DNA from: Paraconexibacter algicola
GTDB lineage: Bacteria; Actinomycetota; Thermoleophilia; Solirubrobacterales; Solirubrobacteraceae
NCBI RefSeq assembly: GCF_003044185.1
Contig: NZ_PYYB01000004.1
Coordinates: forward strand, 124,001 to 188,000
DNA length: 64,000 bases
Reading direction: 5' to 3'
Below are positions 1-64,000 of the stretch, piece after piece; positions within the stretch are counted from its first letter, which is position 1, and every line of letters begins with the position of its first letter. The translations under genes were made by a program, and so were the position numbers. The notes under the pieces are model-generated. The model ran no database searches. It was not told the DNA's origin and was given only the letters and a program-made list of their open reading frames with translations.

Positions 1-453
1 GACGACGAGTTCGACTTCGTCGTCTGCTCGCACACGCTCGAGGACGTCCGCGACCCGGTCCGCGTCTGCGAGGAGCTCGTCCGGGTCGCGCGCGCCGGGT
101 ACGTCGAGGTGCCCGCCCCGGTCCACGAGCTCACCTACGGGGTGCACGGTCCCTGGGTCGGCTGGAGCCACCACCACTGGATCAGCGAGCTCGACGGGGA
201 CGGCCTGCGCTTCACGTTCAAGCCGCACCTGCTCGTCGAGCCGGGACGCCACCTGCCCGCGGGCAGCTGTGCGGGCCTGGCGCCCGAGGACCTCGTGCTG
301 GAGCTGTGGTGGGAGGGCTCGTTCGCGTTCGGCGAACAGGTCCTCGTCGGCGCGGAGGAGTTCGACGGCTGGCTCGGCGGGCTGCTGGCGCGCGCGGGGG
401 AGCGGGCGACCCCGGTCGCGTCCCCTCGCCGGGCGCGCTGGCGGCGGCCCTGA
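1..453 (+). CDS. SAM-dependent methyltransferase, C-terminal part
   Basis: The reading frame is open from the first base of the window to the stop at 451-453, so the start lies upstream. The first residues read DDEFDFVVCSHTLEDVRDP, which matches motifs IV/post-IV of class I methyltransferases (hydrophobic strand, then an acidic/His turn); a RAGYVEVPAP strand follows. The C-terminal part (HHHWISEL, then about 80 residues) fits methyltransferase-type proteins found near glycosyltransferase genes. Substrate cannot be told, since the SAM-binding glycine loop is outside the window. yebC follows after 12 bp. Family is moderately certain, role unknown. Confidence 0.6.
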   Translation, partial: DDEFDFVVCSHTLEDVRDPVRVCEELVRVARAGYVEVPAPVHELTYGVHGPWVGWSHHHWISELDGDGLRFTFKPHLLVEPGRHLPAGSCAGLAPEDLVLELWWEGSFAFGEQVLVGAEEFDGWLGGLLARAGERATPVASPRRARWRRP

Positions 454-459
454 CAGAAT
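454..459 (+). promoter_or_regulatory. Candidate -10 element for yebC
   Basis: CAGAAT lies 6 nt before the ATG at 466, with no Shine-Dalgarno sequence between. That geometry would start the mRNA at or next to the ATG (leaderless). No clear -35 is visible. Confidence 0.4.
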
Positions 460-465
460 CGCGTC

Positions 466-1215
466 ATGGCCGGACATTCGAAATGGGCGTCGATCAAGCA
501 CAAGAAGGCGATCGTCGACTCCCGGAGGGGCAAGGCGTTCACGAAGCTCGCGCGGCACATCACCGTGGCCGCGAAGGCGGGCGGCGGTGACCCGGACGGC
601 AACCCGGCGCTCGCGCTCGCCATCCAGAAGGCGAAGGCCGCCTCGATGCCGAAGGACAACATCGAGCGGGCGATCCAGCGCGGCACGGGGGAGGGCGCCG
701 ACGCGGAGAGCTACGAGGAGGTCCTCTACGAGGGCTACGGTCCGGGCGGCGTCGCGCTGCTGATCGAGGCGCTGACCGACAACCGCAACCGCACGGGCGC
801 GGACGTCCGCCACGCGCTGTCCAAGGCGGGCGGCAGCCTCGGCGAGCCCGGCTCGGTCGCGTACCTGTTCGACAAGCAGGGGATCATCGTCGTCGACGGC
901 GAGAAGTACTCCGAGGACGACCTGATGGTCGCGGTCGACGCGGGCGCCGAGGACATCGCCCAGGAGGGTGACGTGTTCGAGATCGTCACCGAGCCGTCGA
1001 CGCTCTCGCAGGTGCGCGCGGCGCTGCAGGACGCGGGGATCGAGGTGCAGAGCGCCGACGTGACCCAGCGGCCGAAGACCCGCGTGCAGCTCGACGAGGA
1101 GACCGCCGCGAAGCTGTTCCGGCTCATCGACGTGCTGGACGACAACGACGACGTCGGCGACGTCCACGCGAACTTCGACGTGGATGACGACGTCCTCGAG
1201 CGCCTCGCCGGCTGA
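466..1215 (+). CDS. yebC: YebC/PmpR/TACO1-family protein
   Basis: 249 aa, the usual family length. The N-terminus MAGHSKWASIKHKK is the diagnostic YebC signature, followed by the Lys/Arg-rich helical domain and the two acidic alpha/beta domains (for example EEVLYEGYGPGGVA and ALTDNRNRTGADVRHAL). Members were first described as DNA-binding regulators; more recent work links the family to relief of ribosome stalling. Several actinobacteria keep yebC next to ruvCAB; here it is about 4 kb upstream of ruvC. The ATG at 466 is fixed by the conserved N-terminus. The 3' end overlaps the next gene by 32 bp. Confidence 0.93.
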   Translation: MAGHSKWASIKHKKAIVDSRRGKAFTKLARHITVAAKAGGGDPDGNPALALAIQKAKAASMPKDNIERAIQRGTGEGADAESYEEVLYEGYGPGGVALLIEALTDNRNRTGADVRHALSKAGGSLGEPGSVAYLFDKQGIIVVDGEKYSEDDLMVAVDAGAEDIAQEGDVFEIVTEPSTLSQVRAALQDAGIEVQSADVTQRPKTRVQLDEETAAKLFRLIDVLDDNDDVGDVHANFDVDDDVLERLAG

Positions 1216-2398
1216 CCCGCCGGTCCTGGGCGTCCTGCTGGACGTCCACCCGCTGCGCAGCCAGACGTTCGTCACGACCGAGCTGCGCGAGCTCGCCGCG
1301 CTGGGCCACCGCATCCACGTGGAGGCGACCCGGCGCGGCGACCACGAGCCGGAGCCGATCCCGGGGGTGACGGTCCGCTGGCGGCAGGACGACGTCGCGG
1401 TGTCACGTGGCTCGGCGCTGCCGCTGCTGGTCGGGCGCCCGCGCGCCACGGTCGCCGACCGGGTCGCCCGGCAGCGTTGGCGCCGCGGCGAGGCGGTGCC
1501 GCCGCTGCGCGAGCTGCTGGAGCCGCTCGCGCGCCTGCAGGCCGCCGGGGTGGAGCACCTGCACGCGCACTTCGCGGCGGGCGCCGCGCTCGACGCGCTG
1601 CGGCTGGCCCGCCTCCTGCGCGTGCCGTGGTCGGTGACCGCGCACGCCTACGACATCTACCAGCGGCCCGAGAACCTCGCGGAGAAGCTCCGCGACGCGG
1701 CGTTCAGCACGAGCGGCTGCGACTACACGGTCGCCGACCTGCGCCGGATCGCCGGGCCCGGGCACGCCGACCGGGTGCACCGGATCGTCATGGGGGTGGA
1801 CGCGGCGACCTTCCGCCGCACGCGCCCGCTCCCGGGTGGACGCCGGGTCGTCGCGGTCGGCCGCCTCGTGGAGAAGAAGGGCTTCGCGCACCTGCTGGAG
1901 GCGGCGGCGATCCTCGAGCGTCAGGGCCAGGGCCTGGAGCAGCTCGTGATCGTCGGGGACGGGCCGTTGCGTGCCGCGCTCGAGGCGCGCGCCGCGGAGC
2001 TGCTCCCGACCGGTCGGTACCGGTTCCTCGGGGCGCAGGACGCCGCGACGGTCCGCGGCGTGCTCGACCGCGCCGACCTGCTCGCGATGCCGTGCGTCGT
2101 GGCCGCCGACGGGGACCGCGACTCGATGCCGGTGGTGGTGAAGGAGGCGCTCGCGATGGAGCTGCTGGTCGTCGCCAGCGACGAGGTCGGCCTGCCGGAG
2201 ATCGTCCGGCCGCCCGCCGGCACGCTCGTCGCCCCCGGCGATCCGGCGGCCCTGGCGCAGGGTCTCGCGGCCGCCCTGGCGCTCGACCCGGCCGCGCGCG
2301 CCGCCGCCGGTGCGGCGGGCCGCGAGTTCGTGCTGCGCGAGGCCGACGCGGCCGCCGAGGCGGCGAAGCTGTCGCAGCTCGTCCTCGACGCCCGCTGA
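1184..2398 (+). CDS. GT4-type glycosyltransferase
   Basis: 404 aa with a GT-B fold layout. The N-terminal half has a glycogen-synthase-like acceptor domain (LHAHFAAGAALDAL and SVTAHAYDIY, the His-rich strand typical of GT4). The C-terminal half has the nucleotide-sugar site: VGRLVEKKGF and the E-x7-E region KEALAMELLVVASDEVGLPE. Such enzymes transfer sugars from UDP- or GDP-donors to cell-surface polysaccharides or lipids; the donor and acceptor cannot be assigned. The ATG at 1184 overlaps yebC by 32 bp and is the only good start before the first conserved strand. A GC hairpin follows the stop. Confidence 0.85.
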   Translation: MTTSSSASPADPPVLGVLLDVHPLRSQTFVTTELRELAALGHRIHVEATRRGDHEPEPIPGVTVRWRQDDVAVSRGSALPLLVGRPRATVADRVARQRWRRGEAVPPLRELLEPLARLQAAGVEHLHAHFAAGAALDALRLARLLRVPWSVTAHAYDIYQRPENLAEKLRDAAFSTSGCDYTVADLRRIAGPGHADRVHRIVMGVDAATFRRTRPLPGGRRVVAVGRLVEKKGFAHLLEAAAILERQGQGLEQLVIVGDGPLRAALEARAAELLPTGRYRFLGAQDAATVRGVLDRADLLAMPCVVAADGDRDSMPVVVKEALAMELLVVASDEVGLPEIVRPPAGTLVAPGDPAALAQGLAAALALDPAARAAAGAAGREFVLREADAAAEAAKLSQLVLDAR

Positions 2399-2424
2399 CG
2401 GGCGGCCGCGCCCCGGCCCGCCCG
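2399..2424. terminator. Convergent hairpin terminator candidate
   Basis: An inverted repeat (arms 2399-2407 and 2415-2424, one bulged C, 7-nt loop) fills the gap between two convergent genes. It has no T tract, as is common for actinobacterial terminators. Confidence 0.4.
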
Positions 2425-2432
2425 GCGGTCGC

Positions 2433-3557
2433 TCAGGCGCGCTCCGGGTCCGGCGCCCGGCGGGCCCGGAACGTCTTGACGCCGCCGCGGACGCCCTTGA
2501 CGCGCCGCTCGCCCGCGAACGACCACGCCAGGCGGGGGTCGTCGGCCGCCGCGTCGTGGGCCTCCTGGGTCGCGAGCACGCTCCCGGTCCGGGCCAGCGA
2601 CGTCATCCGGCTGGCGAGGTTCACCGGGGCGCCGAACCAGTCGCCGCCGACCGAGGTCGCGGAGCCCTGCGCGATCCCGACGCGCACCTGCGGGAACTCC
2701 TCGCCCTCCGCGGCGACGAGGTCGACGAGCGCGAGCCCGGCGACGACGAGCGCGGCGGGCTCGTCGCTCACGAGCATCACGGCGTCGCCGATCGTCTTGA
2801 CGAGCCGGACCGGCCCGGTCGCGACGGCCGCGCCGAGCACCTCGAGCCGCTCCGCGACGCGCCCGACCTCCTGCGGTGGCACCTCCTGCCCGAGCCGCGT
2901 GAAGCCGACGAGGTCGGCGAAGGCGACGGCGACCTCCCGTGCCCCGGGGATCGCGCCCTCCTCCCGGGCCCGGAGGTCGAGCGTCTCCCCGCGCACCATG
3001 TCACGCAGGTGCATGCGCACCATCGACTCCAGCAGCGGCCCGACGTGGGGCAGGACGACCTCGACGGTCGCCTCGAAGCGCTCGGCGAGCTCGCGCTCGC
3101 GCAGCCCGGGCTCGAGCGTCAGCTCCAGGACGGTGCGGCGCATCACCTGCGCCGCCTGCGCGAGGCCGCGCCCGAGCACGCGGCCGATCGCGACCATCTG
3201 CGCCTCGCTCACGCCGAGCTCCGCGAACCGGGCGGTGAGCTCGACCGCGCGCGTCTCGGCCTCGGCGAAGTCGACCCGATCGGGGTCGGCGATCGCCAGG
3301 CCCTGCGAGGCGCGGACCGCCTGCAGCAGCTCGAGCGGCACGCCGGCCCGGTCGGCGAGCTGCGCCGCGGTCAGCGTCGGCGGGCCGCCCATCACCACGC
3401 GTTCCGCGGGCAGGAAGGCGAGCAGGCCCTCGGCGTGCGCGCGATGCAGCTCCGCGTCGGTGAACCCGCGGTCGGCGAGCCACTCCAGCAGCTCGACCCG
3501 CTCCTCCCGCGCGCGGCCCTCCAGACCGTCCAGGAAGCCGTGCCAGGGAGCGCTCAT
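2433..3557 (-). CDS. Class III adenylate cyclase with N-terminal regulatory domain (Rv1264-like)
   Basis: 374 aa. Residues 1 to about 190 form a helical domain like the autoinhibitory pH-sensing domain of mycobacterial Rv1264. Residues 205-365 are the cyclase homology domain. Expected catalytic residues are present: metal-binding D215 (FADLVGF) and D258, substrate-specifying K254 (KTIGD) and D306 (GDWFG), transition-state N313 and R317 (NLASR). It should make cAMP from ATP as a homodimer. The frame stays open well upstream, but the start at 3557 (MSAPWHGFL) matches the family and leaves a 36-bp divergent gap to the TetR gene. pH control is inferred from the domain type only. Confidence 0.85.
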   Translation of the reverse strand: MSAPWHGFLDGLEGRAREERVELLEWLADRGFTDAELHRAHAEGLLAFLPAERVVMGGPPTLTAAQLADRAGVPLELLQAVRASQGLAIADPDRVDFAEAETRAVELTARFAELGVSEAQMVAIGRVLGRGLAQAAQVMRRTVLELTLEPGLRERELAERFEATVEVVLPHVGPLLESMVRMHLRDMVRGETLDLRAREEGAIPGAREVAVAFADLVGFTRLGQEVPPQEVGRVAERLEVLGAAVATGPVRLVKTIGDAVMLVSDEPAALVVAGLALVDLVAAEGEEFPQVRVGIAQGSATSVGGDWFGAPVNLASRMTSLARTGSVLATQEAHDAAADDPRLAWSFAGERRVKGVRGGVKTFRARRAPDPERA

Positions 3558-3581
3558 CGCGCCGGACGCTACCGGGCGTCG

Positions 3582-3587
3582 TACCCT
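3582..3587 (+). promoter_or_regulatory. Candidate -10 element for the tetR gene
   Basis: TACCCT, 6 nt before the GTG at 3594, in the 36-bp gap between divergent genes. The spacing supports 3594 as the start of a leaderless mRNA. Confidence 0.4.
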
Positions 3588-3593
3588 GTGCCC

Positions 3594-4217
3594 GTGCCCG
3601 ACCGTGAGCCCCGCCGTCGCCTGTCCGCCTCCGAGCGGCGCCGCGCGATCCTCGACGCCGCCCAGGAGGCGTTCGCCAGCGGCGGCTACCACGGCACGTC
3701 GCTGGAGGAGGTGGCGCAGGCGGCGGGGATCTCCAAGGCCCTGATCTACGAGCACTTCGCGTCCAAGCGGGACCTGCACGCGTCGCTGCTGCAGTTCCAC
3801 GTCGAGGAGCTGTTCGCGCGACTGCACGCCAACGCGCGCAGCGGCGCGACCGGCGAGGCGCGGCTGCGCGGCGGGGTCGACGCGTTCCTCGGCTGGGTCG
3901 AGGAGCGGCGCGTCGCCTACCGGGTGTTCTTCCGTGACGCGGCCGACCCGGACGTGGCCGACGTGACGGCCGCCGTCCAGCAGCAGGTCACCGGGGTGAT
4001 CGCCGTGCTGATGTCCACCGATCCGCAGCGCCCGCCGGGCGGCCGGGTCAGCGAGGACCAGATCACCCAGCACGCCCAGCTCCTCGCCGGCGCGGTGCAG
4101 GGCCTGGCGAGCTGGTGGCACGACCACCCGGACGTGCCCCGGCAGGAGCTCGTGGACCGGGTGATCGAGTTCGCGTGGGTGGGCCTGCAGCGGCTCGGCG
4201 AGCGCGCGAACGCCTAG
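3594..4217 (+). CDS. TetR/AcrR-family transcriptional regulator
   Basis: About 207 aa. The N-terminal helix-turn-helix is clear: RRAILDAAQEAFASGGYHGT, then SLEEVAQAAGISKALIYEHF and the family-typical SKRDLHASLL. The C-terminal helical domain would bind an unknown ligand; one stretch (YRVFFRDAADPD) resembles common TetR ligand domains. GTG codons at 3588 and 3594 are both in frame; I prefer 3594 because of the upstream -10. Divergent placement suggests that it may control the adenylate cyclase, itself, or both. The stop overlaps the end of the convergent secreted-protein gene by 4 bp. Confidence 0.85.
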   Translation: MPDREPRRRLSASERRRAILDAAQEAFASGGYHGTSLEEVAQAAGISKALIYEHFASKRDLHASLLQFHVEELFARLHANARSGATGEARLRGGVDAFLGWVEERRVAYRVFFRDAADPDVADVTAAVQQQVTGVIAVLMSTDPQRPPGGRVSEDQITQHAQLLAGAVQGLASWWHDHPDVPRQELVDRVIEFAWVGLQRLGERANA

Positions 4218-4612
4218 GCCAGCTCGCTCGTGTAGCGCGTCTCGTTGCGCATGATGTTGATCGAGCCCTCGTTGTCGCGGGTGTAGCCGCGGAACGCGAC
4301 GGTGCTGCCCTCGCGGTAGGAGTAGTCGCACCGGACCCAGGTGCCCTTGCCGTACGGGTTGCGGCAGTGCCGGTCCCGATCGGCGAGCTGCCCGTAGGCG
4401 GAACGGCCGTCGGCCGCCTTGTCCTGCACGTACAGGTACTCGCCGTCGCGCCGGAAGCAGACCTTCACGTTGTCGTTCTCGGCGACGTTGCCGGCGCAGG
4501 TCTTCCCGGGGCCCTTCACCTTCTGGCCGATCTGGACCTCCTCGGCGGAGGCGACGGAGACCGGGACGAGGCCGACCGCGAGGGTGGTCAGCAGTGCGGT
4601 GGTGCAGCGCAC
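4214..4612 (-). CDS. Small secreted protein, unknown function
   Basis: 132 aa from the GTG at 4612. The N-terminus MRCTTALLTTLAVGL, then VPVSVASA, is a signal peptide with AxA cleavage before EEV. The mature part of about 105 residues has four Cys (likely two disulfides), many charged and aromatic residues (YREGSTVAFRGYTRDN) and a beta-rich look. The open frame runs further upstream into the neighbour, but a GAGGACGAG ribosome site 15 bp after the upstream stop supports 4612. It is the second gene of a two-gene operon with 4627-5109, a protein of similar design. No family recognised. Confidence 0.7.
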   Translation of the reverse strand: MRCTTALLTTLAVGLVPVSVASAEEVQIGQKVKGPGKTCAGNVAENDNVKVCFRRDGEYLYVQDKAADGRSAYGQLADRDRHCRNPYGKGTWVRCDYSYREGSTVAFRGYTRDNEGSINIMRNETRYTSELA

Positions 4613-4626
4613 GAGCTCGTCCTCGC

Positions 4627-5109
4627 TCAGACCGTGGCCGCGTCCCACGCGGTCCAGTCCTGGTAGTGGCTGAGCTTCTTGCACGAGTGGATGGTGCCGT
4701 CGCAGCGGCCGGAGCGGATCTCGACGCGCTTGCCCTCGGGGAGGTCCTTGTCACACGCCAGGCGCGTGCCGACCCAGCCGACCGTGGGGACCCAGGCGGG
4801 GCCCTTGGTGGTGATGCACAGCCCGCGACGCGAGCCGTCCGAGAGACGCCAGTGGACGGCGGCGCGCATGCTGTCGCGCTCCCAGTCGGCGGTGTAGAAC
4901 ACGTCGCCGTTGTCGTTGAAGCACCCCATCGAGTAGGTGTCGCCGACCTTGGCGTCACAGCCGTAGAAGTCCTGCACCTCCGAGGAGGTGGCCATGTCGA
5001 TCTCCAGCGGGGCGGCCGCCTGGGCGGCAGGAGCGCCGGTGAGGGCGACGAGCGCACCGGCGGCGACGGCGAGCGCGGTGGAACGCAGGGAACGGCGGGT
5101 GGACGGCAT
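4627..5109 (-). CDS. Small secreted protein, unknown function
   Basis: 160 aa. The signal peptide is obvious: RRSLRSTALAVAAGALVALT ending GAPAAQA. The mature protein has about six Cys (YGCDAKVGD, MGCFNDNGD, GLCITTKGP, LACDKDL, SGRCDGTIHSC), suggesting a disulfide-held extracellular fold. A GGAG ribosome site precedes the ATG. The gene just downstream encodes a protein with the same plan (signal peptide, Cys, aromatic and Asp/Asn-rich strands), so the two may be distant paralogues acting together outside the cell. I do not recognise a family. Confidence 0.7.
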   Translation of the reverse strand: MPSTRRSLRSTALAVAAGALVALTGAPAAQAAAPLEIDMATSSEVQDFYGCDAKVGDTYSMGCFNDNGDVFYTADWERDSMRAAVHWRLSDGSRRGLCITTKGPAWVPTVGWVGTRLACDKDLPEGKRVEIRSGRCDGTIHSCKKLSHYQDWTAWDAATV

Positions 5110-5292
5110 CGAAGGTGCTCCTCGGTGTGGGGTGGACGGTCACCCCGTGCCTACCCGCCGGGCGGCGCGGGACCGTGAGAGTTCGATGAGGGCCGCGGCG
5201 CGCCGGCTCCGACGGCCTCGCCCCGGACCGGTCCCGGGTCGGCGGGACCGCGCCGCGGGGACGGCCGCGGGGGAGGCATCCGGCCCGACGCG

Positions 5293-5298
5293 CAGAAT
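5293..5298 (+). promoter_or_regulatory. Candidate -10 element for ruvCAB
   Basis: CAGAAT lies 7 nt before the GTG at 5306, with no Shine-Dalgarno sequence, consistent with a leaderless ruvC mRNA. No LexA-type GAAC-N4-GTTC box is visible in the 196-bp gap from 5110 to 5305, although ruvCAB is often SOS-controlled. Confidence 0.4.
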
Positions 5299-5305
5299 CC
5301 CTGCG

Positions 5306-5836
5306 GTGGTGAAGGTCCTCGGCATCGATCCCGGTCTCGCGAACACCGGCTACGGCGTGGTGCAGCGCCGCAGCGGCCGGCTCGCGGCGCTCGACGGCGG
5401 CGTCATCACGACGGCGTCCGACATGCCGATGGAGCGGCGCCTCGTGAAGCTCCACGCCCGCGTGCTCGAGCTGCTCGTCGAGCACCAGCCCGACGCGGTC
5501 GCGCTCGAGGCCCTGTACTTCGGCCAGAACGCGCGCTCGGCCTTCGCGGTCGGGCAGGCACGCGGCGTCGTGCTGCTCGCCGCGGGTGCGCAGGGCCTCA
5601 CGACCACCGACTACACGCCCCAGCAGGTCAAGGGCGCGGTCTGCGGCAGCGGCCGCGCCGAGAAGGACCAGGTCCAGCGCATGGTCCAGGCGCTGCTGTC
5701 GCTGCCGGAGCTGCCGCGTCCCGACCACGCCGCGGACGCGCTCGCCGTCGCGATCTGCCACGCCAACCACGCGCCGCTGACCGCGGCGGTCGCCGCCCGG
5801 CGCCACGCCCGTCCGACCCAGCCCGCGGTCCGGTGA
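5306..5836 (+). CDS. ruvC: Holliday junction resolvase RuvC
   Basis: 176 aa. It starts [19 protein letters not shown], the RuvC signature with the first metal Asp (D8). E68 lies in [15 protein letters not shown] and the C-terminal acidic pair in [12 protein letters not shown] (D140, D144), so the catalytic quartet is complete. RuvC dimers cut four-way junctions during recombinational repair with RuvAB. GTG at 5306 or 5309 can be the start; upstream codons in frame are low-complexity and not conserved. The stop overlaps ruvA by 4 bp, the first of two GTGA couplings in the operon. Confidence 0.96.
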
Positions 5837-6429
5837 TCGCGCTCGTCGCCGGGGACGTCGCGGTGCGGCGTCCGGACCACGTCGTGATCGAGACCGCCTC
5901 GGGGGTCGGCTACCGGCTCGGCGTCTCCGCGGAGACGCTCAAGCACGTCCCCGCGGTCGGCCAGCCGGTGTCGTTGCACACCCACCTGATCGTCCGCGAC
6001 GACGCGCTGGTCCTCTACGGCTTCCACGCCGAGGAGGAGCGGGACCTCTTCCTGCAGCTGATCGGCGTGCAGGGCGTCGGCCCGAAGGTCGCGCAGGCGG
6101 TGCTCGGCGGCGGCAGCGCCCGGCAGCTCGTCGGCGCGATCATCGCCGGGGACGCGGCGCGCTTCCAGGCGGTGCCCGGGATCGGCAAGCGGATCGCCGA
6201 GCGGATCGTCGGGGAGCTGCGCGACAAGGTCGGCCTGGGCGACTGGGACACCGCCGTGCCGGGGGACGACCTCGCGGTGCACCGCGCCGACGACCCGCGG
6301 CTGCTGGCCCGCGACGGGCTCGTCGAGCTCGGCTGGTCGCTGCCGGAGGCCGAGGAGCTGCTGCGCGGACTCACGGGCGACACGCCCGAGGAGCTGATCG
6401 CGCAGGCGCTGCGCGGGGCCCGCCGGTGA
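5833..6429 (+). CDS. ruvA: Holliday junction DNA helicase subunit RuvA
   Basis: 198 aa, normal length. The N-terminal OB domain ([11 protein letters not shown] ... [12 protein letters not shown]) is followed by the double helix-hairpin-helix ([15 protein letters not shown] and [13 protein letters not shown]), then a C-terminal domain III ([18 protein letters not shown]) that contacts RuvB. A tetramer holds the junction in a square-planar form. The GTG start overlaps the ruvC stop and the stop overlaps the ruvB start, so translation is probably coupled. Confidence 0.97.
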
Positions 6430-7460
6430 GCGACGAGATCCGCATCCAGACGCCCGGCTGGCTCCCGGACGAGGACGTGGAGGAGACGTCGCTGCGGCCG
6501 CGCACGCTGGACGACTTCGTCGGCCAGCCGGGGCTGAAGGCCCAGCTCGCGGTGAGCCTCGAGGCGGCGATCGCTCGCGGCGAGGCGCTCGACCACGTCC
6601 TGCTCGCCGGCCCTCCCGGCCTGGGGAAGACGTCGCTGGCCCACATCCTCGCGGCCGAGCTCGACGTGCCGCTGGTCATGACCGCGGCCCCGGCGCTCGA
6701 GCGCAAGGGCGACGTCGCGGCGTTCCTCACCGCGCTGGAGCCGCGCTCGATCTTCTTCGTCGACGAGATCCACCGGCTGCCGCGCGCGCTGGAGGAGACG
6801 TTCTACCCGGCGATGGAGGACCGGCAGCTGCCGATCACCGTCGGCCAGGGGGCGGGCGCGAAGGTCATGACGCTGCCGCTGCCGCCGTTCACGCTCGTCG
6901 GCGCCACGACGCGCGCGGGCCTGCTGACCTCGCCGCTGCGCGACCGCTTCGGCATCCAGCACCGGCTGGAGCCCTACGACCTCGACGAGCTCGCCGACAT
7001 CGTCCGGCGCAGCGCGACGATCCTCGGCGTCGAGCTCGCCCACGACGGGGCCGCCGCGGTCGCCCGCCGCTCGCGCGGCACCCCGCGCGTCGCCAACCGG
7101 CTGCTGCGCCGCGTCCGCGACTTCGCGGAGGTCCGCGCCGACGGGGTCGTGACCGGGGACGTCGCCGACGCGGCGCTGGACCTGCTGCAGATCGACCACC
7201 TGGGGCTCGACCGCCTCGACCGGGAGATCCTGCGCGCGGTCTGCGAGCGGTTCGACGGCGGGCCGGTCGGCCTGTCCACGCTCGCGATCACCGTGGGGGA
7301 GGAGCAGGACACGCTCGAGGACGTGTACGAGCCTTACCTGCTGCAGTGCGGCTTCCTCAAGCGGACCCCGCGCGGCCGTGTCGCGACGCCGCGCGCGTTC
7401 GCGCACCTCGGCCTCGAGCCGCCGCCGGCCGGGCCGGCCGACGCCTCCTCGCTGTTCTGA
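6426..7460 (+). CDS. ruvB: Holliday junction branch-migration ATPase RuvB
   Basis: 344 aa. AAA+ ATPase with Walker [13 protein letters not shown], Walker [17 protein letters not shown], sensor 1 GATTRAG and the arginine finger SPLRDRFGI. The C-terminal winged helix ([23 protein letters not shown]) binds DNA. It pumps DNA through the RuvA tetramer. Last gene of the ruvCAB operon; an inverted repeat lies 45 bp after the stop. Confidence 0.98.
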
Positions 7461-7505
7461 GCGGCCCGGCCGCAACGCAGCCCCGGTGAGCCCCCTGGGC
7501 GGATT

Positions 7506-7547
7506 CTGGGTGATCCGCGTGCCGGATACGGGTCCCGGATCACCCAG
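7506..7547. terminator. 12-bp perfect inverted repeat, probable bidirectional terminator
   Basis: Arms CTGGGTGATCCG (7506-7517) and its exact complement (7536-7547) flank an 18-nt loop that can itself pair (ATCCG/CGGAT at 7513-7526). It sits between convergent ruvB and the membrane-protein gene that ends at 7578. No T tract. An operator is less likely because no start codon is nearby. Confidence 0.5.
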
Positions 7548-7577
7548 TACGGCCTGGCTCGGTCGACCCCGCCGCGC

Positions 7578-8519
7578 TCAGCAGGGCCGGTTGCCCAGCG
7601 GCAGCGGCACGACGCCCGCCCGGCTGATGTCGACGCCCGCGGGCGAGCCGCTGAGCCGGTACGGCTTGCCGTTGACCGTGACGGCGGTCGAGGCGAGACC
7701 GACGTTCAGGCGCACGCGGCGGCCCTTGAAGGTCCGCGGCCCGCTGAGCGTGCCGGCGAACAGCTGCCGCCCGGCGCCGTCGTCGACGCAGAGGTACGTG
7801 GCAGCCGCCGGGGTGAGCCGCACGGTGACGAGCTTGCGTGCCGCGGCGCGGCGGCGGGCCTCGCGCTTGCGGCGGGCGGCGCGCCGGTCGGCGGCGCGGC
7901 GCTTCTCGGCCGCGCGGCGCTTCTCGGCGGCCGCCTTGCGGGCGGCCTCGCGGCGCTCCGCGGCGCTCGGACCGGTCGGGCCCGTCGTGGTGGCGGTGGC
8001 CTTGCGGGCACCGGTGGCGGCGCTGCCGCGGGCCCCGGTGGTGCCGCGCGCGCCGGTCGTGGCGGCGGCGCCGCGGGCGGCGTCGGTCGTGGTCGCGGCG
8101 GGGAGGGCGTCGGCGACGCGCGTGCCGCCGCCGTCGGCCCCGCCGACGACCGTAGAGGCGCCGGCGACCCCGGCGACGAGCGCGGCCAGCGCGCCGACGC
8201 CGACGACCGCGCGGCGCACGGTGGTCCCGCGCGACCCGGGGTCCACGGCCCGGACGCGCAGCTCGACGCGGGCGCCCGGCGCGGCGGTGGCGAGCCCACC
8301 GTCGGGGAGCTCCACGCCCGCGAGACCCAGCGCGGCCTCGACGCGGCGCAGGGCCGCGGGGTCCGCCGGATCCGCGCCGAACGCGGCGAGCAGCTGGTCG
8401 AGGGTGGGCCGTCGCTCGGCCTGACCGCCCCGCGCGGCGGCGCGGGCGATGTGGCGCGCCGTCTCGGCGTCGCGCAGGCTGACGGGCTGGTCGTCGGGGT
8501 GGGGAACCATGGACCTCAT
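7578..8519 (-). CDS. Single-pass membrane protein with RodZ-like C-terminal domain
   Basis: 313 aa. Residues 1-95 are a soluble segment with two helical stretches (PTLDQLLAAFGADP, ALRRVEAALGLAGVELP). One membrane span lies near 100-125 (VVGVGALAALVAGVAG). A long low-complexity linker rich in Ala, Thr, Gly, then in Lys/Arg/Ala (about 140-225) follows. The last 85 residues (TYLCVDDGAGRQLFAGTL ... VTVNGKPYRLSG) resemble the extracellular DUF4115 domain of RodZ-type proteins. The N-terminal part is not an evident RodZ helix-turn-helix. A role in envelope or cell-shape sensing is a guess. ATG codons at 8519 and 8510 are both possible starts. Confidence 0.7.
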   Translation of the reverse strand: MRSMVPHPDDQPVSLRDAETARHIARAAARGGQAERRPTLDQLLAAFGADPADPAALRRVEAALGLAGVELPDGGLATAAPGARVELRVRAVDPGSRGTTVRRAVVGVGALAALVAGVAGASTVVGGADGGGTRVADALPAATTTDAARGAAATTGARGTTGARGSAATGARKATATTTGPTGPSAAERREAARKAAAEKRRAAEKRRAADRRAARRKREARRRAAARKLVTVRLTPAAATYLCVDDGAGRQLFAGTLSGPRTFKGRRVRLNVGLASTAVTVNGKPYRLSGSPAGVDISRAGVVPLPLGNRPC

Positions 8520-8617
8520 GCTTCTTCGTCGGCAGGTCCCTACCGTTCCTGAAGCCGGCCTGCGAGGAGCGTGACGCAGCGGTGACCCAGGCTCGCGTAC
8601 CCTGTCGGAGTTCCACG

Positions 8618-9067
8618 ATGGCCCACCTCTTCATCTGCCCCAACTGCGGCGCCCGCTCGACGGCGACCGATCGCACCGCCGGCTTCCGCTCGACCCCCAA
8701 AGGCTGCGCCAAGTGCGGCTTCGGGTTCCTGTTCGAGCTGCTGGACGACTACTACCCGGCCCCGGACGCCGCGTTCTTCGCGTGCGACCAGCAGGGGAAC
8801 GTCATCGCCTGCGGTCGCGGGAGCTTCGAGCTGACCGGGCTCGACGACGAGCGCGTGATCGGACGCCCCGTGAGCGAGGTGCTCGGCCTGGAGTGGGGCG
8901 ACCAGCCCGACGCGGTCGCCACCGTGCTGGAGTGGGGCGTCCGCCAGCTGGACAAGCCGGTCAGCGTGAACGCCGAGGGCGACCTGCCCGCCAGGGCGAC
9001 CGCCGATCTGTTCCCCGCGTACGACGACGACGGCGGCCTGCTGCTCGTCCTCACCCCCGAGAAGTAA
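8618..9067 (+). CDS. Zinc-ribbon/PAS-domain protein
   Basis: 149 aa. The N-terminus has a four-Cys zinc ribbon (CPNCG at 7-10 and CAKCG at 30-33). Residues 45-145 look like a PAS domain: FFACDQQGNVIACGRGSFEL, TGLDDERVIGRPVSEVLG and LFPAYDDDGGLLLVLTPEK. It has no output domain, so it could act by protein contact as a redox, metal or ligand sensor. The ATG at 8618 is chosen over in-frame starts upstream because the conserved Cys begin seven residues later; TACCCT (8598-8603) and CGGAG precede it. It lies 13 bp before secDF. Confidence 0.75.
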   Translation: MAHLFICPNCGARSTATDRTAGFRSTPKGCAKCGFGFLFELLDDYYPAPDAAFFACDQQGNVIACGRGSFELTGLDDERVIGRPVSEVLGLEWGDQPDAVATVLEWGVRQLDKPVSVNAEGDLPARATADLFPAYDDDGGLLLVLTPEK

Positions 9068-9080
9068 GGTCCCCGCGCTC

Positions 9081-11984
9081 GTGTCCGAACGCCGTCGCAA
9101 TCTCTTCATCCTCCTGCTCGTCGGCGGCCTGCTGGCCGCCTCGATCGCGGTCGTCGCGACGAAGCAGACGAAGCTCGGCCTCGACCTGAAGGGCGGCGTC
9201 GAGCTCGTCTACCAGGCGAGCCCGACCAAGGAGGTCCCGACCGTCACCGGGGAGGCCGTCGATCGCTCGATCGAGGTCATGCGCGAGCGCGTCGACCAGC
9301 TCGGCGTCGCGGAGCCGGAGATCCAGCGCCAGGGCGCGGACCAGATCATCGTCTCGCTGCCCGACGTCGACAACGCCGACGAGGCGATCGACCAGGTCGG
9401 CACCGTCGCCCAGCTGTACTTCTACGACTGGGAGACGAACGTCCTCGGGCAGGACCTCAAGCCCGACCCGAGCAATGCGGACATCACCGGTGGCGCGTCC
9501 GCCGGCTCCGCGGGCTGCCTGCCGAAGTTCGACGCGCTGGCCCGCGCCTCGCGTCGCGCGGCGATGCCGAACCAGAAGACCTCGGCCGGCAACCAGTTCT
9601 ACGTCACGGACAACAAGACCCGCAAGGTCCTCGAGGGCCCGCAGGAGACCCGTGAGGCCGTCCTCAAGAGCCTGGCCGCGGACCGCGCCGGCTCGGGCGC
9701 CGCGAACGCCCGCCCGGAGGGTCGCCTGGCGGCCGACGAGCAGGTCCGGGAGATCAAGGAGGGCACGATCATCGTCCGCGGCGAGCAGCCGCCGGGCAGC
9801 GACGACAACGACACCGAGCGCGACTGCTACTACGTCCTCAACGACAACTACGCGCTCCAGGGCAAGGACATCAAGAACCCGGAGCAGCAGTTCGACAACG
9901 GTCCCGGCGGCACCGGGCAGCCGAACGTCACCTTCGAGTTCAGCGACGCCGGCCGTCGCATCTGGCAGAACGTCACGCGCGAGATCGCCGAGCGCGGCCA
10001 GAACCAGTTCCTGCCGGGCTCCGACCCGCTGAGCGCCGCGCAGCACTTCGCGATCGTGCTCGACGGCCAGCTGATCTCCACGCCGTACATCGACTTCCAG
10101 CGCAACCCGGACGGCATCGACGCCCGGACGGGCTCGGAGATCTCCGGCGGCTTCACGATCAAGAGCGCGCAGACGCTCGCGAACCTCCTGAAGACCGGTG
10201 CGCTGCCGATCAAGCTCGACCTGATCTCGCAGTCGCAGGTGTCGGCGTCGCTGGGCCAGCAGGCGCTCGACGAGGGCCTCGTGGCCGGCATCGCCGGCTT
10301 CGTCATCGTCGCCCTGTTCCTGCTCGTCTTCTACCGCGTGCTCGGCGTCATCGCCGTGACCGCCCTGACCGTCTACGCGATCTACTTCTACGCGCTGATC
10401 AAGCTCATCCCGGTCACGCTGACGCTGCCGGGCATCGCGGGCCTGATCCTGACGATCGGCGTCTGCGCGGACGCGAACATCGTCATCTTCGAGCGGGTCA
10501 AGGAGGAGATCCGCGCCGGCAGATCCATGGCCGCCGGCATCGCGGCGGGCTACAAGAAGGGGCTCAGCGCGATCATCGACGCGAACGTCGTCACCTTCCT
10601 CGTCGCGTTCATCCTCTTCATCCTCGCCACCGCGGGTGTCAAGGGCTTCGCGCTCGTGCTCGGCGTCGGCGTCATCGTCTCGATGCTCACCGCGGTCCTG
10701 CTCACGCAGGCGATCCTCGGCGTCGCGAGCCGGTCCTCGCTGCTGCAGTCCCCGTCTGCCCTCGGGCAGAAGGACCCGTCCAAGCACAAGAACCGCTGGC
10801 GCTTCGACTACGCGGGCAACGCCCCGAAGTTCTTCGCCGCCTCCGGCGTCATCCTCGTCATCGGCGCGCTCGCGCTCGGCGGCAAGGGCCTGCAGTTCGG
10901 CATCGACTTCGACTCCGGCACGCGCGTGACCGCCGCGCTGGTGCAGAAGACCGACGAGGCCGGCATCCGCGACGTCCTCGACCGCGAGGGCCTGGGCGAC
11001 GCGAAGATCCAGCGCGTCACCGACGAGGAGCTCGGCGACAACGCGTTCCAGATCCGCACCGAGCAGCTCGCGCCCGACGAGGTCTCGCAGAAGATCACGA
11101 CCCCGCTGGACGACGAGTTCCAGATCCGCGGCGCGCCGAACACGGAGTCGATCGGCCCGACGTTCGGCAACGCGGTCGCCGAGAGCGCGGTGATCGCGAT
11201 CATCGCGTCGCTGCTGGTCATCACCGCGTACATCGCGCTGCGGTTCGAGTGGAAGTACACGCTGCCGATCCTCATCGCGGTCAGCCACGACATCCTCATC
11301 ACGGCGGGCGTCTACGCCCTCGTCGGCCGGGAGGTGACGACGTCGACGGTCGCGGCGCTGCTCACGATCCTCGGCTTCTCGCTGTACGACACGATCATCG
11401 TGTTCGACCGCGTCCGCGAGAACGTGCCACGGATGCCGCGGGCCGCGTTCTCCCAGATCGTCAACCGCTCGATGAGCGAGGTCATCGTCCGCTCCCTGGC
11501 GACCAGCTTCTGCGCCCTGCTGCCGATCCTCGCGCTGTACTTCTTCGGTGGCGAGACGCTGCAGGACTTCGCGTTCGCGCTGATCGTCGGCACGTTCTCC
11601 GGCACCTACTCGTCGGTCTTCATCGCCTCGCCGGTGCTGACCGCGTGGAAGGAGCGGGAGCCCGTGTACCGCCGTCGCCGTGCGCGGATCGCCGCGGCCA
11701 ACGGCGGTGTCGTGCCCCCGTACGCCGACGGCGCGGCCGCGATCGAGGCACCGGTCGAGAAGGCACGCAAGCGCGCCCCGGCCCGGCTGTCCGACGATCC
11801 CGCCCAGGGCGTCAGCAAGCAGGAGTTCGACCAGATGGTCCGCGACCTGCACGTCGAGTCGCCGCCGGTCGCGACGGCCGACCCGACCGCCGACGCCTCG
11901 CCCGAGGACCTCGTGCTGAAGGACAAGCCCCAGCGCGACAAGTCCGGCCGCACCCGCAACAAGCGCCACGGGCGCCCCCGATAG
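9081..11984 (+). CDS. secDF: Protein translocase subunit SecDF (fused)
   Basis: 967 aa joining SecD and SecF in one chain. The SecD half has the N-terminal span, the signature LGLDLKGGVELVYQ, the large P1 extracellular domain (residues about 40-400) and five C-terminal spans (from LVAGIAGFVIVALFLLVF). The SecF half begins near NRWRFDYAGN with its own FGIDFDSGTRV signature and six spans including VSHDILITAG and LYDTIIVFDRVRE. SecDF uses the proton gradient to help pull proteins across the membrane after SecA. The tail of about 110 residues is Lys/Arg/Asp-rich and not conserved. GTG start; TAAGGT 10 nt upstream may be its -10. Confidence 0.96.
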   Translation: MSERRRNLFILLLVGGLLAASIAVVATKQTKLGLDLKGGVELVYQASPTKEVPTVTGEAVDRSIEVMRERVDQLGVAEPEIQRQGADQIIVSLPDVDNADEAIDQVGTVAQLYFYDWETNVLGQDLKPDPSNADITGGASAGSAGCLPKFDALARASRRAAMPNQKTSAGNQFYVTDNKTRKVLEGPQETREAVLKSLAADRAGSGAANARPEGRLAADEQVREIKEGTIIVRGEQPPGSDDNDTERDCYYVLNDNYALQGKDIKNPEQQFDNGPGGTGQPNVTFEFSDAGRRIWQNVTREIAERGQNQFLPGSDPLSAAQHFAIVLDGQLISTPYIDFQRNPDGIDARTGSEISGGFTIKSAQTLANLLKTGALPIKLDLISQSQVSASLGQQALDEGLVAGIAGFVIVALFLLVFYRVLGVIAVTALTVYAIYFYALIKLIPVTLTLPGIAGLILTIGVCADANIVIFERVKEEIRAGRSMAAGIAAGYKKGLSAIIDANVVTFLVAFILFILATAGVKGFALVLGVGVIVSMLTAVLLTQAILGVASRSSLLQSPSALGQKDPSKHKNRWRFDYAGNAPKFFAASGVILVIGALALGGKGLQFGIDFDSGTRVTAALVQKTDEAGIRDVLDREGLGDAKIQRVTDEELGDNAFQIRTEQLAPDEVSQKITTPLDDEFQIRGAPNTESIGPTFGNAVAESAVIAIIASLLVITAYIALRFEWKYTLPILIAVSHDILITAGVYALVGREVTTSTVAALLTILGFSLYDTIIVFDRVRENVPRMPRAAFSQIVNRSMSEVIVRSLATSFCALLPILALYFFGGETLQDFAFALIVGTFSGTYSSVFIASPVLTAWKEREPVYRRRRARIAAANGGVVPPYADGAAAIEAPVEKARKRAPARLSDDPAQGVSKQEFDQMVRDLHVESPPVATADPTADASPEDLVLKDKPQRDKSGRTRNKRHGRPR

Positions 11985-11994
11985 GAGACACGTC

Positions 11995-12282
11995 ATGGGC
12001 ATGCTCACCTGGGTCACGATGGGCCTGGCGCTCTGGCACTTCACGGTCTTCGTGCCGGACCGCTTCGCCGGCGGGATCATCGGCGCGCTGATCGGCTCGG
12101 TCGCCGGGGCTGCGGTGTTCGGCGTCCTGCTGCACGGCTTCTCGGTGCCGGGCCGCAACGACACCGACCTGCTGACCGCGGTCGAGGCCATCCCGGGCGC
12201 GTTCATCGGCCTAGCGATCACGTACGCGCTCGGTCTGCGGACCGAGGACGTCGAGCCCGAGCCGGAGCCGCTGGCGCCCTAG
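11995..12282 (+). CDS. Small membrane protein, GlsB/YeaQ-like layout
   Basis: 95 aa with three predicted membrane segments: LTWVTMGLALWHFTVFV, GGIIGALIGSVAGAAVFGVL and AIPGAFIGLAITYALGL. Glycine-rich helices and small size recall transglycosylase-associated (GlsB/YeaQ) proteins, but the match is loose. The ATG follows the secDF stop by 10 bp with GGAGACACGTC before it, so it is probably co-transcribed with secDF. Function unknown. Confidence 0.65.
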   Translation: MGMLTWVTMGLALWHFTVFVPDRFAGGIIGALIGSVAGAAVFGVLLHGFSVPGRNDTDLLTAVEAIPGAFIGLAITYALGLRTEDVEPEPEPLAP

Positions 12283-12306
12283 CGCCGGCGGACCGCAGGG
12301 GGGACA

Positions 12307-13962
12307 GTGGCGCGGTCACGGACGATCGCCCGGCACCGTCGCAGCGCCGCCGGCCTGGCGATGCTCGGCGTGGTCGCCGGCGCGCTCGGCGCGGGCACGG
12401 CGCCCGCGTTCGCCGCGCGCGGCCCGCTCGCGACGATCGTCCAGGACGACGCGCAGCTGCTGCACCGCGCGCCCGAGCAGGTCGCGGCCTCGCTGGACCG
12501 CCTGCGCGACCTCGGGGTCGACACCGTCCGCATCACCGCGGGCTGGTCGGTCCTGACGCGTGACGCCGACACCGACGCGATCCCCGCGGACTTCGACCAG
12601 ACCGACCCCGCGGCCTACGAGCAGGCCCGCTTCACCGGCCTGGACACCGCGATCCGCCTCGCGGACGAGCGCGGGCTCCGCGTTCTGCTGGATCTCGCCT
12701 TCTGGGCGCCGCAGTGGGCGGCGGGCCGCGAGGACGGCGAGCCGACGCCGCGCGCCCGGCGCGGCGTCGACGCCCAGGCCTACGGGCGCTTCGCGACGGC
12801 GCTCGCGCGCCGCTACGACGGCACGTTCACGCCGCCCCCCGCGGTGGAGCCGGTCCCGCCGACCGCCGACGGCTCGTTGCTGGACCAGCTGTTCGGGACC
12901 GCGCCGCCCCCCGCGGCGAGCGCCCCGTCGGCGGGCCCGCTGCCGCGCGTGGCGCGGTTCAGCCTCTGGAACGAGCCCAACCACCCGGCGTTCCTGCTGC
13001 CCCAGACCGCCCGCAGTGCCGACGGCAGCCCGGCGCTCTACCGGCGCATGGTGCGGGCTGCCGACGCGGCGATCCGCGCGGTGCAGCCCGACGCCACCGT
13101 GCTCATCGGAGGTCTGGCGTCGAAGGGCACGAACGGCCGCGGGATCGCGCCGCTGCGGTTCGTGCGCGAGCTCGCCTGCGTCGACGGGAAGCTCCGCCCG
13201 CTGCGCACGGCGGCCTGCCGTGACTTCCGCCCCGTGCCCGGGGACGGCTTCACGATCCACCCGTACTCGCTGAGCACGCCGCCGGACGCGCGCCCCTCGG
13301 CCTCCCAGCCCGACGACACGCCGCTGGGCGCGCTGCCGAAGCTGATCGACACGCTCGACCGGCTCGTCCGCGCCGGGCGCCTCTCGCGCGGCCTGCGTGA
13401 CGTGTGGATCACCGAGTACGGGTACGAGACCAACCCGCCCGCGCGCACCACGACCTTCGGTCTGGACGACCAGGCCCGGTTCCTGCCGTGGGCGGAGTAC
13501 CTCGCCTGGCGCCAGCCGCGCGTCCGGGCGTTCGCGCAGTTCCTGCTGCGCGACCTCCCGCCGGCCGCCTCCGTGCAGGGCCAGAGCGACCGGCGCGCGT
13601 TCGGCCAGTGGGAGTCCGGGCTGCTGTTCGCCGACGGCACCGACAAGCCCGCCGCGGCCGCGTTCGCCGCCGGCCTGTTCGTGCGCCCCGCCGACCGGAC
13701 GGGGCGTCGCCTCGCGGTCTGGGGCCGGCTGCGCACCGGCACGGGCCTGCGCACGGTGGTCCTCGAGGCGCGCGCGCCGCGCGGCACCTGGCGGCGGCTG
13801 CCGGGGACGGTGCGGACCCGCAGCGGCGTCGTCACCCGTACGCTCCCGGCGGCCGGGATCGCGCGCGGCTCGCTCGTGCGGATGCGCGTGACGGCCGCGG
13901 ACGGGACGGTCTCCGTGAGCCCCGCGTTCCCCGTCCTGCACCGCCCGAGTCCCCTGCGCTGA
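12307..13962 (+). CDS. Secreted clan-A glycoside hydrolase-like protein
   Basis: 551 aa. Signal peptide (RRSAAGLAMLGVVAGALGAG, then TAPAFAA). The (beta/alpha)8-barrel of clan GH-A is recognised by VDTVRITAGWSV, FSLWNEPNHPAF (acid/base Glu after Asn) and WITEYGYETNPP (nucleophile Glu near the end of strand 7). Between about 175 and 215 there is a Pro/Ala-rich insertion. The last 95 residues look like a beta-sandwich accessory domain. It probably cleaves a polysaccharide outside the cell; the substrate cannot be named and GH5/GH39-like assignment is open. GTG start 24 bp after the upstream gene. Confidence 0.75.
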   Translation: MARSRTIARHRRSAAGLAMLGVVAGALGAGTAPAFAARGPLATIVQDDAQLLHRAPEQVAASLDRLRDLGVDTVRITAGWSVLTRDADTDAIPADFDQTDPAAYEQARFTGLDTAIRLADERGLRVLLDLAFWAPQWAAGREDGEPTPRARRGVDAQAYGRFATALARRYDGTFTPPPAVEPVPPTADGSLLDQLFGTAPPPAASAPSAGPLPRVARFSLWNEPNHPAFLLPQTARSADGSPALYRRMVRAADAAIRAVQPDATVLIGGLASKGTNGRGIAPLRFVRELACVDGKLRPLRTAACRDFRPVPGDGFTIHPYSLSTPPDARPSASQPDDTPLGALPKLIDTLDRLVRAGRLSRGLRDVWITEYGYETNPPARTTTFGLDDQARFLPWAEYLAWRQPRVRAFAQFLLRDLPPAASVQGQSDRRAFGQWESGLLFADGTDKPAAAAFAAGLFVRPADRTGRRLAVWGRLRTGTGLRTVVLEARAPRGTWRRLPGTVRTRSGVVTRTLPAAGIARGSLVRMRVTAADGTVSVSPAFPVLHRPSPLR

Positions 13963-14011
13963 ATCCCCGCAGATTGCGGGAACGGCCGCCGGTTCCGTCC
14001 TCGCCGCGGCC

Positions 14012-14017
14012 TACCGT
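14012..14017 (+). promoter_or_regulatory. Candidate -10 element for recJ
   Basis: TACCGT, 11 nt before the ATG at 14029. A weak hairpin (CCCGC/GCGGG, 13966-13980) right after the preceding stop could end the upstream transcript. Confidence 0.3.
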
Positions 14018-14028
14018 GGGCGGCGTCG

Positions 14029-16455
14029 ATGGACGCGCGCCTGGACATCCCCGCCTGCCCGACCGACGCCGTGCGGACGCTGCGCGAGCAGCTCGGGGTC
14101 AGCGACGCGGTCGCGCAGATCCTCGTGCGACGCGGCCTGCACGACCCGGAGGTCGCACAGGCCTGGCTGCGCGCCGAGGAGCGCCACGATCCGTCCGCGT
14201 TCGCGGGGATCGACGACGCGGTCGCGCTGATCCTGCTGCACGTGCGGGCCGGCTCGCGGATCACGATCCACGGGGACTACGACGTCGACGGCGTGACCTC
14301 GACGGCGATCCTGCTGCGCGCCCTGCACACCTGGCAGGCCACGGTCGATCACCTCCTGCCCGACCGGCAGGCCGACGGCTACGGCCTCACGCACGCCACG
14401 ATCGACCGCCTGCGCGCCCGCGGGACGCAGCTGCTGATCACGGTCGACTGCGCGATCACCGCGGTCGACGAGGTCGCCGCCGCTCGGGCGGCCGGGATCG
14501 ACGTGATCGTCACCGACCACCACACGCCCCGGGCCGACGGCGTGCTGCCCGACGCGCTGATCGTCCACCCGGGGGTCTGCGGCTACCCGTTCCGGGACCT
14601 CTGCGCGGCCGCGGTCGCCCACAAGCTCGCCGTCGCCGTGCACCGCGCCGCGGGCGGCGACCCGGCGCGCGCCGACGCGGACCTCGACCTCGTCGCGCTC
14701 GCGACGGTCGCGGACTGCGTGCCGCTGCACGGCGAGAACCGCCGGCTCGTCCGCGAGGGGCTCGGCGCGCTCGCCACCACCCGCAAGCCGGGCCTGCGCG
14801 CGCTGATGCGCGTCTCGCGGGTGGACCCGTCCACGATGGACGCGACCGACATCGGCTTCCGTCTCGCGCCGCGGCTGAACGCCGCCGGGCGCGTCGCCCG
14901 GCCGGACGCCGCGCTGGAGCTGCTGCTGACGCCCGACGAGGACCGCGCCGAGCGGATCGCCGAGGAGCTCGACCGCCACAACGCGGACCGCCGCCACACC
15001 GAGGAGCGGATTCGCTTCGACGCCGAGCGCCAGATCGCCGAGCTGGGGGAGCGTCCCGCCTACGTGCTGTGGGGGGAGGACTGGCACTCGGGGGTGATCG
15101 GGATCGTCGCCTCGCGGATCGCCGAGCGCCACCGCCGGCCCGTGCTGCTCGTCGCCGTCCGCGACGGGGAGGGCACGGGCAGCGGCCGCTCGATCCCGGC
15201 GTTCGACCTGCTCGCGGGCCTCGACGCGTGCGCCGGGCACCTGCTGCGCTACGGCGGGCACCGCGCGGCGGCGGGCTGCACGGTCGCCGCGGACGCCCTC
15301 CCGGCGCTGCGCGCCGCGTTCGAGGCGCACGCCGCCGCCGTCCTGCGCCCGGAGGATCTCGTGCCGGTGGCCCGCGTCGACGCGGTCGTCGCGGGGATCG
15401 AGCTCGGCCTCGAACTCGCCGAGGAGCTGCAGCGGCTGGCGCCGTTCGGGGAGGGCAACCCGGAGCCGTCGCTGCTGCTGCCCGCGTGTCGCATGCTCGA
15501 CGTGCGACCGATGGGCGAGGGGCGGCACCTGCGCTTCGCGGTCCACGCCGGGGGCGTGTCGGCCCGCGCGGTCGCGTTCGGTCGCAGCGAGCTGCCCGAC
15601 GGCGCCGACGTCGCCGTGGACGCGACCTTCTCGCTGACGGTCAACCGCTGGAACGGCGCGGTCGAGCCGCAGCTGCAGCTGCGCCACGCCACCGCTCCGG
15701 CGTGCGCCGCGATCACCTGCGTCGACGACGCCGACGACTGGGAGCCGGCGCTGCGCGCCGCGCTCACGGGGGGCGCGCCGTCGGCGTACGCGACGCTCGC
15801 CCCGCCCGCGGCGCGCCGCACGGTCCTGGACCGGCGCGGCCAGGGCCTGCTCGGCACGGTCGCGGCCCTCGTCGCCAGCGGCGAGCCGGTGCTCGTCCTG
15901 ACCGCCGACACGGCCAGCCGCCACCGCCATCTGCGTGGGCGCATCGGCGGCTTCACGCTCGCCTCGCACGAGGCGGCGCTCGCCGACCCGGCGCTGCGCG
16001 CGGCGCACCGGCACCTCGTGCTGCTCGATCCGCCGGCGCATCCGGCGATGCTCGAGGCGCTGCACGCCGGGAGCGCCGACCAGCTCGTCCACCACGCGTG
16101 GGGGCCCACCGAGGAGGGCTTCGCCGGCCGCGTCCACGAGCACCTCCACACCCTGCGCGAGCCGCTCGCCGACGTCTACCGGGCGCTGCGGGCCGGGACG
16201 GGCCTGCGGGACGCCCTGCGCGGGGACGGCGAGCGCCCGCGTCACGCGGTGCTCGCGGCGCGCCTGCTGCTCGTGCTCGAGGAGGCGGGCCTGGCGCGGG
16301 TCGACCGGGTCGCGCTCACGGCGGAGCTCCTGCCCAGCGGCCGCGTGGACCTGTCGGTGTCGGCCTGCTTCCGCGCCTGCGAGGAGCGCCGGGCGGCCGT
16401 CGCCGACCGAGCGACGCCGCCGCTCTCCCCGCCGCGCGAGCCGGTCGCCGCCTGA
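14029..16455 (+). CDS. recJ: Single-stranded-DNA 5'-3' exonuclease RecJ
   Basis: 808 aa. The DHH phosphoesterase motifs are in order: IHGDYDVDGVTS (I), LLITVDCAITAVDEV (II), VTDHHTP (III), ALATVADCVPL (IV). The DHHA1 part follows: FRLAPRLNAAGR, GIVASRIAERHRRP, GSGRSIPAFDLL and YGGHRAAAGCTV. An OB-fold follows near 450-560. The last 230 residues form a poorly conserved domain with LLDPPAHPAML, present in many long RecJ proteins. It degrades ssDNA 5'-3' in RecF-type recombination and mismatch repair. Fits the repair theme of the nearby ruvCAB. Confidence 0.95.
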   Translation: MDARLDIPACPTDAVRTLREQLGVSDAVAQILVRRGLHDPEVAQAWLRAEERHDPSAFAGIDDAVALILLHVRAGSRITIHGDYDVDGVTSTAILLRALHTWQATVDHLLPDRQADGYGLTHATIDRLRARGTQLLITVDCAITAVDEVAAARAAGIDVIVTDHHTPRADGVLPDALIVHPGVCGYPFRDLCAAAVAHKLAVAVHRAAGGDPARADADLDLVALATVADCVPLHGENRRLVREGLGALATTRKPGLRALMRVSRVDPSTMDATDIGFRLAPRLNAAGRVARPDAALELLLTPDEDRAERIAEELDRHNADRRHTEERIRFDAERQIAELGERPAYVLWGEDWHSGVIGIVASRIAERHRRPVLLVAVRDGEGTGSGRSIPAFDLLAGLDACAGHLLRYGGHRAAAGCTVAADALPALRAAFEAHAAAVLRPEDLVPVARVDAVVAGIELGLELAEELQRLAPFGEGNPEPSLLLPACRMLDVRPMGEGRHLRFAVHAGGVSARAVAFGRSELPDGADVAVDATFSLTVNRWNGAVEPQLQLRHATAPACAAITCVDDADDWEPALRAALTGGAPSAYATLAPPAARRTVLDRRGQGLLGTVAALVASGEPVLVLTADTASRHRHLRGRIGGFTLASHEAALADPALRAAHRHLVLLDPPAHPAMLEALHAGSADQLVHHAWGPTEEGFAGRVHEHLHTLREPLADVYRALRAGTGLRDALRGDGERPRHAVLAARLLLVLEEAGLARVDRVALTAELLPSGRVDLSVSACFRACEERRAAVADRATPPLSPPREPVAA

Positions 16456-16520
16456 CCGGCCCGGCGGCCTTCCGGGCCCCGACCGGCGGGCAGGACGCCT
16501 GGACCGTCGGCAGGTATCGG

Positions 16521-16556
16521 ATCCGGCCCACCCCTGAGCTACGCTTGGGGCCGGAT
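16521..16556. promoter_or_regulatory. Inverted repeat upstream of rel
   Basis: Nine-bp arms ATCCGGCCC (16521-16529) and the exact complement (16548-16556) flank 18 nt that contain TACGCT (16540-16545), a good -10 hexamer for rel. A repressor bound here would cover the -10. It could equally be the recJ terminator. Confidence 0.35.
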
Positions 16557-16588
16557 GGAGACCGCCACGACGACCCGTACGCCGCCGC

Positions 16589-18913
16589 GTGACTGACCGC
16601 TCGAACATCGGTGAGCGCCGTCCCGTGGGCGCGGTCGCGGACCCGGCGACCCACCCGTCGGTCGACCGCAAGGACCTCACCGAGACCGAGACGCGGCTGC
16701 TGTCCGACCTCTTCGCGATCGTCGAGGAGCACGCGGACGACGCGGCCGTCGCGGTCGACCGCGAGCGCGTCGAGGACGCGTTCGTGTTCGCCTGCGAGCA
16801 CCACGCCGACCAGCGCCGCAAGTCCGGCGAGGAGTTCATCGTCCACCCGGTCGGCGTCGCGAAGATCTGCGCGGGCATGCGGCTCGACACCGAGACGCTC
16901 GTCGCCGCGCTCCTGCACGACACGGTCGAGGACACGTCCGCCTCCCTGGAGGAGGTCCGCGTCCGCTACGGCGACGAGGTCGCCGCGCTCGTCGACGGCG
17001 TCACGAAGCTCACGGGCATCACGTTCCAGTCGCGCGACGAGGCGCAGGCGGAGAACTACCGCAAGATGATGGTCGCGATGGCCTCGGACGTCCGGGTCAT
17101 CCTGATCAAGCTCGCCGACCGCCTGCACAACATGCGGACGATCGCCGCGATGCCGAAGCAGAAGCAGATCGACAAGGCGAAGGAGACCCTGGAGATCTAC
17201 GGGCCGATCGCGCACCGGCTCGGCATCCACGCGATCAAGTGGGAGCTCGAGGACCTCGCGTTCGCGACCCTGCACCCGCGCAAGTACCAGGAGATCAAGG
17301 GCCTGGTCAACCAGCAGCGCGACGAGCGTGAGACGTACGTCTCGAAGGCGGGCGCCTACCTGGCCCGCGAGCTCGAGGCGCTCGGCATCGACGCGGAGAT
17401 CTCCGGCCGCGCCAAGCACTTCTACTCCATCTACACCAAGATGACGAAGAAGGGCCGGGAGTTCAACGAGATCTACGACCTCACGGCCATGCGGGTCATC
17501 GTCGAGTCGGTGAAGGACTGCTACGGCGCGGTCGGCGTCATCCACAGCCTGTGGAAGCCGCTGCCGGGCCGCTTCAAGGACTTCATCGCGATGCCGAAGT
17601 TCAACATGTACCAGTCGCTGCACACGACGGTGATCGGGCCCGAGGGCCTGCCGCTGGAGATCCAGATCCGCACCGTCGAGATGCACGCGATGGCGGAGTT
17701 CGGCGTCGCCGCGCACTGGATCTACAAGCAGGGTCGTGACGGCGGCCGGCCGGTCGGTCCGCCGGTCTCGGCCAACGGCAAGGAGAAGCTCGACTGGCTG
17801 CGGTCGATGCTCGACGAGCAGCAGGACGACGCCGATCCGCGCGAGTTCATGGAGCAGGTGAAGGCCGAGCTCGTCACCGAGGAGGTCTTCGTCTTCACGC
17901 CGAAGGGCGAGGTGAAGTCGCTGGCGGCGGGGGCGACACCGCTGGACTTCGCCTACGAGGTGCATACCGACGTCGGGCACCGCTGCGTCGGCGCGCGCGT
18001 GAACGGCAAGATCGTGCCGCTGCACTACGAGCTGCGCTCGGGCGACATCGTCGAGATCCTCACCTCCAAGCGCGACCGTGGGCCGTCCCGCGACTGGCTG
18101 GCGCTCGTGCGCACGACCCGTGCGCGGAACAAGATCAAGGCCTGGTTCAAGGCCGAGTCGCGCGAGGACACCGAGCACACCGGCCGCGACCTGCTGCAGG
18201 AGCAGTTCAAGAAGGCCGGCCTGCCCGCCCAGAAGATCACCGGATCGCCGCTGCTGGCGGACGTGATCCGCGAGATGGGCTTCAAGAAGGCCGACGACTT
18301 CTACATCGCGCTCGGCGCGGCGAAGATCAGCCCGAAGGTCGTCACGAACAAGGTGCTCGCGCGGCTGAAGGCCGGCGAGGCCGCGGAGGGGGAGGAGACG
18401 GCGGCCGAGTCGCTCATCTCCACCCGGCGCCAGCGGCGGCAGCCGACCGGGACGTCCTCGAGCTACGGCATCGTGGTCGAGGGCGTCGAGAACGTGCAGC
18501 TGCGCCTGGCGAAGTGCTGCCGTCCGGTTCCGGGCGACCCGATCGTCGGCTACGTCAGCCTCGGCCGTGGCATCACGATCCACCGCGACGACTGCCCGAA
18601 CTCCGCGGCGCTGCGAAAGGACCCGGAGCGGTTCGTGCGCGTGCACTGGGAGGGCGACCACGAGAGCTCGTTCCGCGTCGAGCTGCAGGTCGACGCCTGG
18701 GACCGCCACCGCCTGCTGGAGGACCTCTCGCGGACCTTCGCCGAGGGTGGGCTGAACATCGTCGAGGCCCGCTGCATCGTCAGCCCCCCGATGGTGCAGA
18801 ACCGCTTCGTCGTCGAGGTCGGCGACACCAAGGCCCTGAAGGCCACGATCACCCGTCTGCGCAACATCGACAGCGTGTTCGACGCGTACCGCGTCACACC
18901 GGGAGCAGGATGA
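16589..18913 (+). CDS. rel: Bifunctional (p)ppGpp synthetase/hydrolase Rel
   Basis: 774 aa. The HD hydrolase domain (about 65-220) has HHADQRRKSGEEFIVHP and LLHDTVEDT. The synthetase domain (about 255-390) has GRAKHFYSIYTKM, YDLTAMRVIV and EIQIRTVEMHAMAEFGVAAHW. TGS is at about 425-490 (VFVFTPKGEVKSL), then a zinc-finger/helical region (KCCRPVPGDPIVGYVS) and ACT (about 690-765). An intact HD motif means it probably both makes and breaks ppGpp. The GTG at 16589 is the first usable start; no Shine-Dalgarno sequence is visible. The stop overlaps the next ATG by 4 bp. Confidence 0.96.
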   Translation: MTDRSNIGERRPVGAVADPATHPSVDRKDLTETETRLLSDLFAIVEEHADDAAVAVDRERVEDAFVFACEHHADQRRKSGEEFIVHPVGVAKICAGMRLDTETLVAALLHDTVEDTSASLEEVRVRYGDEVAALVDGVTKLTGITFQSRDEAQAENYRKMMVAMASDVRVILIKLADRLHNMRTIAAMPKQKQIDKAKETLEIYGPIAHRLGIHAIKWELEDLAFATLHPRKYQEIKGLVNQQRDERETYVSKAGAYLARELEALGIDAEISGRAKHFYSIYTKMTKKGREFNEIYDLTAMRVIVESVKDCYGAVGVIHSLWKPLPGRFKDFIAMPKFNMYQSLHTTVIGPEGLPLEIQIRTVEMHAMAEFGVAAHWIYKQGRDGGRPVGPPVSANGKEKLDWLRSMLDEQQDDADPREFMEQVKAELVTEEVFVFTPKGEVKSLAAGATPLDFAYEVHTDVGHRCVGARVNGKIVPLHYELRSGDIVEILTSKRDRGPSRDWLALVRTTRARNKIKAWFKAESREDTEHTGRDLLQEQFKKAGLPAQKITGSPLLADVIREMGFKKADDFYIALGAAKISPKVVTNKVLARLKAGEAAEGEETAAESLISTRRQRRQPTGTSSSYGIVVEGVENVQLRLAKCCRPVPGDPIVGYVSLGRGITIHRDDCPNSAALRKDPERFVRVHWEGDHESSFRVELQVDAWDRHRLLEDLSRTFAEGGLNIVEARCIVSPPMVQNRFVVEVGDTKALKATITRLRNIDSVFDAYRVTPGAG

Positions 18914-19416
18914 GCATGAGCACCACCCGCCGGACCACCGTGGTGACCCTCGCGGCCCTGACCGCCGCCGGCGCCCTCGCCGCCACCCCCGCGGGGGCGG
19001 ACCTCGTCGTGCAGCAGTCGCTGGCGGGCATCTCGCCGGGCATGACCCGCGCGCAGGTCGAGGCGGTCCTCGGCGCCCCGCAGAAGGTCACGACGCGGCC
19101 CGACGACATCATGGGCTCCTACGACGAGCTGCGCTACGGCCTGACAAAGGTGTCGATCAGCGGCGGCGAGGAGGGATCGGTGTTCTCGATCTCGACGACC
19201 TCGAAGAAGCAGCGCACGAGCTCCGGAGTGGGGGTCGGCACGACCGAGAAGACGCTGCGCCGCAAGGTCAAGGGGCTGCGCTGCTCGACGTACGCGGGCC
19301 GGTTCCGCATCTGCATGGTCGGGCGCCTCACGCCCGGGCAGACCGTCACGGACTTCCGCATCGGGAAGACGTCGAAGAAGGTCGTGAGCATCCAGCTGGG
19401 CCTGGTCATCGACTAG
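18910..19416 (+). CDS. Secreted protein with SmpA/BamE-like repeat
   Basis: 168 aa from ATG 18910 (ATGA overlap with the rel stop; ATG 18916 is also possible). Signal peptide (TTVVTLAALTAAGALAATPA, cleaved near GADL). The mature start AGISPGMTRAQVEAVLGAPQ matches the GMT-x3-V-x2-LG-x-P pattern of the SmpA/OmlA/BamE fold, here in a Gram-positive secreted protein. A second half copy (GVGVGTTEKTLRRKVKGLRC) follows, suggesting an internal duplication. Two Cys near 124 and 134 may form a disulfide. Function unknown. Confidence 0.65.
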   Translation: MSMSTTRRTTVVTLAALTAAGALAATPAGADLVVQQSLAGISPGMTRAQVEAVLGAPQKVTTRPDDIMGSYDELRYGLTKVSISGGEEGSVFSISTTSKKQRTSSGVGVGTTEKTLRRKVKGLRCSTYAGRFRICMVGRLTPGQTVTDFRIGKTSKKVVSIQLGLVID

Positions 19417-19677
19417 ATGGCTGCGCTGGTCACCTCGCTCGCGGGGCTGCTGTGCCTCGCGCTCGCCGCCTACCAGGAGGTCCGCACCGCGCGGACGGCG
19501 GGCGTGTCGGTCGCGACGCTGGAGCGCCCGCCTGCCCTGCGCTACCTGCTGATCGCCTTCCCGTTCCTGTTCGTGGTCAGCGCGCTGGGGGAGGAGCACC
19601 TCCTGCTCGGCGTCGGGCTCGCGGTGCTCGCCCAGTCCGCCTACGTCACCTGGTGGCGTGGGCAGCGGCGTGCCTGA
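19417..19677 (+). CDS. Small membrane protein
   Basis: 86 aa whose ATG directly follows the previous stop. Three hydrophobic segments: LVTSLAGLLCLALAAY, ALRYLLIAFPFLFVVSAL and LLLGVGLAVLAQSAYVTWW. A short charged loop (QEVRTARTAGVSVATLERPP) separates the first two. No family recognised. It is likely in one operon with the preceding secreted protein and the following acetyltransferase. Confidence 0.6.
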   Translation: MAALVTSLAGLLCLALAAYQEVRTARTAGVSVATLERPPALRYLLIAFPFLFVVSALGEEHLLLGVGLAVLAQSAYVTWWRGQRRA

Positions 19678-20263
19678 GCGGCTCGTCCGCCCGGCGGGGC
19701 CGCTGCGCGACGAGCGGGTCGTCCTGCGCCGGTGGCGTGTGGAGGACCTGCCCGACGTGCACCTCGGGATGCAGGACCCGGAGGTGCCCCGGTGGACGCG
19801 GATCCCGGAGGGCAACCCGCCGCACGAGGTGCGCCGCTACCTCGACGGGCAGCCCCGGGCGCAGGCGGACGGCGCTGAGCTGGTGTTCGCGCTGGCCGAC
19901 CCGGTCGACGACCGCTTCCTCGGCTCGATCTCGCTGCTGCGCGTCGTGCTCGAGGAGCACCGGGCCGAGGTCGGGTACTGGCTGGCGCCGTGGGGCCGCG
20001 GGCGCGGCGTGCTCACGAGCGCGCTGCGCCTCCTGAGCCGCTGGGCGCTCACGGACGGCGGCTTCGCGCGGCTGGAGCTGCGGATCGACCAGCGCAACGC
20101 GCCGTCCCTGGCCGTCGGGGAGCGCGCCGGCTACGTCCGCGAGGGCGTGATGCGGTCGGTGCAGGAGCACCGCGGCGAGCGCATCGACCTCGTGCTGCTG
20201 TCGCTGCTGCCCAGCGACCTTCCGAGCGCCCCGGCCCCCGGTCGAGCGCCCAGCATCCCATGA
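19658..20263 (+). CDS. GNAT-family (RimJ/RimL-type) N-acetyltransferase
   Basis: Up to 201 aa. The RimJ/RimL pattern is clear: DERVVLRRWRVEDLPDV at the start, acetyl-CoA loop VGYWLAPWGRGRGVLTSALR and RLELRIDQRNAPSLAVGERAGYVREG. It should move an acetyl group from acetyl-CoA to an amine, such as a protein N-terminus or small molecule. GTG at 19658 overlaps the previous gene by 20 bp; GTG at 19670 overlaps by 8 bp and is a good alternative. Its end lies inside the dyad that covers the cobW start. Confidence 0.8.
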   Translation: MGSGVPERLVRPAGPLRDERVVLRRWRVEDLPDVHLGMQDPEVPRWTRIPEGNPPHEVRRYLDGQPRAQADGAELVFALADPVDDRFLGSISLLRVVLEEHRAEVGYWLAPWGRGRGVLTSALRLLSRWALTDGGFARLELRIDQRNAPSLAVGERAGYVREGVMRSVQEHRGERIDLVLLSLLPSDLPSAPAPGRAPSIP

Positions 20264-20287
20264 TGAGACGATGTCTCATCATGGGAT
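20255..20287. promoter_or_regulatory. Perfect 15-bp dyad at the cobW start, Zur-like operator candidate
   Basis: ATCCCATGATGAGAC (20255-20269), spacer GAT, then its exact complement (20273-20287). The 15-bp core TGAGACGATGTCTCA keeps the TGA...TCA ends of Fur/Zur boxes. COG0523 GTPases are classic Zur targets. The dyad spans the upstream stop and all possible cobW start codons, so as RNA it would also form a strong hairpin over the start. Zur is inferred; another regulator is possible. Confidence 0.55.
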
Positions 20288-21297
20288 CCGTCGCGTCGAC
20301 CCGTCCGCTGCCCGCCTTGCTCCTCACCGGCTTCCTCGGTGCGGGCAAGACCACCGCGCTGAACGCCCTCATGGCGGCCCGGCCCGACCTGCGCGTGGGC
20401 GTGATCGAGAACGAGGCCGGCGCCGAGGGCGTCGACAGCGACCTGCTGCAGGGGGCCGCGCGCGTGGTCGAGATCGCGGGCGGCTGCGCCTGCTGCACGG
20501 TCCGCGGCGCGCTCTCGTCGGCGCTGGAGCTGCTGGCCGAGCGCACCGACGAGCTCGACCTCGTCGTGGTGGAGGCCTCCGGGATCGCGGATCCCGTGCC
20601 GATCGCGCAGGCGTTCCAGGTCCCGGCGGTCCGCGGCGCGATCCGGATCGCCGCGACCGTGTGCGTCGTCGACGTGCCCGCGGTCGCGGCGGCGGACCTG
20701 CTGCCCCACGTCTGGGGGCGCCAGCTGCGCTTCGCCGACCAGGTGCTGCTGACCAAGGCCGACCGCGTCTCGGGGCCGCGCCTCGCCGCCGTGCGGCGGC
20801 GCGTCCGCGAGCACGCGCCGCACGCCGGGTTCGTCGCCGGCCTGGACGACCCCGCGGTGCTCGCGCCCGGCGCGACCGGCGCACCGCCGGTCATCGACGC
20901 GCCGCGGGCGTCCGACCCGTCCGCCTCCTCCGCGGCCGGCGACGGGCACGGGTTCGCCGCGCACGCGCTGCGCGTCGCGACGCCGCTGGACGCCCACCGG
21001 CTCGAGATCTGGGTCCGCGAGGCGGTGCGCCGCCCCGGGGTCCTGCGGGTCAAGGGCGTCGTCGCGGTCCGCGGACGGCGCCGTCCCGTGGTGGTGCAGG
21101 GCACGCCGCAGGGCGTCGCGCTCGCGGAGGCCCGTGGTCCCGTGTCGGCGCGGGGGAGCCGCCTCGTCGTGATCGGCACCGACCTCGACCCGGTGGCGCT
21201 GCAGGCAGAGCTCGACGGGTGCGCCGGCGCGCGGCCGGACCGCGCGCCGGGAGCGGGTCAGGCGACGACGGTCAGCGCGCCGGGCGTCAGCGCGTAG
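20281..21297 (+). CDS. CobW/COG0523-family metallochaperone GTPase
   Basis: 338 aa from ATG 20281. G1 loop LTGFLGAGKTTALNAL, GVIENEAGAEGVDSDLL, the family's metal-binding CxCC (GGCACCTVRG), G3-like VVVEASGIADPVPI and G4 LLTKADRV. The C-terminal CobW_C domain is present (HALRVATPLDAHRLEIWVRE ... VLRVKGVVAVRG). Such GTPases deliver Zn or other metals to client proteins. In-frame ATGs at 20260 and 20263 add 6-7 residues and would give an ATGA coupling to the GNAT gene; I prefer 20281 because those codons lie in the dyad. The His-rich loop typical of some members is absent. The 3' end overlaps the convergent kinase gene by 40 bp. Confidence 0.85.
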   Translation: MGSVASTRPLPALLLTGFLGAGKTTALNALMAARPDLRVGVIENEAGAEGVDSDLLQGAARVVEIAGGCACCTVRGALSSALELLAERTDELDLVVVEASGIADPVPIAQAFQVPAVRGAIRIAATVCVVDVPAVAAADLLPHVWGRQLRFADQVLLTKADRVSGPRLAAVRRRVREHAPHAGFVAGLDDPAVLAPGATGAPPVIDAPRASDPSASSAAGDGHGFAAHALRVATPLDAHRLEIWVREAVRRPGVLRVKGVVAVRGRRRPVVVQGTPQGVALAEARGPVSARGSRLVVIGTDLDPVALQAELDGCAGARPDRAPGAGQATTVSAPGVSA

Positions 21298-22250
21298 ACG
21301 GCCTCGTCCACGACGCCGATGGAGTCCCCGTCGACCTGCAGCGGCAGCGGGCGGTCGTCGGTGCTGCGGATCGTCACCGTCGGCACGGACTGGAAGCTGC
21401 TGACCGCCCGGTGACCGGTGATCTGCGCCCGCGGCGAGAAGAGACGGAACATGATCCCCGGCATGACCGTCGGCGTGGTGCGCTGGAGCACGATGCCGCT
21501 GAGCGTCCCGGAGTCGAGCCGCTGTCCGGGCACGAGCGCGATCGGGTAGTCCTTGAAGAACGTGAACGGGTCGCTGTTCTGGATGATCGCGGTGACCCCC
21601 GGGTGCACGGTCCCGTCCGGCAGCACCGCCTCCAGCCGCGGCGGCCTGACGACGTAGTCCTTCACGAACGTCGTGACGCCCGCGTAGGTGAAGTAGAACG
21701 GCCCGAAGCGGCGCTTCATCCGCGGGTGCGCGTCGACGCGCGCGACGACGCTGGCGTCGAGCCCGACGCCGCTGGAGAACGTGAACCAGCGGTCGTTGAC
21801 CTTCGCCAGGTCGACCTTGCGCGGCGCCCACGTGTCGGCGATCCGCAGCAGGTGCTCGGTCGCGTCGACGATGTCGCCGGGGATGCCGAGCATCTTGCAG
21901 TAGACGTTGGTCGCCCCGCCCGGGAGCGTGGTCAGCGGGGTGGAGGAGCCGGCGAGGCCGTTGGCGGCCTCGTTGAGCGTGCCATCCCCGCCGAACGCGA
22001 CGACGACGTCGTAGCCCTCGGCGGCCGCCTCGCGGCACAGCTCGGTGGCGTGGTCGCGCTTCTGCGTGTCGATCGCGTCGACGTCGTAGCGGCCCTGCAG
22101 CGCGTAGACGACGAGGTTGCGCAGGCGGTCGCTGACCGTCGTCGCGTACGGGTTGACGATCACCAGCATGCGCTTGCGCTGCACCGGGCGATCGCTGGCG
22201 AACGCATCACCGAGACGTTCGAGCGACTGGAGCTGGAGCGGGGCGGCCAC
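21258..22250 (-). CDS. Diacylglycerol kinase-family lipid kinase
   Basis: 330 aa. DAGK catalytic domain: RMLVIVNPYATT, then the nucleotide loop VVAFGGDGTLNEAANGL and TLPGGATNVYCKMLGIP. The C-terminal beta-sandwich ends with the conserved QVDGDSIG. These kinases phosphorylate diacylglycerol, sphingoid or related lipids. The GTG at 22250 is the farthest start and has TAGGTC 5 nt upstream; ATG at 22169 (MLVIVNP) would be the core domain start. Last gene of a minus-strand pair with the glycosyltransferase upstream. Confidence 0.85.
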   Translation of the reverse strand: MAAPLQLQSLERLGDAFASDRPVQRKRMLVIVNPYATTVSDRLRNLVVYALQGRYDVDAIDTQKRDHATELCREAAAEGYDVVVAFGGDGTLNEAANGLAGSSTPLTTLPGGATNVYCKMLGIPGDIVDATEHLLRIADTWAPRKVDLAKVNDRWFTFSSGVGLDASVVARVDAHPRMKRRFGPFYFTYAGVTTFVKDYVVRPPRLEAVLPDGTVHPGVTAIIQNSDPFTFFKDYPIALVPGQRLDSGTLSGIVLQRTTPTVMPGIMFRLFSPRAQITGHRAVSSFQSVPTVTIRSTDDRPLPLQVDGDSIGVVDEAVYALTPGALTVVA

Positions 22251-22287
22251 GACTCGACCTACTCCCGTCGCGCGCCCGCGTTACGGG

Positions 22288-23247
22288 CTAGAGCAGCGGG
22301 GTGCGGGCCCGCACGGACCCGGCGGCGAGGCTCGCCGCGCCGACGGCGTCCGCTGCGACGTTCGCGGCGGCGACCGCCGGCCCGCGCCGGACGCCCCAGG
22401 GCCGCACGTGCGGCCAGAGGATCCGCACGTACGGGACGGCCGCCAGCAGCGGCCACGGGCGCCGCCGCACGACGGCGGCGACGGTCGCGACCGCCGCGAG
22501 GTCGAACGCGGCACTGCGCCGGGTGAGGAACAGCCGCCGGAAGCAGAAGCCGTCACGCAGCTCGGGGATGCGGGCGACGAGCGCGGGGAAGAACCGCAGC
22601 CGCGCCCGCTCGAGCACGAACGAGCGGGCCGTGCCCGGCAGCACGGCGTGGTGCACGAGCGCGTCGGGGGCGAAGGCGACGCGCGCGCCCGCCCGGACCG
22701 CGCGCCAGCCGAACCACGCGTCCTCCCCGAGCTCCTTGGCGGTGGCGGTGCCCAGCCAGCTCTCGAAGCCGCCGAGCGCGTCGAACCGCGCCCGGGTCAC
22801 GAGCAGGTTCGCGGTCTCGTACAGCTGGGTCGGCTGCCCGACGCGCACGGTGCGGTCGAAGGGGCCGACCGGCACGTCGGGCGGCGGGCCGACCGCGCCC
22901 TGCACGAGCTCGGCGCCGTCGTGGAGGGCGCGCAGGCCGGCCGCGAGCCAGTCGGGGGTGGGGGCGCAGTCGGCGTCGGTGAACGCGAGGACCTCGCCGC
23001 GGGCGTGCGCGGCGCCCCGGTTGCGGGCGGCGGCAGGCCCGACCCCGGTGCTCGCGAGCACCGTGACCGGGAGCGGGTGCGCGGCCGCGAGCGCCGCGGT
23101 GGCGTCGGTGGAGCGGTCGTCCACGAGCACGTGCTCGACCGTCCAGCCCTCGGGTGCGCGGACCGCGGCGAGCGCGTCGAGCAGAGCGAAGAGCGTCGCG
23201 GCGGCGTTGCGCGCGGGCACGACGACGCTGACGGTCCGAGGGCTCAT
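22288..23247 (-). CDS. GT2-family glycosyltransferase
   Basis: 319 aa from ATG 23247 (MSPRTVSVVVPARN). GT-A fold with SVVVPARNAAATL, the nucleotide-binding VDDRSTDAT, the metal DxD variant VLAFTDADCAPTPDW and ELGEDAWFGWRAVRAGARV (ED near the catalytic base). The last 90 residues contain one or two hydrophobic segments (LAAVATVAAVVRRRPWPLLA), suggesting membrane association. It probably glycosylates a lipid or polysaccharide precursor. TACCGT (23258-23263, minus strand) is 10 nt before the start; a divergent methyltransferase begins 50 bp away. Confidence 0.85.
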   Translation of the reverse strand: MSPRTVSVVVPARNAAATLFALLDALAAVRAPEGWTVEHVLVDDRSTDATAALAAAHPLPVTVLASTGVGPAAARNRGAAHARGEVLAFTDADCAPTPDWLAAGLRALHDGAELVQGAVGPPPDVPVGPFDRTVRVGQPTQLYETANLLVTRARFDALGGFESWLGTATAKELGEDAWFGWRAVRAGARVAFAPDALVHHAVLPGTARSFVLERARLRFFPALVARIPELRDGFCFRRLFLTRRSAAFDLAAVATVAAVVRRRPWPLLAAVPYVRILWPHVRPWGVRRGPAVAAANVAADAVGAASLAAGSVRARTPLL

Positions 23248-23283
23248 CGCGCGGGGGACGGTACCCGGCGGCGCGGCGCTCGG

Positions 23284-23289
23284 TACGGT
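23284..23289 (+). promoter_or_regulatory. Candidate -10 element for the methyltransferase gene
   Basis: TACGGT, 7 nt before the ATG at 23297, no Shine-Dalgarno sequence. It lies in the same 49-bp gap as the opposing -10 for the glycosyltransferase. Confidence 0.4.
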
Positions 23290-23296
23290 GGCCGTG

Positions 23297-24028
23297 ATGT
23301 CCGACCCCCGCCACATGGCCGAGTTCTGGGACGAGCGCGCCCGCGAGGACGCGCTGTTCTTCGTCGACGACCGCCTGCGCTACGACCCGGCGCGCGCCGA
23401 GGGCGACGAGACCTGGTTCTGGGCGGAGGGCGAGCGGCTGCTGGACGAGCTCTTCACGCGCGCGGGCGCCCCGGCGATCGACCCGGGCGCCACGACCCTG
23501 GACGTCGGCTGCGGCGTCGGCCGGTTCACGCGCGTCCTGGCGCAGCGCTCGGTGCAGGTCCACGGCGTCGACGTCAGCGCGGAGATGCTCGACCGCGCCC
23601 GCCGGCTGCTGGGCTCCCACGCCAACGTGCAGCTGCACCAGGGGGACGGCGTGTCGCTGCCGCTGCCGGACGGAAGCGTCGACGTGGCGATCTCGTTCGT
23701 CGTCTTCCAGCACATCCCCGACCCGCGGATCACGCTCGGCTACGTGCGCGAGCTCGGTCGGGTGCTGCGCCCGGGCGGCTGGCTGTGCATCCAGCTGAGC
23801 AACGACCCGTCGGTGCACCGGTCCGACCGGGCGGACGTGCCGCGTCCGCGGCTGCGCGACCGGCTGCTCGGCCGCGTGCCGAAGGGCACCGACGATCCGG
23901 CCTGGCTCGGGTCCGCCGTGACGCTCGAGCAGCTGGACGAGGCGCTGGCGGACGCCGGGCTGCGCAGCGAGCACCGCAGCGGGCAGGGCACGCAGTACCT
24001 GCTCGAGCGCGCCGTCAAGGCCGCCTGA
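23297..24028 (+). CDS. Class I SAM-dependent methyltransferase
   Basis: 243 aa. SAM site DVGCGVGRFTRVLA (motif I), VHGVDVSAEMLDRAR (II), GDGVSLPLPDGSVDVAISFVVF (IV, with the F-Q-H post-motif), and LGRVLRPGGWLCIQLS (VI). The N-terminal MAEFWDERAREDALFFV helix is seen in methyltransferases of surface-sugar loci. Substrate unknown; the divergent glycosyltransferase suggests a glycan or glycolipid. The end forms a 6-bp GC hairpin (24019-24034) facing convergent corA. Confidence 0.85.
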   Translation: MSDPRHMAEFWDERAREDALFFVDDRLRYDPARAEGDETWFWAEGERLLDELFTRAGAPAIDPGATTLDVGCGVGRFTRVLAQRSVQVHGVDVSAEMLDRARRLLGSHANVQLHQGDGVSLPLPDGSVDVAISFVVFQHIPDPRITLGYVRELGRVLRPGGWLCIQLSNDPSVHRSDRADVPRPRLRDRLLGRVPKGTDDPAWLGSAVTLEQLDEALADAGLRSEHRSGQGTQYLLERAVKAA

Positions 24029-24034
24029 GCGGCC
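24019..24034. terminator. Short GC hairpin at a convergent junction
   Basis: GGCCGC-CTGA-GCGGCC overlaps the methyltransferase stop and lies 7 bp from the corA stop. No T tract; weak evidence for a shared terminator. Confidence 0.3.
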
Positions 24035-24040
24035 GGACGG

Positions 24041-25036
24041 TCACAGCCAGCCGCGGCGGCGGAACAGGTAGAACATCCCGCCGAGCAGCCCGACCATGAA
24101 CGCGATCACGATCCAGAACGCGGTGATCGAGTCCTGGCCGGGGACGTGCACGTTCATCCCGAAGATGCTCGCCACGAACGTCAGCGGCAGCATCACGGCG
24201 CTGAACGCGGTGAGCACGCGCAGGACGTCGTTGAGCTGGTGCGAGAGCACCGACTCGTTCGTGCTCTCGAGGCCCTCGACGACCTCCTTGAAGTTCTCGA
24301 GCATGTCCCAGATCCGCTCCGACGCGTCGTTGATGTCGTCGAAGTAGATGTCGAGGTCGTCGGGGATGTACCGCTTCGTGCGCTCGAGGTCGGCGAGCGC
24401 GGAGCGCTGCGGCCGCACGATCTTGCGGAAGTTGATGATCTCCTGCTTGGCGTTGGAGAGGTCGCGCACGATCTCCCCGGAGCGGCCCTCGAAGATGTCC
24501 TCCTCGAGCCGCTCGAGCTTGTTGCCGATCTTGCGCAGCATCGGGAACGACGCGTCGACGCAGTCGTCGACGATCTTGTAGAGCAGGTAGCCGGCGCCCT
24601 TGCCGAACAGCGACGCGCGGACGTCGTCGCGCTGCTGGGCCTGGGTGAAGAGGTACTCCAGCGGCTGGATCGGCTGGTTGGGCAGCGTGATCACGAAATC
24701 GGGGCCGACGAACACGTCGACCTCGGCGGCGTTCAGCCGGCCAACCTGCTTGTCGAAGGCGGGGAAGTGCAGGACGACGAACAGGTAGTCCTCGTACTCG
24801 TCGACCTTCGGGCGCTGGTTGCGCGAGAAGACGTCCTCGTAGTCGAGCGGGTGGAAGGCGAAGTGCTCCTCCAGCCACGCCCGGTCGACCTGGCGCGGCT
24901 GGACGATGTTCACCCAGCGCAGGCCGTCGTGCTCGACGACCTCGACGTTCGGGGTCTCAGGCTCCGGAGCGTGCGCGACGGCCGAGCCGCGACCGCGAGC
25001 CGGCCGCCGCAGGCGGGGCTTGGGCAGGCTGGGCAT
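24041..25036 (-). CDS. corA: CorA-type magnesium/cobalt channel
   Basis: 331 aa. A long cytoplasmic domain (HPLDYEDVFSRNQRPKVDEY, HFPAFDKQVGRL, a long helix with LERLEEDIFEG) precedes two C-terminal membrane spans. The diagnostic GMN motif is present in SIFGMNVHVPG, before the last span (AFWIVIAFMVGLLGGMFYLF), and the chain ends in a basic RRRGWL tail. It forms a pentameric Mg2+ (or Co2+/Ni2+) channel. The ATG at 25036 is followed by a Pro/Arg-rich segment of about 30 residues not found in all homologues. Confidence 0.93.
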   Translation of the reverse strand: MPSLPKPRLRRPARGRGSAVAHAPEPETPNVEVVEHDGLRWVNIVQPRQVDRAWLEEHFAFHPLDYEDVFSRNQRPKVDEYEDYLFVVLHFPAFDKQVGRLNAAEVDVFVGPDFVITLPNQPIQPLEYLFTQAQQRDDVRASLFGKGAGYLLYKIVDDCVDASFPMLRKIGNKLERLEEDIFEGRSGEIVRDLSNAKQEIINFRKIVRPQRSALADLERTKRYIPDDLDIYFDDINDASERIWDMLENFKEVVEGLESTNESVLSHQLNDVLRVLTAFSAVMLPLTFVASIFGMNVHVPGQDSITAFWIVIAFMVGLLGGMFYLFRRRGWL

Positions 25037-25173
25037 CGGGACTTCGGGGCTCGTCGGTCATCGGGGGCACCGCCCTCCATCCTACCGCCGTCCCGTCCTG
25101 GCCTGAACCCCCGGACGTGAACGAGCGGTGAAGCGGGCCGCCAGTTCGCGGCACGACGCGCGTTGCAGCAGGC

Positions 25174-25773
25174 ATGCCACGGATCGGCCGTCTCCTCCCT
25201 GCGCTCGCCGTCGTCGCCCTCGGGGGCTGCGGGTCCGCCACGCCGGACCCCGTCGCCGGCCGGCTCGCCGAGATCGAGCGCGCGAACGGTGACGGTGCAC
25301 GGGCACGCCTCGTACGGGTGCTGCGCGCCGAAGACGGGCCGATCGTCGTCGCCGAGGTGCGGCAGCCCGTCGGTCCGGCCGACTGCCCGTCGGCGCGCTG
25401 CCCGACGCTGAGCGTCCGCGGTCCCCGGTCCGGGAGGAGCACCCGGTTCGTGGCCGGCTGGGCGGTGGAGGTCCGTGCGGAGCGCGACGGCGCCCACGAC
25501 GTCGTGTACGGGGCCGCGATCCCGGCCGCCCGTGCCGTCGAGCTGCCGCTGCGCGGCGGACGGCGCGCCGTCGTGCGCCTGGGGCGCTCGCGGCCGGGCA
25601 GCCGGCGGACGGTGTTCGCGGTGCTGCTCCCTGCCGGTCGGGTCCGGGCGGCGAGCAACGGCGTGATCGCCCGCGGCGCGGACGGTCGACTGCTCGGTCG
25701 CCAGCACAACAACGACGGGAACGACGACGTCGGAGCGTTCGACGGCACGTTCGATCGCACGTGGCGACGCTGA
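25174..25773 (+). CDS. Putative lipoprotein, unknown function
   Basis: 199 aa. The N-terminus MPRIGRLLPALAVVALGGCG is a lipoprotein signal with lipobox LGGC, so the Cys at 19 would be lipid-modified. The mature part has one Cys pair (CPSARC) and repeated beta-like stretches with Arg-rich turns (RSGRSTRFVAGWAVEV, RRTVFAVLLPAGRVRA). The C-terminus is Asn/Asp-rich (RQHNNDGNDDVGAFDG). No family recognised. It has no clear operon partner; the SAM-riboswitch promoter begins 12 bp after the stop. Confidence 0.65.
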   Translation: MPRIGRLLPALAVVALGGCGSATPDPVAGRLAEIERANGDGARARLVRVLRAEDGPIVVAEVRQPVGPADCPSARCPTLSVRGPRSGRSTRFVAGWAVEVRAERDGAHDVVYGAAIPAARAVELPLRGGRRAVVRLGRSRPGSRRTVFAVLLPAGRVRAASNGVIARGADGRLLGRQHNNDGNDDVGAFDGTFDRTWRR

Positions 25774-25784
25774 TCCGGACGGGC

Positions 25785-25813
25785 TTGGTCCCGCCCGCGA
25801 CGGTGTGTAGACT
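25785..25813 (+). promoter_or_regulatory. Sigma-70-type promoter of the SAM-riboswitch operon
   Basis: TTGGTC (25785-25790), 17 bp, TAGACT (25808-25813). This is the best complete -35/-10 pair in the window and places the start of transcription near 25820, just ahead of the riboswitch. Confidence 0.65.
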
Positions 25814-25831
25814 CCGCGGCACATAGCTGGA

Positions 25832-25931
25832 CACATCCAGAGGGGTGGAGGGACTGGCCCGATGAAACCCCGGCAACCACGAGAGCGGCTCGTCCAGCGC
25901 TCGCGAAAGGTGCCAATTCCTGACAGATGTG
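25832..25931 (+). ncRNA. SAM-I (S-box) riboswitch aptamer
   Basis: The conserved SAM-I elements are all present: P1 arms CACATC (25832-25837) and GATGTG (25926-25931), GGAGGGACTGGCCC (25847-25860), the kink-turn GATGAAACCCCGGCAACC (25861-25878), a P3-type hairpin, and AAAGGTGCCAATTCCTGA (25906-25923). In known S-box RNAs, SAM binding stabilises P1 and allows a downstream terminator to form. Such a terminator follows at 25961-25987. Confidence 0.92.
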
Positions 25932-25960
25932 GCCGGAGCTCCAAGGCACCGCCTCCCGGA

Positions 25961-25987
25961 ACCTCCGCCACCCGACGGAGGTTTTTT
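25961..25987 (+). terminator. Intrinsic terminator of the SAM riboswitch
   Basis: ACCTCCG (25961-25967) pairs with CGGAGGT (25976-25982), then a run of six T. CGGAG at 25934-25938 can pair with CTCCG at 25963-25967 as an antiterminator. The 3' arm carries GGAGG, 7 nt before the ATG at 25989, which is also the only Shine-Dalgarno sequence of the next gene. Confidence 0.88.
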
Positions 25988-25988
25988 G

Positions 25989-27227
25989 ATGGCTGCAGAA
26001 GCGCTGAAGTGCCGGGAGTGCAAGACCGAGTACCCGCTGGAGGCCCACTACGTCTGCGAGCGGTGCTTCGGCCCGCTGGAGGTCTCCTACGCCCACAAGC
26101 CCGTCACCGACGTGGCGGAGGCCCGCCGCCGCATCCAGGCGGGCCCGCAGAGCGTCTGGCGCTACGCGGACTTCCTGCCGCTCGCCGGCGGCCCGCCGCA
26201 GGTCGGCCTGCCGGCCGGCTGCACGCCGCTGATCAAGGCGGACCTGCTCGCCGAGCGGCTCGGGATCAAGGAGGTCTGGGTCAAGAACGACACCGCGAAC
26301 CCCACGCACTCGTTCAAGGACCGCGTGGTGTCGGTCGCGACCGCCCGGGCCCGCGAGCTCGGCTTCGAGGTGCTCGCCTGCGCCTCGACCGGCAACCTCG
26401 CCAACGCCGTCGCCGCCCAGGCCGCCGCGCTCGGGATGGAGTCCTACGTCTTCATCCCCGCGAACCTCGAGGAGCAGAAGATCCTCGCCACGGGCGTGTA
26501 CGGCACGAACGTCGTCGCCATCCACGGCAACTACGACGACGTCAACCGCCTCTGCACCGAGGTCAGCGGCGAGCGTGAGGGCTGGGCGTTCGTGAACGTC
26601 AACATGCGCCCCTACTACGCCGAGGGCTCTAAGACGATCGCCTACGAGATCGCCGAGCAGCTCGGCTGGGAGACCCCGGACCGCATCGTGTCGCCGATCG
26701 CGTCCGGCTCGCTCTTCACGAAGATCGCCAAGGGCTTCGAGGAGTGGCTGGAGCTCGGCCTCATCACCGGCTCGCTGCCGAAGATGAACGGCGCCCAGGC
26801 CACCGGCTGCTCGCCCGTCGCCCAGGCCTACGAGGCCGGCCACGACGTCTGCCGCCCGGTCAAGCCGGACACGATCGCCAAGTCGCTGGCGATCGGCAAC
26901 CCGGCCGACGGCCCGTACGCGGTCGAGCTCGCCCGTCGCAGCGACGGGGGCGTCACCGCCGTCACCGACGACGAGATCCGCGCGGGCATCCGGCTGCTGG
27001 CCGAGACGACCGGCATCTTCACCGAGACCGCCGGCGGCGTCACCACCGCCGTGCTGCAGAAGCTCGCCGAGCAGGGCGAGATCGGCAGCGACGAGCGCGT
27101 CGTCATCGTCATCACCGGCGACGGCCTGAAGACCCTCGACGCCGTCCGCGACACGTTCGAGACCCACACCATCGATCCCACGTTCGACGCGTTCGAGGAC
27201 GCGTTCGCGATTGGAGCCGCGAAGTAG
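25989..27227 (+). CDS. thrC: Threonine synthase-family PLP enzyme, likely tied to sulfur/methionine metabolism
   Basis: 412 aa. An N-terminal four-Cys zinc ribbon (C8, C11, C23, C26) precedes a fold-type II PLP domain. The PLP Lys is K110 in NPTHSFKDR; ASTGNLANAVAAQAA binds the PLP phosphate or substrate, and TAGGVTTAVLQKL and VIVITGDGLKT follow. By family it would turn O-phosphohomoserine into threonine. But it sits behind a SAM-I riboswitch and abuts a CysO-like sulfur carrier, so it may instead join sulfide from that carrier to O-phosphohomoserine, giving homocysteine. The ATG at 25989 is set by GGAGG in the terminator arm. The enzyme class is certain, the reaction is not. Confidence 0.85.
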   Translation: MAAEALKCRECKTEYPLEAHYVCERCFGPLEVSYAHKPVTDVAEARRRIQAGPQSVWRYADFLPLAGGPPQVGLPAGCTPLIKADLLAERLGIKEVWVKNDTANPTHSFKDRVVSVATARARELGFEVLACASTGNLANAVAAQAAALGMESYVFIPANLEEQKILATGVYGTNVVAIHGNYDDVNRLCTEVSGEREGWAFVNVNMRPYYAEGSKTIAYEIAEQLGWETPDRIVSPIASGSLFTKIAKGFEEWLELGLITGSLPKMNGAQATGCSPVAQAYEAGHDVCRPVKPDTIAKSLAIGNPADGPYAVELARRSDGGVTAVTDDEIRAGIRLLAETTGIFTETAGGVTTAVLQKLAEQGEIGSDERVVIVITGDGLKTLDAVRDTFETHTIDPTFDAFEDAFAIGAAK

Positions 27228-27506
27228 ATGAGCATCAAGGTCAAGCTGCCCACCCAGCTGCGTGCCGCCGCCGGCGGCGCCTCCAGCGTCGAGGTCGACG
27301 GGGCCACCGTCGGCGAGGTGCTCGCCGCCGTGTACGAGGTGCACCCGGAGCTGAAGGACCGCCTCGCCGACGAGGACGGGTCGCTGCGCCGGTTCGTGAA
27401 CGTCTACGTCGGCGGCGACGACATCCGCTTCGGCGACGGCCTCGACACGAAGGTCGCCGACGGCGCCGAGGTGCAGGTCCTGCCCGCGGTCGCGGGCGGC
27501 TGCTGA
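27228..27506 (+). CDS. CysO/MoaD/ThiS-like ubiquitin-fold sulfur carrier ending Gly-Gly-Cys
   Basis: 92 aa, ATG directly after the thrC-like stop, so the two are translated together. The beta-grasp pattern (VKLPTQLRAAAGG, VGEVLAAVYEVHPELKDRL, RRFVNVYVGGDDIRF, VQVLPAVAGGC) closely follows mycobacterial CysO. Carriers of this type are activated at the C-terminal Gly-Gly by an E1-like enzyme, loaded with sulfur as a thiocarboxylate, and hand it to a PLP enzyme. Here one Cys follows the Gly-Gly, so a peptidase (Mec/HcyD/QbsD type) should first remove it. Neither the E1 nor the peptidase is in the window. Confidence 0.88.
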   Translation: MSIKVKLPTQLRAAAGGASSVEVDGATVGEVLAAVYEVHPELKDRLADEDGSLRRFVNVYVGGDDIRFGDGLDTKVADGAEVQVLPAVAGGC

Positions 27507-27520
27507 CCCCCGACTCCCGG

Positions 27521-27526
27521 TAGCGT
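27521..27526 (+). promoter_or_regulatory. Candidate -10 element for the acyltransferase gene
   Basis: TAGCGT, 10 nt before the ATG at 27537. It suggests that the acyltransferase is not only read from the SAM-controlled promoter. Confidence 0.3.
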
Positions 27527-27536
27527 CCCGACCCGC

Positions 27537-28271
27537 ATGGTCGGACGCCTCCTGCAGCTCTCGCGCGCCGCGCGCTTCCGCCTCTGGGCGGTGGTGACCG
27601 CGGCGCGTCTGCGTCGTCTCGGCGGGCGCCTGGTCCTCGAGGTCGACGAGGTCCCGCGGCTGCTCGGCCTGCCGACGGTCGAGATCGACGGCTATCCGGG
27701 CACGCTGACGCTGCGGATCGGCCGCGAGGTGAAGCTCGGGTCCGGGCTCGTGATCGACCTCGCGCACGGCAAGGACGGCACGATCGACCTCGGGGACCGG
27801 GTCGTGTTCCAGAACGGCGTGCGGCTGCAGCCGTGGGGCGGTGCGATCCGCCTCGGCGTCGCCGCGCAGATCCGCGACCGCTGCGAGCTGAAGTCCGCCG
27901 GCGAGCTCGTCCTCGGCGAGCGCGCGATCTGCGGGCGCAACGTCACGCTGCACTGCGAGGAGCGCCTGGAGCTCGGCGCGAAGGTCGGGCTCGCCGAGCG
28001 CGTCACGGTGATCGACTCCGACCACGGGTTCGACGGCAGCGACACGTTCTTCATGGACCAGCCCGTGCGCAGCACTCCGGTGCTCGTCGGCGCCAACTCG
28101 TTCGTGTCGACCAACGGCGTCGTGCTGCGCGGCAGCGTCATCGGCGAGAACTCCGTCGTCGCCGCGGGCGCCGTCGTCAACGGCGGCACCTATCCGCCGC
28201 AGTCGATCCTCGGCGGCATCCCCGCCCGGGTCCTGAAGTCCCTCGCCGACGGGGCGCACGCGGCGACGTGA
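27537..28271 (+). CDS. Left-handed beta-helix acyltransferase (hexapeptide repeat)
   Basis: 244 aa. After a basic N-terminus of about 35 residues come hexapeptide turns: GREVKLGSGLVIDLAHG, IDLGDRVVFQNGV, LVLGERAICGRNVTL, LELGAKVGLAERVTV, then the catalytic-His region IDSDHGFDG and VLVGANSFVSTNGVVLRGSVIGENSVVAAGAVV. The end GGIPARVLKSL is typical of maltose/galactoside-type O-acetyltransferases. It forms trimers that move an acyl group to a sugar or similar acceptor; substrate unknown. Its stop overlaps the ligD start by 4 bp. Confidence 0.85.
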   Translation: MVGRLLQLSRAARFRLWAVVTAARLRRLGGRLVLEVDEVPRLLGLPTVEIDGYPGTLTLRIGREVKLGSGLVIDLAHGKDGTIDLGDRVVFQNGVRLQPWGGAIRLGVAAQIRDRCELKSAGELVLGERAICGRNVTLHCEERLELGAKVGLAERVTVIDSDHGFDGSDTFFMDQPVRSTPVLVGANSFVSTNGVVLRGSVIGENSVVAAGAVVNGGTYPPQSILGGIPARVLKSLADGAHAAT

Positions 28272-30673
28272 GCACGCCGCCCGCGGACCGGCTGGGCGGC
28301 TACCGCGCCAAGCGCGACGCGGCCGGGACGCCCGAGCCCGGTCTCGGGGAGGAGGAGGGCCCGCCGGACGGGGAGGAGGGTCGGCGCTTCGTCCTGCAGG
28401 AGCACCACGCCACGCGCCTGCACTGGGACCTGCGGCTCGAGCGCGACGGCGTGCTCGTCTCCTTCGCCGTCCCCAATGGCCTGCCGCCCGACCTCGGCAC
28501 CAACCACCTGGCCATCCGCACCGAGGACCACCCGCTGGCGTACCTGGACTTCCAGGGCGAGATCCCGCGCGGCAGCTACGGCGCGGGCACGATGACGATC
28601 AGCGACCGCGGGACCTACGAGGTCCTGAAGTGGGACCCCGGCAAGATCGAGATCCACCTGCACGGCGAGCGCCACGACGCGCAGTTCGCGCTGTTCGTCA
28701 TCGACCGCGACCGCACGCTCGACCCGGAGCGCGACGGGGCGCAGTGGATGGTCCATCGGATGGGCGCCCCGGAGGGCCCCGACGCCCAGCCGCTCCCGGA
28801 CCGCGTGGCGCCGATGCTCGCCCGTCCCGGCACGCTGCCGCGCGGGGACGACTGGCAGTTCGAGATCAAGTGGGACGGCGCGCGCGTGCTCGCCCACAGC
28901 CGACCGGGGCAGCTGCGGCTGCGCAGCCGCAACGGCAACGACGTGACCGGCCGGTTCCCGGAGCTCGGGGCGCTGCAGCGGGCGTTGGGGGAGCACCGGG
29001 CCGTGCTGGACGGCGAGGTCGTCGCCTTCGACGAGGAGGGACGTCCGAGCTTCGCGGCGCTCCAGCGCCGCCTGAACGTCACCGACGAGGGACGGGTGCG
29101 GCGGCTCGTGCGCGAGCAGCCGGTCCGCTACGTCGTCTTCGACCTCCTGTGGCTCGACGGCCACGACCGCTGCGCGCTGCCCTACGAGGAGCGGCGCGCG
29201 CGGCTCGCGGCGCTGGAGCTCGAGCGGCGCAGCGGGGGCGTCGTGACCGTGCCGGAGGCGGAGGCGGACGGCGAGGCGCTGCTGGAGGCGGTCCGCGCCC
29301 TGGGCCTGGAGGGCGTGATGGCCAAGCGCCGCCGGGCCCCGTACCTGCCCGGTGTCCGCTCCGACGCGTTCACGAAGGTGAAGCTCACGGGCGAGATGAC
29401 GTTCGAGATCGCCGGCTGGACGGCCGGGGAGGGCGGGCGTCGCGGCCACCCCGGCGCCCTGCTCCTCGGCCTGCCCGATCCCGACGGGGGCCCGCTGCGC
29501 TACGTCGGACGGGTCGGCAGCGGCCTCGACGAGCGGACCCTCGACGAGCTGACGGGCGCGCTCGCACAGCGCGAGGTCGACGCCGATCCGCTGGCGCCCT
29601 CCAGCGGCGGGACCGTCGCGCCGCGCGGCGCGCGCTTCACCGGCCCGGGCCTGCGCTGCGAGGTCCGCTTCACCGGCTGGACGCCGGACGGGGTGCTGCG
29701 CCATCCCGTGTTCGTGCGGCTCGTCGCGCCCGAGGGGGACGGGGCGGGGCCGGCGGCCCCCGGGGCCGGCAAGGGCACGCGCGTCACCGCGGCGGGCCGC
29801 GAGCTGCGCGTCACGAACCTCGACAAGCCGCTGTGGCCCGACGGCACCACGAAGGGCGAGCTGATCGGCTACTACGCCCAGATCGCGCCGGTGCTCGTCC
29901 CGCACCTCGCCGACCGGCCGCTGACGATGCGCCGCTGGCCCGACGGCGTGACCGGCCCGACGTTCTTCGAGAAGCGCGCCCCGGGTCACCGTCCGGACTG
30001 GGTCGCCGTGGCCGACGTGACGCTCGACGGCGTCGCCGCGACGCAGCTGCTCGTCCAGGAGCCGGCGACGCTCGCGTGGCTCGGCAATCTCGCGGCGATC
30101 GAGCTGCACACCCCGCTGCACCGCCTGTCCGCCGAGGACGGGACGGCGGAGATCCTCGCCTTCGACCTCGATCCGGGCGCGCCCGCCACGGCGGTCGAGT
30201 GCGCGCGCGTGGCGTTCCTGCTGCGCGGCATGTTCGCCGGGCTCGGCCTCGACGCGTTCGTGAAGTCCTCCGGATCGAAGGGCCTGCAGGTCTACGTGCC
30301 CCTGAACGCGGGCGCCGTGCCGTACGCGCACACGAAGGCGTTCGCCCGCACGGTGGCCGAGCTGCTGGCCCGCGAGGAGCCGGGGCTCGTCGTCTCGCGG
30401 CAGGTGAAGGCCGAGCGGCGCGGCAGGGTGCTCGTCGACTGGCTGCAGAACGAGCACGGCAAGACGACCGTGTCGGTCTACTCGGTGCGTGCCGCGCACG
30501 ACCGTCCCACGATCAGTGCGCCGCTCACCTGGGACGAGCTGCAGGACCTGCTCGACGCCGGTGACCCCGACGCGTTCCTGCTCGGCCCCGACGAGGTGCT
30601 CGCCCGTGTCGCGGAGCTCGGCGACGTGTGGGCCGACGTCCTGACCCTCGACCAGGAGCTGCCGGTGCCGTGA
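28268..30673 (+). CDS. ligD: Multifunctional non-homologous end-joining protein LigD (PE-LIG-POL)
   Basis: 801 aa. Residues about 40-175 are the 3'-phosphoesterase domain (HHATRLHWDLRLERDG, AVPNGLP, PRGSYGAGTM). About 185-480 is the ATP-dependent ligase (adenylated Lys in FEIKWDGARVL, DGEVVAFDEEGRPSF, EGVMAKRR, FTKVKL). About 510-790 is the polymerase/primase domain (VTNLDKPLWPDG, KRAPGHRPDWV, metal DxD in ILAFDLDPG, KSSGSKGLQVYVPL). It cleans, fills and seals DNA ends with Ku. No ku gene is in the window. GTG start coupled to the upstream stop. The domain order differs from mycobacterial POL-PE-LIG. Confidence 0.96.
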   Translation: MSTPPADRLGGYRAKRDAAGTPEPGLGEEEGPPDGEEGRRFVLQEHHATRLHWDLRLERDGVLVSFAVPNGLPPDLGTNHLAIRTEDHPLAYLDFQGEIPRGSYGAGTMTISDRGTYEVLKWDPGKIEIHLHGERHDAQFALFVIDRDRTLDPERDGAQWMVHRMGAPEGPDAQPLPDRVAPMLARPGTLPRGDDWQFEIKWDGARVLAHSRPGQLRLRSRNGNDVTGRFPELGALQRALGEHRAVLDGEVVAFDEEGRPSFAALQRRLNVTDEGRVRRLVREQPVRYVVFDLLWLDGHDRCALPYEERRARLAALELERRSGGVVTVPEAEADGEALLEAVRALGLEGVMAKRRRAPYLPGVRSDAFTKVKLTGEMTFEIAGWTAGEGGRRGHPGALLLGLPDPDGGPLRYVGRVGSGLDERTLDELTGALAQREVDADPLAPSSGGTVAPRGARFTGPGLRCEVRFTGWTPDGVLRHPVFVRLVAPEGDGAGPAAPGAGKGTRVTAAGRELRVTNLDKPLWPDGTTKGELIGYYAQIAPVLVPHLADRPLTMRRWPDGVTGPTFFEKRAPGHRPDWVAVADVTLDGVAATQLLVQEPATLAWLGNLAAIELHTPLHRLSAEDGTAEILAFDLDPGAPATAVECARVAFLLRGMFAGLGLDAFVKSSGSKGLQVYVPLNAGAVPYAHTKAFARTVAELLAREEPGLVVSRQVKAERRGRVLVDWLQNEHGKTTVSVYSVRAAHDRPTISAPLTWDELQDLLDAGDPDAFLLGPDEVLARVAELGDVWADVLTLDQELPVP

Positions 30674-31377
30674 GCTTCCACGGGCTGTACGGACCGCTCG
30701 AGGAGCTCGACGCCTGGCTGTCGGGCGGCCTCGACGGCGCTGGGCTCGTCGTGGTCGTCCTGCTGGCGCTCCTGCTCGGGCTGCGGCACGCCACCGACCC
30801 GGACCATCTTTTCGCGGTGACCGCCCTGCTCTCCGGGCAGGAGGCGGGGAGCCGGGAGGCGATCCGCCTGGGTGCCTGGTGGGGGACGGGACATGCGACC
30901 GTGCTCGTGGCACTCGGCCTGCCGCTGATCCTGCTCGAACGCGGGATGCCCGGCAGCGTCGAGGTCGCGGCGGAGAAGACCGTCGGCGTCGTGATCATGC
31001 TGCTCGCGGCCAGAGTCCTCGTTCGCTGGTCACGCCGCCGCCGACGGCCTGCGGGCACGCTGGGCAGCGGTGCCCACGACGTGCCGCCACCCACGCGGAC
31101 GGCGGCGCGCTCCGCGGCCATCGGCGTCGTGCACGGGCTCGGCGGCACGGGCGCGATCGCCCTGCTGCTCCTGGCCGCGCTCCCGTCGACCGCGCAGGCC
31201 GCGGTCGCCCTCTGCGCGTTCGCCCCGATGAGCGTCGTATCGATGGCGCTCTGCACCGGGGCCTACGCGTGGGTCCTGGAGCGGCGCGGCCTCGCTCCCG
31301 CCTACGACATCGTCGGGATGCCCCTGCTCGCGCTCGTCACCCTGGCGTTCGGCGGCTGGTACGCCGGGCTGGGCTAG
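30670..31377 (+). CDS. NiCoT/UreH-type nickel-cobalt transporter
   Basis: 235 aa, GTG start overlapping the ligD stop by 4 bp. The signature HX4DH of nickel/cobalt permeases is in GLRHATDPDHLFAVTAL. About six membrane spans: LVVVVLLALLLGL, GHATVLVALGLPLILL, TVGVVIMLLAARVLV, GTGAIALLLLAALPS, AVALCAFAPMSVVSMAL and YDIVGMPLLALVTLAFGGWY, with a basic cytoplasmic loop (RRRRRPAGT) in the middle. It likely moves Ni2+ or Co2+, but import versus export cannot be told. Its link with ligD is probably only positional. Confidence 0.75.
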   Translation: MSFHGLYGPLEELDAWLSGGLDGAGLVVVVLLALLLGLRHATDPDHLFAVTALLSGQEAGSREAIRLGAWWGTGHATVLVALGLPLILLERGMPGSVEVAAEKTVGVVIMLLAARVLVRWSRRRRRPAGTLGSGAHDVPPPTRTAARSAAIGVVHGLGGTGAIALLLLAALPSTAQAAVALCAFAPMSVVSMALCTGAYAWVLERRGLAPAYDIVGMPLLALVTLAFGGWYAGLG

Positions 31378-31379
31378 CC

Positions 31380-31694
31380 TCAGACCCCGGCGCACAGCGC
31401 CTGCAGGGCGAGCAGCGCACGCTCGGGGTCCTCGCGCATGAGCGCGAACGCCTGCGACGCCTGGTCGACGTCCTCGATCGAGACGTCCCGCCGCTCGACG
31501 CAGAAGCGGGCGATCCAGCGGACCGCGGCGCGCTCGTAGCGCTCGGGCTCGCGGTCGCGCAGCAGCACGCAGACGTGCAGCGCGTCGTCCAGCGAGACGT
31601 TCGGCAGCTCGGCCGCCGCGGTGCGCACGAGCGTGAGGTTGCCGCTCTGCAGGGCGCGGCGGAAGCGGGCGTAGGCGGAACCGTTGGACGTCAT
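31380..31694 (-). CDS. Conserved small protein, probably SOS-regulated
   Basis: 104 aa from ATG 31694. All-helical pattern with no membrane span or Cys motif of note: SAYARFRRALQSGNLTLVRT, AAELPNVSLDDALHVCVLL, RYERAAVRWIARFCVERRDV, and EDVDQASQAFALMREDPE. The conserved feel of RFRRAL and RYERAAVRWIARF suggests a real family, but I do not know its function. A strong LexA-type box lies 5-18 bp before the start. The frame can be extended 10 codons upstream, but this would run through that box. It ends 2 bp after the convergent transporter. Confidence 0.7.
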   Translation of the reverse strand: MTSNGSAYARFRRALQSGNLTLVRTAAAELPNVSLDDALHVCVLLRDREPERYERAAVRWIARFCVERRDVSIEDVDQASQAFALMREDPERALLALQALCAGV

Positions 31695-31698
31695 GGAG

Positions 31699-31712
31699 CG
31701 AACGTATGTTCG
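31699..31712. promoter_or_regulatory. LexA-type SOS box
   Basis: CGAACGTATGTTCG is a perfect match to the Gram-positive/actinobacterial SOS pattern CGAAC-N4-GTTCG. It lies between TTGACG (minus strand, 31719-31724) and the ATG of the minus-strand gene at 31694, so bound LexA would block it. The divergent S4 gene starts 47 bp away on the other side. Confidence 0.75.
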
Positions 31713-31759
31713 CACTCTCGTCAAGGGGTCTGCGCGCGCCGGCGTGCCATGCTGCGGGC

Positions 31760-31972
31760 ATGCGCGAGATCCCCCTGCGTGACGGCATGATCCGGCTCGG
31801 CCAGCTGCTGAAGCTCGCCGATCTCGTCGACAGCGGCGGGGAGGTCCGCTGGTTCCTCGACGAGGCGGAGATCACCGTCAACGGGGAGCCCGAGAGCCGC
31901 CGGGGCCGCCAGCTGGTCCCGGGGGACGTCGTCGTGGTGAACGGGGAGGAGCTGCGGCTCGTCGCGACATGA
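31760..31972 (+). CDS. S4-domain RNA-binding protein (YbcJ/YlmH-like small type)
   Basis: 70 aa. A single S4 domain: MIRLGQLLKLADLVDSGGEV, FLDEAEITVNGEPESRRGRQ and VPGDVVVVNGEELRLV. Small free-standing S4 proteins such as YbcJ bind structured RNA or ribosomal particles. ATG at 31760 has CATGCT (31748-31753) 6 nt upstream and no Shine-Dalgarno sequence. An in-frame start upstream at 31706 would begin inside the SOS box and is not favoured. Confidence 0.8.
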   Translation: MREIPLRDGMIRLGQLLKLADLVDSGGEVRWFLDEAEITVNGEPESRRGRQLVPGDVVVVNGEELRLVAT

Positions 31973-32020
31973 CGGGCTCGTGCCCGTCCCCGGGGCCCAC
32001 CCGACCCCTGCCGCCGTCGG

Positions 32021-32458
32021 TCACGCGTCGACCCGGCCCTGCTCGCACTGACGCAGGACCCAGTCCTGGAGTCGGTGGTCGCGCGCGAAGCGGACGCCGC
32101 GGACCTGGTTGTTGGCCGGGTGCGTGAGGCGCAGGTACATCCTGGTGGCCCGCGCCTGCGCCACCGGCACGACGAACTGCTCGCCGGTCGCGTGCACGTG
32201 CACGGCGAACACGTCCGCCCGGCCTGCGTAGGACCCGACGCCCCGGCCGTGGTCCGTCCCGCAGCAGTTGAACTCGACGCAGCCGTTGCGGATCCGCCCG
32301 GACTTCACCTGGACGCGGACGAAGGTGCCGGGCGCCGTCTCGACCACGAGGTCGTACGGGCCGAACCGGCCGAACGGCGTGAGCACGACCAGCCCGGCCG
32401 CCGTGAGCGCGTGCAGGACCGCGGCCTCCGCGACGTCACCGGCGGTGCGAGTGTCCAT
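32021..32458 (-). CDS. PD-(D/E)XK nuclease-like protein
   Basis: 145 aa from ATG 32458. The core GPYDLVVETAPGTFVRVQVKSGR is a PD-(D/E)XK site (Asp in YDL, then V-x-V-K), as in group I intron-endonuclease-like PDDEXK_5 proteins. TAGDVAEAAVLHALTAAGLVV forms the first helix, and VGSYAGRADVFAVHVHATGEQF the distal strands, where the protein's cytosolic partner or DNA contact is unknown. It could cut DNA or be a housekeeping homologue. A second LexA-like box lies 95-106 bp upstream. Start 32485 is possible but less likely. Confidence 0.75.
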   Translation of the reverse strand: MDTRTAGDVAEAAVLHALTAAGLVVLTPFGRFGPYDLVVETAPGTFVRVQVKSGRIRNGCVEFNCCGTDHGRGVGSYAGRADVFAVHVHATGEQFVVPVAQARATRMYLRLTHPANNQVRGVRFARDHRLQDWVLRQCEQGRVDA

Positions 32459-32532
32459 CAGGCGGCCCGTGCAGCGGCACGGCATGCCACCGGGGTCTCG
32501 GGTCGAACGTCACGGGGGTCGATGAGGCGAAG

Positions 32533-32564
32533 TGTCCGTCGCGCAGCGGACAGAACACGTGTTC
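32533..32564. promoter_or_regulatory. Paired dyads with a second LexA-like box
   Basis: GAACACGTGTTC (32553-32564) is a perfect 12-bp palindrome followed by G, fitting GAAC-N4-GTTC; the left flank is A, not C. Right next to it, TGTCCG (32533-32538) and CGGACA (32547-32552) form a second dyad. They lie between the nuclease-like gene (minus) and tRNA-Arg (plus); the former is the likelier target. Confidence 0.5.
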
Positions 32565-32588
32565 GCATCGCCGCGCGCGCAAATCCGC

Positions 32589-32594
32589 TATCGT
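32589..32594 (+). promoter_or_regulatory. Candidate -10 element for tRNA-Arg
   Basis: TATCGT, 10 nt upstream of the first tRNA base. Confidence 0.45.
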
Positions 32595-32604
32595 CGCCGC
32601 CCCG

Positions 32605-32677
<73 letters not shown>

Positions 32678-32684
32678 CCTCGTC

Positions 32685-32710
32685 GAAACCCCGCCTCGGT
32701 GCGGGGTTTC
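32685..32710 (+). terminator. tRNA-Arg terminator
   Basis: A 10-bp perfect stem GAAACCCCGC/GCGGGGTTTC with a 6-nt loop, 7 bp after the tRNA. Its 3' arm ends in TTTC. It also precedes the end of the convergent methyltransferase at 32741. Confidence 0.75.
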
Positions 32711-32740
32711 GCCGTTCCGGGAAGAGGCCGGACCGGCGGG

Positions 32741-33511
32741 CTAGGCGGCGGGCTTGCGGAACCGCAGGCGGGCGACGTGGTCGCCCTTGCCGGCGCCGCG
32801 CAGCGGCCGGTGGGTGACGGGCCTGCCGTCGCCGATCGGCTCGAGGCCGACGGTCGCCGCGTAGCCGCGCAGCGTCGCGAGGTTGCCCAGCCACCACGTG
32901 TAGCGCGAGCCGGGCACGATCGGCCGGTACTCGGCGACCGCGCGACGGGGATGGCGACGCGTGAGCGGCACCGAGTACGCCTCGATCATCAGCAGCTCGC
33001 CGCCGGGGGCGAGCACGTCGACCATCCGCTCCAGCGCGCCGACGGGGTCGCGCAGGTGCTGCAGGATCGTCCCGCACAGCACGAGGTCCACCGGGCCGTC
33101 GGTCCACGCCTGCTCGAGCTCGTAGACCGTGCCGAGCACGCGCTGCACCGACGAGCCGAGCGCCTCGTGCGCGAGCAGGAAGCCGGTGCCCCACTGCAGG
33201 CCGGACGCCTCCGTGTCGGCGAGGTTCAGCGCCCGCGTGTTCGGCGGCCAGTCCGCCTGCGTGCCGTCCGGCAGGTCGAGCGTGTGCACCGACGCGGCCC
33301 CCCGCCGCTCGAGCTCGAACGCCCAGAAGCCGTCGAAGGTGCCGACGTCCAGGCAGCGCAGGCCCGCCGTCGAGGCGGGCAGCGCCTCGGGCGCGAACGG
33401 GCGCAGGTCGCAGAAGCCGGGCGTGACGAGGTCGGGCGCGAGCTCGAGCGTGTGGTACCAGGCCGGATGGGCGAGGACGCGCTCGCGGACGTCGGGGGAA
33501 GGGGACGGCAC
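32741..33511 (-). CDS. CmoB-like class I methyltransferase
   Basis: 256 aa from GTG 33511. SAM motif I is LRCLDVGTFDGFWAFELERRG, followed by VHTLDLPDGTQADWP, LVLCGTILQHLRDPVGALER and LAPGGELLMIEAYS. The N-terminal HPAWYHTLELAPDLVTPG, with its WYHTLEL strand, resembles the CmoB/tRNA-carboxymethyl group. But at 256 aa it lacks the longer N-terminus of CmoB, so tRNA modification is only one option. The frame is open far upstream through mscL on the other strand; 33511 is chosen from the conserved N-terminus. Confidence 0.7.
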   Translation of the reverse strand: MPSPSPDVRERVLAHPAWYHTLELAPDLVTPGFCDLRPFAPEALPASTAGLRCLDVGTFDGFWAFELERRGAASVHTLDLPDGTQADWPPNTRALNLADTEASGLQWGTGFLLAHEALGSSVQRVLGTVYELEQAWTDGPVDLVLCGTILQHLRDPVGALERMVDVLAPGGELLMIEAYSVPLTRRHPRRAVAEYRPIVPGSRYTWWLGNLATLRGYAATVGLEPIGDGRPVTHRPLRGAGKGDHVARLRFRKPAA

Positions 33512-33673
33512 GCGGGGCAGGGTACCTGTCACCCGTCGGCGAGCAGCCCGCGAGCGGCGCGCCCGCACCGCCACGGCGCGGCCACGATTCCGCCACACGG
33601 TCCACCGGGACGGTGGATAGGGTCGCGCCACCCCAACCACAGACCGTTCCCCACAGCACACCGGAGGTGCACC

Positions 33674-34066
33674 ATGGTCAAGGGTTTCAAGGAGTTCCTG
33701 ATGCGCGGCAACGTCATCGACCTCGCCGTCGCGGTCATCATCGGGGCCGCGTTCGGCGCCGTCGTCAAGGCGTTCGCCGACGACTTCATCGGTGGCCTGA
33801 TCGGCGTCATCGGCGGCACCCCGAACTTCGACACCGCGGGGATCGAGATCGGTGACGGCAAGATCATCATCGGCACCACGATCACGGCGCTGATCAACTT
33901 CGTGATCGTCGCCGCCGTCATCTACTTCGTCATCGTCCTGCCGATGAAGACGCTCGCCGAGCGCGGCAAGAAGGCCGACAGCGACTCGCCGGCCCCCACC
34001 GACGAGACCGTCCTGCTCACGGAGATCCGCGACCTCCTCAAGGCCCAGCAGGAGCGCGGCCTGTAG
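33674..34066 (+). CDS. mscL: Large-conductance mechanosensitive channel MscL
   Basis: 130 aa. MVKGFKEFLMRGNVIDLAVAVIIGAAFG is the classic MscL N-terminal helix plus the first pore helix (TM1, AVIIGAAFGAVVKA). TM2 is ALINFVIVAAVIYFVIVLPMK, and a C-terminal helix is LLTEIRDLLKAQQ. A homopentamer opens under osmotic downshock. GGAGG is 6 nt before the ATG. TAGGGT at 33618-33623 is a possible -10; a small TCCACC/GGTGGA hairpin lies in front of it. Confidence 0.96.
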   Translation: MVKGFKEFLMRGNVIDLAVAVIIGAAFGAVVKAFADDFIGGLIGVIGGTPNFDTAGIEIGDGKIIIGTTITALINFVIVAAVIYFVIVLPMKTLAERGKKADSDSPAPTDETVLLTEIRDLLKAQQERGL

Positions 34067-34107
34067 GCGACGCACCCCGGGCGGGTCCACCGCCGCCGCG
34101 GCGTCGC

Positions 34108-34113
34108 TACGCT
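34108..34113 (+). promoter_or_regulatory. Candidate -10 element for rnz
   Basis: TACGCT, 8 nt before the GTG at 34122, with no Shine-Dalgarno sequence. Confidence 0.35.
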
Positions 34114-34121
34114 CGCTGGCG

Positions 34122-35081
34122 GTGGACCTCTCCCTGCACTTCGCCGGCACGGCCGGCTCCGTCCCGACCGCGCGGCGCGGGCTGCCCGCGACGCTGCTGC
34201 GCGCCGGCGGTGACCGCATCCTGTTCGACTGCGGCGAGGGCACCCAGCGCCAGCTGATCCGCTCGGTCGGGCTCGTCGAGCTCGACGCGATCTTCCTCAC
34301 CCACCACCACATCGACCACTGGCTGGGCCTGCCCGGTCTGTTCAAGTCGTTCGACCTGCGCGACCGCGACCGCGAGCTGCTCCTCTACGGCCCGCCCGGG
34401 ACCGCCGCGCTGCTGCAGTCCGTGCGTCCCACCTACGGGCGCCTCGGCTACCCGCTGACGATCACCGACCTCGAGGCGGGCGACGTCCTGGAGTGGGACG
34501 GCTACGAGATCGAGGCGTTCAACGTCAAGCACCGCGGGCGCGCGTTCGGCTACGCGATCGTCGAGGAGGACCGCCCCGGCCGGTTCGACGCCGAGCGCGC
34601 GGTCGCCCTGGGCGTGCGGCCCGGGCCCGACTTCGGGCGGCTGCAGGCGGGGGAGACCGTGGACGGCGTGACGCCCGACCAGGTGATCGGCGAGGACCGT
34701 CGCGGCCGGCGGATCGTGCTCAGCGGCGACACGCGGCCGTGCGACGCGGTCCGGGCGCACGCCGCCGGGGCCGACCTGCTCGTGCACGAGTCGACGTTCC
34801 TGCACGAGGACCTCGCGCGCGCGGGCGAGACCGGTCACACCACCGCCCGGCAGGCCGCCGAGCTGGCGGCCGAGGCGGACGTCGGCCTGCTCGCGCTCAC
34901 GCACGTCTCGCAGCGCTACCACCCGCGCGCGCTGCGCGAGGAGGCGCGCGCGGTGTTCGCGCGCACCGAGCTGCCGCGCGACCACGACCACGTCGTCGTC
35001 CCGTTCCCCGAGAAGGGGCCGCCCGAGCTCGTCCGCCCGGCGCGCCCCGAGCCCGCCACGCCCCAGGAGACCGCCGCATGA
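34122..35081 (+). CDS. rnz: Ribonuclease Z (metallo-beta-lactamase tRNA 3' endonuclease)
   Basis: 319 aa. N-terminal LHFAGTAGSVPTARRGLPAT, FDCGEGTQRQL and metal motif LTHHHIDHWLGLPGL. The exosite-type arm follows (YEIEAFNVKHRGRAFGYAI), then LSGDTRPCDAV, LVHESTF, GHTTARQAAELA and ALTHVSQRY. All Zn ligands are present. It removes the 3' trailer from tRNA precursors. Here it matters since the tRNA-Arg gene has no encoded CCA. GTG start; the stop overlaps the next ATG by 4 bp. Confidence 0.93.
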   Translation: MDLSLHFAGTAGSVPTARRGLPATLLRAGGDRILFDCGEGTQRQLIRSVGLVELDAIFLTHHHIDHWLGLPGLFKSFDLRDRDRELLLYGPPGTAALLQSVRPTYGRLGYPLTITDLEAGDVLEWDGYEIEAFNVKHRGRAFGYAIVEEDRPGRFDAERAVALGVRPGPDFGRLQAGETVDGVTPDQVIGEDRRGRRIVLSGDTRPCDAVRAHAAGADLLVHESTFLHEDLARAGETGHTTARQAAELAAEADVGLLALTHVSQRYHPRALREEARAVFARTELPRDHDHVVVPFPEKGPPELVRPARPEPATPQETAA

Positions 35082-35503
35082 CCGAGCCGACCCGCGTGCA
35101 GCCGCCCCCGGAGCGGCGCTTCTCGACGCTCGGGCTCGTGCTCACCGGCGCGGCGGGGTTCCTCGTCGGGATCCTGCTCGTCGCCGCGCTGGGCGGGGCG
35201 AAGGGCCGGTCGACCGAGACGGTCACGGTCGCGCGCACGACGACCGTCACGCGGACGGTGCCCGGGCCGGTGACCAACGGCGGCACGGTGATCGTCACGA
35301 CCGCGGTCCCCGACGTCGTCGGCCAGCCGCTGGACGTCGCCCGCCAGCGGCTCGAGCGCTCCGGGTTCGACACCGACGTCGAGGGCGGCGGGCTGTTCGG
35401 GGTCATCGAGGAGTCCAACTGGCAGGTCGTCGAGCAGTCGCCGCAGCCGGGCGGCCAGCTCGAGCAGGGCTCGACCGTCCAGGTCGCGATCGAACGTCGC
35501 TGA
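35078..35503 (+). CDS. Membrane-anchored single-PASTA-domain protein
   Basis: 141 aa. Cytoplasmic tail of about 18 residues, one membrane span (LGLVLTGAAGFLVGILLVAAL), a Thr/Val-rich linker (TETVTVARTTTVTRTVPGP), then one PASTA domain: VPDVVGQPLDVARQRLERSG ... VVEQSPQPGGQLEQGSTVQVAI. PASTA domains bind muropeptides or lipid II in kinases and PBPs; this one has no kinase or PBP part. It may be an accessory cell-wall sensor. ATGA overlap with rnz. Confidence 0.8.
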   Translation: MTEPTRVQPPPERRFSTLGLVLTGAAGFLVGILLVAALGGAKGRSTETVTVARTTTVTRTVPGPVTNGGTVIVTTAVPDVVGQPLDVARQRLERSGFDTDVEGGGLFGVIEESNWQVVEQSPQPGGQLEQGSTVQVAIERR

Positions 35504-35561
35504 AGCCCGCACGGTGCGGCCGCGGCGCCTGCGCCGGCGGGCGGTCCGCCTGGACCGCTGG

Positions 35562-35567
35562 TAGGGT
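35562..35567 (+). promoter_or_regulatory. Candidate -10 element of the pyr operon
   Basis: TAGGGT, about 50 nt upstream of pyrR, with the PyrR stem-loop inside the predicted leader. Confidence 0.4.
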
Positions 35568-35575
35568 CCGGGGTG

Positions 35576-35608
35576 TCCTTTAACCCGGTCCCGTGAGGCC
35601 AGGAAGGA
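35576..35608 (+). promoter_or_regulatory. PyrR-binding stem-loop hiding the pyrR Shine-Dalgarno
   Basis: GGTC (35588-35591) pairs with GGCC (35597-35600) around hexaloop CCGTGA, fitting the PyrR loop consensus CNGNGA. Outside it TCCTT (35576-35580) pairs with AAGGA (35604-35608), which is the Shine-Dalgarno of pyrR (ATG 35613). UMP-PyrR binding would therefore block translation. No terminator is seen, so control is likely translational. Confidence 0.75.
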
Positions 35609-35612
35609 GCCC

Positions 35613-36161
35613 ATGCCGCACCCGCAGAAGGTCGTCCTCGACGGCGACGCCATGCGCCGCACGCTCGTGCGGATCGCCCACGAGATCGTCGAGAAGCACG
35701 GCGAGCCCGACCGGCTCGCGATCGTCGGGATCCACCGTCGGGGCGCCGTCCTCGCCGCCCGGCTGCAGCGCCTGCTCGCCGACCTGCTCGACGCCGACGT
35801 CCCGCTCGGCGAGCTCGACATCAGCTTCTACCGCGACGACGTCGCCACGCGCGACGGCGGCCCCGTCATCCTCGCGTCGAAGATCGACTTCCCGATGGAG
35901 GGCCGCAGCGTCGTCATCGTCGACGACGTCCTCTTCACCGGGCGCACGGTCCGCGCCGCGATCGAGGCGCTGTTCGACTACGGGCGCCCCGCGCGCGTGC
36001 AGCTCGCGGTCCTCGCCGACCGCGGCCACCGCGAGCTGCCGATCCGCCCCGACTACGTCGGGAAGAACCTGCCGACCGCGCGCAGCGAGCGCGTGAACGT
36101 CGCCGTCGAGGAGCTCGACGGCCACGACGGCGTCACGATCACCACGGAGGACCCCTCATGA
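35613..36161 (+). CDS. pyrR: Bifunctional pyr operon regulator/uracil phosphoribosyltransferase PyrR
   Basis: 182 aa, normal length. PRPP loop VVIVDDVLFTGRTVRAAIEAL, with upstream LAIVGIHRRGAVLAARLQ and DISFYRDDVATR, and the late LAVLADRGHRELPIRPDYVGK. It binds UMP/UTP and the leader RNA just upstream, and can also make UMP from uracil and PRPP. The stop overlaps the pyrB ATG by 4 bp, so repression at pyrR could reach the whole operon. Confidence 0.96.
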   Translation: MPHPQKVVLDGDAMRRTLVRIAHEIVEKHGEPDRLAIVGIHRRGAVLAARLQRLLADLLDADVPLGELDISFYRDDVATRDGGPVILASKIDFPMEGRSVVIVDDVLFTGRTVRAAIEALFDYGRPARVQLAVLADRGHRELPIRPDYVGKNLPTARSERVNVAVEELDGHDGVTITTEDPS

Positions 36162-37117
36162 AGCACCTCCTGTCGATCCACGACCTCGACCGGGCCGCGA
36201 TCGAGCGCATCTGCGACCGCGCCGCCTCGTTCGCCGAGGTCGGCGACCGCGAGATCAAGAAGGTCCCGGCGCTGCGCGGCCGGACCGTCCTGAACCTCTT
36301 CTACGAGGCGTCGACGCGGACGCGCAGCTCGTTCGAGCTCGCCGCCAAGCGCCTCTCCGCCGACGTCGTGAACTTCGCGGCGAGCGGCTCGAGCGTCGAG
36401 AAGGGCGAGTCGCTGAAGGACACGGTGCTGACGCTCTCCTCGCACAAGCCGGACGCGATCGTGATCCGCACCCCGTGGGCGGGCAGCGCCGACCTCGTCA
36501 GCGGCTGGACCGACGCGTCGATCGTCAACGCCGGCGACGGCAAGCGCGAGCACCCGACCCAGGCGCTGCTGGACGTCTACACGCTGCGCCGCCGGCTCGG
36601 CAGCCTCGACGGGCGCCGCATCTGGATCGTCGGGGACGTCCTGCACAGCCGCGTCGCCCGCTCGAACATCCTCGCGTTCGCGAAGATGGGCGCGCAGGTC
36701 ACCGTCTGCGGGCCACCGACGCTGCTGCCGCGCGACATCGAGGACGCGCTCCCGTGCGCGGTCTCCTACACGCTCGCGGGGATCGAGGAGGCGGACGTCA
36801 TCTACGCGCTGCGGATGCAGAACGAGCGGATGCACGACAGCTACGTGCCGTCGCTGCGCGAGTACGCCGCCCAGTACCAGATCAACGCGCGGCGCCTGGA
36901 CCCGCAGCAGATCGTCATGCACCCCGGCCCGGTCAACCGCGGCGTCGAGCTCAGCGGCGAGGTCGTCGACTCCCCGCAGGCCGTGATCACCATGCAGGTG
37001 GAGGCCGGGGTCGTCGTGCGGATGGCGGTCCTCTACGAGGTGCTCGCGGGCTCGCGCGCGCCGCAGCCACCGGAGGTCGCGCCCGTGCCGTCCACCCAGC
37101 AGGGAGTCGCCTCGTGA
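36158..37117 (+). CDS. pyrB: Aspartate carbamoyltransferase catalytic chain
   Basis: 319 aa. Carbamoyl phosphate site [19 protein letters not shown] and GREHPTQALLDVYTL are intact, and HPGPVNRGVELSGEV lies near the end. It joins carbamoyl phosphate and aspartate, the first committed step of UMP synthesis. No pyrI is present, which is normal for this lineage. ATGA coupling to pyrR, GTGA coupling to pyrC. Confidence 0.97.
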   Translation: MKHLLSIHDLDRAAIERICDRAASFAEVGDREIKKVPALRGRTVLNLFYEASTRTRSSFELAAKRLSADVVNFAASGSSVEKGESLKDTVLTLSSHKPDAIVIRTPWAGSADLVSGWTDASIVNAGDGKREHPTQALLDVYTLRRRLGSLDGRRIWIVGDVLHSRVARSNILAFAKMGAQVTVCGPPTLLPRDIEDALPCAVSYTLAGIEEADVIYALRMQNERMHDSYVPSLREYAAQYQINARRLDPQQIVMHPGPVNRGVELSGEVVDSPQAVITMQVEAGVVVRMAVLYEVLAGSRAPQPPEVAPVPSTQQGVAS

Positions 37118-38457
37118 GCACCGCCCAGCCACTCGTCCACCGCGCCGGCCCGGCCGCCACGCTCGTCGTCCGCGGCGCGCACGTCCTCGATCCGCGCACC
37201 GGCATCGACGCACCGATGGACGTCCTCGTGCGCGACGGGGTGATCGCGGAGATCGCCCAGCCCGGCCTGGCGGTCGTCCCCGACGGCGCCGAGGAGATCG
37301 ACGGGACCGGCCGCCACCTGTTCCCGGCGTTCGTCGACCCGCACGTGCACCTGCGCACCCCCGGGCAGGAGCACAAGGAGGACCTCGACACCGGCACCCG
37401 CTCCGGTGCCGCGGGCGGCTACTGCGCGCTCGTCTGCATGCCGAACACCACGCCGGTCCTCGACAGCGCCCCGCTGCTGCGGTCGCTGCGCGAGGAGGCG
37501 GCGCGGCACGCGCGGATCCCGGTCGGCGTGATGCCCGCGATCACGCGGAACATGGAGGGCCACGAGCTCACCGACATGGCCGAGCTGCGCGAGGAGGGCG
37601 CGGTCGGGTTCACCGACGACGGCCGGCCGGTCGTCAGCGCCGGGATGCTCCGCAAGGCGCTGCGGTACCAGAAGCTCTGCGGTGGCGTGATCGCGCTGCA
37701 CGAGGAGGACCCGACCCTGAGCGCGGGCGGCTCGATGCGCGAGGGCGCGGTCAGCGCGTTGCTCGGCGTCGGCGGCATCCCGTCGATCTCGGAGTCGACG
37801 ATGGTCGCGCGCGACTGCGCGATCGCCGGCTACGAGGGCGCGCGCGTGCACATGCAGCACCTCAGCTCGATCGACTCGGTCCGCGCGATCCGCGACGCGA
37901 AGGCCCGCGGCGTGCAGGTCACCTGCGAGGCGTCGCCGCACCACCTCTGCCTCACCGACGAGAGCATCCGCGAGTCGCTGGACACCGCCAAGAAGATGAA
38001 CCCGCCGCTGGGGACCGAGGAGGACCGCCAGGCGCTGATCGCCGGACTGCTCGACGGCACGGTGGACTGCATCGCCACCGACCACGCGCCGCACGCCCGG
38101 GACGAGAAGGAGGTCCCGTTCGAGCAGGCGCCGATGGGCACGACCGGCCTGGAGACCGCGTTCGCCTCGGTCTACACCGACCTCGTGCTGCCCGGGGTGC
38201 TGCCGCTCGCGCTCGTCGTCGAGAAGCTCACCAGCGGCCTCGCGCTGCTGGACCTGCTCACCCCGCGCGTGGAGGTCGGCGCCCCCGCCAACCTCACGCT
38301 GCTCGACCTCGCGCAGGAGTGGACCGTGGGAGAGCACGGCTACCACTCCCGCTCGGCCAACAACTGCTTCGCCGGACGCCGCCTGCACGGTCGCGTCCTG
38401 CTGACCGTCGCCGCCGGCGCGGTCGTCCACCGGACCCCGGAGACCACCAGCTCGTGA
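37114..38457 (+). CDS. pyrC: Dihydroorotase
   Basis: 447 aa. Metal motif FVDPHVHLRTPGQEHKED, the MPNTTPVLDS loop, metal His in QHLSSIDSVRAI and EASPHHLCLTDE, and catalytic Asp in CIATDHAPHARDEK. It closes carbamoyl aspartate to dihydroorotate. The length and motifs fit class I (multi-domain type) enzymes that often assemble with PyrB. GTG start overlaps the pyrB stop; the stop overlaps carA. Confidence 0.96.
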   Translation: MSTAQPLVHRAGPAATLVVRGAHVLDPRTGIDAPMDVLVRDGVIAEIAQPGLAVVPDGAEEIDGTGRHLFPAFVDPHVHLRTPGQEHKEDLDTGTRSGAAGGYCALVCMPNTTPVLDSAPLLRSLREEAARHARIPVGVMPAITRNMEGHELTDMAELREEGAVGFTDDGRPVVSAGMLRKALRYQKLCGGVIALHEEDPTLSAGGSMREGAVSALLGVGGIPSISESTMVARDCAIAGYEGARVHMQHLSSIDSVRAIRDAKARGVQVTCEASPHHLCLTDESIRESLDTAKKMNPPLGTEEDRQALIAGLLDGTVDCIATDHAPHARDEKEVPFEQAPMGTTGLETAFASVYTDLVLPGVLPLALVVEKLTSGLALLDLLTPRVEVGAPANLTLLDLAQEWTVGEHGYHSRSANNCFAGRRLHGRVLLTVAAGAVVHRTPETTSS

Positions 38458-39596
38458 CCGCTACCGCCACCGCCTACGTCCTGCTCGCCGACGGCACCCG
38501 CTTCGACGGGATCGCCTGCGGCGCCGACACCCACGCCGTGGGTGAGGTCGTCTTCACCACCGGCATGTCCGGCTACCAGGAGTCGGTGACCGACCCGTCG
38601 TTCGCCGGCCAGCTCATCACGTTCACCTACCCGCACATCGGCAACTACGGCGTGTGCGAGGCGGCGATGGAGAGCGACCGCATCCACGCGCGCGCGGTGA
38701 TCATGCGCGCCGCCACGAACACCGAGGACGCGCCGACCGCCGAGCGCGGCTGGCTGGACTGGCTCGTCGACTGCGGCGTCCCGGCGATCACCGACGTGGA
38801 CACGCGCGCGCTCGTGCGGCACATCCGCGAGGCGGGGTCGATGCCGGGCGGCGTCTTCCCGGCCTCGATGAGCGAGGACGAGGCGCGCCAGCGGATCGCC
38901 GCGGAGCCGCCGATGACCGGCCGCGACCTCGCCCGCGAGGTGACCCCCGCGGAGGCGACCGTGCACGGCGGCGCGCCGCACCCCTCGGGCCTCGTGCGCG
39001 TCCACGCGATCGACACCGGCATCAAGGGCTCGATCGTCCGCCACCTCGTCCAGCGCGGCGCGCAGGTCACGCTGCACCCCTGCACGGTCAGCGCCGAGGA
39101 GCTGCTGGCCACCGACGCCGACGCGTTCTTCCTCGCCAACGGTCCCGGCGACCCGGCGGCGCTCGACCACGTCGTCGAGACCGTCCGCGGGCTGATCGGC
39201 CGCAAGCCGGTCTGGGGGATCTGCCTCGGGCACCAGCTGCTGTGCCGCGCGGTCGGCCTCGAGACGACGAAGCTGCCGTTCGGTCACCGGGGCGGCAACC
39301 ACCCGGTGAAGGACCTCCGCACGCAGCGCATCGAGATCACCTCCCAGAACCACGGCTTCGCGGTCACCGCCCCCGCGGGCGGCGTGCGGATCGAGGTCGA
39401 CGAGCCGGTGCGCTGGGAGACGGACTTCGGGGCCGCGGCCCTGACCCACGTCAACCTCTACGACCGCACCGTCGAGGGCCTCGAGCTGCTCGACGTCGAG
39501 AGCGCCACCGTCCAGTACCACCCCGAGGCCGGTCCGGGGCCCAACGACGCGCTCTACCAGTTCGACCGGTTCCTCGACGCCGTCCGGGAGGCGTAG
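38454..39596 (+). CDS. carA: Carbamoyl-phosphate synthase small (glutaminase) subunit
   Basis: 380 aa. N-terminal domain [17 protein letters not shown], then the class I glutaminase: [12 protein letters not shown], nucleophile Cys in [14 protein letters not shown], and the His/Glu pair in [13 protein letters not shown]. It releases ammonia from glutamine and channels it to CarB. GTGA overlap with pyrC; carB begins 5 bp after the stop. Confidence 0.97.
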
Positions 39597-39600
39597 CCCG

Positions 39601-42714
<3,114 letters not shown>

Positions 42715-42721
42715 GCCGGCC

Positions 42722-43792
42722 GTGATCTGGCGCGCGCTCTTCCGCCTCGTCCTCGTCCGGGTCGACGCGGAGACCGCGCACCGGCTCGGGACCGTCCCGC
42801 TGCGGCTGGCGGGCCGGCTCCCGGGCCTGGCGCGGCTGCTGGGGCCACGCGACCCGCGGCTGCAGGTGCGGGCCTTCGGGCTGACGTTCCCGTCGCCGGT
42901 GGGCCTGGCGGCGGGCTTCGACAAGGACGCGGAGCTCGTCGACGGGCTGCTGGCGCTGGGCTTCGGATCGGTGGAGGTCGGCACGGTCACGGCGGAGGGC
43001 CAGCCGGGCAACCCGCGCCCGCGGCTCGTGCGGCTGCCCGCCGACCGTGCGCTCGTGAACCGGATGGGCTTCAACAACCGCGGTGCCGCGGTCGCGGAGG
43101 GACGGCTGCGGGCGCGCCGGCGGACCGGCGCGGTCGTCGGCGTGAACCTCGGCAAGACGAAGCTCGCGACCGACGCGGTCGCCGACTACGTGGCGTCCGC
43201 GCGCCGCCTGGCGCCGCTGGCGGACTACGTGGTGCTGAACGTGTCCTCGCCCAACACGCCGGGCCTGCGCGACCTGCAGGCCGTCGCGCAGCTCGGGGAG
43301 CTCGTCCGGGCGGTCCGGCCGGTGCTCGACGGGCGGCCGCTGCTCGTGAAGATCGCGCCCGACCTCAGCGACGAGGACGTCGACGCGGTCGCCGAGCTCG
43401 CGCTGGCCGAGCGGCTCGACGGGATCATCGCGACGAACACGACGATCACCCGCGACGGGCTGCGCTCGACCGCCGCGGAGGTCGAGGCCGCGGGCGCGGG
43501 CGGGCTGTCCGGGGCACCGGTCGCCGCGCGGTCGCTGGAGGTGCTGCGGCGGCTGCGGGCCCGGGTGGGGGAGGAGGTCGTGCTGGTGTCCGTCGGGGGG
43601 ATCGAGACGCCGCAGGACGCCTGGGATCGCCTACAAGCCGGTGCGACGCTCGTCCAGGCCTATACGGGCTTCGTCTACGGGGGTCCGCTCTGGCCCTGCA
43701 AGATGCATCGCGGGCTCTCGCGGAGGCTCGACGCGGCGGGTCTCGGATCGGTCGCCGAAATCACGCAAAAAGCGGGGAAGTTTGCACCCTGA
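42722..43792 (+). CDS. pyrD: Quinone-dependent dihydroorotate dehydrogenase (class 2)
   Basis: 356 aa from GTG 42722. An N-terminal helix typical of class 2 ([19 protein letters not shown]) docks on the membrane. FMN-binding barrel with [37 protein letters not shown], catalytic Ser in [38 protein letters not shown] and [16 protein letters not shown]. It oxidises dihydroorotate and passes electrons to quinone. It fills the position that pyrF holds in mycobacteria; pyrE and pyrF are not in the window. Confidence 0.95.
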
Positions 43793-43856
43793 CGCACCTG
43801 TCCTGAGGCTTGGGCAAGCGAAAACCGCTGCAAATCGAGTGAAAACGCTCGACCAC

Positions 43857-43885
43857 GCTCGACAGCCCTCAACCTGAGGTCGAGC
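43857..43885. terminator. Hairpin between pyrD and mihF
   Basis: GCTCGA (43857-43862) pairs with TCGAGC (43880-43885) and CCTCA (43867-43871) with TGAGG (43875-43879), leaving a 4-nt bulge and a 3-nt loop. No T tract. Likely the end of the pyr operon, or a processing site. Confidence 0.4.
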
Positions 43886-43932
43886 TTGAGTCGAATGTGG
43901 GGATCGGGCCCGCGATGGCCAACCCGACGATG

Positions 43933-43938
43933 TATGCT
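43933..43938 (+). promoter_or_regulatory. Candidate -10 element for mihF
   Basis: TATGCT, 11 nt before the ATG at 43950; the predicted leader would be about 5 nt, with no Shine-Dalgarno sequence. Confidence 0.45.
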
Positions 43939-43949
43939 CGCCCACGCCG

Positions 43950-44288
43950 ATGACCGCTGCTCCTGACACCGCTTCGAAGACCACGGCCCCCGAGCGCTCG
44001 CTGAACCAGCGCATGGACGCGCTCCAGCGGGCCAACGACATCCGCAGCCGTCGGGCGCAGCTCAAGAAGGACCTGAAGGCCGGCCGCGTGTCGATCCACC
44101 AGCTCCTCGCGGACCCGCCCGAGTACGTCGAGACCGCGAAGGTCTTCGACATGCTCCTCGCCGTCCCGAAGTACGGTCGCGTGAAGGTGAACAAGGTCCT
44201 CACGACCTGCCGCATCTCCCCGAGCAAGACCATCGGCGGCCTCTCCGAGCGCCAGCGCAACGAGCTCGTCGAGTCGCTCAAGCGCTAG
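43950..44288 (+). CDS. mihF: Actinobacterial integration host factor (mIHF)
   Basis: 112 aa. A basic N-terminal helix (LNQRMDALQRANDIRSRRAQ) and the helix-two-turn-helix DNA-binding core (TAKVFDMLLAVPKYGRVKVN, then KVLTTCRISPSKTIGGLSERQR) define mIHF, which is unrelated in fold to E. coli IHF. It bends DNA and shapes the nucleoid. The neighbours gmk-rpoZ-coaBC match the actinobacterial arrangement exactly, which supports the call. Confidence 0.95.
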   Translation: MTAAPDTASKTTAPERSLNQRMDALQRANDIRSRRAQLKKDLKAGRVSIHQLLADPPEYVETAKVFDMLLAVPKYGRVKVNKVLTTCRISPSKTIGGLSERQRNELVESLKR

Positions 44289-44328
44289 GCCGGCCGGCGG
44301 TCCCGGGCGGTCCCTCCGACCCGCGGTC

Positions 44329-44334
44329 TAGGCT
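44329..44334 (+). promoter_or_regulatory. Candidate -10 element for gmk
   Basis: TAGGCT, 9 nt before the ATG at 44344. No Shine-Dalgarno sequence. Confidence 0.4.
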
Positions 44335-44343
44335 CACGCGCCC

Positions 44344-44901
44344 ATGTCGCGTGTCTTCGTCATCACGGGCCCCAGCGGGGTCGGCAAGGGCACGCTCATC
44401 CGCCAGCTGCTCGACCGCGTGCCCGGCCTCGAGCTCAGCGTCTCGGCCACGACGCGCGCGCCCCGCCCCGGCGAGGAGCACGGCGTCGCCTACCACTTCC
44501 TCTCCGACGAGGACTTCGCCCGCCGCGTCGACGAGGGCGACTTCGTCGAGTGGGCCGAGTACTCCGGGCGGCGCTACGGGACCCTGCGCTCGGAGCTGCG
44601 CAAGCGCACCGACGCCGGCGCCCCCGTGCTGCTGGAGATCGAGGTGCAGGGCGCCCGCCAGGTGCTCGACTCGCTGCCCGAGGCCGTGCGGATCTTCATC
44701 GCGCCGCCGTCGGCCGAGGTCCTGCGCACGCGGCTCGTCGGCCGCGGCACCGACGGCGACGCCGAGATCGAACGGCGCCTGCAGGTCGCCGAGGAGGAGC
44801 TCGCCGCCCAGGGCGAGTTCGCCCACGTCGTCGAGAACGACCGGCTCGAGGACGCGATCGACGAGCTCGTGGCGATCGTCCGCACGCACCTCGACGGCTG
44901 A
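44344..44901 (+). CDS. gmk: Guanylate kinase
   Basis: 185 aa. P-loop ITGPSGVGKGTLIRQLL, GMP-binding SVSATTRAPRPGEEHGVAYHF with EDFARRVDEGDFVEWAEYSG, and RYGTLRSEL. It converts GMP to GDP for nucleic acids and, through GTP, for ppGpp made by Rel upstream in the window. Position between mihF and rpoZ is conserved in actinobacteria. Confidence 0.97.
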   Translation: MSRVFVITGPSGVGKGTLIRQLLDRVPGLELSVSATTRAPRPGEEHGVAYHFLSDEDFARRVDEGDFVEWAEYSGRRYGTLRSELRKRTDAGAPVLLEIEVQGARQVLDSLPEAVRIFIAPPSAEVLRTRLVGRGTDGDAEIERRLQVAEEELAAQGEFAHVVENDRLEDAIDELVAIVRTHLDG

Positions 44902-44931
44902 CCGACCGGATCGGCCCCGCCGACCCACCGC

Positions 44932-44937
44932 TACACT
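44932..44937 (+). promoter_or_regulatory. Candidate -10 element for rpoZ
   Basis: TACACT, exactly 6 nt before the ATG at 44944, with no room for a Shine-Dalgarno sequence. One of the clearest leaderless arrangements here. Confidence 0.5.
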
Positions 44938-44943
44938 GGGTCG

Positions 44944-45171
44944 ATGATCAACCCTCGCATCGACACGCTGCTCGAGAACGTCGACTCGAACTACGCGTCC
45001 GTGATCGTCGCCGCCAAGCGTGCGCGGCAGATCAACTCGTACTACCACAACCTCGGCGAGGGGACCTTCGACGAGTTCCCGCCCCCGATGGTGGACTCGA
45101 GCTCGAAGAACTACCTGACGATCGCCCTCGAGGAGGTCGCGGGCGGCAAGGTCAAGTACCAGTACCGCTAG
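44944..45171 (+). CDS. rpoZ: RNA polymerase omega subunit
   Basis: 75 aa. NPRIDTLLENVDSNYASVIV, then AAKRARQINSYYHNLGEG, is the omega signature that wraps the beta' C-terminus. The tail KNYLTIALEEVAGGKVKYQYR is the usual actinobacterial end. It helps assemble RNA polymerase and, in several bacteria, contributes to the ppGpp site. Confidence 0.95.
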   Translation: MINPRIDTLLENVDSNYASVIVAAKRARQINSYYHNLGEGTFDEFPPPMVDSSSKNYLTIALEEVAGGKVKYQYR

Positions 45172-45195
45172 GCCGCACCGGCCGGAGCTCCGGCG

Positions 45196-46455
45196 ATGGC
45201 GCGCGTCCTGATCGGCGTCACCGGCGGCATCGCCGCCTACAAGACGCTGGAGCTCGTCCGGCTCGCCACGAAGGCGGGCCACGCGGTGCGCGTCGTGCAG
45301 ACGCCCACCGCGCAGCAGTTCGTGGGGGCCGTGTCGTTCGCCGGCCTGACCGGCGCGCCGGTCCTCGTCTCGGAGTTCGAGCGCGACCCGGCACGCGGCG
45401 CGTTCCCCGACCAGGCGCCCCCCGGGCACGACCCGCTGAGCCACCTCGAGCTCGTCGCCAACGCCGACGTGCTCGTGATCGCCCCGGCGTCGGCGAACAC
45501 GATCGCCAAGCTCGCCCACGGGCTCGCCGACAACCTCCTCACCTCGGCGGCGCTCGCCGCGACCTGCCCGGTGCTCGTCGCGCCCGCGATGAACAACGCG
45601 ATGTACGAGCACGCCGCCACGCAGGCGAACCTCGCGACGCTGCGCGACCGCGGCGTCGTCGTGATCGACCCGGGCACGGGCGCGCTCGGCTCCAAGGGGG
45701 AGTGGGGCGTCGGTCGGCTCGCCGAGCCCGCCGACCTGCTCGCCCGCATCGAGGCGGTCCTCGCCGGCCGGCCCACCGCCGGGCCGTGGGACGGCCTGCG
45801 CGTCCTCGTCACCGCCGGGGGCACGCGGGAGCCGATCGACTCCGTGCGCTACGTCGGCAACCGCTCCTCGGGCCGGATGGGCTTCGCGCTCGCCGACGCC
45901 GCCGCCGCCCGCGGGGCCGCGGTCACCGTCGTCGCCGCGAACGTCACGCTCCCGCGCAACCCCGCGGTCCGCTACCTCGACGTCGAGACCGCCGCGCAGC
46001 TCGCCGACGCCTGCGCCGGCGCCTTCGCCCAGACCGACGTGCTGCTGATGGCCGCCGCCGTCGCCGACTTCCGGCCCGTCGGCCCGGCCGACCACAAGAT
46101 CAAGAAGACCGGTCGCGGCGAGCTCACGGTCGAGATGGAGGCGACGGTCGACGTCCTCGCGTCCCTCTCCGGCACCCGCCGCGACGGGCAGGTCCTCGTC
46201 GGCTTCGCCGCCGAGCACGGCGACGGCGCGCTCGCCTACGGGCGCGACAAGCTCGAGCGCAAGGGGCTCGACGCGATCGTCGTCAACGACATCTCGCGGC
46301 CGGACATCGGCTTCGACACGCCCGAGAACGAGGTCACGGTCATCACGCGCACGGGGGACCAGCCGATCGCCAAGGCGGACAAGGCCGCGGTCGCCGACGC
46401 GATCCTCGCGGTCGTCGACCGGCTGCGCGACGCCGCCGTGCGGACACCGACGTGA
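45196..46455 (+). CDS. coaBC: Bifunctional phosphopantothenoylcysteine decarboxylase/phosphopantothenate-cysteine ligase
   Basis: 419 aa. The CoaC half (1-190) has IGVTGGIAAYKTLELVRL, ASANTIAKLAHGLADNLLT and the PAMNNAMY motif with FMN-linked residues. The CoaB half has VLVTAGGTREPIDSVRYVGN, SSGRMGFALADAA and DHKIKKTG. It makes 4'-phosphopantetheine for coenzyme A. Last gene of the mihF-gmk-rpoZ-coaBC group; the stop overlaps the MoxR start by 4 bp. Confidence 0.96.
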   Translation: MARVLIGVTGGIAAYKTLELVRLATKAGHAVRVVQTPTAQQFVGAVSFAGLTGAPVLVSEFERDPARGAFPDQAPPGHDPLSHLELVANADVLVIAPASANTIAKLAHGLADNLLTSAALAATCPVLVAPAMNNAMYEHAATQANLATLRDRGVVVIDPGTGALGSKGEWGVGRLAEPADLLARIEAVLAGRPTAGPWDGLRVLVTAGGTREPIDSVRYVGNRSSGRMGFALADAAAARGAAVTVVAANVTLPRNPAVRYLDVETAAQLADACAGAFAQTDVLLMAAAVADFRPVGPADHKIKKTGRGELTVEMEATVDVLASLSGTRRDGQVLVGFAAEHGDGALAYGRDKLERKGLDAIVVNDISRPDIGFDTPENEVTVITRTGDQPIAKADKAAVADAILAVVDRLRDAAVRTPT

Positions 46456-47426
46456 GCGGACTCGACGGCGCCGCACACGCCCCGCTCGACCGCGGCGAGA
46501 TCGACGCCGCCGTCGGCCTCGCCGCCCGCATCCGGGCGACCGTCCGCGACGGGGTCGAGGTCCGCGAGGAGGTGCTCGACGACCTGCTCGTCGCGATCGT
46601 CGCCGAGGGGCACGTCCTCCTGGAGGACCTTCCCGGCGTGGGAAAGACCACGCTGGCCCGCGCGCTCGCGCGCGCGCTCGGGCTCGAGTTCGCGCGCATC
46701 CAGTGCACCGCCGACCTGCTGCCCGCGGACGTCGTCGGCACCAACGTCTTCAACCAGCGCGAGGACCGCTTCGAGTTCCGGCCCGGCCCGATCTTCGCCA
46801 ACGTCGTCATCGTCGACGAGATCAACCGCGCGAGCCCCAAGACGCAGTCGGGCCTGCTGGAGTGCATGCAGGAGCGGCGCGTGACCGTCGACGTGCACAG
46901 CCACGAGCTGGCCCGCCCGTTCGTCGTGCTCGCGACGCAGAACCCGGTCGAGTTCGAGGGCACCTACCCGCTGCCCGAGGCGCAGGTCGACCGCTTCATG
47001 ATGCGCCTGTCGCTCGGCTACCCCGACGCGGACGCCGAGGCCGCGATGCTGCTCGCGCACGAGCTCGGGGACCGCGTCGCCGCGCTCGACGCCGCGGGCG
47101 GGCCCGCCGAGGTCCTGCAGGCCCAGGACCTCGCGCGGCGCGTGCACACCTCCGAGGCGCTGCGTGCCTACGTGGTGGCGCTGCTCACCCGCACCCGCGA
47201 GGACGCCCGCGTGGAGCTCGGCGCGAGCCCCCGCGCGGGCCTGCTGCTGCTGCGCGCGGCGAAGGCCCGGGCCCTGCTGCACGGCCGCGACCACGCGCTG
47301 CCCGACGACGTGCAGGCGCTCGCCGAGGTGGTGCTCGCGCACCGCCTGGTGCTCGCGCCGGAGGCGCACGGCGCCCGCGGCGGCGAGGTCGTGCGCGACG
47401 CCCTCGCGAAGACCACGGCGCTCTGA
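46452..47426 (+). CDS. MoxR-family AAA+ ATPase
   Basis: 324 aa from GTG 46452. Walker A LLEDLPGVGKTTLARALA, Walker B VVIVDEINRASPKTQSGLLECM, sensor 1 VLATQNPVEFEGTYPLPEAQ and the arginine-finger segment VDRFMMRL. The C-terminal lid has ASPRAGLLLLRAAKARAL. MoxR ATPases act as chaperones that mature or regulate partner proteins, here likely the DUF58 and transglutaminase proteins encoded next. Coupled to coaBC by a GTGA overlap. Confidence 0.92.
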   Translation: MSGLDGAAHAPLDRGEIDAAVGLAARIRATVRDGVEVREEVLDDLLVAIVAEGHVLLEDLPGVGKTTLARALARALGLEFARIQCTADLLPADVVGTNVFNQREDRFEFRPGPIFANVVIVDEINRASPKTQSGLLECMQERRVTVDVHSHELARPFVVLATQNPVEFEGTYPLPEAQVDRFMMRLSLGYPDADAEAAMLLAHELGDRVAALDAAGGPAEVLQAQDLARRVHTSEALRAYVVALLTRTREDARVELGASPRAGLLLLRAAKARALLHGRDHALPDDVQALAEVVLAHRLVLAPEAHGARGGEVVRDALAKTTAL

Positions 47427-47436
47427 GGTCCGGGCG

Positions 47437-48567
47437 ATGCGCCGTGGCGACCGCGACCACGGAGGCAGCCGGCCCGCGGCGGGCACGCTGCTGCTCGCGC
47501 TCGCCCTGCTCGCCGCGGCCGCGGCGTTCGACGCCGAGCCGCTCTACGTGCCGGGCGTCGCGTTCGGGCTGCTCGCGGTCCTCTGCCTGCTGTGGGTGCG
47601 GCTCGCCGCCGCGGGCCTGCGGGTACGGCGCACCGTCTCCGGCGGCCGCGTCCAGGAGGACGACCCCCTGCCCGTCACGGTCACCGTCGTCGGTGGGGTG
47701 CTGCGGCTGCCGACCGGCGAGATCCGCGACCCGCTCCTGCGACGCGCGCGGCCGCTGCAGCTCGGGCGCGACCGCCAGGTCGTGCAGGCGACGGCGCGAC
47801 TGCCGCGGCGCGGACGGCGGCTCGTCGCGCCGCCCAGCGTGCTGGTGCGCGACCCGTTCGGCCTCGCCGCCCGCACGGTCGGCGGCGGCGAGCCGACCGA
47901 GGTCCTCGTGCTGCCGCGCGTCGATCCGGTCGTGGTGACCGCGGCGGGCGCGGACGGCACCGGGCTGGGCCTGCGCCGCCGTCGGCGCCCCACGAGCGCC
48001 GAGGTCGAGGTCGACGGGGTCGGTCCGCTGCGCCCGGGCACGCCCGCCTCGCGGATCCACTGGCCGTCGATCGCCCGCCGCGCCGAGCCGCAGGAGCGTC
48101 GCCTCCACGCCGACGGCGGGCGCCTGCCGGTCGTCGTGCTGGACCCCTCGCCCGACCCGGGCGATCCGCAGGGCGCCGCCGACGACCTCGACGCGGCGGT
48201 GCGCGCGGTCGCCTCGCTGGCGGTGCACCTCGCGCGGCGCGGCGGCTGCGAGGTCCTGCTGCCCGGCGATCGCCGGCCCACCGAGCTCGACGCGACCCTC
48301 GGCGGCTGGGCCCGGCTGCACGTCCGCCTCGCGCTGGTGGAGGCCGGGCCCGCGCCCGCGACCGCCCAGCTGCGCGGCCGCACCGGCCCGATCGTCCACG
48401 TCTCCGCCCGGCGGGTGCAGCGCCCACCGCGCGCGCTGGCCCAGCACGGGGCGGGCCAGGTGCTCGTCGTCCCGGGCTCGATCGCCGGCCGCCGGGCCGC
48501 GTTCGCCGTCGCGGGCTGCGCGGGCTACGAGCTCGCCGACCGCCTCGACGCCGCGAGGTCGGCGTGA
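47437..48567 (+). CDS. DUF58-domain membrane protein
   Basis: 376 aa. Two N-terminal membrane segments (GTLLLALALLAAAAAF and VPGVAFGLLAVLCLLWVRLA) are followed by a beta-rich region (VRRTVSGGRVQEDDPLPVTV, LPRRGRRLVAPPSVLVRDPFG) and the DUF58 core around RPGTPASRIHWPSIARRAE with a vWA-like end. The triad MoxR-DUF58-transglutaminase is widespread, and its exact job is not settled. Stop overlaps the next start by 4 bp. Confidence 0.85.
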   Translation: MRRGDRDHGGSRPAAGTLLLALALLAAAAAFDAEPLYVPGVAFGLLAVLCLLWVRLAAAGLRVRRTVSGGRVQEDDPLPVTVTVVGGVLRLPTGEIRDPLLRRARPLQLGRDRQVVQATARLPRRGRRLVAPPSVLVRDPFGLAARTVGGGEPTEVLVLPRVDPVVVTAAGADGTGLGLRRRRRPTSAEVEVDGVGPLRPGTPASRIHWPSIARRAEPQERRLHADGGRLPVVVLDPSPDPGDPQGAADDLDAAVRAVASLAVHLARRGGCEVLLPGDRRPTELDATLGGWARLHVRLALVEAGPAPATAQLRGRTGPIVHVSARRVQRPPRALAQHGAGQVLVVPGSIAGRRAAFAVAGCAGYELADRLDAARSA

Positions 48568-50861
48568 GCACCCTGGCACCCGCGCCGCGCCGCGAGCGTC
48601 CTGCCCGCCGGCCGCCACGCACGGCGCCAGCACCCGCGCCCGTCGCGGCACCGGCGCGCGGCGGCCTGCGGCTCGCCGCCTGGACGCTGCTCGCGCTGCT
48701 GGCCGCGCACGCGTGGGCCGACCAGGTCGCCCCGGCCTCGCGCGCTGCCGCGACCGCGAGCGTGCTGCTGGGCAGCGCGATCGGCGCGCTCCTGCTGCTC
48801 GCCCCGCGCGTCACGTCGCGCCGGCGGCGGCTGCTGCTCGTCGACGGCCTCGCGGTGGGCGCGCTCGTGCTCGCCCTGGCGACCTGCGGCGTTCCGCTGC
48901 GCCTCCTGCTGCCGGACGCCTGGGGCGAGCTGGCGGCCGGCATCGGCCAGGGGCTCGGCGCGCTGCCCGGCGTCCGCGTCCCGTACCGGGGGCTCGACGA
49001 GTGGACCCGCGCGACGATCGTCCTCGGCGGCACGCTGCTGGTGCTCGTGTCCGCCTGGGTCGCGTTCGTCCCCCGCGGCGCGGCGACCGGCCGCCCGCTG
49101 GTCGCCGCCGGCCTGCTCGCGACGCTGTACGCGGTCCCGGTCGTCGAACGCGCACCCGACCACCCGTTCCTGCAGGGCACCGCGGTCACCGTGCTGCTCG
49201 CCGTCCTGCTGTGGGGGGACCGGCTGCCGCGCGGCCAGGCGCGTCCGGCGGCCATCCTGCTGGCGGTGGCGGCCGTCGCGGCCGCGGTGCTCGCCCCGCG
49301 CCTGGACGGTGACCGGCCGCTGTTCGACTACGAGTCGTTCGTCGCCGACAGCCTCCAGGGCCGCAACACGAGCACGTTCTCCTGGCAGCACCGCTACGGC
49401 CCGCTGAACTGGACGCGGACCGGCCGCGAGGTCCTGCGGATCCGCGCCCGGCAGGGCACCTACTGGAAGGCCGCCGTCCTGCCCGAGTTCGACGGTCGCG
49501 CCTGGCGGACGACCGACGCGGTCGACATCCGCACGCCGGACACCGAGATCGCCGAGGACCCCGGCTACCGCCAGCAGCTGACCGTCGTCGTCGCCGGGCT
49601 GCGCTCCCCGGAGTACGTGACCGCCGGCTCGACCCGCAGCATCGCCGCGTCGCCACGGCTCGCGATCGAGAGCGGCTTCGGCATCTTCCGGACGGGGTCG
49701 CGCCCGCTGCGTCGCGGCGACGCCTACCGCGCCGAGGTGTACGTGCCGCAGCCGTCCCCGGAGACGATGCGCGACGCCGGCAGCAGCTACCCGCTGTTCA
49801 CCCGCCGGTTCCTGTCGATGGGCCTCCCGGACAGCGAGCGGTCGGTGCTGCTGTTCCCGCGCTGGGGCGAGAGCCAGTCGATCTTCCGCTACGCCCTCGG
49901 CGCCCCGCCGCGCTCGGACGGGGAGGAGCAGCTGCTGGCCTCGCCCTACCGGCGCACCTACCGCCTGGCGCAGCGGCTGCGCGCGGCGTCGGCGACCCCG
50001 TACGACTTCATCCGCAACGTCCGCGCACGGGTCATGCGCGACGCGACCTACACCGAGACGCCGCGCGTCGACCCGCGCGCGCCGCTGGACGGCTTCCTCT
50101 TCGACCGCCGCGAGGGCTACTGCCAGCAGTTCTCCGGCGCGATGGCGCTGCTGCTGCGGATGGGCGGGGTGCCCGCCCGCGTCGCCTCCGGCTTCACCGC
50201 CGGCACCTACGACGACGCCCGCAAGGAGTGGGTCGTGCGGGACCTCGACGCCCACTCGTGGGTCGAGGCGTACGTGCCCGGCCAGGGCTGGGTCGCGTTC
50301 GACCCGACGCCCGCCGCCGCGCCGCCGCGCTCGCAGCTGCGCGACGACGAGCCCGCGACCACGCCGGACGAGCCCGCCGAGGAGCAGGACGCCGACGAGG
50401 GCCCCGCCGGGGCGCCGGCCGACGCGCGTCTGGGCGGCGGTCCGGGCGCACCCGCGGCGAGCCCCGGGGACGAGTCGCTGTCGCTCGGCCCGCCGCTGCT
50501 GGTCGTCCTCGCCGCCGGGGCGCTCGTCGCGTTCGTCGTGCGCCGCCGCGTCGGCGTCCGGGCCGACGACCCGCCGGAGCTCGCCGAGCTGCTGCAGGCG
50601 CTGCGCCTGACCGGTCGACCGCCCGCGACGGGCACGACGCTGCGCCAGCTCGAGGAGCGGTTCCGGCACGCCCCGCAGGCCGCCGACTACCTGCGCGCGG
50701 TCCGCGCGCAGCGGTACGCGCCGTCCGCGACGGGTCCCGGCCGGGCCCAGCGCGCCGCCCTGCGCACGGCGCTGGCCGACGGCCTGGGGGCGGGGGGACG
50801 CCTGCGCGCCTGGTGGGCGCTGCCGCCGCGACCCGTGGGCCGGCGCGGCCGACGGGCGTAG
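48564..50861 (+). CDS. Membrane transglutaminase-like protein (TgpA type)
   Basis: 765 aa from GTG 48564. About six membrane spans lie between residues 35 and 250. An extracellular part of about 350 residues follows and contains the transglutaminase core, with nucleophile Cys in RREGYCQQFSGAMALLLRMGGVPARVA, His in LDAHSWVEAYVPGQG and Asp in AFDPTP. After a Pro/Glu/Asp-rich stretch comes one more span (LLVVLAAGALVAFVV) and a DUF4129-like cytoplasmic tail. It probably modifies or cleaves envelope proteins. Works with the MoxR and DUF58 neighbours. Confidence 0.88.
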   Translation: MSTLAPAPRRERPARRPPRTAPAPAPVAAPARGGLRLAAWTLLALLAAHAWADQVAPASRAAATASVLLGSAIGALLLLAPRVTSRRRRLLLVDGLAVGALVLALATCGVPLRLLLPDAWGELAAGIGQGLGALPGVRVPYRGLDEWTRATIVLGGTLLVLVSAWVAFVPRGAATGRPLVAAGLLATLYAVPVVERAPDHPFLQGTAVTVLLAVLLWGDRLPRGQARPAAILLAVAAVAAAVLAPRLDGDRPLFDYESFVADSLQGRNTSTFSWQHRYGPLNWTRTGREVLRIRARQGTYWKAAVLPEFDGRAWRTTDAVDIRTPDTEIAEDPGYRQQLTVVVAGLRSPEYVTAGSTRSIAASPRLAIESGFGIFRTGSRPLRRGDAYRAEVYVPQPSPETMRDAGSSYPLFTRRFLSMGLPDSERSVLLFPRWGESQSIFRYALGAPPRSDGEEQLLASPYRRTYRLAQRLRAASATPYDFIRNVRARVMRDATYTETPRVDPRAPLDGFLFDRREGYCQQFSGAMALLLRMGGVPARVASGFTAGTYDDARKEWVVRDLDAHSWVEAYVPGQGWVAFDPTPAAAPPRSQLRDDEPATTPDEPAEEQDADEGPAGAPADARLGGGPGAPAASPGDESLSLGPPLLVVLAAGALVAFVVRRRVGVRADDPPELAELLQALRLTGRPPATGTTLRQLEERFRHAPQAADYLRAVRAQRYAPSATGPGRAQRAALRTALADGLGAGGRLRAWWALPPRPVGRRGRRA

Positions 50862-50876
50862 ACTTCGCGGGGCGGC

Positions 50877-51284
50877 ATGGACGACGTCTACACCCTCTTC
50901 CGCAACGGCTCGCGGCTCCTCGACGAGGGGGACTTCCACGCGGCGACCGTGCCGCTGATGCGGGCCCGTGACCTCTCCCCGGGGGAGGACTCGATCCACG
51001 AGGCGCTCGGCCGCGCACTGTTCGGGGCGCACCGCTACCGCGAGGCCGCCGCCGAGTTCGCGGCGGTCGCGGCGCACGCGCCGACCAACGACTACGCGCT
51101 GTTCTGCCTCGGTCGGGCGCTGCAGCTGTGCGGCCGCCACGCGGAGGCGCGACGGCCGCTGGCGCTCGCCGCCCAGCTGCGCCCGGAGCGCGCGGACTAC
51201 CGCCGCTATCGCGACGCCGCCCGCCGTCACGCCGGGGACGACGCCCCGCCGTCCGCGGAGCCCGGCGCCGGCCCGGCGGCGTAG
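50877..51284 (+). CDS. Tetratricopeptide-repeat protein
   Basis: 135 aa. Three TPR-like helix pairs: LFRNGSRLLDEGDFHAATVP, EALGRALFGAHRYREAAAEF and FCLGRALQLCGRHAEARRPL. TPRs form protein-binding scaffolds, and the partner is unknown. TAGACT (50859-50864) lies 12 nt before the ATG. The last 58 bp overlap the end of the convergent gene; this part (PPSAEPGAGPAA) is low-complexity, so the true 3' usage is uncertain. Confidence 0.75.
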   Translation: MDDVYTLFRNGSRLLDEGDFHAATVPLMRARDLSPGEDSIHEALGRALFGAHRYREAAAEFAAVAAHAPTNDYALFCLGRALQLCGRHAEARRPLALAAQLRPERADYRRYRDAARRHAGDDAPPSAEPGAGPAA

Positions 51285-51637
51285 CGGGCCCAGGCGGCCT
51301 CCTCGACGAGCAGCCCGAGCAGCCGGTCGATCTCCGCCTCCTGGACGGCGACGGCGGGCAGGTCCCCGTGGATCCAGACGGCGCCCTCGCCGGTGTGGGC
51401 GAAGCGGACCAGGGAGCCGAGCCGGTTGCGGTGCAGCAGCGCCGACGGGTCGACGCGGCCGGGGCCGACGACCTCCGCCTGGGCGCGCAGCAGCCCGCCG
51501 CGCAGCGCGACGCCGACGTGCAGCGGCCAGCCGGCGCAGTCGACCGCCAGGCCCCACTCGCCGGGGGCGACGCGCCGCAACGGCACGCCCAGGTCGGTGA
51601 GCGTCTCGTGCACGATCGCGGTCAGCGTGGAGTCCAT
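51227..51637 (-). CDS. YbjN-like/type III chaperone-fold protein
   Basis: 136 aa from ATG 51637. The alternating pattern ETLTDLGVPLRRVAPGEWGL, VDCAGWPLHVGVALRGGLLR, LHRNRLGSLVRFAHTGEGAV and EAEIDRLLGLLVEEAAWARY suggests the alpha/beta YbjN/secretion-chaperone fold often seen as small stand-alone proteins in this lineage. Function unknown. The extended minus frame upstream crosses the rimP leader terminator and is rejected. The 3' part overlaps the TPR gene by 58 bp. Confidence 0.6.
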   Translation of the reverse strand: MDSTLTAIVHETLTDLGVPLRRVAPGEWGLAVDCAGWPLHVGVALRGGLLRAQAEVVGPGRVDPSALLHRNRLGSLVRFAHTGEGAVWIHGDLPAVAVQEAEIDRLLGLLVEEAAWARYAAGPAPGSADGGASSPA

Positions 51638-51642
51638 GCTGG

Positions 51643-51648
51643 TAGAGT
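51643..51648 (+). promoter_or_regulatory. Candidate -10 element of the rimP-nusA operon
   Basis: TAGAGT lies just downstream of the divergent start at 51637 and would begin a leader of about 85 nt ahead of rimP. No clear -35. Confidence 0.35.
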
Positions 51649-51694
51649 CGCAGCACAGCTTTCCGTGCCGGCCCGGTGCCGGCGGCAGTTTCGG

Positions 51695-51720
51695 AACGTG
51701 GGCGCTCGCCCACGTTTTTT
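51695..51720 (+). terminator. Intrinsic terminator/attenuator in the rimP-nusA leader
   Basis: AACGTGGGC (51695-51703), tetraloop GCTC, exact complement (51708-51716), then T to 51720. It lies 23 bp before the rimP GTG and in front of its own operon, so it is an attenuator rather than an end-of-operon signal. A GCCGG/CCGGC hairpin (51667-51683) precedes it. Confidence 0.8.
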
Positions 51721-51742
51721 GTTTCCCAGGGAGGATCAGCCG

Positions 51743-52162
51743 GTGACCAAGGACATCCAGACGCAGGTGGAGACGACGCTCGCGTCGGCGATGCCCGACG
51801 TCGAGGTCCTGCTCGCCGAGGTCGTCGCCGGGGGGACGCTGCGGCTGTTCGTCGACCATCCCGACGGTGTGAGCCTCGCGCTCTGCGAGCAGGTCACCCG
51901 CGCCCTGGAGGACCTCCGCGAGCAGTACGCGCTGGAGGTGTCCTCGCCGGGCCGGGACCGGCCGCTGGTCAAGCCCGACCACTTCCGCCGCTTCCTCGGC
52001 CGCCGCGCCCGCGTGCGGACCCGTGAGGCGCGGGACGGCCACAAGAGCTTCACCGGCGAGCTGGTCGGCGCCGACGACCGAGAGGTCACGATCGCGGCCG
52101 AGACCGGCGTCGTCGCGATCCCGTACACCGAGATCCACCGATCGAACCTCGTGGAGGAGTAG
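51743..52162 (+). CDS. rimP: Ribosome maturation factor RimP
   Basis: 139 aa from GTG 51743 (AGGGAGGAT 6 nt before). The N-terminal domain has TLRLFVDHPDGVSLALCEQVTRALEDL and the hallmark LEVSSPGRDRPL; the C-terminal SH3-like domain has GRRARVRTREARDGHKSF and VAIPYTEIHRSNLV. It helps assemble the 30S subunit. First gene of the operon rimP-nusA-ylxR-infB-rbfA, and downstream of the leader terminator. Confidence 0.95.
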   Translation: MTKDIQTQVETTLASAMPDVEVLLAEVVAGGTLRLFVDHPDGVSLALCEQVTRALEDLREQYALEVSSPGRDRPLVKPDHFRRFLGRRARVRTREARDGHKSFTGELVGADDREVTIAAETGVVAIPYTEIHRSNLVEE

Positions 52163-52165
52163 CGA

Positions 52166-53722
<1,557 letters not shown>

Positions 53723-53733
53723 CCCGGAGCCCG

Positions 53734-53961
53734 ATCCGCACCTGCGTCGGCTGCCGGTCGACGCACCCACAGAACCAGCTCGTGCGCCTCGCGGCGCACG
53801 AGGGCCACGTCGTCCCCGATCCGGCCCGGGCCCTGCCCGGCCGGGGGGCGTACGTCTGCGGAGCGGCCTGCCTCGAGCAGGCCGTCAAGCGCCGCGCGTT
53901 GCCGCGCGCGTTCCGTCAGAAGGTGGCTATTCCCGTAGACCTCGTAGAATCGATTGGCTGA
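53734..53961 (+). CDS. ylxR: YlxR-family RNA-binding protein (non-canonical start)
   Basis: 75 aa if read from the ATC at 53734. The hallmark IRTCVGCRSTHPQNQLVRL, then GRGAYVCGAACLEQAVKR, is YlxR (DUF448), always found between nusA and infB. But this frame has no ATG, GTG or TTG between the nusA end and the conserved CVGC; it is open with none far into nusA. GGAG at 53726-53729 lies 4 nt before the ATC. So ATC (or a more distant rare codon), or a sequencing error, must explain the start. The stop overlaps the infB ATG. In other species YlxR affects rnpB or nucleoid-linked control. Confidence 0.75.
   Translation: MRTCVGCRSTHPQNQLVRLAAHEGHVVPDPARALPGRGAYVCGAACLEQAVKRRALPRAFRQKVAIPVDLVESIG
53945..53950 (+). 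promoter_or_regulatory. Candidate internal -10 element for infB
   Basis: TAGAAT, 10 nt before the infB ATG, inside ylxR. It could give extra infB transcription independent of the leader terminator. Confidence 0.3.
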
Positions 53962-56801
53962 TGGCTAAGAGACGTGTGTTCGAAATCGCGCAGGAGCGCG
54001 GGATGACCTCCAAGGAGGTCATCGAAGCGCTGTCCGGTGGCGGGATCGCCGTCCGGGCCGCCCAGTCGACGGTCGAGGACCGCCACGTCCTGCGGATCAT
54101 GGGGCCGCCCCCGCCGCCGCCCGAGCCGGAGCCCGAGCCCGAGCCCACCCCGGAGCCCGAGCCCACGCCGGCCCCGGAGCCCACGCCGGAGCCGGAGCCC
54201 GAGCCCGCCGCCGCGGAGGTCGAGCCGACCCCGGAGCCGGTCGCGAAGGCGCCCGAGCCGGAGCCGACCCCGGAGCCGGTGGCCGAGGCGCCCAAGCAGG
54301 CGCCCAAGCCCGAGCCGATCAAGGGCCCGAAGATCCTCTCGACGCCGGACGCCCCGAAGGCGCCCGCGCCGACCTCTGCGCCCGCCCCGGCCGAGACGCC
54401 CGCGCCCGCGGCGCAGACGCCGCCGCCGGCCGCGCCGACCCCGGCGCCCGCGACCCCGCAGGCAGCGCCGCCCGCGGCCGCGCCCGCGCCGACGGCGCCG
54501 GTGACGTCCGCGCCGACCCCGGCGCCCCCGGCGGCGCCCGCCACCCCCGCCGTCGCGGCATCGGCCCCGAGCGCGCCGGCCGCCCCGGCCGCGCAGCAGC
54601 CCGCCGCCCAGGCGCCCGCCACCGCGCAGCAGCCCGCCGCGCAGGCGCCGCCCGCCACGGCGACCGACGCGAAGGGCAAGCCGTCCGGCGAGGCCCCGAC
54701 CCGCCCGGTGAAGACGCCGCGCGCGGACGTGCCGCAGCAGCCGGTCATCGGCGAGAAGCCCGCGCCCGGAGCCGGCCCGAAGATCCTGGCGCTCCCCGAG
54801 CCGCCGAAGAAGCCCAAGCGGGACGAGTCGAAGAACCTCCCGACGACCGGCCCCGGCGGCCGTCGCCGCGTGGTCATCGACTCGCAGGCCGCCCGTCGCG
54901 GTCCCGGTGGCCCCGGCGGTCCCGGTGGCCCCGGTCAGGGTCCGCCGCGCCGCCAGCGTCGCGGTCGCCGCCGTCGCGGGACCTACGACGACACCGTCCG
55001 CCCGCTGGACGAGGCCGCGCAGAAGCAGACCGACGTCTTCAAGATCAACTCGGGGTCCTCGGTCAAGGAGGTCGCGGAGTACCTCGGCGTGGCCGTGCCC
55101 GAGATCATCAAGAAGCTGATGACCCTCGGCGAGATGGCGACGCTCACGCAGACGCTGTCCGACGAGGCGATCCAGGTGATCGCCGACGAGTTCGAGAAGA
55201 AGATCGAGATCGTCCGCGCCGGTGACGCCGACGACGACATCCCGACCTTCGACGACGACGCCGCGGACCTCGAGGACCGCCCGCCGGTCGTCACGATCAT
55301 GGGTCACGTCGACCACGGCAAGACGTCGCTGCTGGACGCGATCCGCAGCGCCGACATCGTCGGCGGCGAGGCCGGCGGCATCACCCAGCACATCGGCGCC
55401 TACCAGGTGCATCACGACGACAAGGTCGTCACGTTCCTGGACACCCCGGGTCACGAGGCGTTCACCGCCATGCGTGCCCGCGGCGCGAAGGTCACCGACA
55501 TCGCGGTGATCGTCGTGGCGGCCGACGACGGCGTGAAGCCCCAGACGATCGAGGCGATCGACCACGCGCTCGCGGCCGAGGTGCCGATCATCGCGGCGGT
55601 CAACAAGATCGACAAGGAGGGGGCGGACCCCACGCGCGTCCGCACGGAGATGACCCAGCACGGGCTCCAGCCCGTCGAGTGGGGCGGCGAGATCGAGTTC
55701 GTCGACGTCTCCGCCAAGGCCCGCACCGGCCTCGAGGACCTCCTGGACACGATCCTGCTCACCGCCGAGGGCATGAACGAGGGCGACGGCCTGCAGGCCA
55801 ACGCCGACACCGAGGCCTCCGGCGTCGTCGTCGAGTCCAAGCTCGACCCGGGCCGCGGCCCGGTCGCCACCGTGCTGCTGCAGCGCGGCACCCTGAAGGT
55901 CGGGGACGCCGTCGTGGCCGGCCCGGTCTGGGGCAAGGTCCGCGCGATGAACGACTACCACGGGCAGCGCATCAGCTCCGCGGGCCCCGGCGACCCGGTC
56001 GAGATCCTCGGGTTCGACGGCGTCCCGTCCGCGGGCGAGTACTGCCGCGTGGTCGACCACGAGCGGCAGGCGCGCAGCCTCGCCAACGAGCGCGCGGTGC
56101 GCCTGAAGGCCGAGGCGATCGCGCGGCGCTCGGGTCGCAAGCGCAGCCTCGACGACGTCTTCAAGGCGGCGCGCACGAGCGAGACGAAGGACCTCAACCT
56201 CATCCTCAAGGCGGACGTGTCCGGCTCGCTGGAGGCGTTCGAGGACGAGATCGCGAAGCTCCCGCACGAGGAGGTGCACGTCAACATCATCCTGTCGGGT
56301 GTCGGCGGCATCACCGAGTCGGACGTCATGCTCGCCGCGGCCTCCAACGCGATCATCTACGGCTTCAACGTCCGCCCGGTGGGCGACGCCCGGGCCGCGG
56401 CCGATCGCGAGGGCGTCGAGATCCGCAACTACGAGGTCATCTACCGGGCCCTCGACGAGCTGCGGGACGCGATGGAGGGCATGCTCGACGCGATGGACGT
56501 CGAGGAGACCGTCGGCACCGTCGAGGTCCGCGCGACGTTCAAGGCCTCCAAGGTCGGCACGATCGCCGGCTGCTACGTCACCGACGGCAAGGTCACCCGC
56601 GGCGGCCGCGTGCGGATCATCCGCGACGGCACCGTGGTGCACTCGACGACGGTCGACACGCTGCGGCGGTTCAACGACGACGTCCGCGAGGTCACGTCCG
56701 GGTACGAGTGCGGCATCGTGCTCACGAACTACCAGGACGTGCGCGAGGGCGACGAGCTCGAGGTCTACGAGACGCGCAAGGTCGAGCGGACGCTCGCGTA
56801 G
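53961..56801 (+). CDS. infB: Translation initiation factor IF-2
   Basis: 946 aa. A first IF2_N segment (AKRRVFEIAQERGMTSKEVI), then about 270 residues rich in Pro-Glu-Pro and Pro-Ala repeats, then a Gly/Arg-rich basic segment (GGPGGPGGPGQGPPRRQRR), a second IF2_N part near 355 (VKEVAEYLGVAVPEIIKKLM), and the G domain with G1 GHVDHGKTSLLD, G3 DTPGHEAF and G4 NKID. Domains II-IV follow to the end. It places fMet-tRNA on the 30S. ATG overlaps the ylxR stop by one base. Confidence 0.98.
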   Translation: MAKRRVFEIAQERGMTSKEVIEALSGGGIAVRAAQSTVEDRHVLRIMGPPPPPPEPEPEPEPTPEPEPTPAPEPTPEPEPEPAAAEVEPTPEPVAKAPEPEPTPEPVAEAPKQAPKPEPIKGPKILSTPDAPKAPAPTSAPAPAETPAPAAQTPPPAAPTPAPATPQAAPPAAAPAPTAPVTSAPTPAPPAAPATPAVAASAPSAPAAPAAQQPAAQAPATAQQPAAQAPPATATDAKGKPSGEAPTRPVKTPRADVPQQPVIGEKPAPGAGPKILALPEPPKKPKRDESKNLPTTGPGGRRRVVIDSQAARRGPGGPGGPGGPGQGPPRRQRRGRRRRGTYDDTVRPLDEAAQKQTDVFKINSGSSVKEVAEYLGVAVPEIIKKLMTLGEMATLTQTLSDEAIQVIADEFEKKIEIVRAGDADDDIPTFDDDAADLEDRPPVVTIMGHVDHGKTSLLDAIRSADIVGGEAGGITQHIGAYQVHHDDKVVTFLDTPGHEAFTAMRARGAKVTDIAVIVVAADDGVKPQTIEAIDHALAAEVPIIAAVNKIDKEGADPTRVRTEMTQHGLQPVEWGGEIEFVDVSAKARTGLEDLLDTILLTAEGMNEGDGLQANADTEASGVVVESKLDPGRGPVATVLLQRGTLKVGDAVVAGPVWGKVRAMNDYHGQRISSAGPGDPVEILGFDGVPSAGEYCRVVDHERQARSLANERAVRLKAEAIARRSGRKRSLDDVFKAARTSETKDLNLILKADVSGSLEAFEDEIAKLPHEEVHVNIILSGVGGITESDVMLAAASNAIIYGFNVRPVGDARAAADREGVEIRNYEVIYRALDELRDAMEGMLDAMDVEETVGTVEVRATFKASKVGTIAGCYVTDGKVTRGGRVRIIRDGTVVHSTTVDTLRRFNDDVREVTSGYECGIVLTNYQDVREGDELEVYETRKVERTLA

Positions 56802-56804
56802 CCG

Positions 56805-57155
56805 ATGGGCGCGGGCCGCATGCGACGCGTGGACGAAGCGGTCCGCGAGGTCCTCTCGGACGCTCTCACCGGGGGTCTGAAGGACCCCCGGATCGGCTTC
56901 GTCACCGTCACCCAGGTGCAGACCAGCCCGGACCTGCGGCACGCGAAGGTGTTCGTCAGCGTGCTCGGGGACGAGACGGTGCGGTCGCAGACCATCGAGG
57001 GTCTGCGGTCCGCCCACGGCTACCTGCAGCGGCGTGTCTCCGCGCAGCTGCGGATCAAGAACACGCCGCAGCTGGACTTCTTCCACGACGACACGCTCGA
57101 CCGCGTGGAGCGCCTCAACGCCCTGATGCAGGACCCGCCGGAGCCGGCCGCGTGA
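56805..57155 (+). CDS. rbfA: 30S ribosome-binding factor A
   Basis: 116 aa. KH-like fold with RVDEAVREVLSDALTGGLKD, RIGFVTVTQVQTSPDLRHAK, VFVSVLGDE and LRIKNTPQLDFFHDDTLDRV, the family C-terminal pattern. It assists 16S 5'-end maturation and 30S assembly. Starts 4 bp after infB and overlaps nrnA by 4 bp. Confidence 0.95.
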   Translation: MGAGRMRRVDEAVREVLSDALTGGLKDPRIGFVTVTQVQTSPDLRHAKVFVSVLGDETVRSQTIEGLRSAHGYLQRRVSAQLRIKNTPQLDFFHDDTLDRVERLNALMQDPPEPAA

Positions 57156-58171
57156 GCGCCGAGCCCCAGCCCGTGGCGGCCGAGCCGACCGCGCGCGACC
57201 AGGCGCTCGCCGAGCTGCGCGACGCCGAGAAGTTCATCCTCGTCACGCACGAGAACCCCGACGGCGACGCCCTTGGCTCGCTCGTCGCGATGCACCGCGT
57301 GCTCGTGGCGCTCGGCAAGGACTCGGCGATGTTCATGGACGCCGACGAGTTCCCGCTGCCCTACGAGTACCGGTTCTTCCAGCTCGACGGGCTGATCTCC
57401 ACGCCGCCGGACGACGTCGAGGAGCGCACGGTCGTGTTCCTGGACTGCGGCAACATCGACCGCAACCCGGCCGACGTGGTCAAGCGCGCCGACGCGCACA
57501 TCCTCAACATCGACCACCACCACGACAACACGCGCTTCGGCACGGTGAACCTCGTGGTCGAGCAGGCGTCGTGCACCGCGGAGATCGTCTGGGACCTCAT
57601 GCGCGCGCTCGGGGTGACCCCGACCCCGGACATCGCCGACGCCCTGTACGTCGGCCTCGTGACCGACACCGGCAAGTTCATGTACGAGAACACCGGGACG
57701 CGCGCGCACGTCATGGCCGCCGAGCTCATCGAGGCCGGGGTGGACGTCAACGCGATCTACCGGCGGCTCTACGAGGAGATGCCCTACGCGAAGCTCGAGC
57801 TGCTCGGGCGCGGCCTCGCGAACATCCAGCGCTTCGACGACGGGTCGCTGACCTTCACGCGCCTCAGCCGCGCCGACTACGAGGCGGCCGGGGCGGAGGA
57901 GAGCTACTCCGAGGGGGTCATCGACCACCTGCGCTGCGTGCAGGGCACCCGCGTCGCGGCCGTGGCGCGCGAGGTGCTGGCCCCCGACAACGTCCCGCCG
58001 CTGCGCAAGAAGGTGTCGCTGCGCTCCACCGACGGCACGGTCGACGTGTCCGTGATCGCGCGGGCGGGCGGCGGCGGCGGTCACCGGCAGGCGGCGGGCT
58101 TCACGACGACGATGTCCGACGACGAGCTGGTCGCGTTCCTGCGCGGGCAGGTCGCCGCGCAGCTCGCCTGA
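57152..58171 (+). CDS. nrnA: DHH/DHHA1 phosphoesterase NrnA (nanoRNase/pAp phosphatase type)
   Basis: 339 aa from GTG 57152. THENPDGDALGSLVAMHRVL (motif I), VVFLDCGN, the DHH motif in ILNIDHHHDNTRFGT, DALYVGLVTDTGKF (motif IV), and the DHHA1 end GGGGGHRQAAGFTTT. It degrades short RNA and may clear pAp or cyclic-dinucleotide products. Its place between rbfA and truB is usual for Gram-positives. Confidence 0.93.
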   Translation: MSAEPQPVAAEPTARDQALAELRDAEKFILVTHENPDGDALGSLVAMHRVLVALGKDSAMFMDADEFPLPYEYRFFQLDGLISTPPDDVEERTVVFLDCGNIDRNPADVVKRADAHILNIDHHHDNTRFGTVNLVVEQASCTAEIVWDLMRALGVTPTPDIADALYVGLVTDTGKFMYENTGTRAHVMAAELIEAGVDVNAIYRRLYEEMPYAKLELLGRGLANIQRFDDGSLTFTRLSRADYEAAGAEESYSEGVIDHLRCVQGTRVAAVAREVLAPDNVPPLRKKVSLRSTDGTVDVSVIARAGGGGGHRQAAGFTTTMSDDELVAFLRGQVAAQLA

Positions 58172-58172
58172 C

Positions 58173-58991
58173 GTGCCGGCCCCGCCACCCGCCGACGGCG
58201 TCCTGCTGATCGACAAGCCCGCCGGGGTGACGAGCCACGACGTCGTCGCGCGCGTGCGCCGCTCCCGCGACCGGGCGAAGACCGGGCACGCCGGCACGCT
58301 CGACCCGTTCGCGACCGGCCTGCTGCTGGTCCTCGTCGGCCGGGCGACGCGCGCGCAGCAGTTCCTGATGGGGCTGCCGAAGTCCTACGAGACGGTCGCG
58401 CGGCTCGGCGCCACCTCGACCACCGGGGACCCGGAGGGGGAGATCGTGGAGACCGGCGCGGTCCCCCCGGACCCGCCGGAGCTCCCGGTGGGGCGGGTGG
58501 TGCAGACGCCGCCCGCGTACTCGGCGATCAAGATCGGCGGCGAGCGGGCCTACGCGAAGGCACGGCGCGGCGAGGTGGTCGAGGTCCCGCAGCGCACGGT
58601 CACCGTGACACGGTTCGAGCAGCTCTGGCGCGAGGGGGACCGCGCCGCGTTCGCGATCGACTGCAGCTCGGGCACCTACGTGCGCTCCCTGGTCATGGAC
58701 CTCGGCGACGCCTACTGCCTGGAGCTGCGGCGCACCGCGATCGGGCCGTTCTCGGTCCGGGACGCGGACCCCGAGCGGCTGCTGCCGCTCGGCGACGTGC
58801 TCGCGCGCGTCCTGCCGCAGGTGCCGCTGGACCCCGAACGGGCGCGCCGCGCCGGCCACGGCGTCGCGGTGGAGGGCACGGCGCCGGACGGGGCGCCGCA
58901 CGTGCTGCTGACCGACGAGGACGGCCCGATCGCCGTCGCGCAGCCACGTGACGGCGGTCTGCTCAAGCCCGTCGTAGGCTTCCGGGGATGA
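58173..58991 (+). CDS. truB: tRNA pseudouridine(55) synthase
   Basis: 272 aa. GVLLIDKPAGVTSHDVVARVR, catalytic Asp in KTGHAGTLDPFATGLLLVLV, the Tyr-containing YETVARLGATSTTGDPEGE, VQTPPAYSAIKIGGERAY and SGTYVRSLVMDLG. It makes pseudouridine in the T-loop of tRNAs, including the TTCGAAT loop of the tRNA-Arg here. GTG start one base after the nrnA stop; the end overlaps ribF by 4 bp. Confidence 0.97.
   Translation: MPAPPPADGVLLIDKPAGVTSHDVVARVRRSRDRAKTGHAGTLDPFATGLLLVLVGRATRAQQFLMGLPKSYETVARLGATSTTGDPEGEIVETGAVPPDPPELPVGRVVQTPPAYSAIKIGGERAYAKARRGEVVEVPQRTVTVTRFEQLWREGDRAAFAIDCSSGTYVRSLVMDLGDAYCLELRRTAIGPFSVRDADPERLLPLGDVLARVLPQVPLDPERARRAGHGVAVEGTAPDGAPHVLLTDEDGPIAVAQPRDGGLLKPVVGFRG
58975..58980 (+). 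promoter_or_regulatory. Candidate internal -10 element for ribF
   Basis: TAGGCT, 7 nt before the ribF ATG, inside the end of truB. Possible separate, leaderless ribF transcript. Confidence 0.3.
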
Positions 58992-59878
58992 AGGTCACGC
59001 ACCTGCCCGACGCGGAGCCCCGCGAGCGCCGGGTCGCGGTCGGCATGTTCGACGGCGTCCACCGCGGCCACCGCGAGGTCATCGCGGGCGCCGACACCGT
59101 CCTGACGTTCGACCCGCACCCGTCCTCGGTGGTCGCCCCGCACGCGGTCCCGCCGCTGCTGACGACCCTCGAGCGCAAGGCCGAGCTCGTCGGCGGGCTC
59201 GGCATTCAGGAGCTCGTGGTGATCCCGTTCGACCGGGACTTCGCGTCCCGCAGCGCCGCGTCGTTCGTCGACGACGTGCTCGTCGGGGCGCTCGGCGCCA
59301 CGCACGTGTCGGTCGGGGAGAACTTCGCCTACGGCCACAAGGCCCAGGGCACGACCGCGCAGCTGGAGGCCGACCCGCGGTTCGAGACCCGGGTGGTCCC
59401 GCTGCTGGAGGTCGGCGACGAGATCGTCAGCTCCAGCCACATCCGCGGCCTCATCCTCGGGGGCGCCGTCCGGTATGCCGACCAGCTGCTCGTGGAGCCG
59501 TTCGTGCTCGACGGCGAGGTCTCCCACGGCGAGAAGCGCGGGCGCACGCTCGGCTTCCCGACCGCGAACCTCGTGCCGCCCGACGGCTACGTCGTCCCCG
59601 GTCACGGCGTGTACGCGTGCCGCGTGCGGCTGCCGGACGGCAGCTGGCACGCCGCCGCGACGAACGTCGGCGTGCGCCCGCAGTTCGAGACCGGGCTCGG
59701 CGAGCTGATCGAGGCGTACCTCATCGACTTCAGCGGCGACCTCTACGGCCAGCGGATCCGCGTCGAGTTCCTCGAGCGGCTGCGCGGCGAGAAGCGCTTC
59801 GACTCCGTCGAGGCGCTCGTGGAGCAGATGCACGCGGACGTCGACCGGGCGCGGGACGTCGCCGCACAGCGCTCCTGA
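58988..59878 (+). CDS. ribF: Bifunctional riboflavin kinase/FAD synthetase
   Basis: 296 aa. The N-terminal FMN adenylyltransferase has VAVGMFDGVHRGHREVI, LTFDPHPSSVV and VGENFAYGHKAQGT, then SSSHIRGLI. The C-terminal kinase has HGEKRGRTLGFPTANLVPPDG, GVYACRVRLPDG, TNVGVRPQFETG and FLERLRGEKRFDSVEALVEQM. It makes FMN and FAD, used by CoaC and PyrD encoded in the same window. Overlaps truB by 4 bp. Confidence 0.97.
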   Translation: MKVTHLPDAEPRERRVAVGMFDGVHRGHREVIAGADTVLTFDPHPSSVVAPHAVPPLLTTLERKAELVGGLGIQELVVIPFDRDFASRSAASFVDDVLVGALGATHVSVGENFAYGHKAQGTTAQLEADPRFETRVVPLLEVGDEIVSSSHIRGLILGGAVRYADQLLVEPFVLDGEVSHGEKRGRTLGFPTANLVPPDGYVVPGHGVYACRVRLPDGSWHAAATNVGVRPQFETGLGELIEAYLIDFSGDLYGQRIRVEFLERLRGEKRFDSVEALVEQMHADVDRARDVAAQRS

Positions 59879-59890
59879 CGCCCGGGCTGC

Positions 59891-59896
59891 TAGCCT
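59891..59896 (+). promoter_or_regulatory. Candidate -10 element for rpsO
   Basis: TAGCCT, 12 nt before the ATG at 59909. Confidence 0.35.
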
Positions 59897-59908
59897 CCCC
59901 CGTCGCAT

Positions 59909-60181
59909 ATGAGCACCCTGACCCCCGAGCGCAAGCAGCAGATCGTCGAGCAGTTCGGCGCGAACCCGCAGGACACGGGCAACACCCGCGTCCAGGTCGC
60001 GCTGCTGACGGAGCGCATCAACCTCCTCACGGAGCATCTGCGCACCCACAAGCACGATCACCACTCGCGCCGCGGGCTCCTCATGCTCGTCGGTCAGCGC
60101 CGCAACCTCCTGAACTACCTCGAGAAGAAGAACCTCGAGGGGTACCGCGCGCTCATCAAGGAGCTCGGCCTGCGCAAGTAG
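59909..60181 (+). CDS. rpsO: 30S ribosomal protein S15
   Basis: 90 aa. [40 protein letters not shown] and [20 protein letters not shown] are the S15 16S-rRNA-binding core. It binds the central domain of 16S RNA. No leader pseudoknot is obvious in the 30-bp gap. A GC hairpin follows the stop. Confidence 0.98.
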
Positions 60182-60186
60182 GCCGC

Positions 60187-60205
60187 GGCCGCCCGCCGGG
60201 CGGCC
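60187..60205. terminator. GC hairpin after rpsO
   Basis: GGCCGCC (60187-60193), loop CGCCG, GGCGGCC (60199-60205). Seven G-C pairs and no T tract. It likely separates rpsO from the peroxiredoxin gene. Confidence 0.5.
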
Positions 60206-60224
60206 GTCCACCCGCCCGCTCCGC

Positions 60225-60230
60225 TAGGTT
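60225..60230 (+). promoter_or_regulatory. Candidate -10 element for the peroxiredoxin gene
   Basis: TAGGTT, exactly 6 nt before the GTG at 60237, with no Shine-Dalgarno sequence; leaderless geometry. Confidence 0.45.
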
Positions 60231-60236
60231 GCGGGC

Positions 60237-60704
60237 GTGTCCATCATCGCACCCGGAACCCCGGTCCCCGCGTTCACGCTCAAGCGTGGCGACGGCGGCG
60301 ACTTCACGAACGCCGACCTCGAGGGGAAGACGACCGTCCTGGTCTTCTACCCGTTCGCCTTCAGCCCGGTCTGCAACGACCAGTTCCAGGTCTACGAGGA
60401 GGTCCTGGACGAGTTCACCGCCAAGGGCGCGACGCTCTACGGGGTCTCGACCGACGCGACGTGGTCGCAGGGCGCCTTCAAGGAGAAGCTCGGCGTCAGC
60501 ATCGAGATGCTGTCGGACTTCGAGCCCAAGGGCGAGACGGCGAAGAAGCTCGGCGCCTACTTCGAGCCCGCCGGCATGACGAACCGCGCGCTCGTCGTGA
60601 TCGGCCCGGACGGCGTGGTGGCCTGGTCGCACCTGGCCGACTCCCCGGGCGACCTGCCCGGCGCGAACCTCATCTTCGACGGCCTCGACGCCGTCTCCGC
60701 CTAG
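60237..60704 (+). CDS. AhpE-type 1-Cys peroxiredoxin
   Basis: 155 aa. The peroxidatic Cys is C46 in FYPFAFSPVCNDQFQVYEEV; the usual Thr of the PxxxT-x2-C loop is Ser here, as allowed. It is the only Cys in the chain, so resolution must use a partner thiol. VYGVSTD-like GVSTDATWSQGAF and NRALVVIGPDGVVAWSHLAD fit AhpE/Bcp enzymes. It reduces peroxides in the cytosol. The GTG at 60237 is set by the -10 spacing. Ends overlapping the convergent gene by 4 bp. Confidence 0.88.
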   Translation: MSIIAPGTPVPAFTLKRGDGGDFTNADLEGKTTVLVFYPFAFSPVCNDQFQVYEEVLDEFTAKGATLYGVSTDATWSQGAFKEKLGVSIEMLSDFEPKGETAKKLGAYFEPAGMTNRALVVIGPDGVVAWSHLADSPGDLPGANLIFDGLDAVSA

Positions 60705-61204
60705 GCCGAGGCCGGGACCGCGGCGCGGCGGGCGATGTCCGCCGCGACCAGCGCCGGGGTGACGCGCGCGCGGTGCTCGAAGATCGCCTCGACGTCGCGG
60801 CGCACGAACAGCGTGTGCGCGAGGTCCCCGAGCGGACCGAACCCGATCGCGTAGCGGACCGTGTCGGTCATCTCGGTGCGGTCGTCCCCGACCGGCTCGA
60901 AGGTGTGGGTGTGGTGCCACAGCGCGTACGGCCCGCGCAGCTGCGTGTCGACGAACGAGGGCGTGCGCGCGTCGGCGTCCCAGCGCTGGATCAGCGTCTG
61001 CCAGCGGATCGGCAGGCCGTGGATGCGCAGCCGGTACTCGATCAGGGTGCCGACGGCCATCTCGATCGGGGCGGGCGTGATGACCCGGAACCGCAGCAGC
61101 GGCGGGGTGATCGCCTCGAGGTTCGTGGCGTCGGCGAAGAACGGGAAGACCTCCGCCGGGGTCCCGTCGAGCACCTGGCGCCGCTGCAGGGTGTGGATGC
61201 GCAT
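60701..61204 (-). CDS. SRPBCC (START-like) ligand-binding protein
   Basis: 167 aa. Starts RIHTLQRRQVLDGTPAEVFP and has FFADATNLEAITPPLLRFRV, the classic 'F-x-A-D-A-x-N-L' loop of coenzyme Q-binding/SRPBCC proteins. A later LRGPYALWHHTHTFEPVGDD, then RTEMTDTVRYAIGFGPLGDL, forms the rest of the helix-grip cavity. It likely binds a hydrophobic ligand; no catalytic role is known. Its ATG lies 33 bp from the divergent DsbA-like gene. Confidence 0.85.
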   Translation of the reverse strand: MRIHTLQRRQVLDGTPAEVFPFFADATNLEAITPPLLRFRVITPAPIEMAVGTLIEYRLRIHGLPIRWQTLIQRWDADARTPSFVDTQLRGPYALWHHTHTFEPVGDDRTEMTDTVRYAIGFGPLGDLAHTLFVRRDVEAIFEHRARVTPALVAADIARRAAVPASA

Positions 61205-61223
61205 GCCCGCAGGCTACGGCGTC

Positions 61224-61229
61224 TAGGCT
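61224..61229 (+). promoter_or_regulatory. Candidate -10 element for the DsbA-like gene
   Basis: TAGGCT, 7 nt before the ATG at 61237; no Shine-Dalgarno sequence. Confidence 0.4.
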
Positions 61230-61236
61230 CTGGCCG

Positions 61237-61755
61237 ATGACGGACCTGCGCAGCGCTCCCGCCCCGGGGCCGCGGGAGGACGACCACGTCCGGGGGCCCG
61301 CCGACGCACCGCTGGTGATCGCCTACGCCGACTTCTCCTGCCCGCGCTGCGCGGTCGCCTGGGAGCGGCTGCGGGAGGGGGAGATCCGGCTCGTGTTCCG
61401 CCACTTCGCGCTGCGCACGAAGCACCCGCGCGCCGTCCCGCTGGCGCTCGCCGCGGAGGCGGCGGCCTGCCAGGGCCGCTTCTGGGAGCTGCACGACCGC
61501 CTGTACGCCGACCAGGGCCGCCAGGACGACCCGCACCTGTGGGCGCACGTGCAGGACCTCGGGCTCGACCTCGACCGCTTCGAGGCCGACCGCCGCTCCG
61601 ACGCGGTGGCCGCCCGCGTCCGCGCGCACGTCACCGAGGCGCTGCGCGCGGGCGTGACCGCGACCCCGACGCTCGTGGTCGACGGCACGCTGCATCCCGG
61701 TGCTCCGGAACGCGCGTGGTTGCGCACGTTGCGCCGCCCGACCGACTACACTTAA
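61237..61755 (+). CDS. DsbA-like thioredoxin-fold oxidoreductase, cytosolic
   Basis: 172 aa. Active site CPRC in IAYADFSCPRCAVAWERL, helical insertion (AVPLALAAEAAACQGRFWEL), and cis-Pro loop GVTATPTLVVDGTLHPGAPE. There is no signal peptide or membrane span, so it should act in the cytosol, unlike classical DsbA, perhaps as a thiol partner for the nearby 1-Cys peroxiredoxin (inference). The pnp gene starts 74 bp downstream. Confidence 0.85.
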   Translation: MTDLRSAPAPGPREDDHVRGPADAPLVIAYADFSCPRCAVAWERLREGEIRLVFRHFALRTKHPRAVPLALAAEAAACQGRFWELHDRLYADQGRQDDPHLWAHVQDLGLDLDRFEADRRSDAVAARVRAHVTEALRAGVTATPTLVVDGTLHPGAPERAWLRTLRRPTDYT

Positions 61756-61829
61756 GCGGTTCGGATCCAAAGAGACGCAAAGACGCGGCCCGCCGACCGA
61801 AGGGCGAGGCCAGAAGGGACGTACCACAT

Positions 61830-64000
61830 ATGAGCAGCTTCGCTGCCACCACGGTCACCGTCGAGATCGGTGGTTCCACGATCTCGTTCGAGACGGGACG
61901 CCTGGCCAAGCAGGCCGGCGGCTCGGTCCTCGTGACCCAGGGCGACACGCTCGTCCTCTGCACCGCCACCGCCGGCGGTGAGCGCGACGTCGACTTCCTC
62001 CCGCTGACGGTCGAGGTCGAGGAGCGCCAGTACGCCGCGGGCAAGATCCCCGGCTCGTTCTTCAAGCGCGAGGGTCGCGCGGGCGAGAAGGCGATCCTCA
62101 CCGCCCGCATGATCGACCGCCCGCTGCGCCCGCTCTTCCCCAAGGGCTGGCACCGGGAGACGCAGCTCGTCGCCGTGCCGATGAGCATCGACCACGAGCA
62201 TCCCTACGACATCCTCGCGATGAACGGCGCGTCCGCCGCGCTGATGCTCTCGGACATCCCGATCCCGTTCCCGGTCGCCGCCGTGCGCATGGGCAAGATC
62301 GACGGCAACTTCGTCATCAACCCGCCCGAGGCGTCCCTCGAGGACGACGGCGACTCGACGCTCGACCTCATCGTGTCGGGCTCCGAGGACGCCATCCTCA
62401 TGGTCGAGGCGGGCGCCGACCAGATCCCCGAGGCCGAGATCCTCGACGCGCTCGACATCGCCCACGACGCGATCAAGAAGATCTGCGCGGCGCAGCGCGA
62501 GCTGGCCGAGCAGTGCGGCAAGGAGAAGGTCGCCTTCGAGGCCAAGGGCGTCGACGAGGACCTCTACGCCAAGGTCAAGGCCGCGTACACCGACAAGCTC
62601 GACGCCGCGACCTCCATCGTCGACAAGATGGAGCGCCAGGACGCGTCGAAGGCCGTCATCGAGGAGATCGTCGCGGAGTTCGGCGGCGACGAGTCCGCCG
62701 ACGACCACGCCGAGCGCAAGGCCGCCGCGAAGGCCGCGGCCGCGAAGCTCGAGAAGTCGATCATCCGCGAGCGCATCGCCGTCCACAAGAAGCGCCCCGA
62801 CGGTCGCGGCGAGAAGGAGATCCGCCAGATCACGATCGAGGCGGGCCCGCTGCCGCGCACCCACGGCTCGGCGCTGTTCACGCGCGGCCAGACGCAGGCG
62901 ATGTCCGTCGTCGCGCTCGGCACGCTCAAGGAGGAGATGCGGCTCGACACGCTCGGCCTCCAGACCAACAAGTACTACTGGCACCACTACAACTTCCCGC
63001 CCTTCTCGGTCGGGGAGGCGGGCCGCATGGGCGGCCCCAAGCGCCGCGACATCGGCCACGGGGCGCTCGCCGAGCGCGCGCTCGCCGCGGTCGTGCCGTC
63101 GATCGAGGAGTTCCCGTACACGATCCGCGTCGTGTCCGACATCCTCGAGTCCAACGGCTCCTCGTCGATGGCGTCGGTCTGCGGCTCCTCGCTGTCGCTG
63201 ATGGACGCGGGCGTGCCGATCAAGGCGCCGGTCGCGGGCATCGCCATGGGCCTGATCAAGGAGGGCGACGACTACGTGGTCCTCACCGACATCGCCGGCG
63301 TCGAGGACCACCTCGGCGACATGGACTTCAAGGTCGCCGGCACCAAGGACGGCATCACCGCCCTGCAGATGGACATCAAGATCACGGGCGTGACCTTCGA
63401 CATCCTGCGTGACGCGCTCGCCCAGGCCAAGGAGGCCCGCGAGGACATCCTCGGCCAGATGGCCGCCGTGATCGAGGCGCCCCGCGAGGAGCTCTCGCAG
63501 TTCGCGCCGCGCATCGAGAAGATCAAGATCGACCAGGACAAGATCGGTCTGCTCATCGGCAAGGGCGGCGAGACGATCCGTGGCCTCTGCGACGAGTTCG
63601 ACTCGCAGATCACGGTCGAGGACGACGGCACCGTGCTGATCTACTCGGCCAACGGCGAGCTGGCCACCGCGCTCGTCGCGCGGATCCAGTCGATGACCAA
63701 GGAGGTCGAGATCGGCGACGAGTTCCCGACCGCGAAGGTCGTCAAGACGACGACGTTCGGCGCGTTCGTGGAGCTCGCCAAGGGCACCGACGGCCTGCTG
63801 CACATCAGCAACGTCTCCCCGGGCCAGCGCGTCGACACGGTCGAGGACGTCCTCAACAAGGGCGACGAGATCAGCGTCAAGGTCGTCGAGGTGGACCGCG
63901 AGCGCGGCCGCATCGGCCTGCGCCTCGCCGACGACCCGGAGATCGCCGGCAAGTCCAAGGAGGAGCTCGCCACGATCAAGGCCGAGCCCTCGCGCGGCGG
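61830..64000 (+). CDS. pnp: Polyribonucleotide nucleotidyltransferase (PNPase), 3' end outside the window
   Basis: The frame runs from ATG 61830 (AGAAGGGAC ribosome site) to the last base with no stop; about 723 codons are seen. First RNase PH domain: [17 protein letters not shown]-type N-terminus, [21 protein letters not shown] helical linker follows. Second RNase PH domain: [55 protein letters not shown] and [22 protein letters not shown] domain [20 protein letters not shown], then S1 ([20 protein letters not shown]). It degrades RNA 3'-5' with phosphate. Position after rpsO is classic. Confidence 0.97.

What the first reader, a model, noticed from the sequence alone, without database searches (positions are those of the whole stretch)
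27474..27506. Sulfur carrier ends Gly-Gly-Cys instead of a free Gly-Gly
The chain ends LPAVAGGC. CysO-type carriers need a terminal Gly-Gly for adenylation. Known precedents (QbsE, HcyS, PdtH) carry extra C-terminal residues that a JAMM-type peptidase removes. A single Cys extension may be a maturation checkpoint, or the Cys may itself take part in sulfur handling.
Basis: partly seen in the sequence, partly recalled or inferred. Interest (0 to 1): 0.6.

Follow-up and report, generated by a model that had tools for sequence, protein, structure and literature searches.

The report
Sulfur carrier with one-residue cysteine cap
This small sulfur-carrier protein ends in one extra cysteine after its working Gly-Gly tail; such caps come and go among its relatives, are probably trimmed by a peptidase encoded elsewhere in the genome, and a one-cysteine cap was already published for a Streptomyces protein, so it is essentially ordinary.

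Summary
The 92-residue CysO-like carrier at 27228..27506 ends LPAVAGGC (ggc ggc tgc tga). It follows a threonine-synthase paralogue. The genome encodes exactly one JAMM peptidase, a Mec homologue beside cysM, and a second CysO that is also capped (GG-AA). Maturation by Mec in trans is therefore plausible.

The Cys itself is not conserved. Of 87 thrC-linked relatives in the class, 62 end in free GG, 10 in R, 7 in C, 4 in A, and S, RR, E and QA occur once each. Cys arose at least six times. The two same-genus relatives have no cap. The one-codon caps are best read as triplet insertion (GGCTGA to GGCTGCTGA), not stop loss, which would add a median of 59 residues. A Cys-only cap on a sulfur carrier, with a JAMM peptidase needed genetically, was published in 2018 (PtmS3/PtmS1, PMC6006322).

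One point deserves follow-up. In Geodermatophilaceae the tail is only ever nothing (27) or Cys (52), and the Cys codon never varies. A GG-Cys end is chemically the CysO-cysteine adduct that Mec hydrolyses. Cys may be a favoured cap there, but nothing shows that for the window protein. Verdict: a new member of a known kind, low interest.

The parts
27228..27506 (+). CysO-like sulfur-carrier gene (92 codons and stop), ThiS/MoaD fold, ends ...LPAVAGGC
27495..27500 (+). Gly-Gly codons (ggc ggc), the functional C-terminus after maturation
   Evidence: aligned with the Gly-Gly ends of 3dwg_C and 4n6e_B
27501..27503 (+). extra Cys codon (tgc), the one-residue cap; consistent with a triplet insertion in GGC|TGA giving GGC|TGC|TGA
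27504..27506 (+). stop codon tga
25989..27227 (+). PLP enzyme annotated as threonine synthase; a paralogue, because the genome has a canonical hom-thrC-thrB cluster elsewhere. Directly upstream of the carrier and conserved next to it across the class

Best explanation
This is a CysO-type sulfur-carrier protein made with a one-residue cap (Cys) after Gly-Gly. The cap most likely arose recently by insertion of one TGC/CTG triplet before the stop codon (GGC TGA to GGC TGC TGA). It is tolerated because the genome's single Mec-type JAMM peptidase can remove it. The exposed Gly-Gly is then adenylated and thiocarboxylated by the MoeZ-type E1 encoded in the same cluster as Mec, and passed to a PLP enzyme, probably the adjacent threonine-synthase paralogue. 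Shown here: the sequence, the insertion-like pattern, the scattered distribution, and the presence of Mec and MoeZ. Inferred: cleavage by Mec, activation by MoeZ, and the sulfur acceptor. The Cys needs no special role. Mec is known to hydrolyse the CysO-cysteine adduct, so an encoded Cys cap gives it what should be its natural substrate.
For: One Mec-type JAMM in the genome, next to cysM, with MoeZ and a second capped CysO (GGAA) in the same cluster. Caps are common and varied: about half of 102 carriers in a phylum sample, with many different residues; 25 of 87 thrC-linked carriers in the class. Cap states change about 18 times on the thrC-linked tree; C changes at least 6 times, and the nearest relatives L017 and L019 are uncapped. 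Stop loss would add a median of 59 residues, with 0 of 90 adding one. Sister genes differ by an added TGC before the stop. JAMM genes are in 79 of 80 genomes with such carriers and in 8 of 8 GGC genomes checked. Literature: Mec hydrolyses CysO-cysteine (PMC3227635); PtmS3 carries a single C cap and loss of the JAMM PtmS1 abolishes sulfur delivery (PMC6006322).
Against: No cleavage was measured. One genome (G065, 97% complete) has capped carriers (QA and R) but no detected JAMM, so another peptidase or an assembly gap must be allowed. Mec is nearly universal in the sampled genomes, so co-occurrence cannot test dependence. In Geodermatophilaceae the Cys codon looks constrained, which a purely tolerated cap would not predict there.
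Confidence: 0.75

Rival explanations
1. Selected adduct mimic: the encoded Cys is kept because it makes the nascent protein identical to the CysO-cysteine adduct, so Mec processes it with the specificity it already has. Cys is then the preferred cap, and maturation is tied to the activity of the pathway.
For: Geodermatophilaceae: 52 C, 27 none, no other residue in 79 loci sampled blind to the cap, and at least 11 switches. The TGC codon has 0 changes where adjacent noncoding sites have 3-15 within all-C clades. Cys is over-represented at the first cap position compared with an assumed ~1% background (5 of 50 and 6 of 38). GGC carriers recur in Nocardioides, Gordonia, freshwater actinobacterial MAGs, Nitrosospira and Pseudomonas.
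Against: Elsewhere A, M, S, R, Q, G and E caps occur, several of them more often than C. The window's own clade shows no retention of Cys. Triplet insertion beside TGA by itself favours Cys.
Confidence: 0.15
2. The C-terminal Cys thiol itself takes part in sulfur handling or redox control, for example by persulfide formation or disulfide locking, without being removed.
For: Only that the residue is a Cys next to the reaction centre.
Against: Adenylation and thiocarboxylation take place at the terminal Gly (MoaD and CysO; PMC3227635, PMC4326299). Homologues in the same gene pair do without Cys or carry R, A, S or E.
Confidence: 0.04
3. A dead-end change: the cap blocks this carrier, and its function is taken over by the second CysO.
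For: The genome has a second CysO with cysM, moeZ and mec.
Against: The rest of the protein is intact and alignable over its full length. Caps are widespread in intact genes. Mec is present.
Confidence: 0.06

Closest known systems
PtmS3 of Streptomyces platensis CB00739, with JAMM PtmS1 (PMC6006322)
   Same: Sulfur carrier with a single Cys after GG. The construct PtmS3-GG was residues 1-91, so the full protein is about 92 aa, as here. One JAMM gene in the genome; loss of the JAMM stops sulfur delivery.
   Different: Its sequence was not compared here. It supplies thioplatensimycin biosynthesis in that strain, whereas the window gene sits next to a thrC paralogue.
Mycobacterium tuberculosis CysO with CysM, Mec and MoeZ
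   Same: Fold and full-length similarity (3dwg_C, E 4e-19). Mec, MoeZ and CysM homologues are in the genome.
   Different: Mtb CysO ends at Gly-Gly. The window carrier is linked to a threonine-synthase paralogue, not to cysM.
QbsE/QbsD, PdtH and HcyS/HcyD (JAMM-matured carriers)
   Same: Short extension after GG removed by a JAMM peptidase (QbsD as cited in PMC6006322; the rest from general knowledge).
   Different: Other cap residues and pathway-specific gene clusters. In the window genome the JAMM gene is on another contig.

Membership tests
CysO-type sulfur carrier (ThiS/MoaD fold) | ThiS/MoaD beta-grasp family by profile | tested here: met
   PF02597 E 6e-15; CysO structures matched full length
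CysO-type sulfur carrier (ThiS/MoaD fold) | Gly-Gly at the position that becomes the C-terminus | tested here: met
   AGG aligned with the ends of 3dwg_C and 4n6e_B; one extra Cys follows
CysO-type sulfur carrier (ThiS/MoaD fold) | genetic link to CysM (cysteine synthase partner) | tested here: not met
   The neighbour is a threonine-synthase paralogue; cysM lies by the other CysO. Filed as CysO-like, not as the CysM partner.
CysO-type sulfur carrier (ThiS/MoaD fold) | activation by a MoeZ-type E1 to a thiocarboxylate | not testable with these tools
   A MoeZ gene is present in the genome; the activity needs the bench
Capped sulfur carrier matured by a JAMM peptidase | one or more residues after GG in the gene | tested here: met
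   Cys codon 27501-27503
Capped sulfur carrier matured by a JAMM peptidase | JAMM/Mec gene with intact catalytic motif in the genome | tested here: met
   G000:C2:352255-352593, E 1e-17; HSHVMSAPEPSQTD and upstream Glu
Capped sulfur carrier matured by a JAMM peptidase | JAMM gene clustered with the capped carrier | tested here: not met
   Mec is on contig C2 with the other CysO; the window gene is on C4.
Capped sulfur carrier matured by a JAMM peptidase | removal of the cap | not testable with these tools
   needs mass spectrometry
SAMP1 protein modifier (NCBIfam NF041918) | above the curated score | tested here: met
   75.5 bits against 60
SAMP1 protein modifier (NCBIfam NF041918) | conjugation to target proteins | not testable with these tools
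   no claim of membership is made

The most novel reading that the evidence does not exclude
Some bacteria encode their sulfur carrier as the finished pathway intermediate (CysO-Gly-Gly-Cys). The product-releasing peptidase Mec then also matures the new protein, and Cys, as opposed to any other residue, is kept by selection for that reason (best case: Geodermatophilaceae).
Probability: 0.15. Interest if true: 0.45.

Novelty: new member of a known kind. Interest (0 to 1): 0.2.

Why it matters
Taken alone it matters little: a Cys-capped carrier with a required JAMM peptidase is already in print. The survey adds that caps on CysO-type carriers turn over quickly, usually by whole codons before the stop, and so are poor evidence for a special function. 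It also points to one family, Geodermatophilaceae, where the cap is always Cys or absent and the codon appears constrained. That makes the adduct-mimic idea directly testable.

Tried and rejected
Cys conserved across Thermoleophilia: rejected. Cap by loss of the stop codon: rejected, since the next in-frame stop lies a median of 59 codons on and 0 of 90 cases would give one residue. Association of caps with Mec: not informative, because 79 of 80 genomes have a JAMM gene. The pair as the cell's only homocysteine route (thrC-like enzyme plus carrier): weakened, because two strong Cys/Met-metabolism PLP genes exist. The pair as the cell's threonine synthase: weakened by a hom-thrC-thrB cluster elsewhere, 36% identical. 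Pseudomonadaceae survey with the same pattern: mostly matches that do not look like carriers, and among those that do only the starting genome shows GGC. The papers on QbsE and on BexX/CysO were not held. No structure was predicted: the fold is not in doubt, and a single-chain model would not show Mec specificity.

Full report
Observation. The ORF at 27228..27506 codes for 92 residues and ends QVLPAVAGGC; the last codons are ggc ggc tgc tga at 27495-27506. It belongs to the ThiS family (Pfam E 6e-15) and passes the NCBIfam SAMP1 cut-off. Against solved structures it aligns over residues 1-91 with M. tuberculosis CysO (3dwg_C, E 4e-19) and with 4n6e_B. Both of those end at ..LPAVAGG, so the window protein has one extra residue.

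Surroundings. The gene directly follows a PLP enzyme named threonine synthase (25989..27227), and this pairing is kept across the class. The genome has a second thrC inside a hom-thrC-thrB cluster (hom and thrB read by eye from the translations), 36% identical to the window enzyme, so the window enzyme is a paralogue of unknown substrate. Four ThiS-type proteins exist in the genome: the window one; a second CysO ending AMAGGAA beside moeZ and near cysM and mec; a MoaD-MoaE fusion; and ThiS ending QGG. Exactly one Prok-JAB (JAMM) gene was found, E 1e-17. It carries the motif HSHVMSAPEPSQTD and an upstream Glu. The identical position of the Mec hit in G254 ('same order') and in G657, the genome of Solirubrobacterales bacterium 67-14, indicates that the window lies in the same order as that organism.

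Is the Cys conserved? No. Among the 30 nearest (the window gene included) 24 end at GG, 3 have C, 1 has S and 2 have R. Among 87 thrC-linked carriers of the class (window included), 62 have no cap, 10 R, 7 C, 4 A and one each of S, RR, E and QA. On a tree of ThrC plus carrier core, with the tail left out, C changes at least 6 times and starred branches force all six. The window row's closest rows, L017 and L019 of the same genus, are uncapped. In 102 carriers from a phylum sample 52 have no cap; first cap residues are A 13, M 9, S 9, R 7, C 5, Q 3, G 2, E 1, H 1. In Nocardioidaceae 43 of 81 have no cap, with AR 11, C 6, AA 5 and others. These pattern-based counts may contain some chance matches; only rows with an in-frame stop were used.

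How the cap arises. If the stop codon of the uncapped genes were lost by a point mutation, the tail would have a median of 59 residues and in 0 of 90 cases exactly one. Observed caps in those sets are one or two residues. Sister pairs such as L023/L026 differ by an added TGC before the stop, and all Geodermatophilaceae genes sampled read GGN TGA or GGN TGC TGA. Insertion or loss of a triplet at GGCTG(CTG)A by slippage is the simplest reading. It is an inference from the pattern.

Where Cys looks selected. That scan selects for Cys, so Geodermatophilaceae were resampled with a pattern blind to the cap: 79 usable loci, 52 C, 27 none, no other residue. The state changes at least 11 times on the tree (starred branches force 4). 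Among C rows the three TGC sites show no change, against 7-21 per site in noncoding DNA downstream. Restricted to clades that are all C, so that repeated gain cannot refresh the codon, TGC still has 0 changes against 3-15 per noncoding site. A rough Poisson probability is 6e-6 with sites +6 to +11 as the yardstick, and about 1e-3 with the three slowest neighbouring sites. A conserved coding site in this very conserved protein also often shows zero, so this says 'constrained like a coding residue', no more.

Mechanism. Known: CysM joins O-phosphoserine to CysO thiocarboxylate and Mec hydrolyses the CysO-cysteine adduct, regenerating CysO (PMC3227635). After an S-to-N shift that adduct ends Gly-Gly-Cys with an amide bond (general knowledge of the pathway, not checked in a held paper). 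A gene-encoded GGC is therefore the same chemical end as Mec's natural substrate. This makes removal by Mec likely without any new specificity, and removes the need for a special role of the thiol. Shown here: sequence, gene content and distribution. Inferred: cleavage, activation and acceptor.

Test of the JAMM link. JAMM genes are present in 8 of 8 GGC genomes checked and in 79 of 80 genomes with known tails. The exception, G065, has capped carriers and no detected JAMM. Since nearly all genomes have one, the survey cannot test dependence.

Prior art. PMC6006322 (2018) describes in Streptomyces platensis two capped carriers, PtmS2 (MV) and PtmS3 (a single C), one JAMM (PtmS1) and two carriers with free GG. 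Loss of PtmS1 stopped thiocarboxylic acid formation, while loss of PtmS2 did not, which the authors explain by redundancy with PtmS3. A Cys-only cap on a carrier that probably depends on a JAMM is therefore known. The gene-neighbourhood link of ThiS/MoaD, JAB and cysteine synthase was described in 2006 (PMC1779556).

Verdict. A true but ordinary feature: a new member of the capped, JAMM-matured sulfur carriers, with Cys as one of many interchangeable caps in this clade. Interest is low. The possible preference for Cys in Geodermatophilaceae is the only part worth a bench test.

Noticed in passing
L004 (G000:C1:1979418-1979636), outside the window: A MoaD-MoaE fusion (..VSGG-APRVHV..) resembling mycobacterial MoaX, which must be cut after Gly-Gly to work (PMC4326299); the genome's single JAMM could be the cutter.
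   Followed up: partly
25989..27227: The enzyme named threonine synthase is a paralogue beside a sulfur carrier, with a canonical hom-thrC-thrB cluster elsewhere (L389). It may be a carrier-dependent sulfur enzyme of unknown substrate, and the pair is conserved across the class.
   Followed up: partly
genome G065 (loci L054, L365): Capped carriers (R and QA) but no JAMM gene detected in a 97% complete assembly.
   Followed up: no
G017: L013/L057 and L387: Both CysO paralogues of one genome (thrC-linked and cysM-linked) end in GGC.
   Followed up: no
large genomes (6-10 Mb) of group g136 in the phylum sample, probably Streptomyces: Caps there nearly always start with Met (MA, MR, MV, MH), matching PtmS2 (MV); the Met is conserved while the second residue varies.
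   Followed up: no
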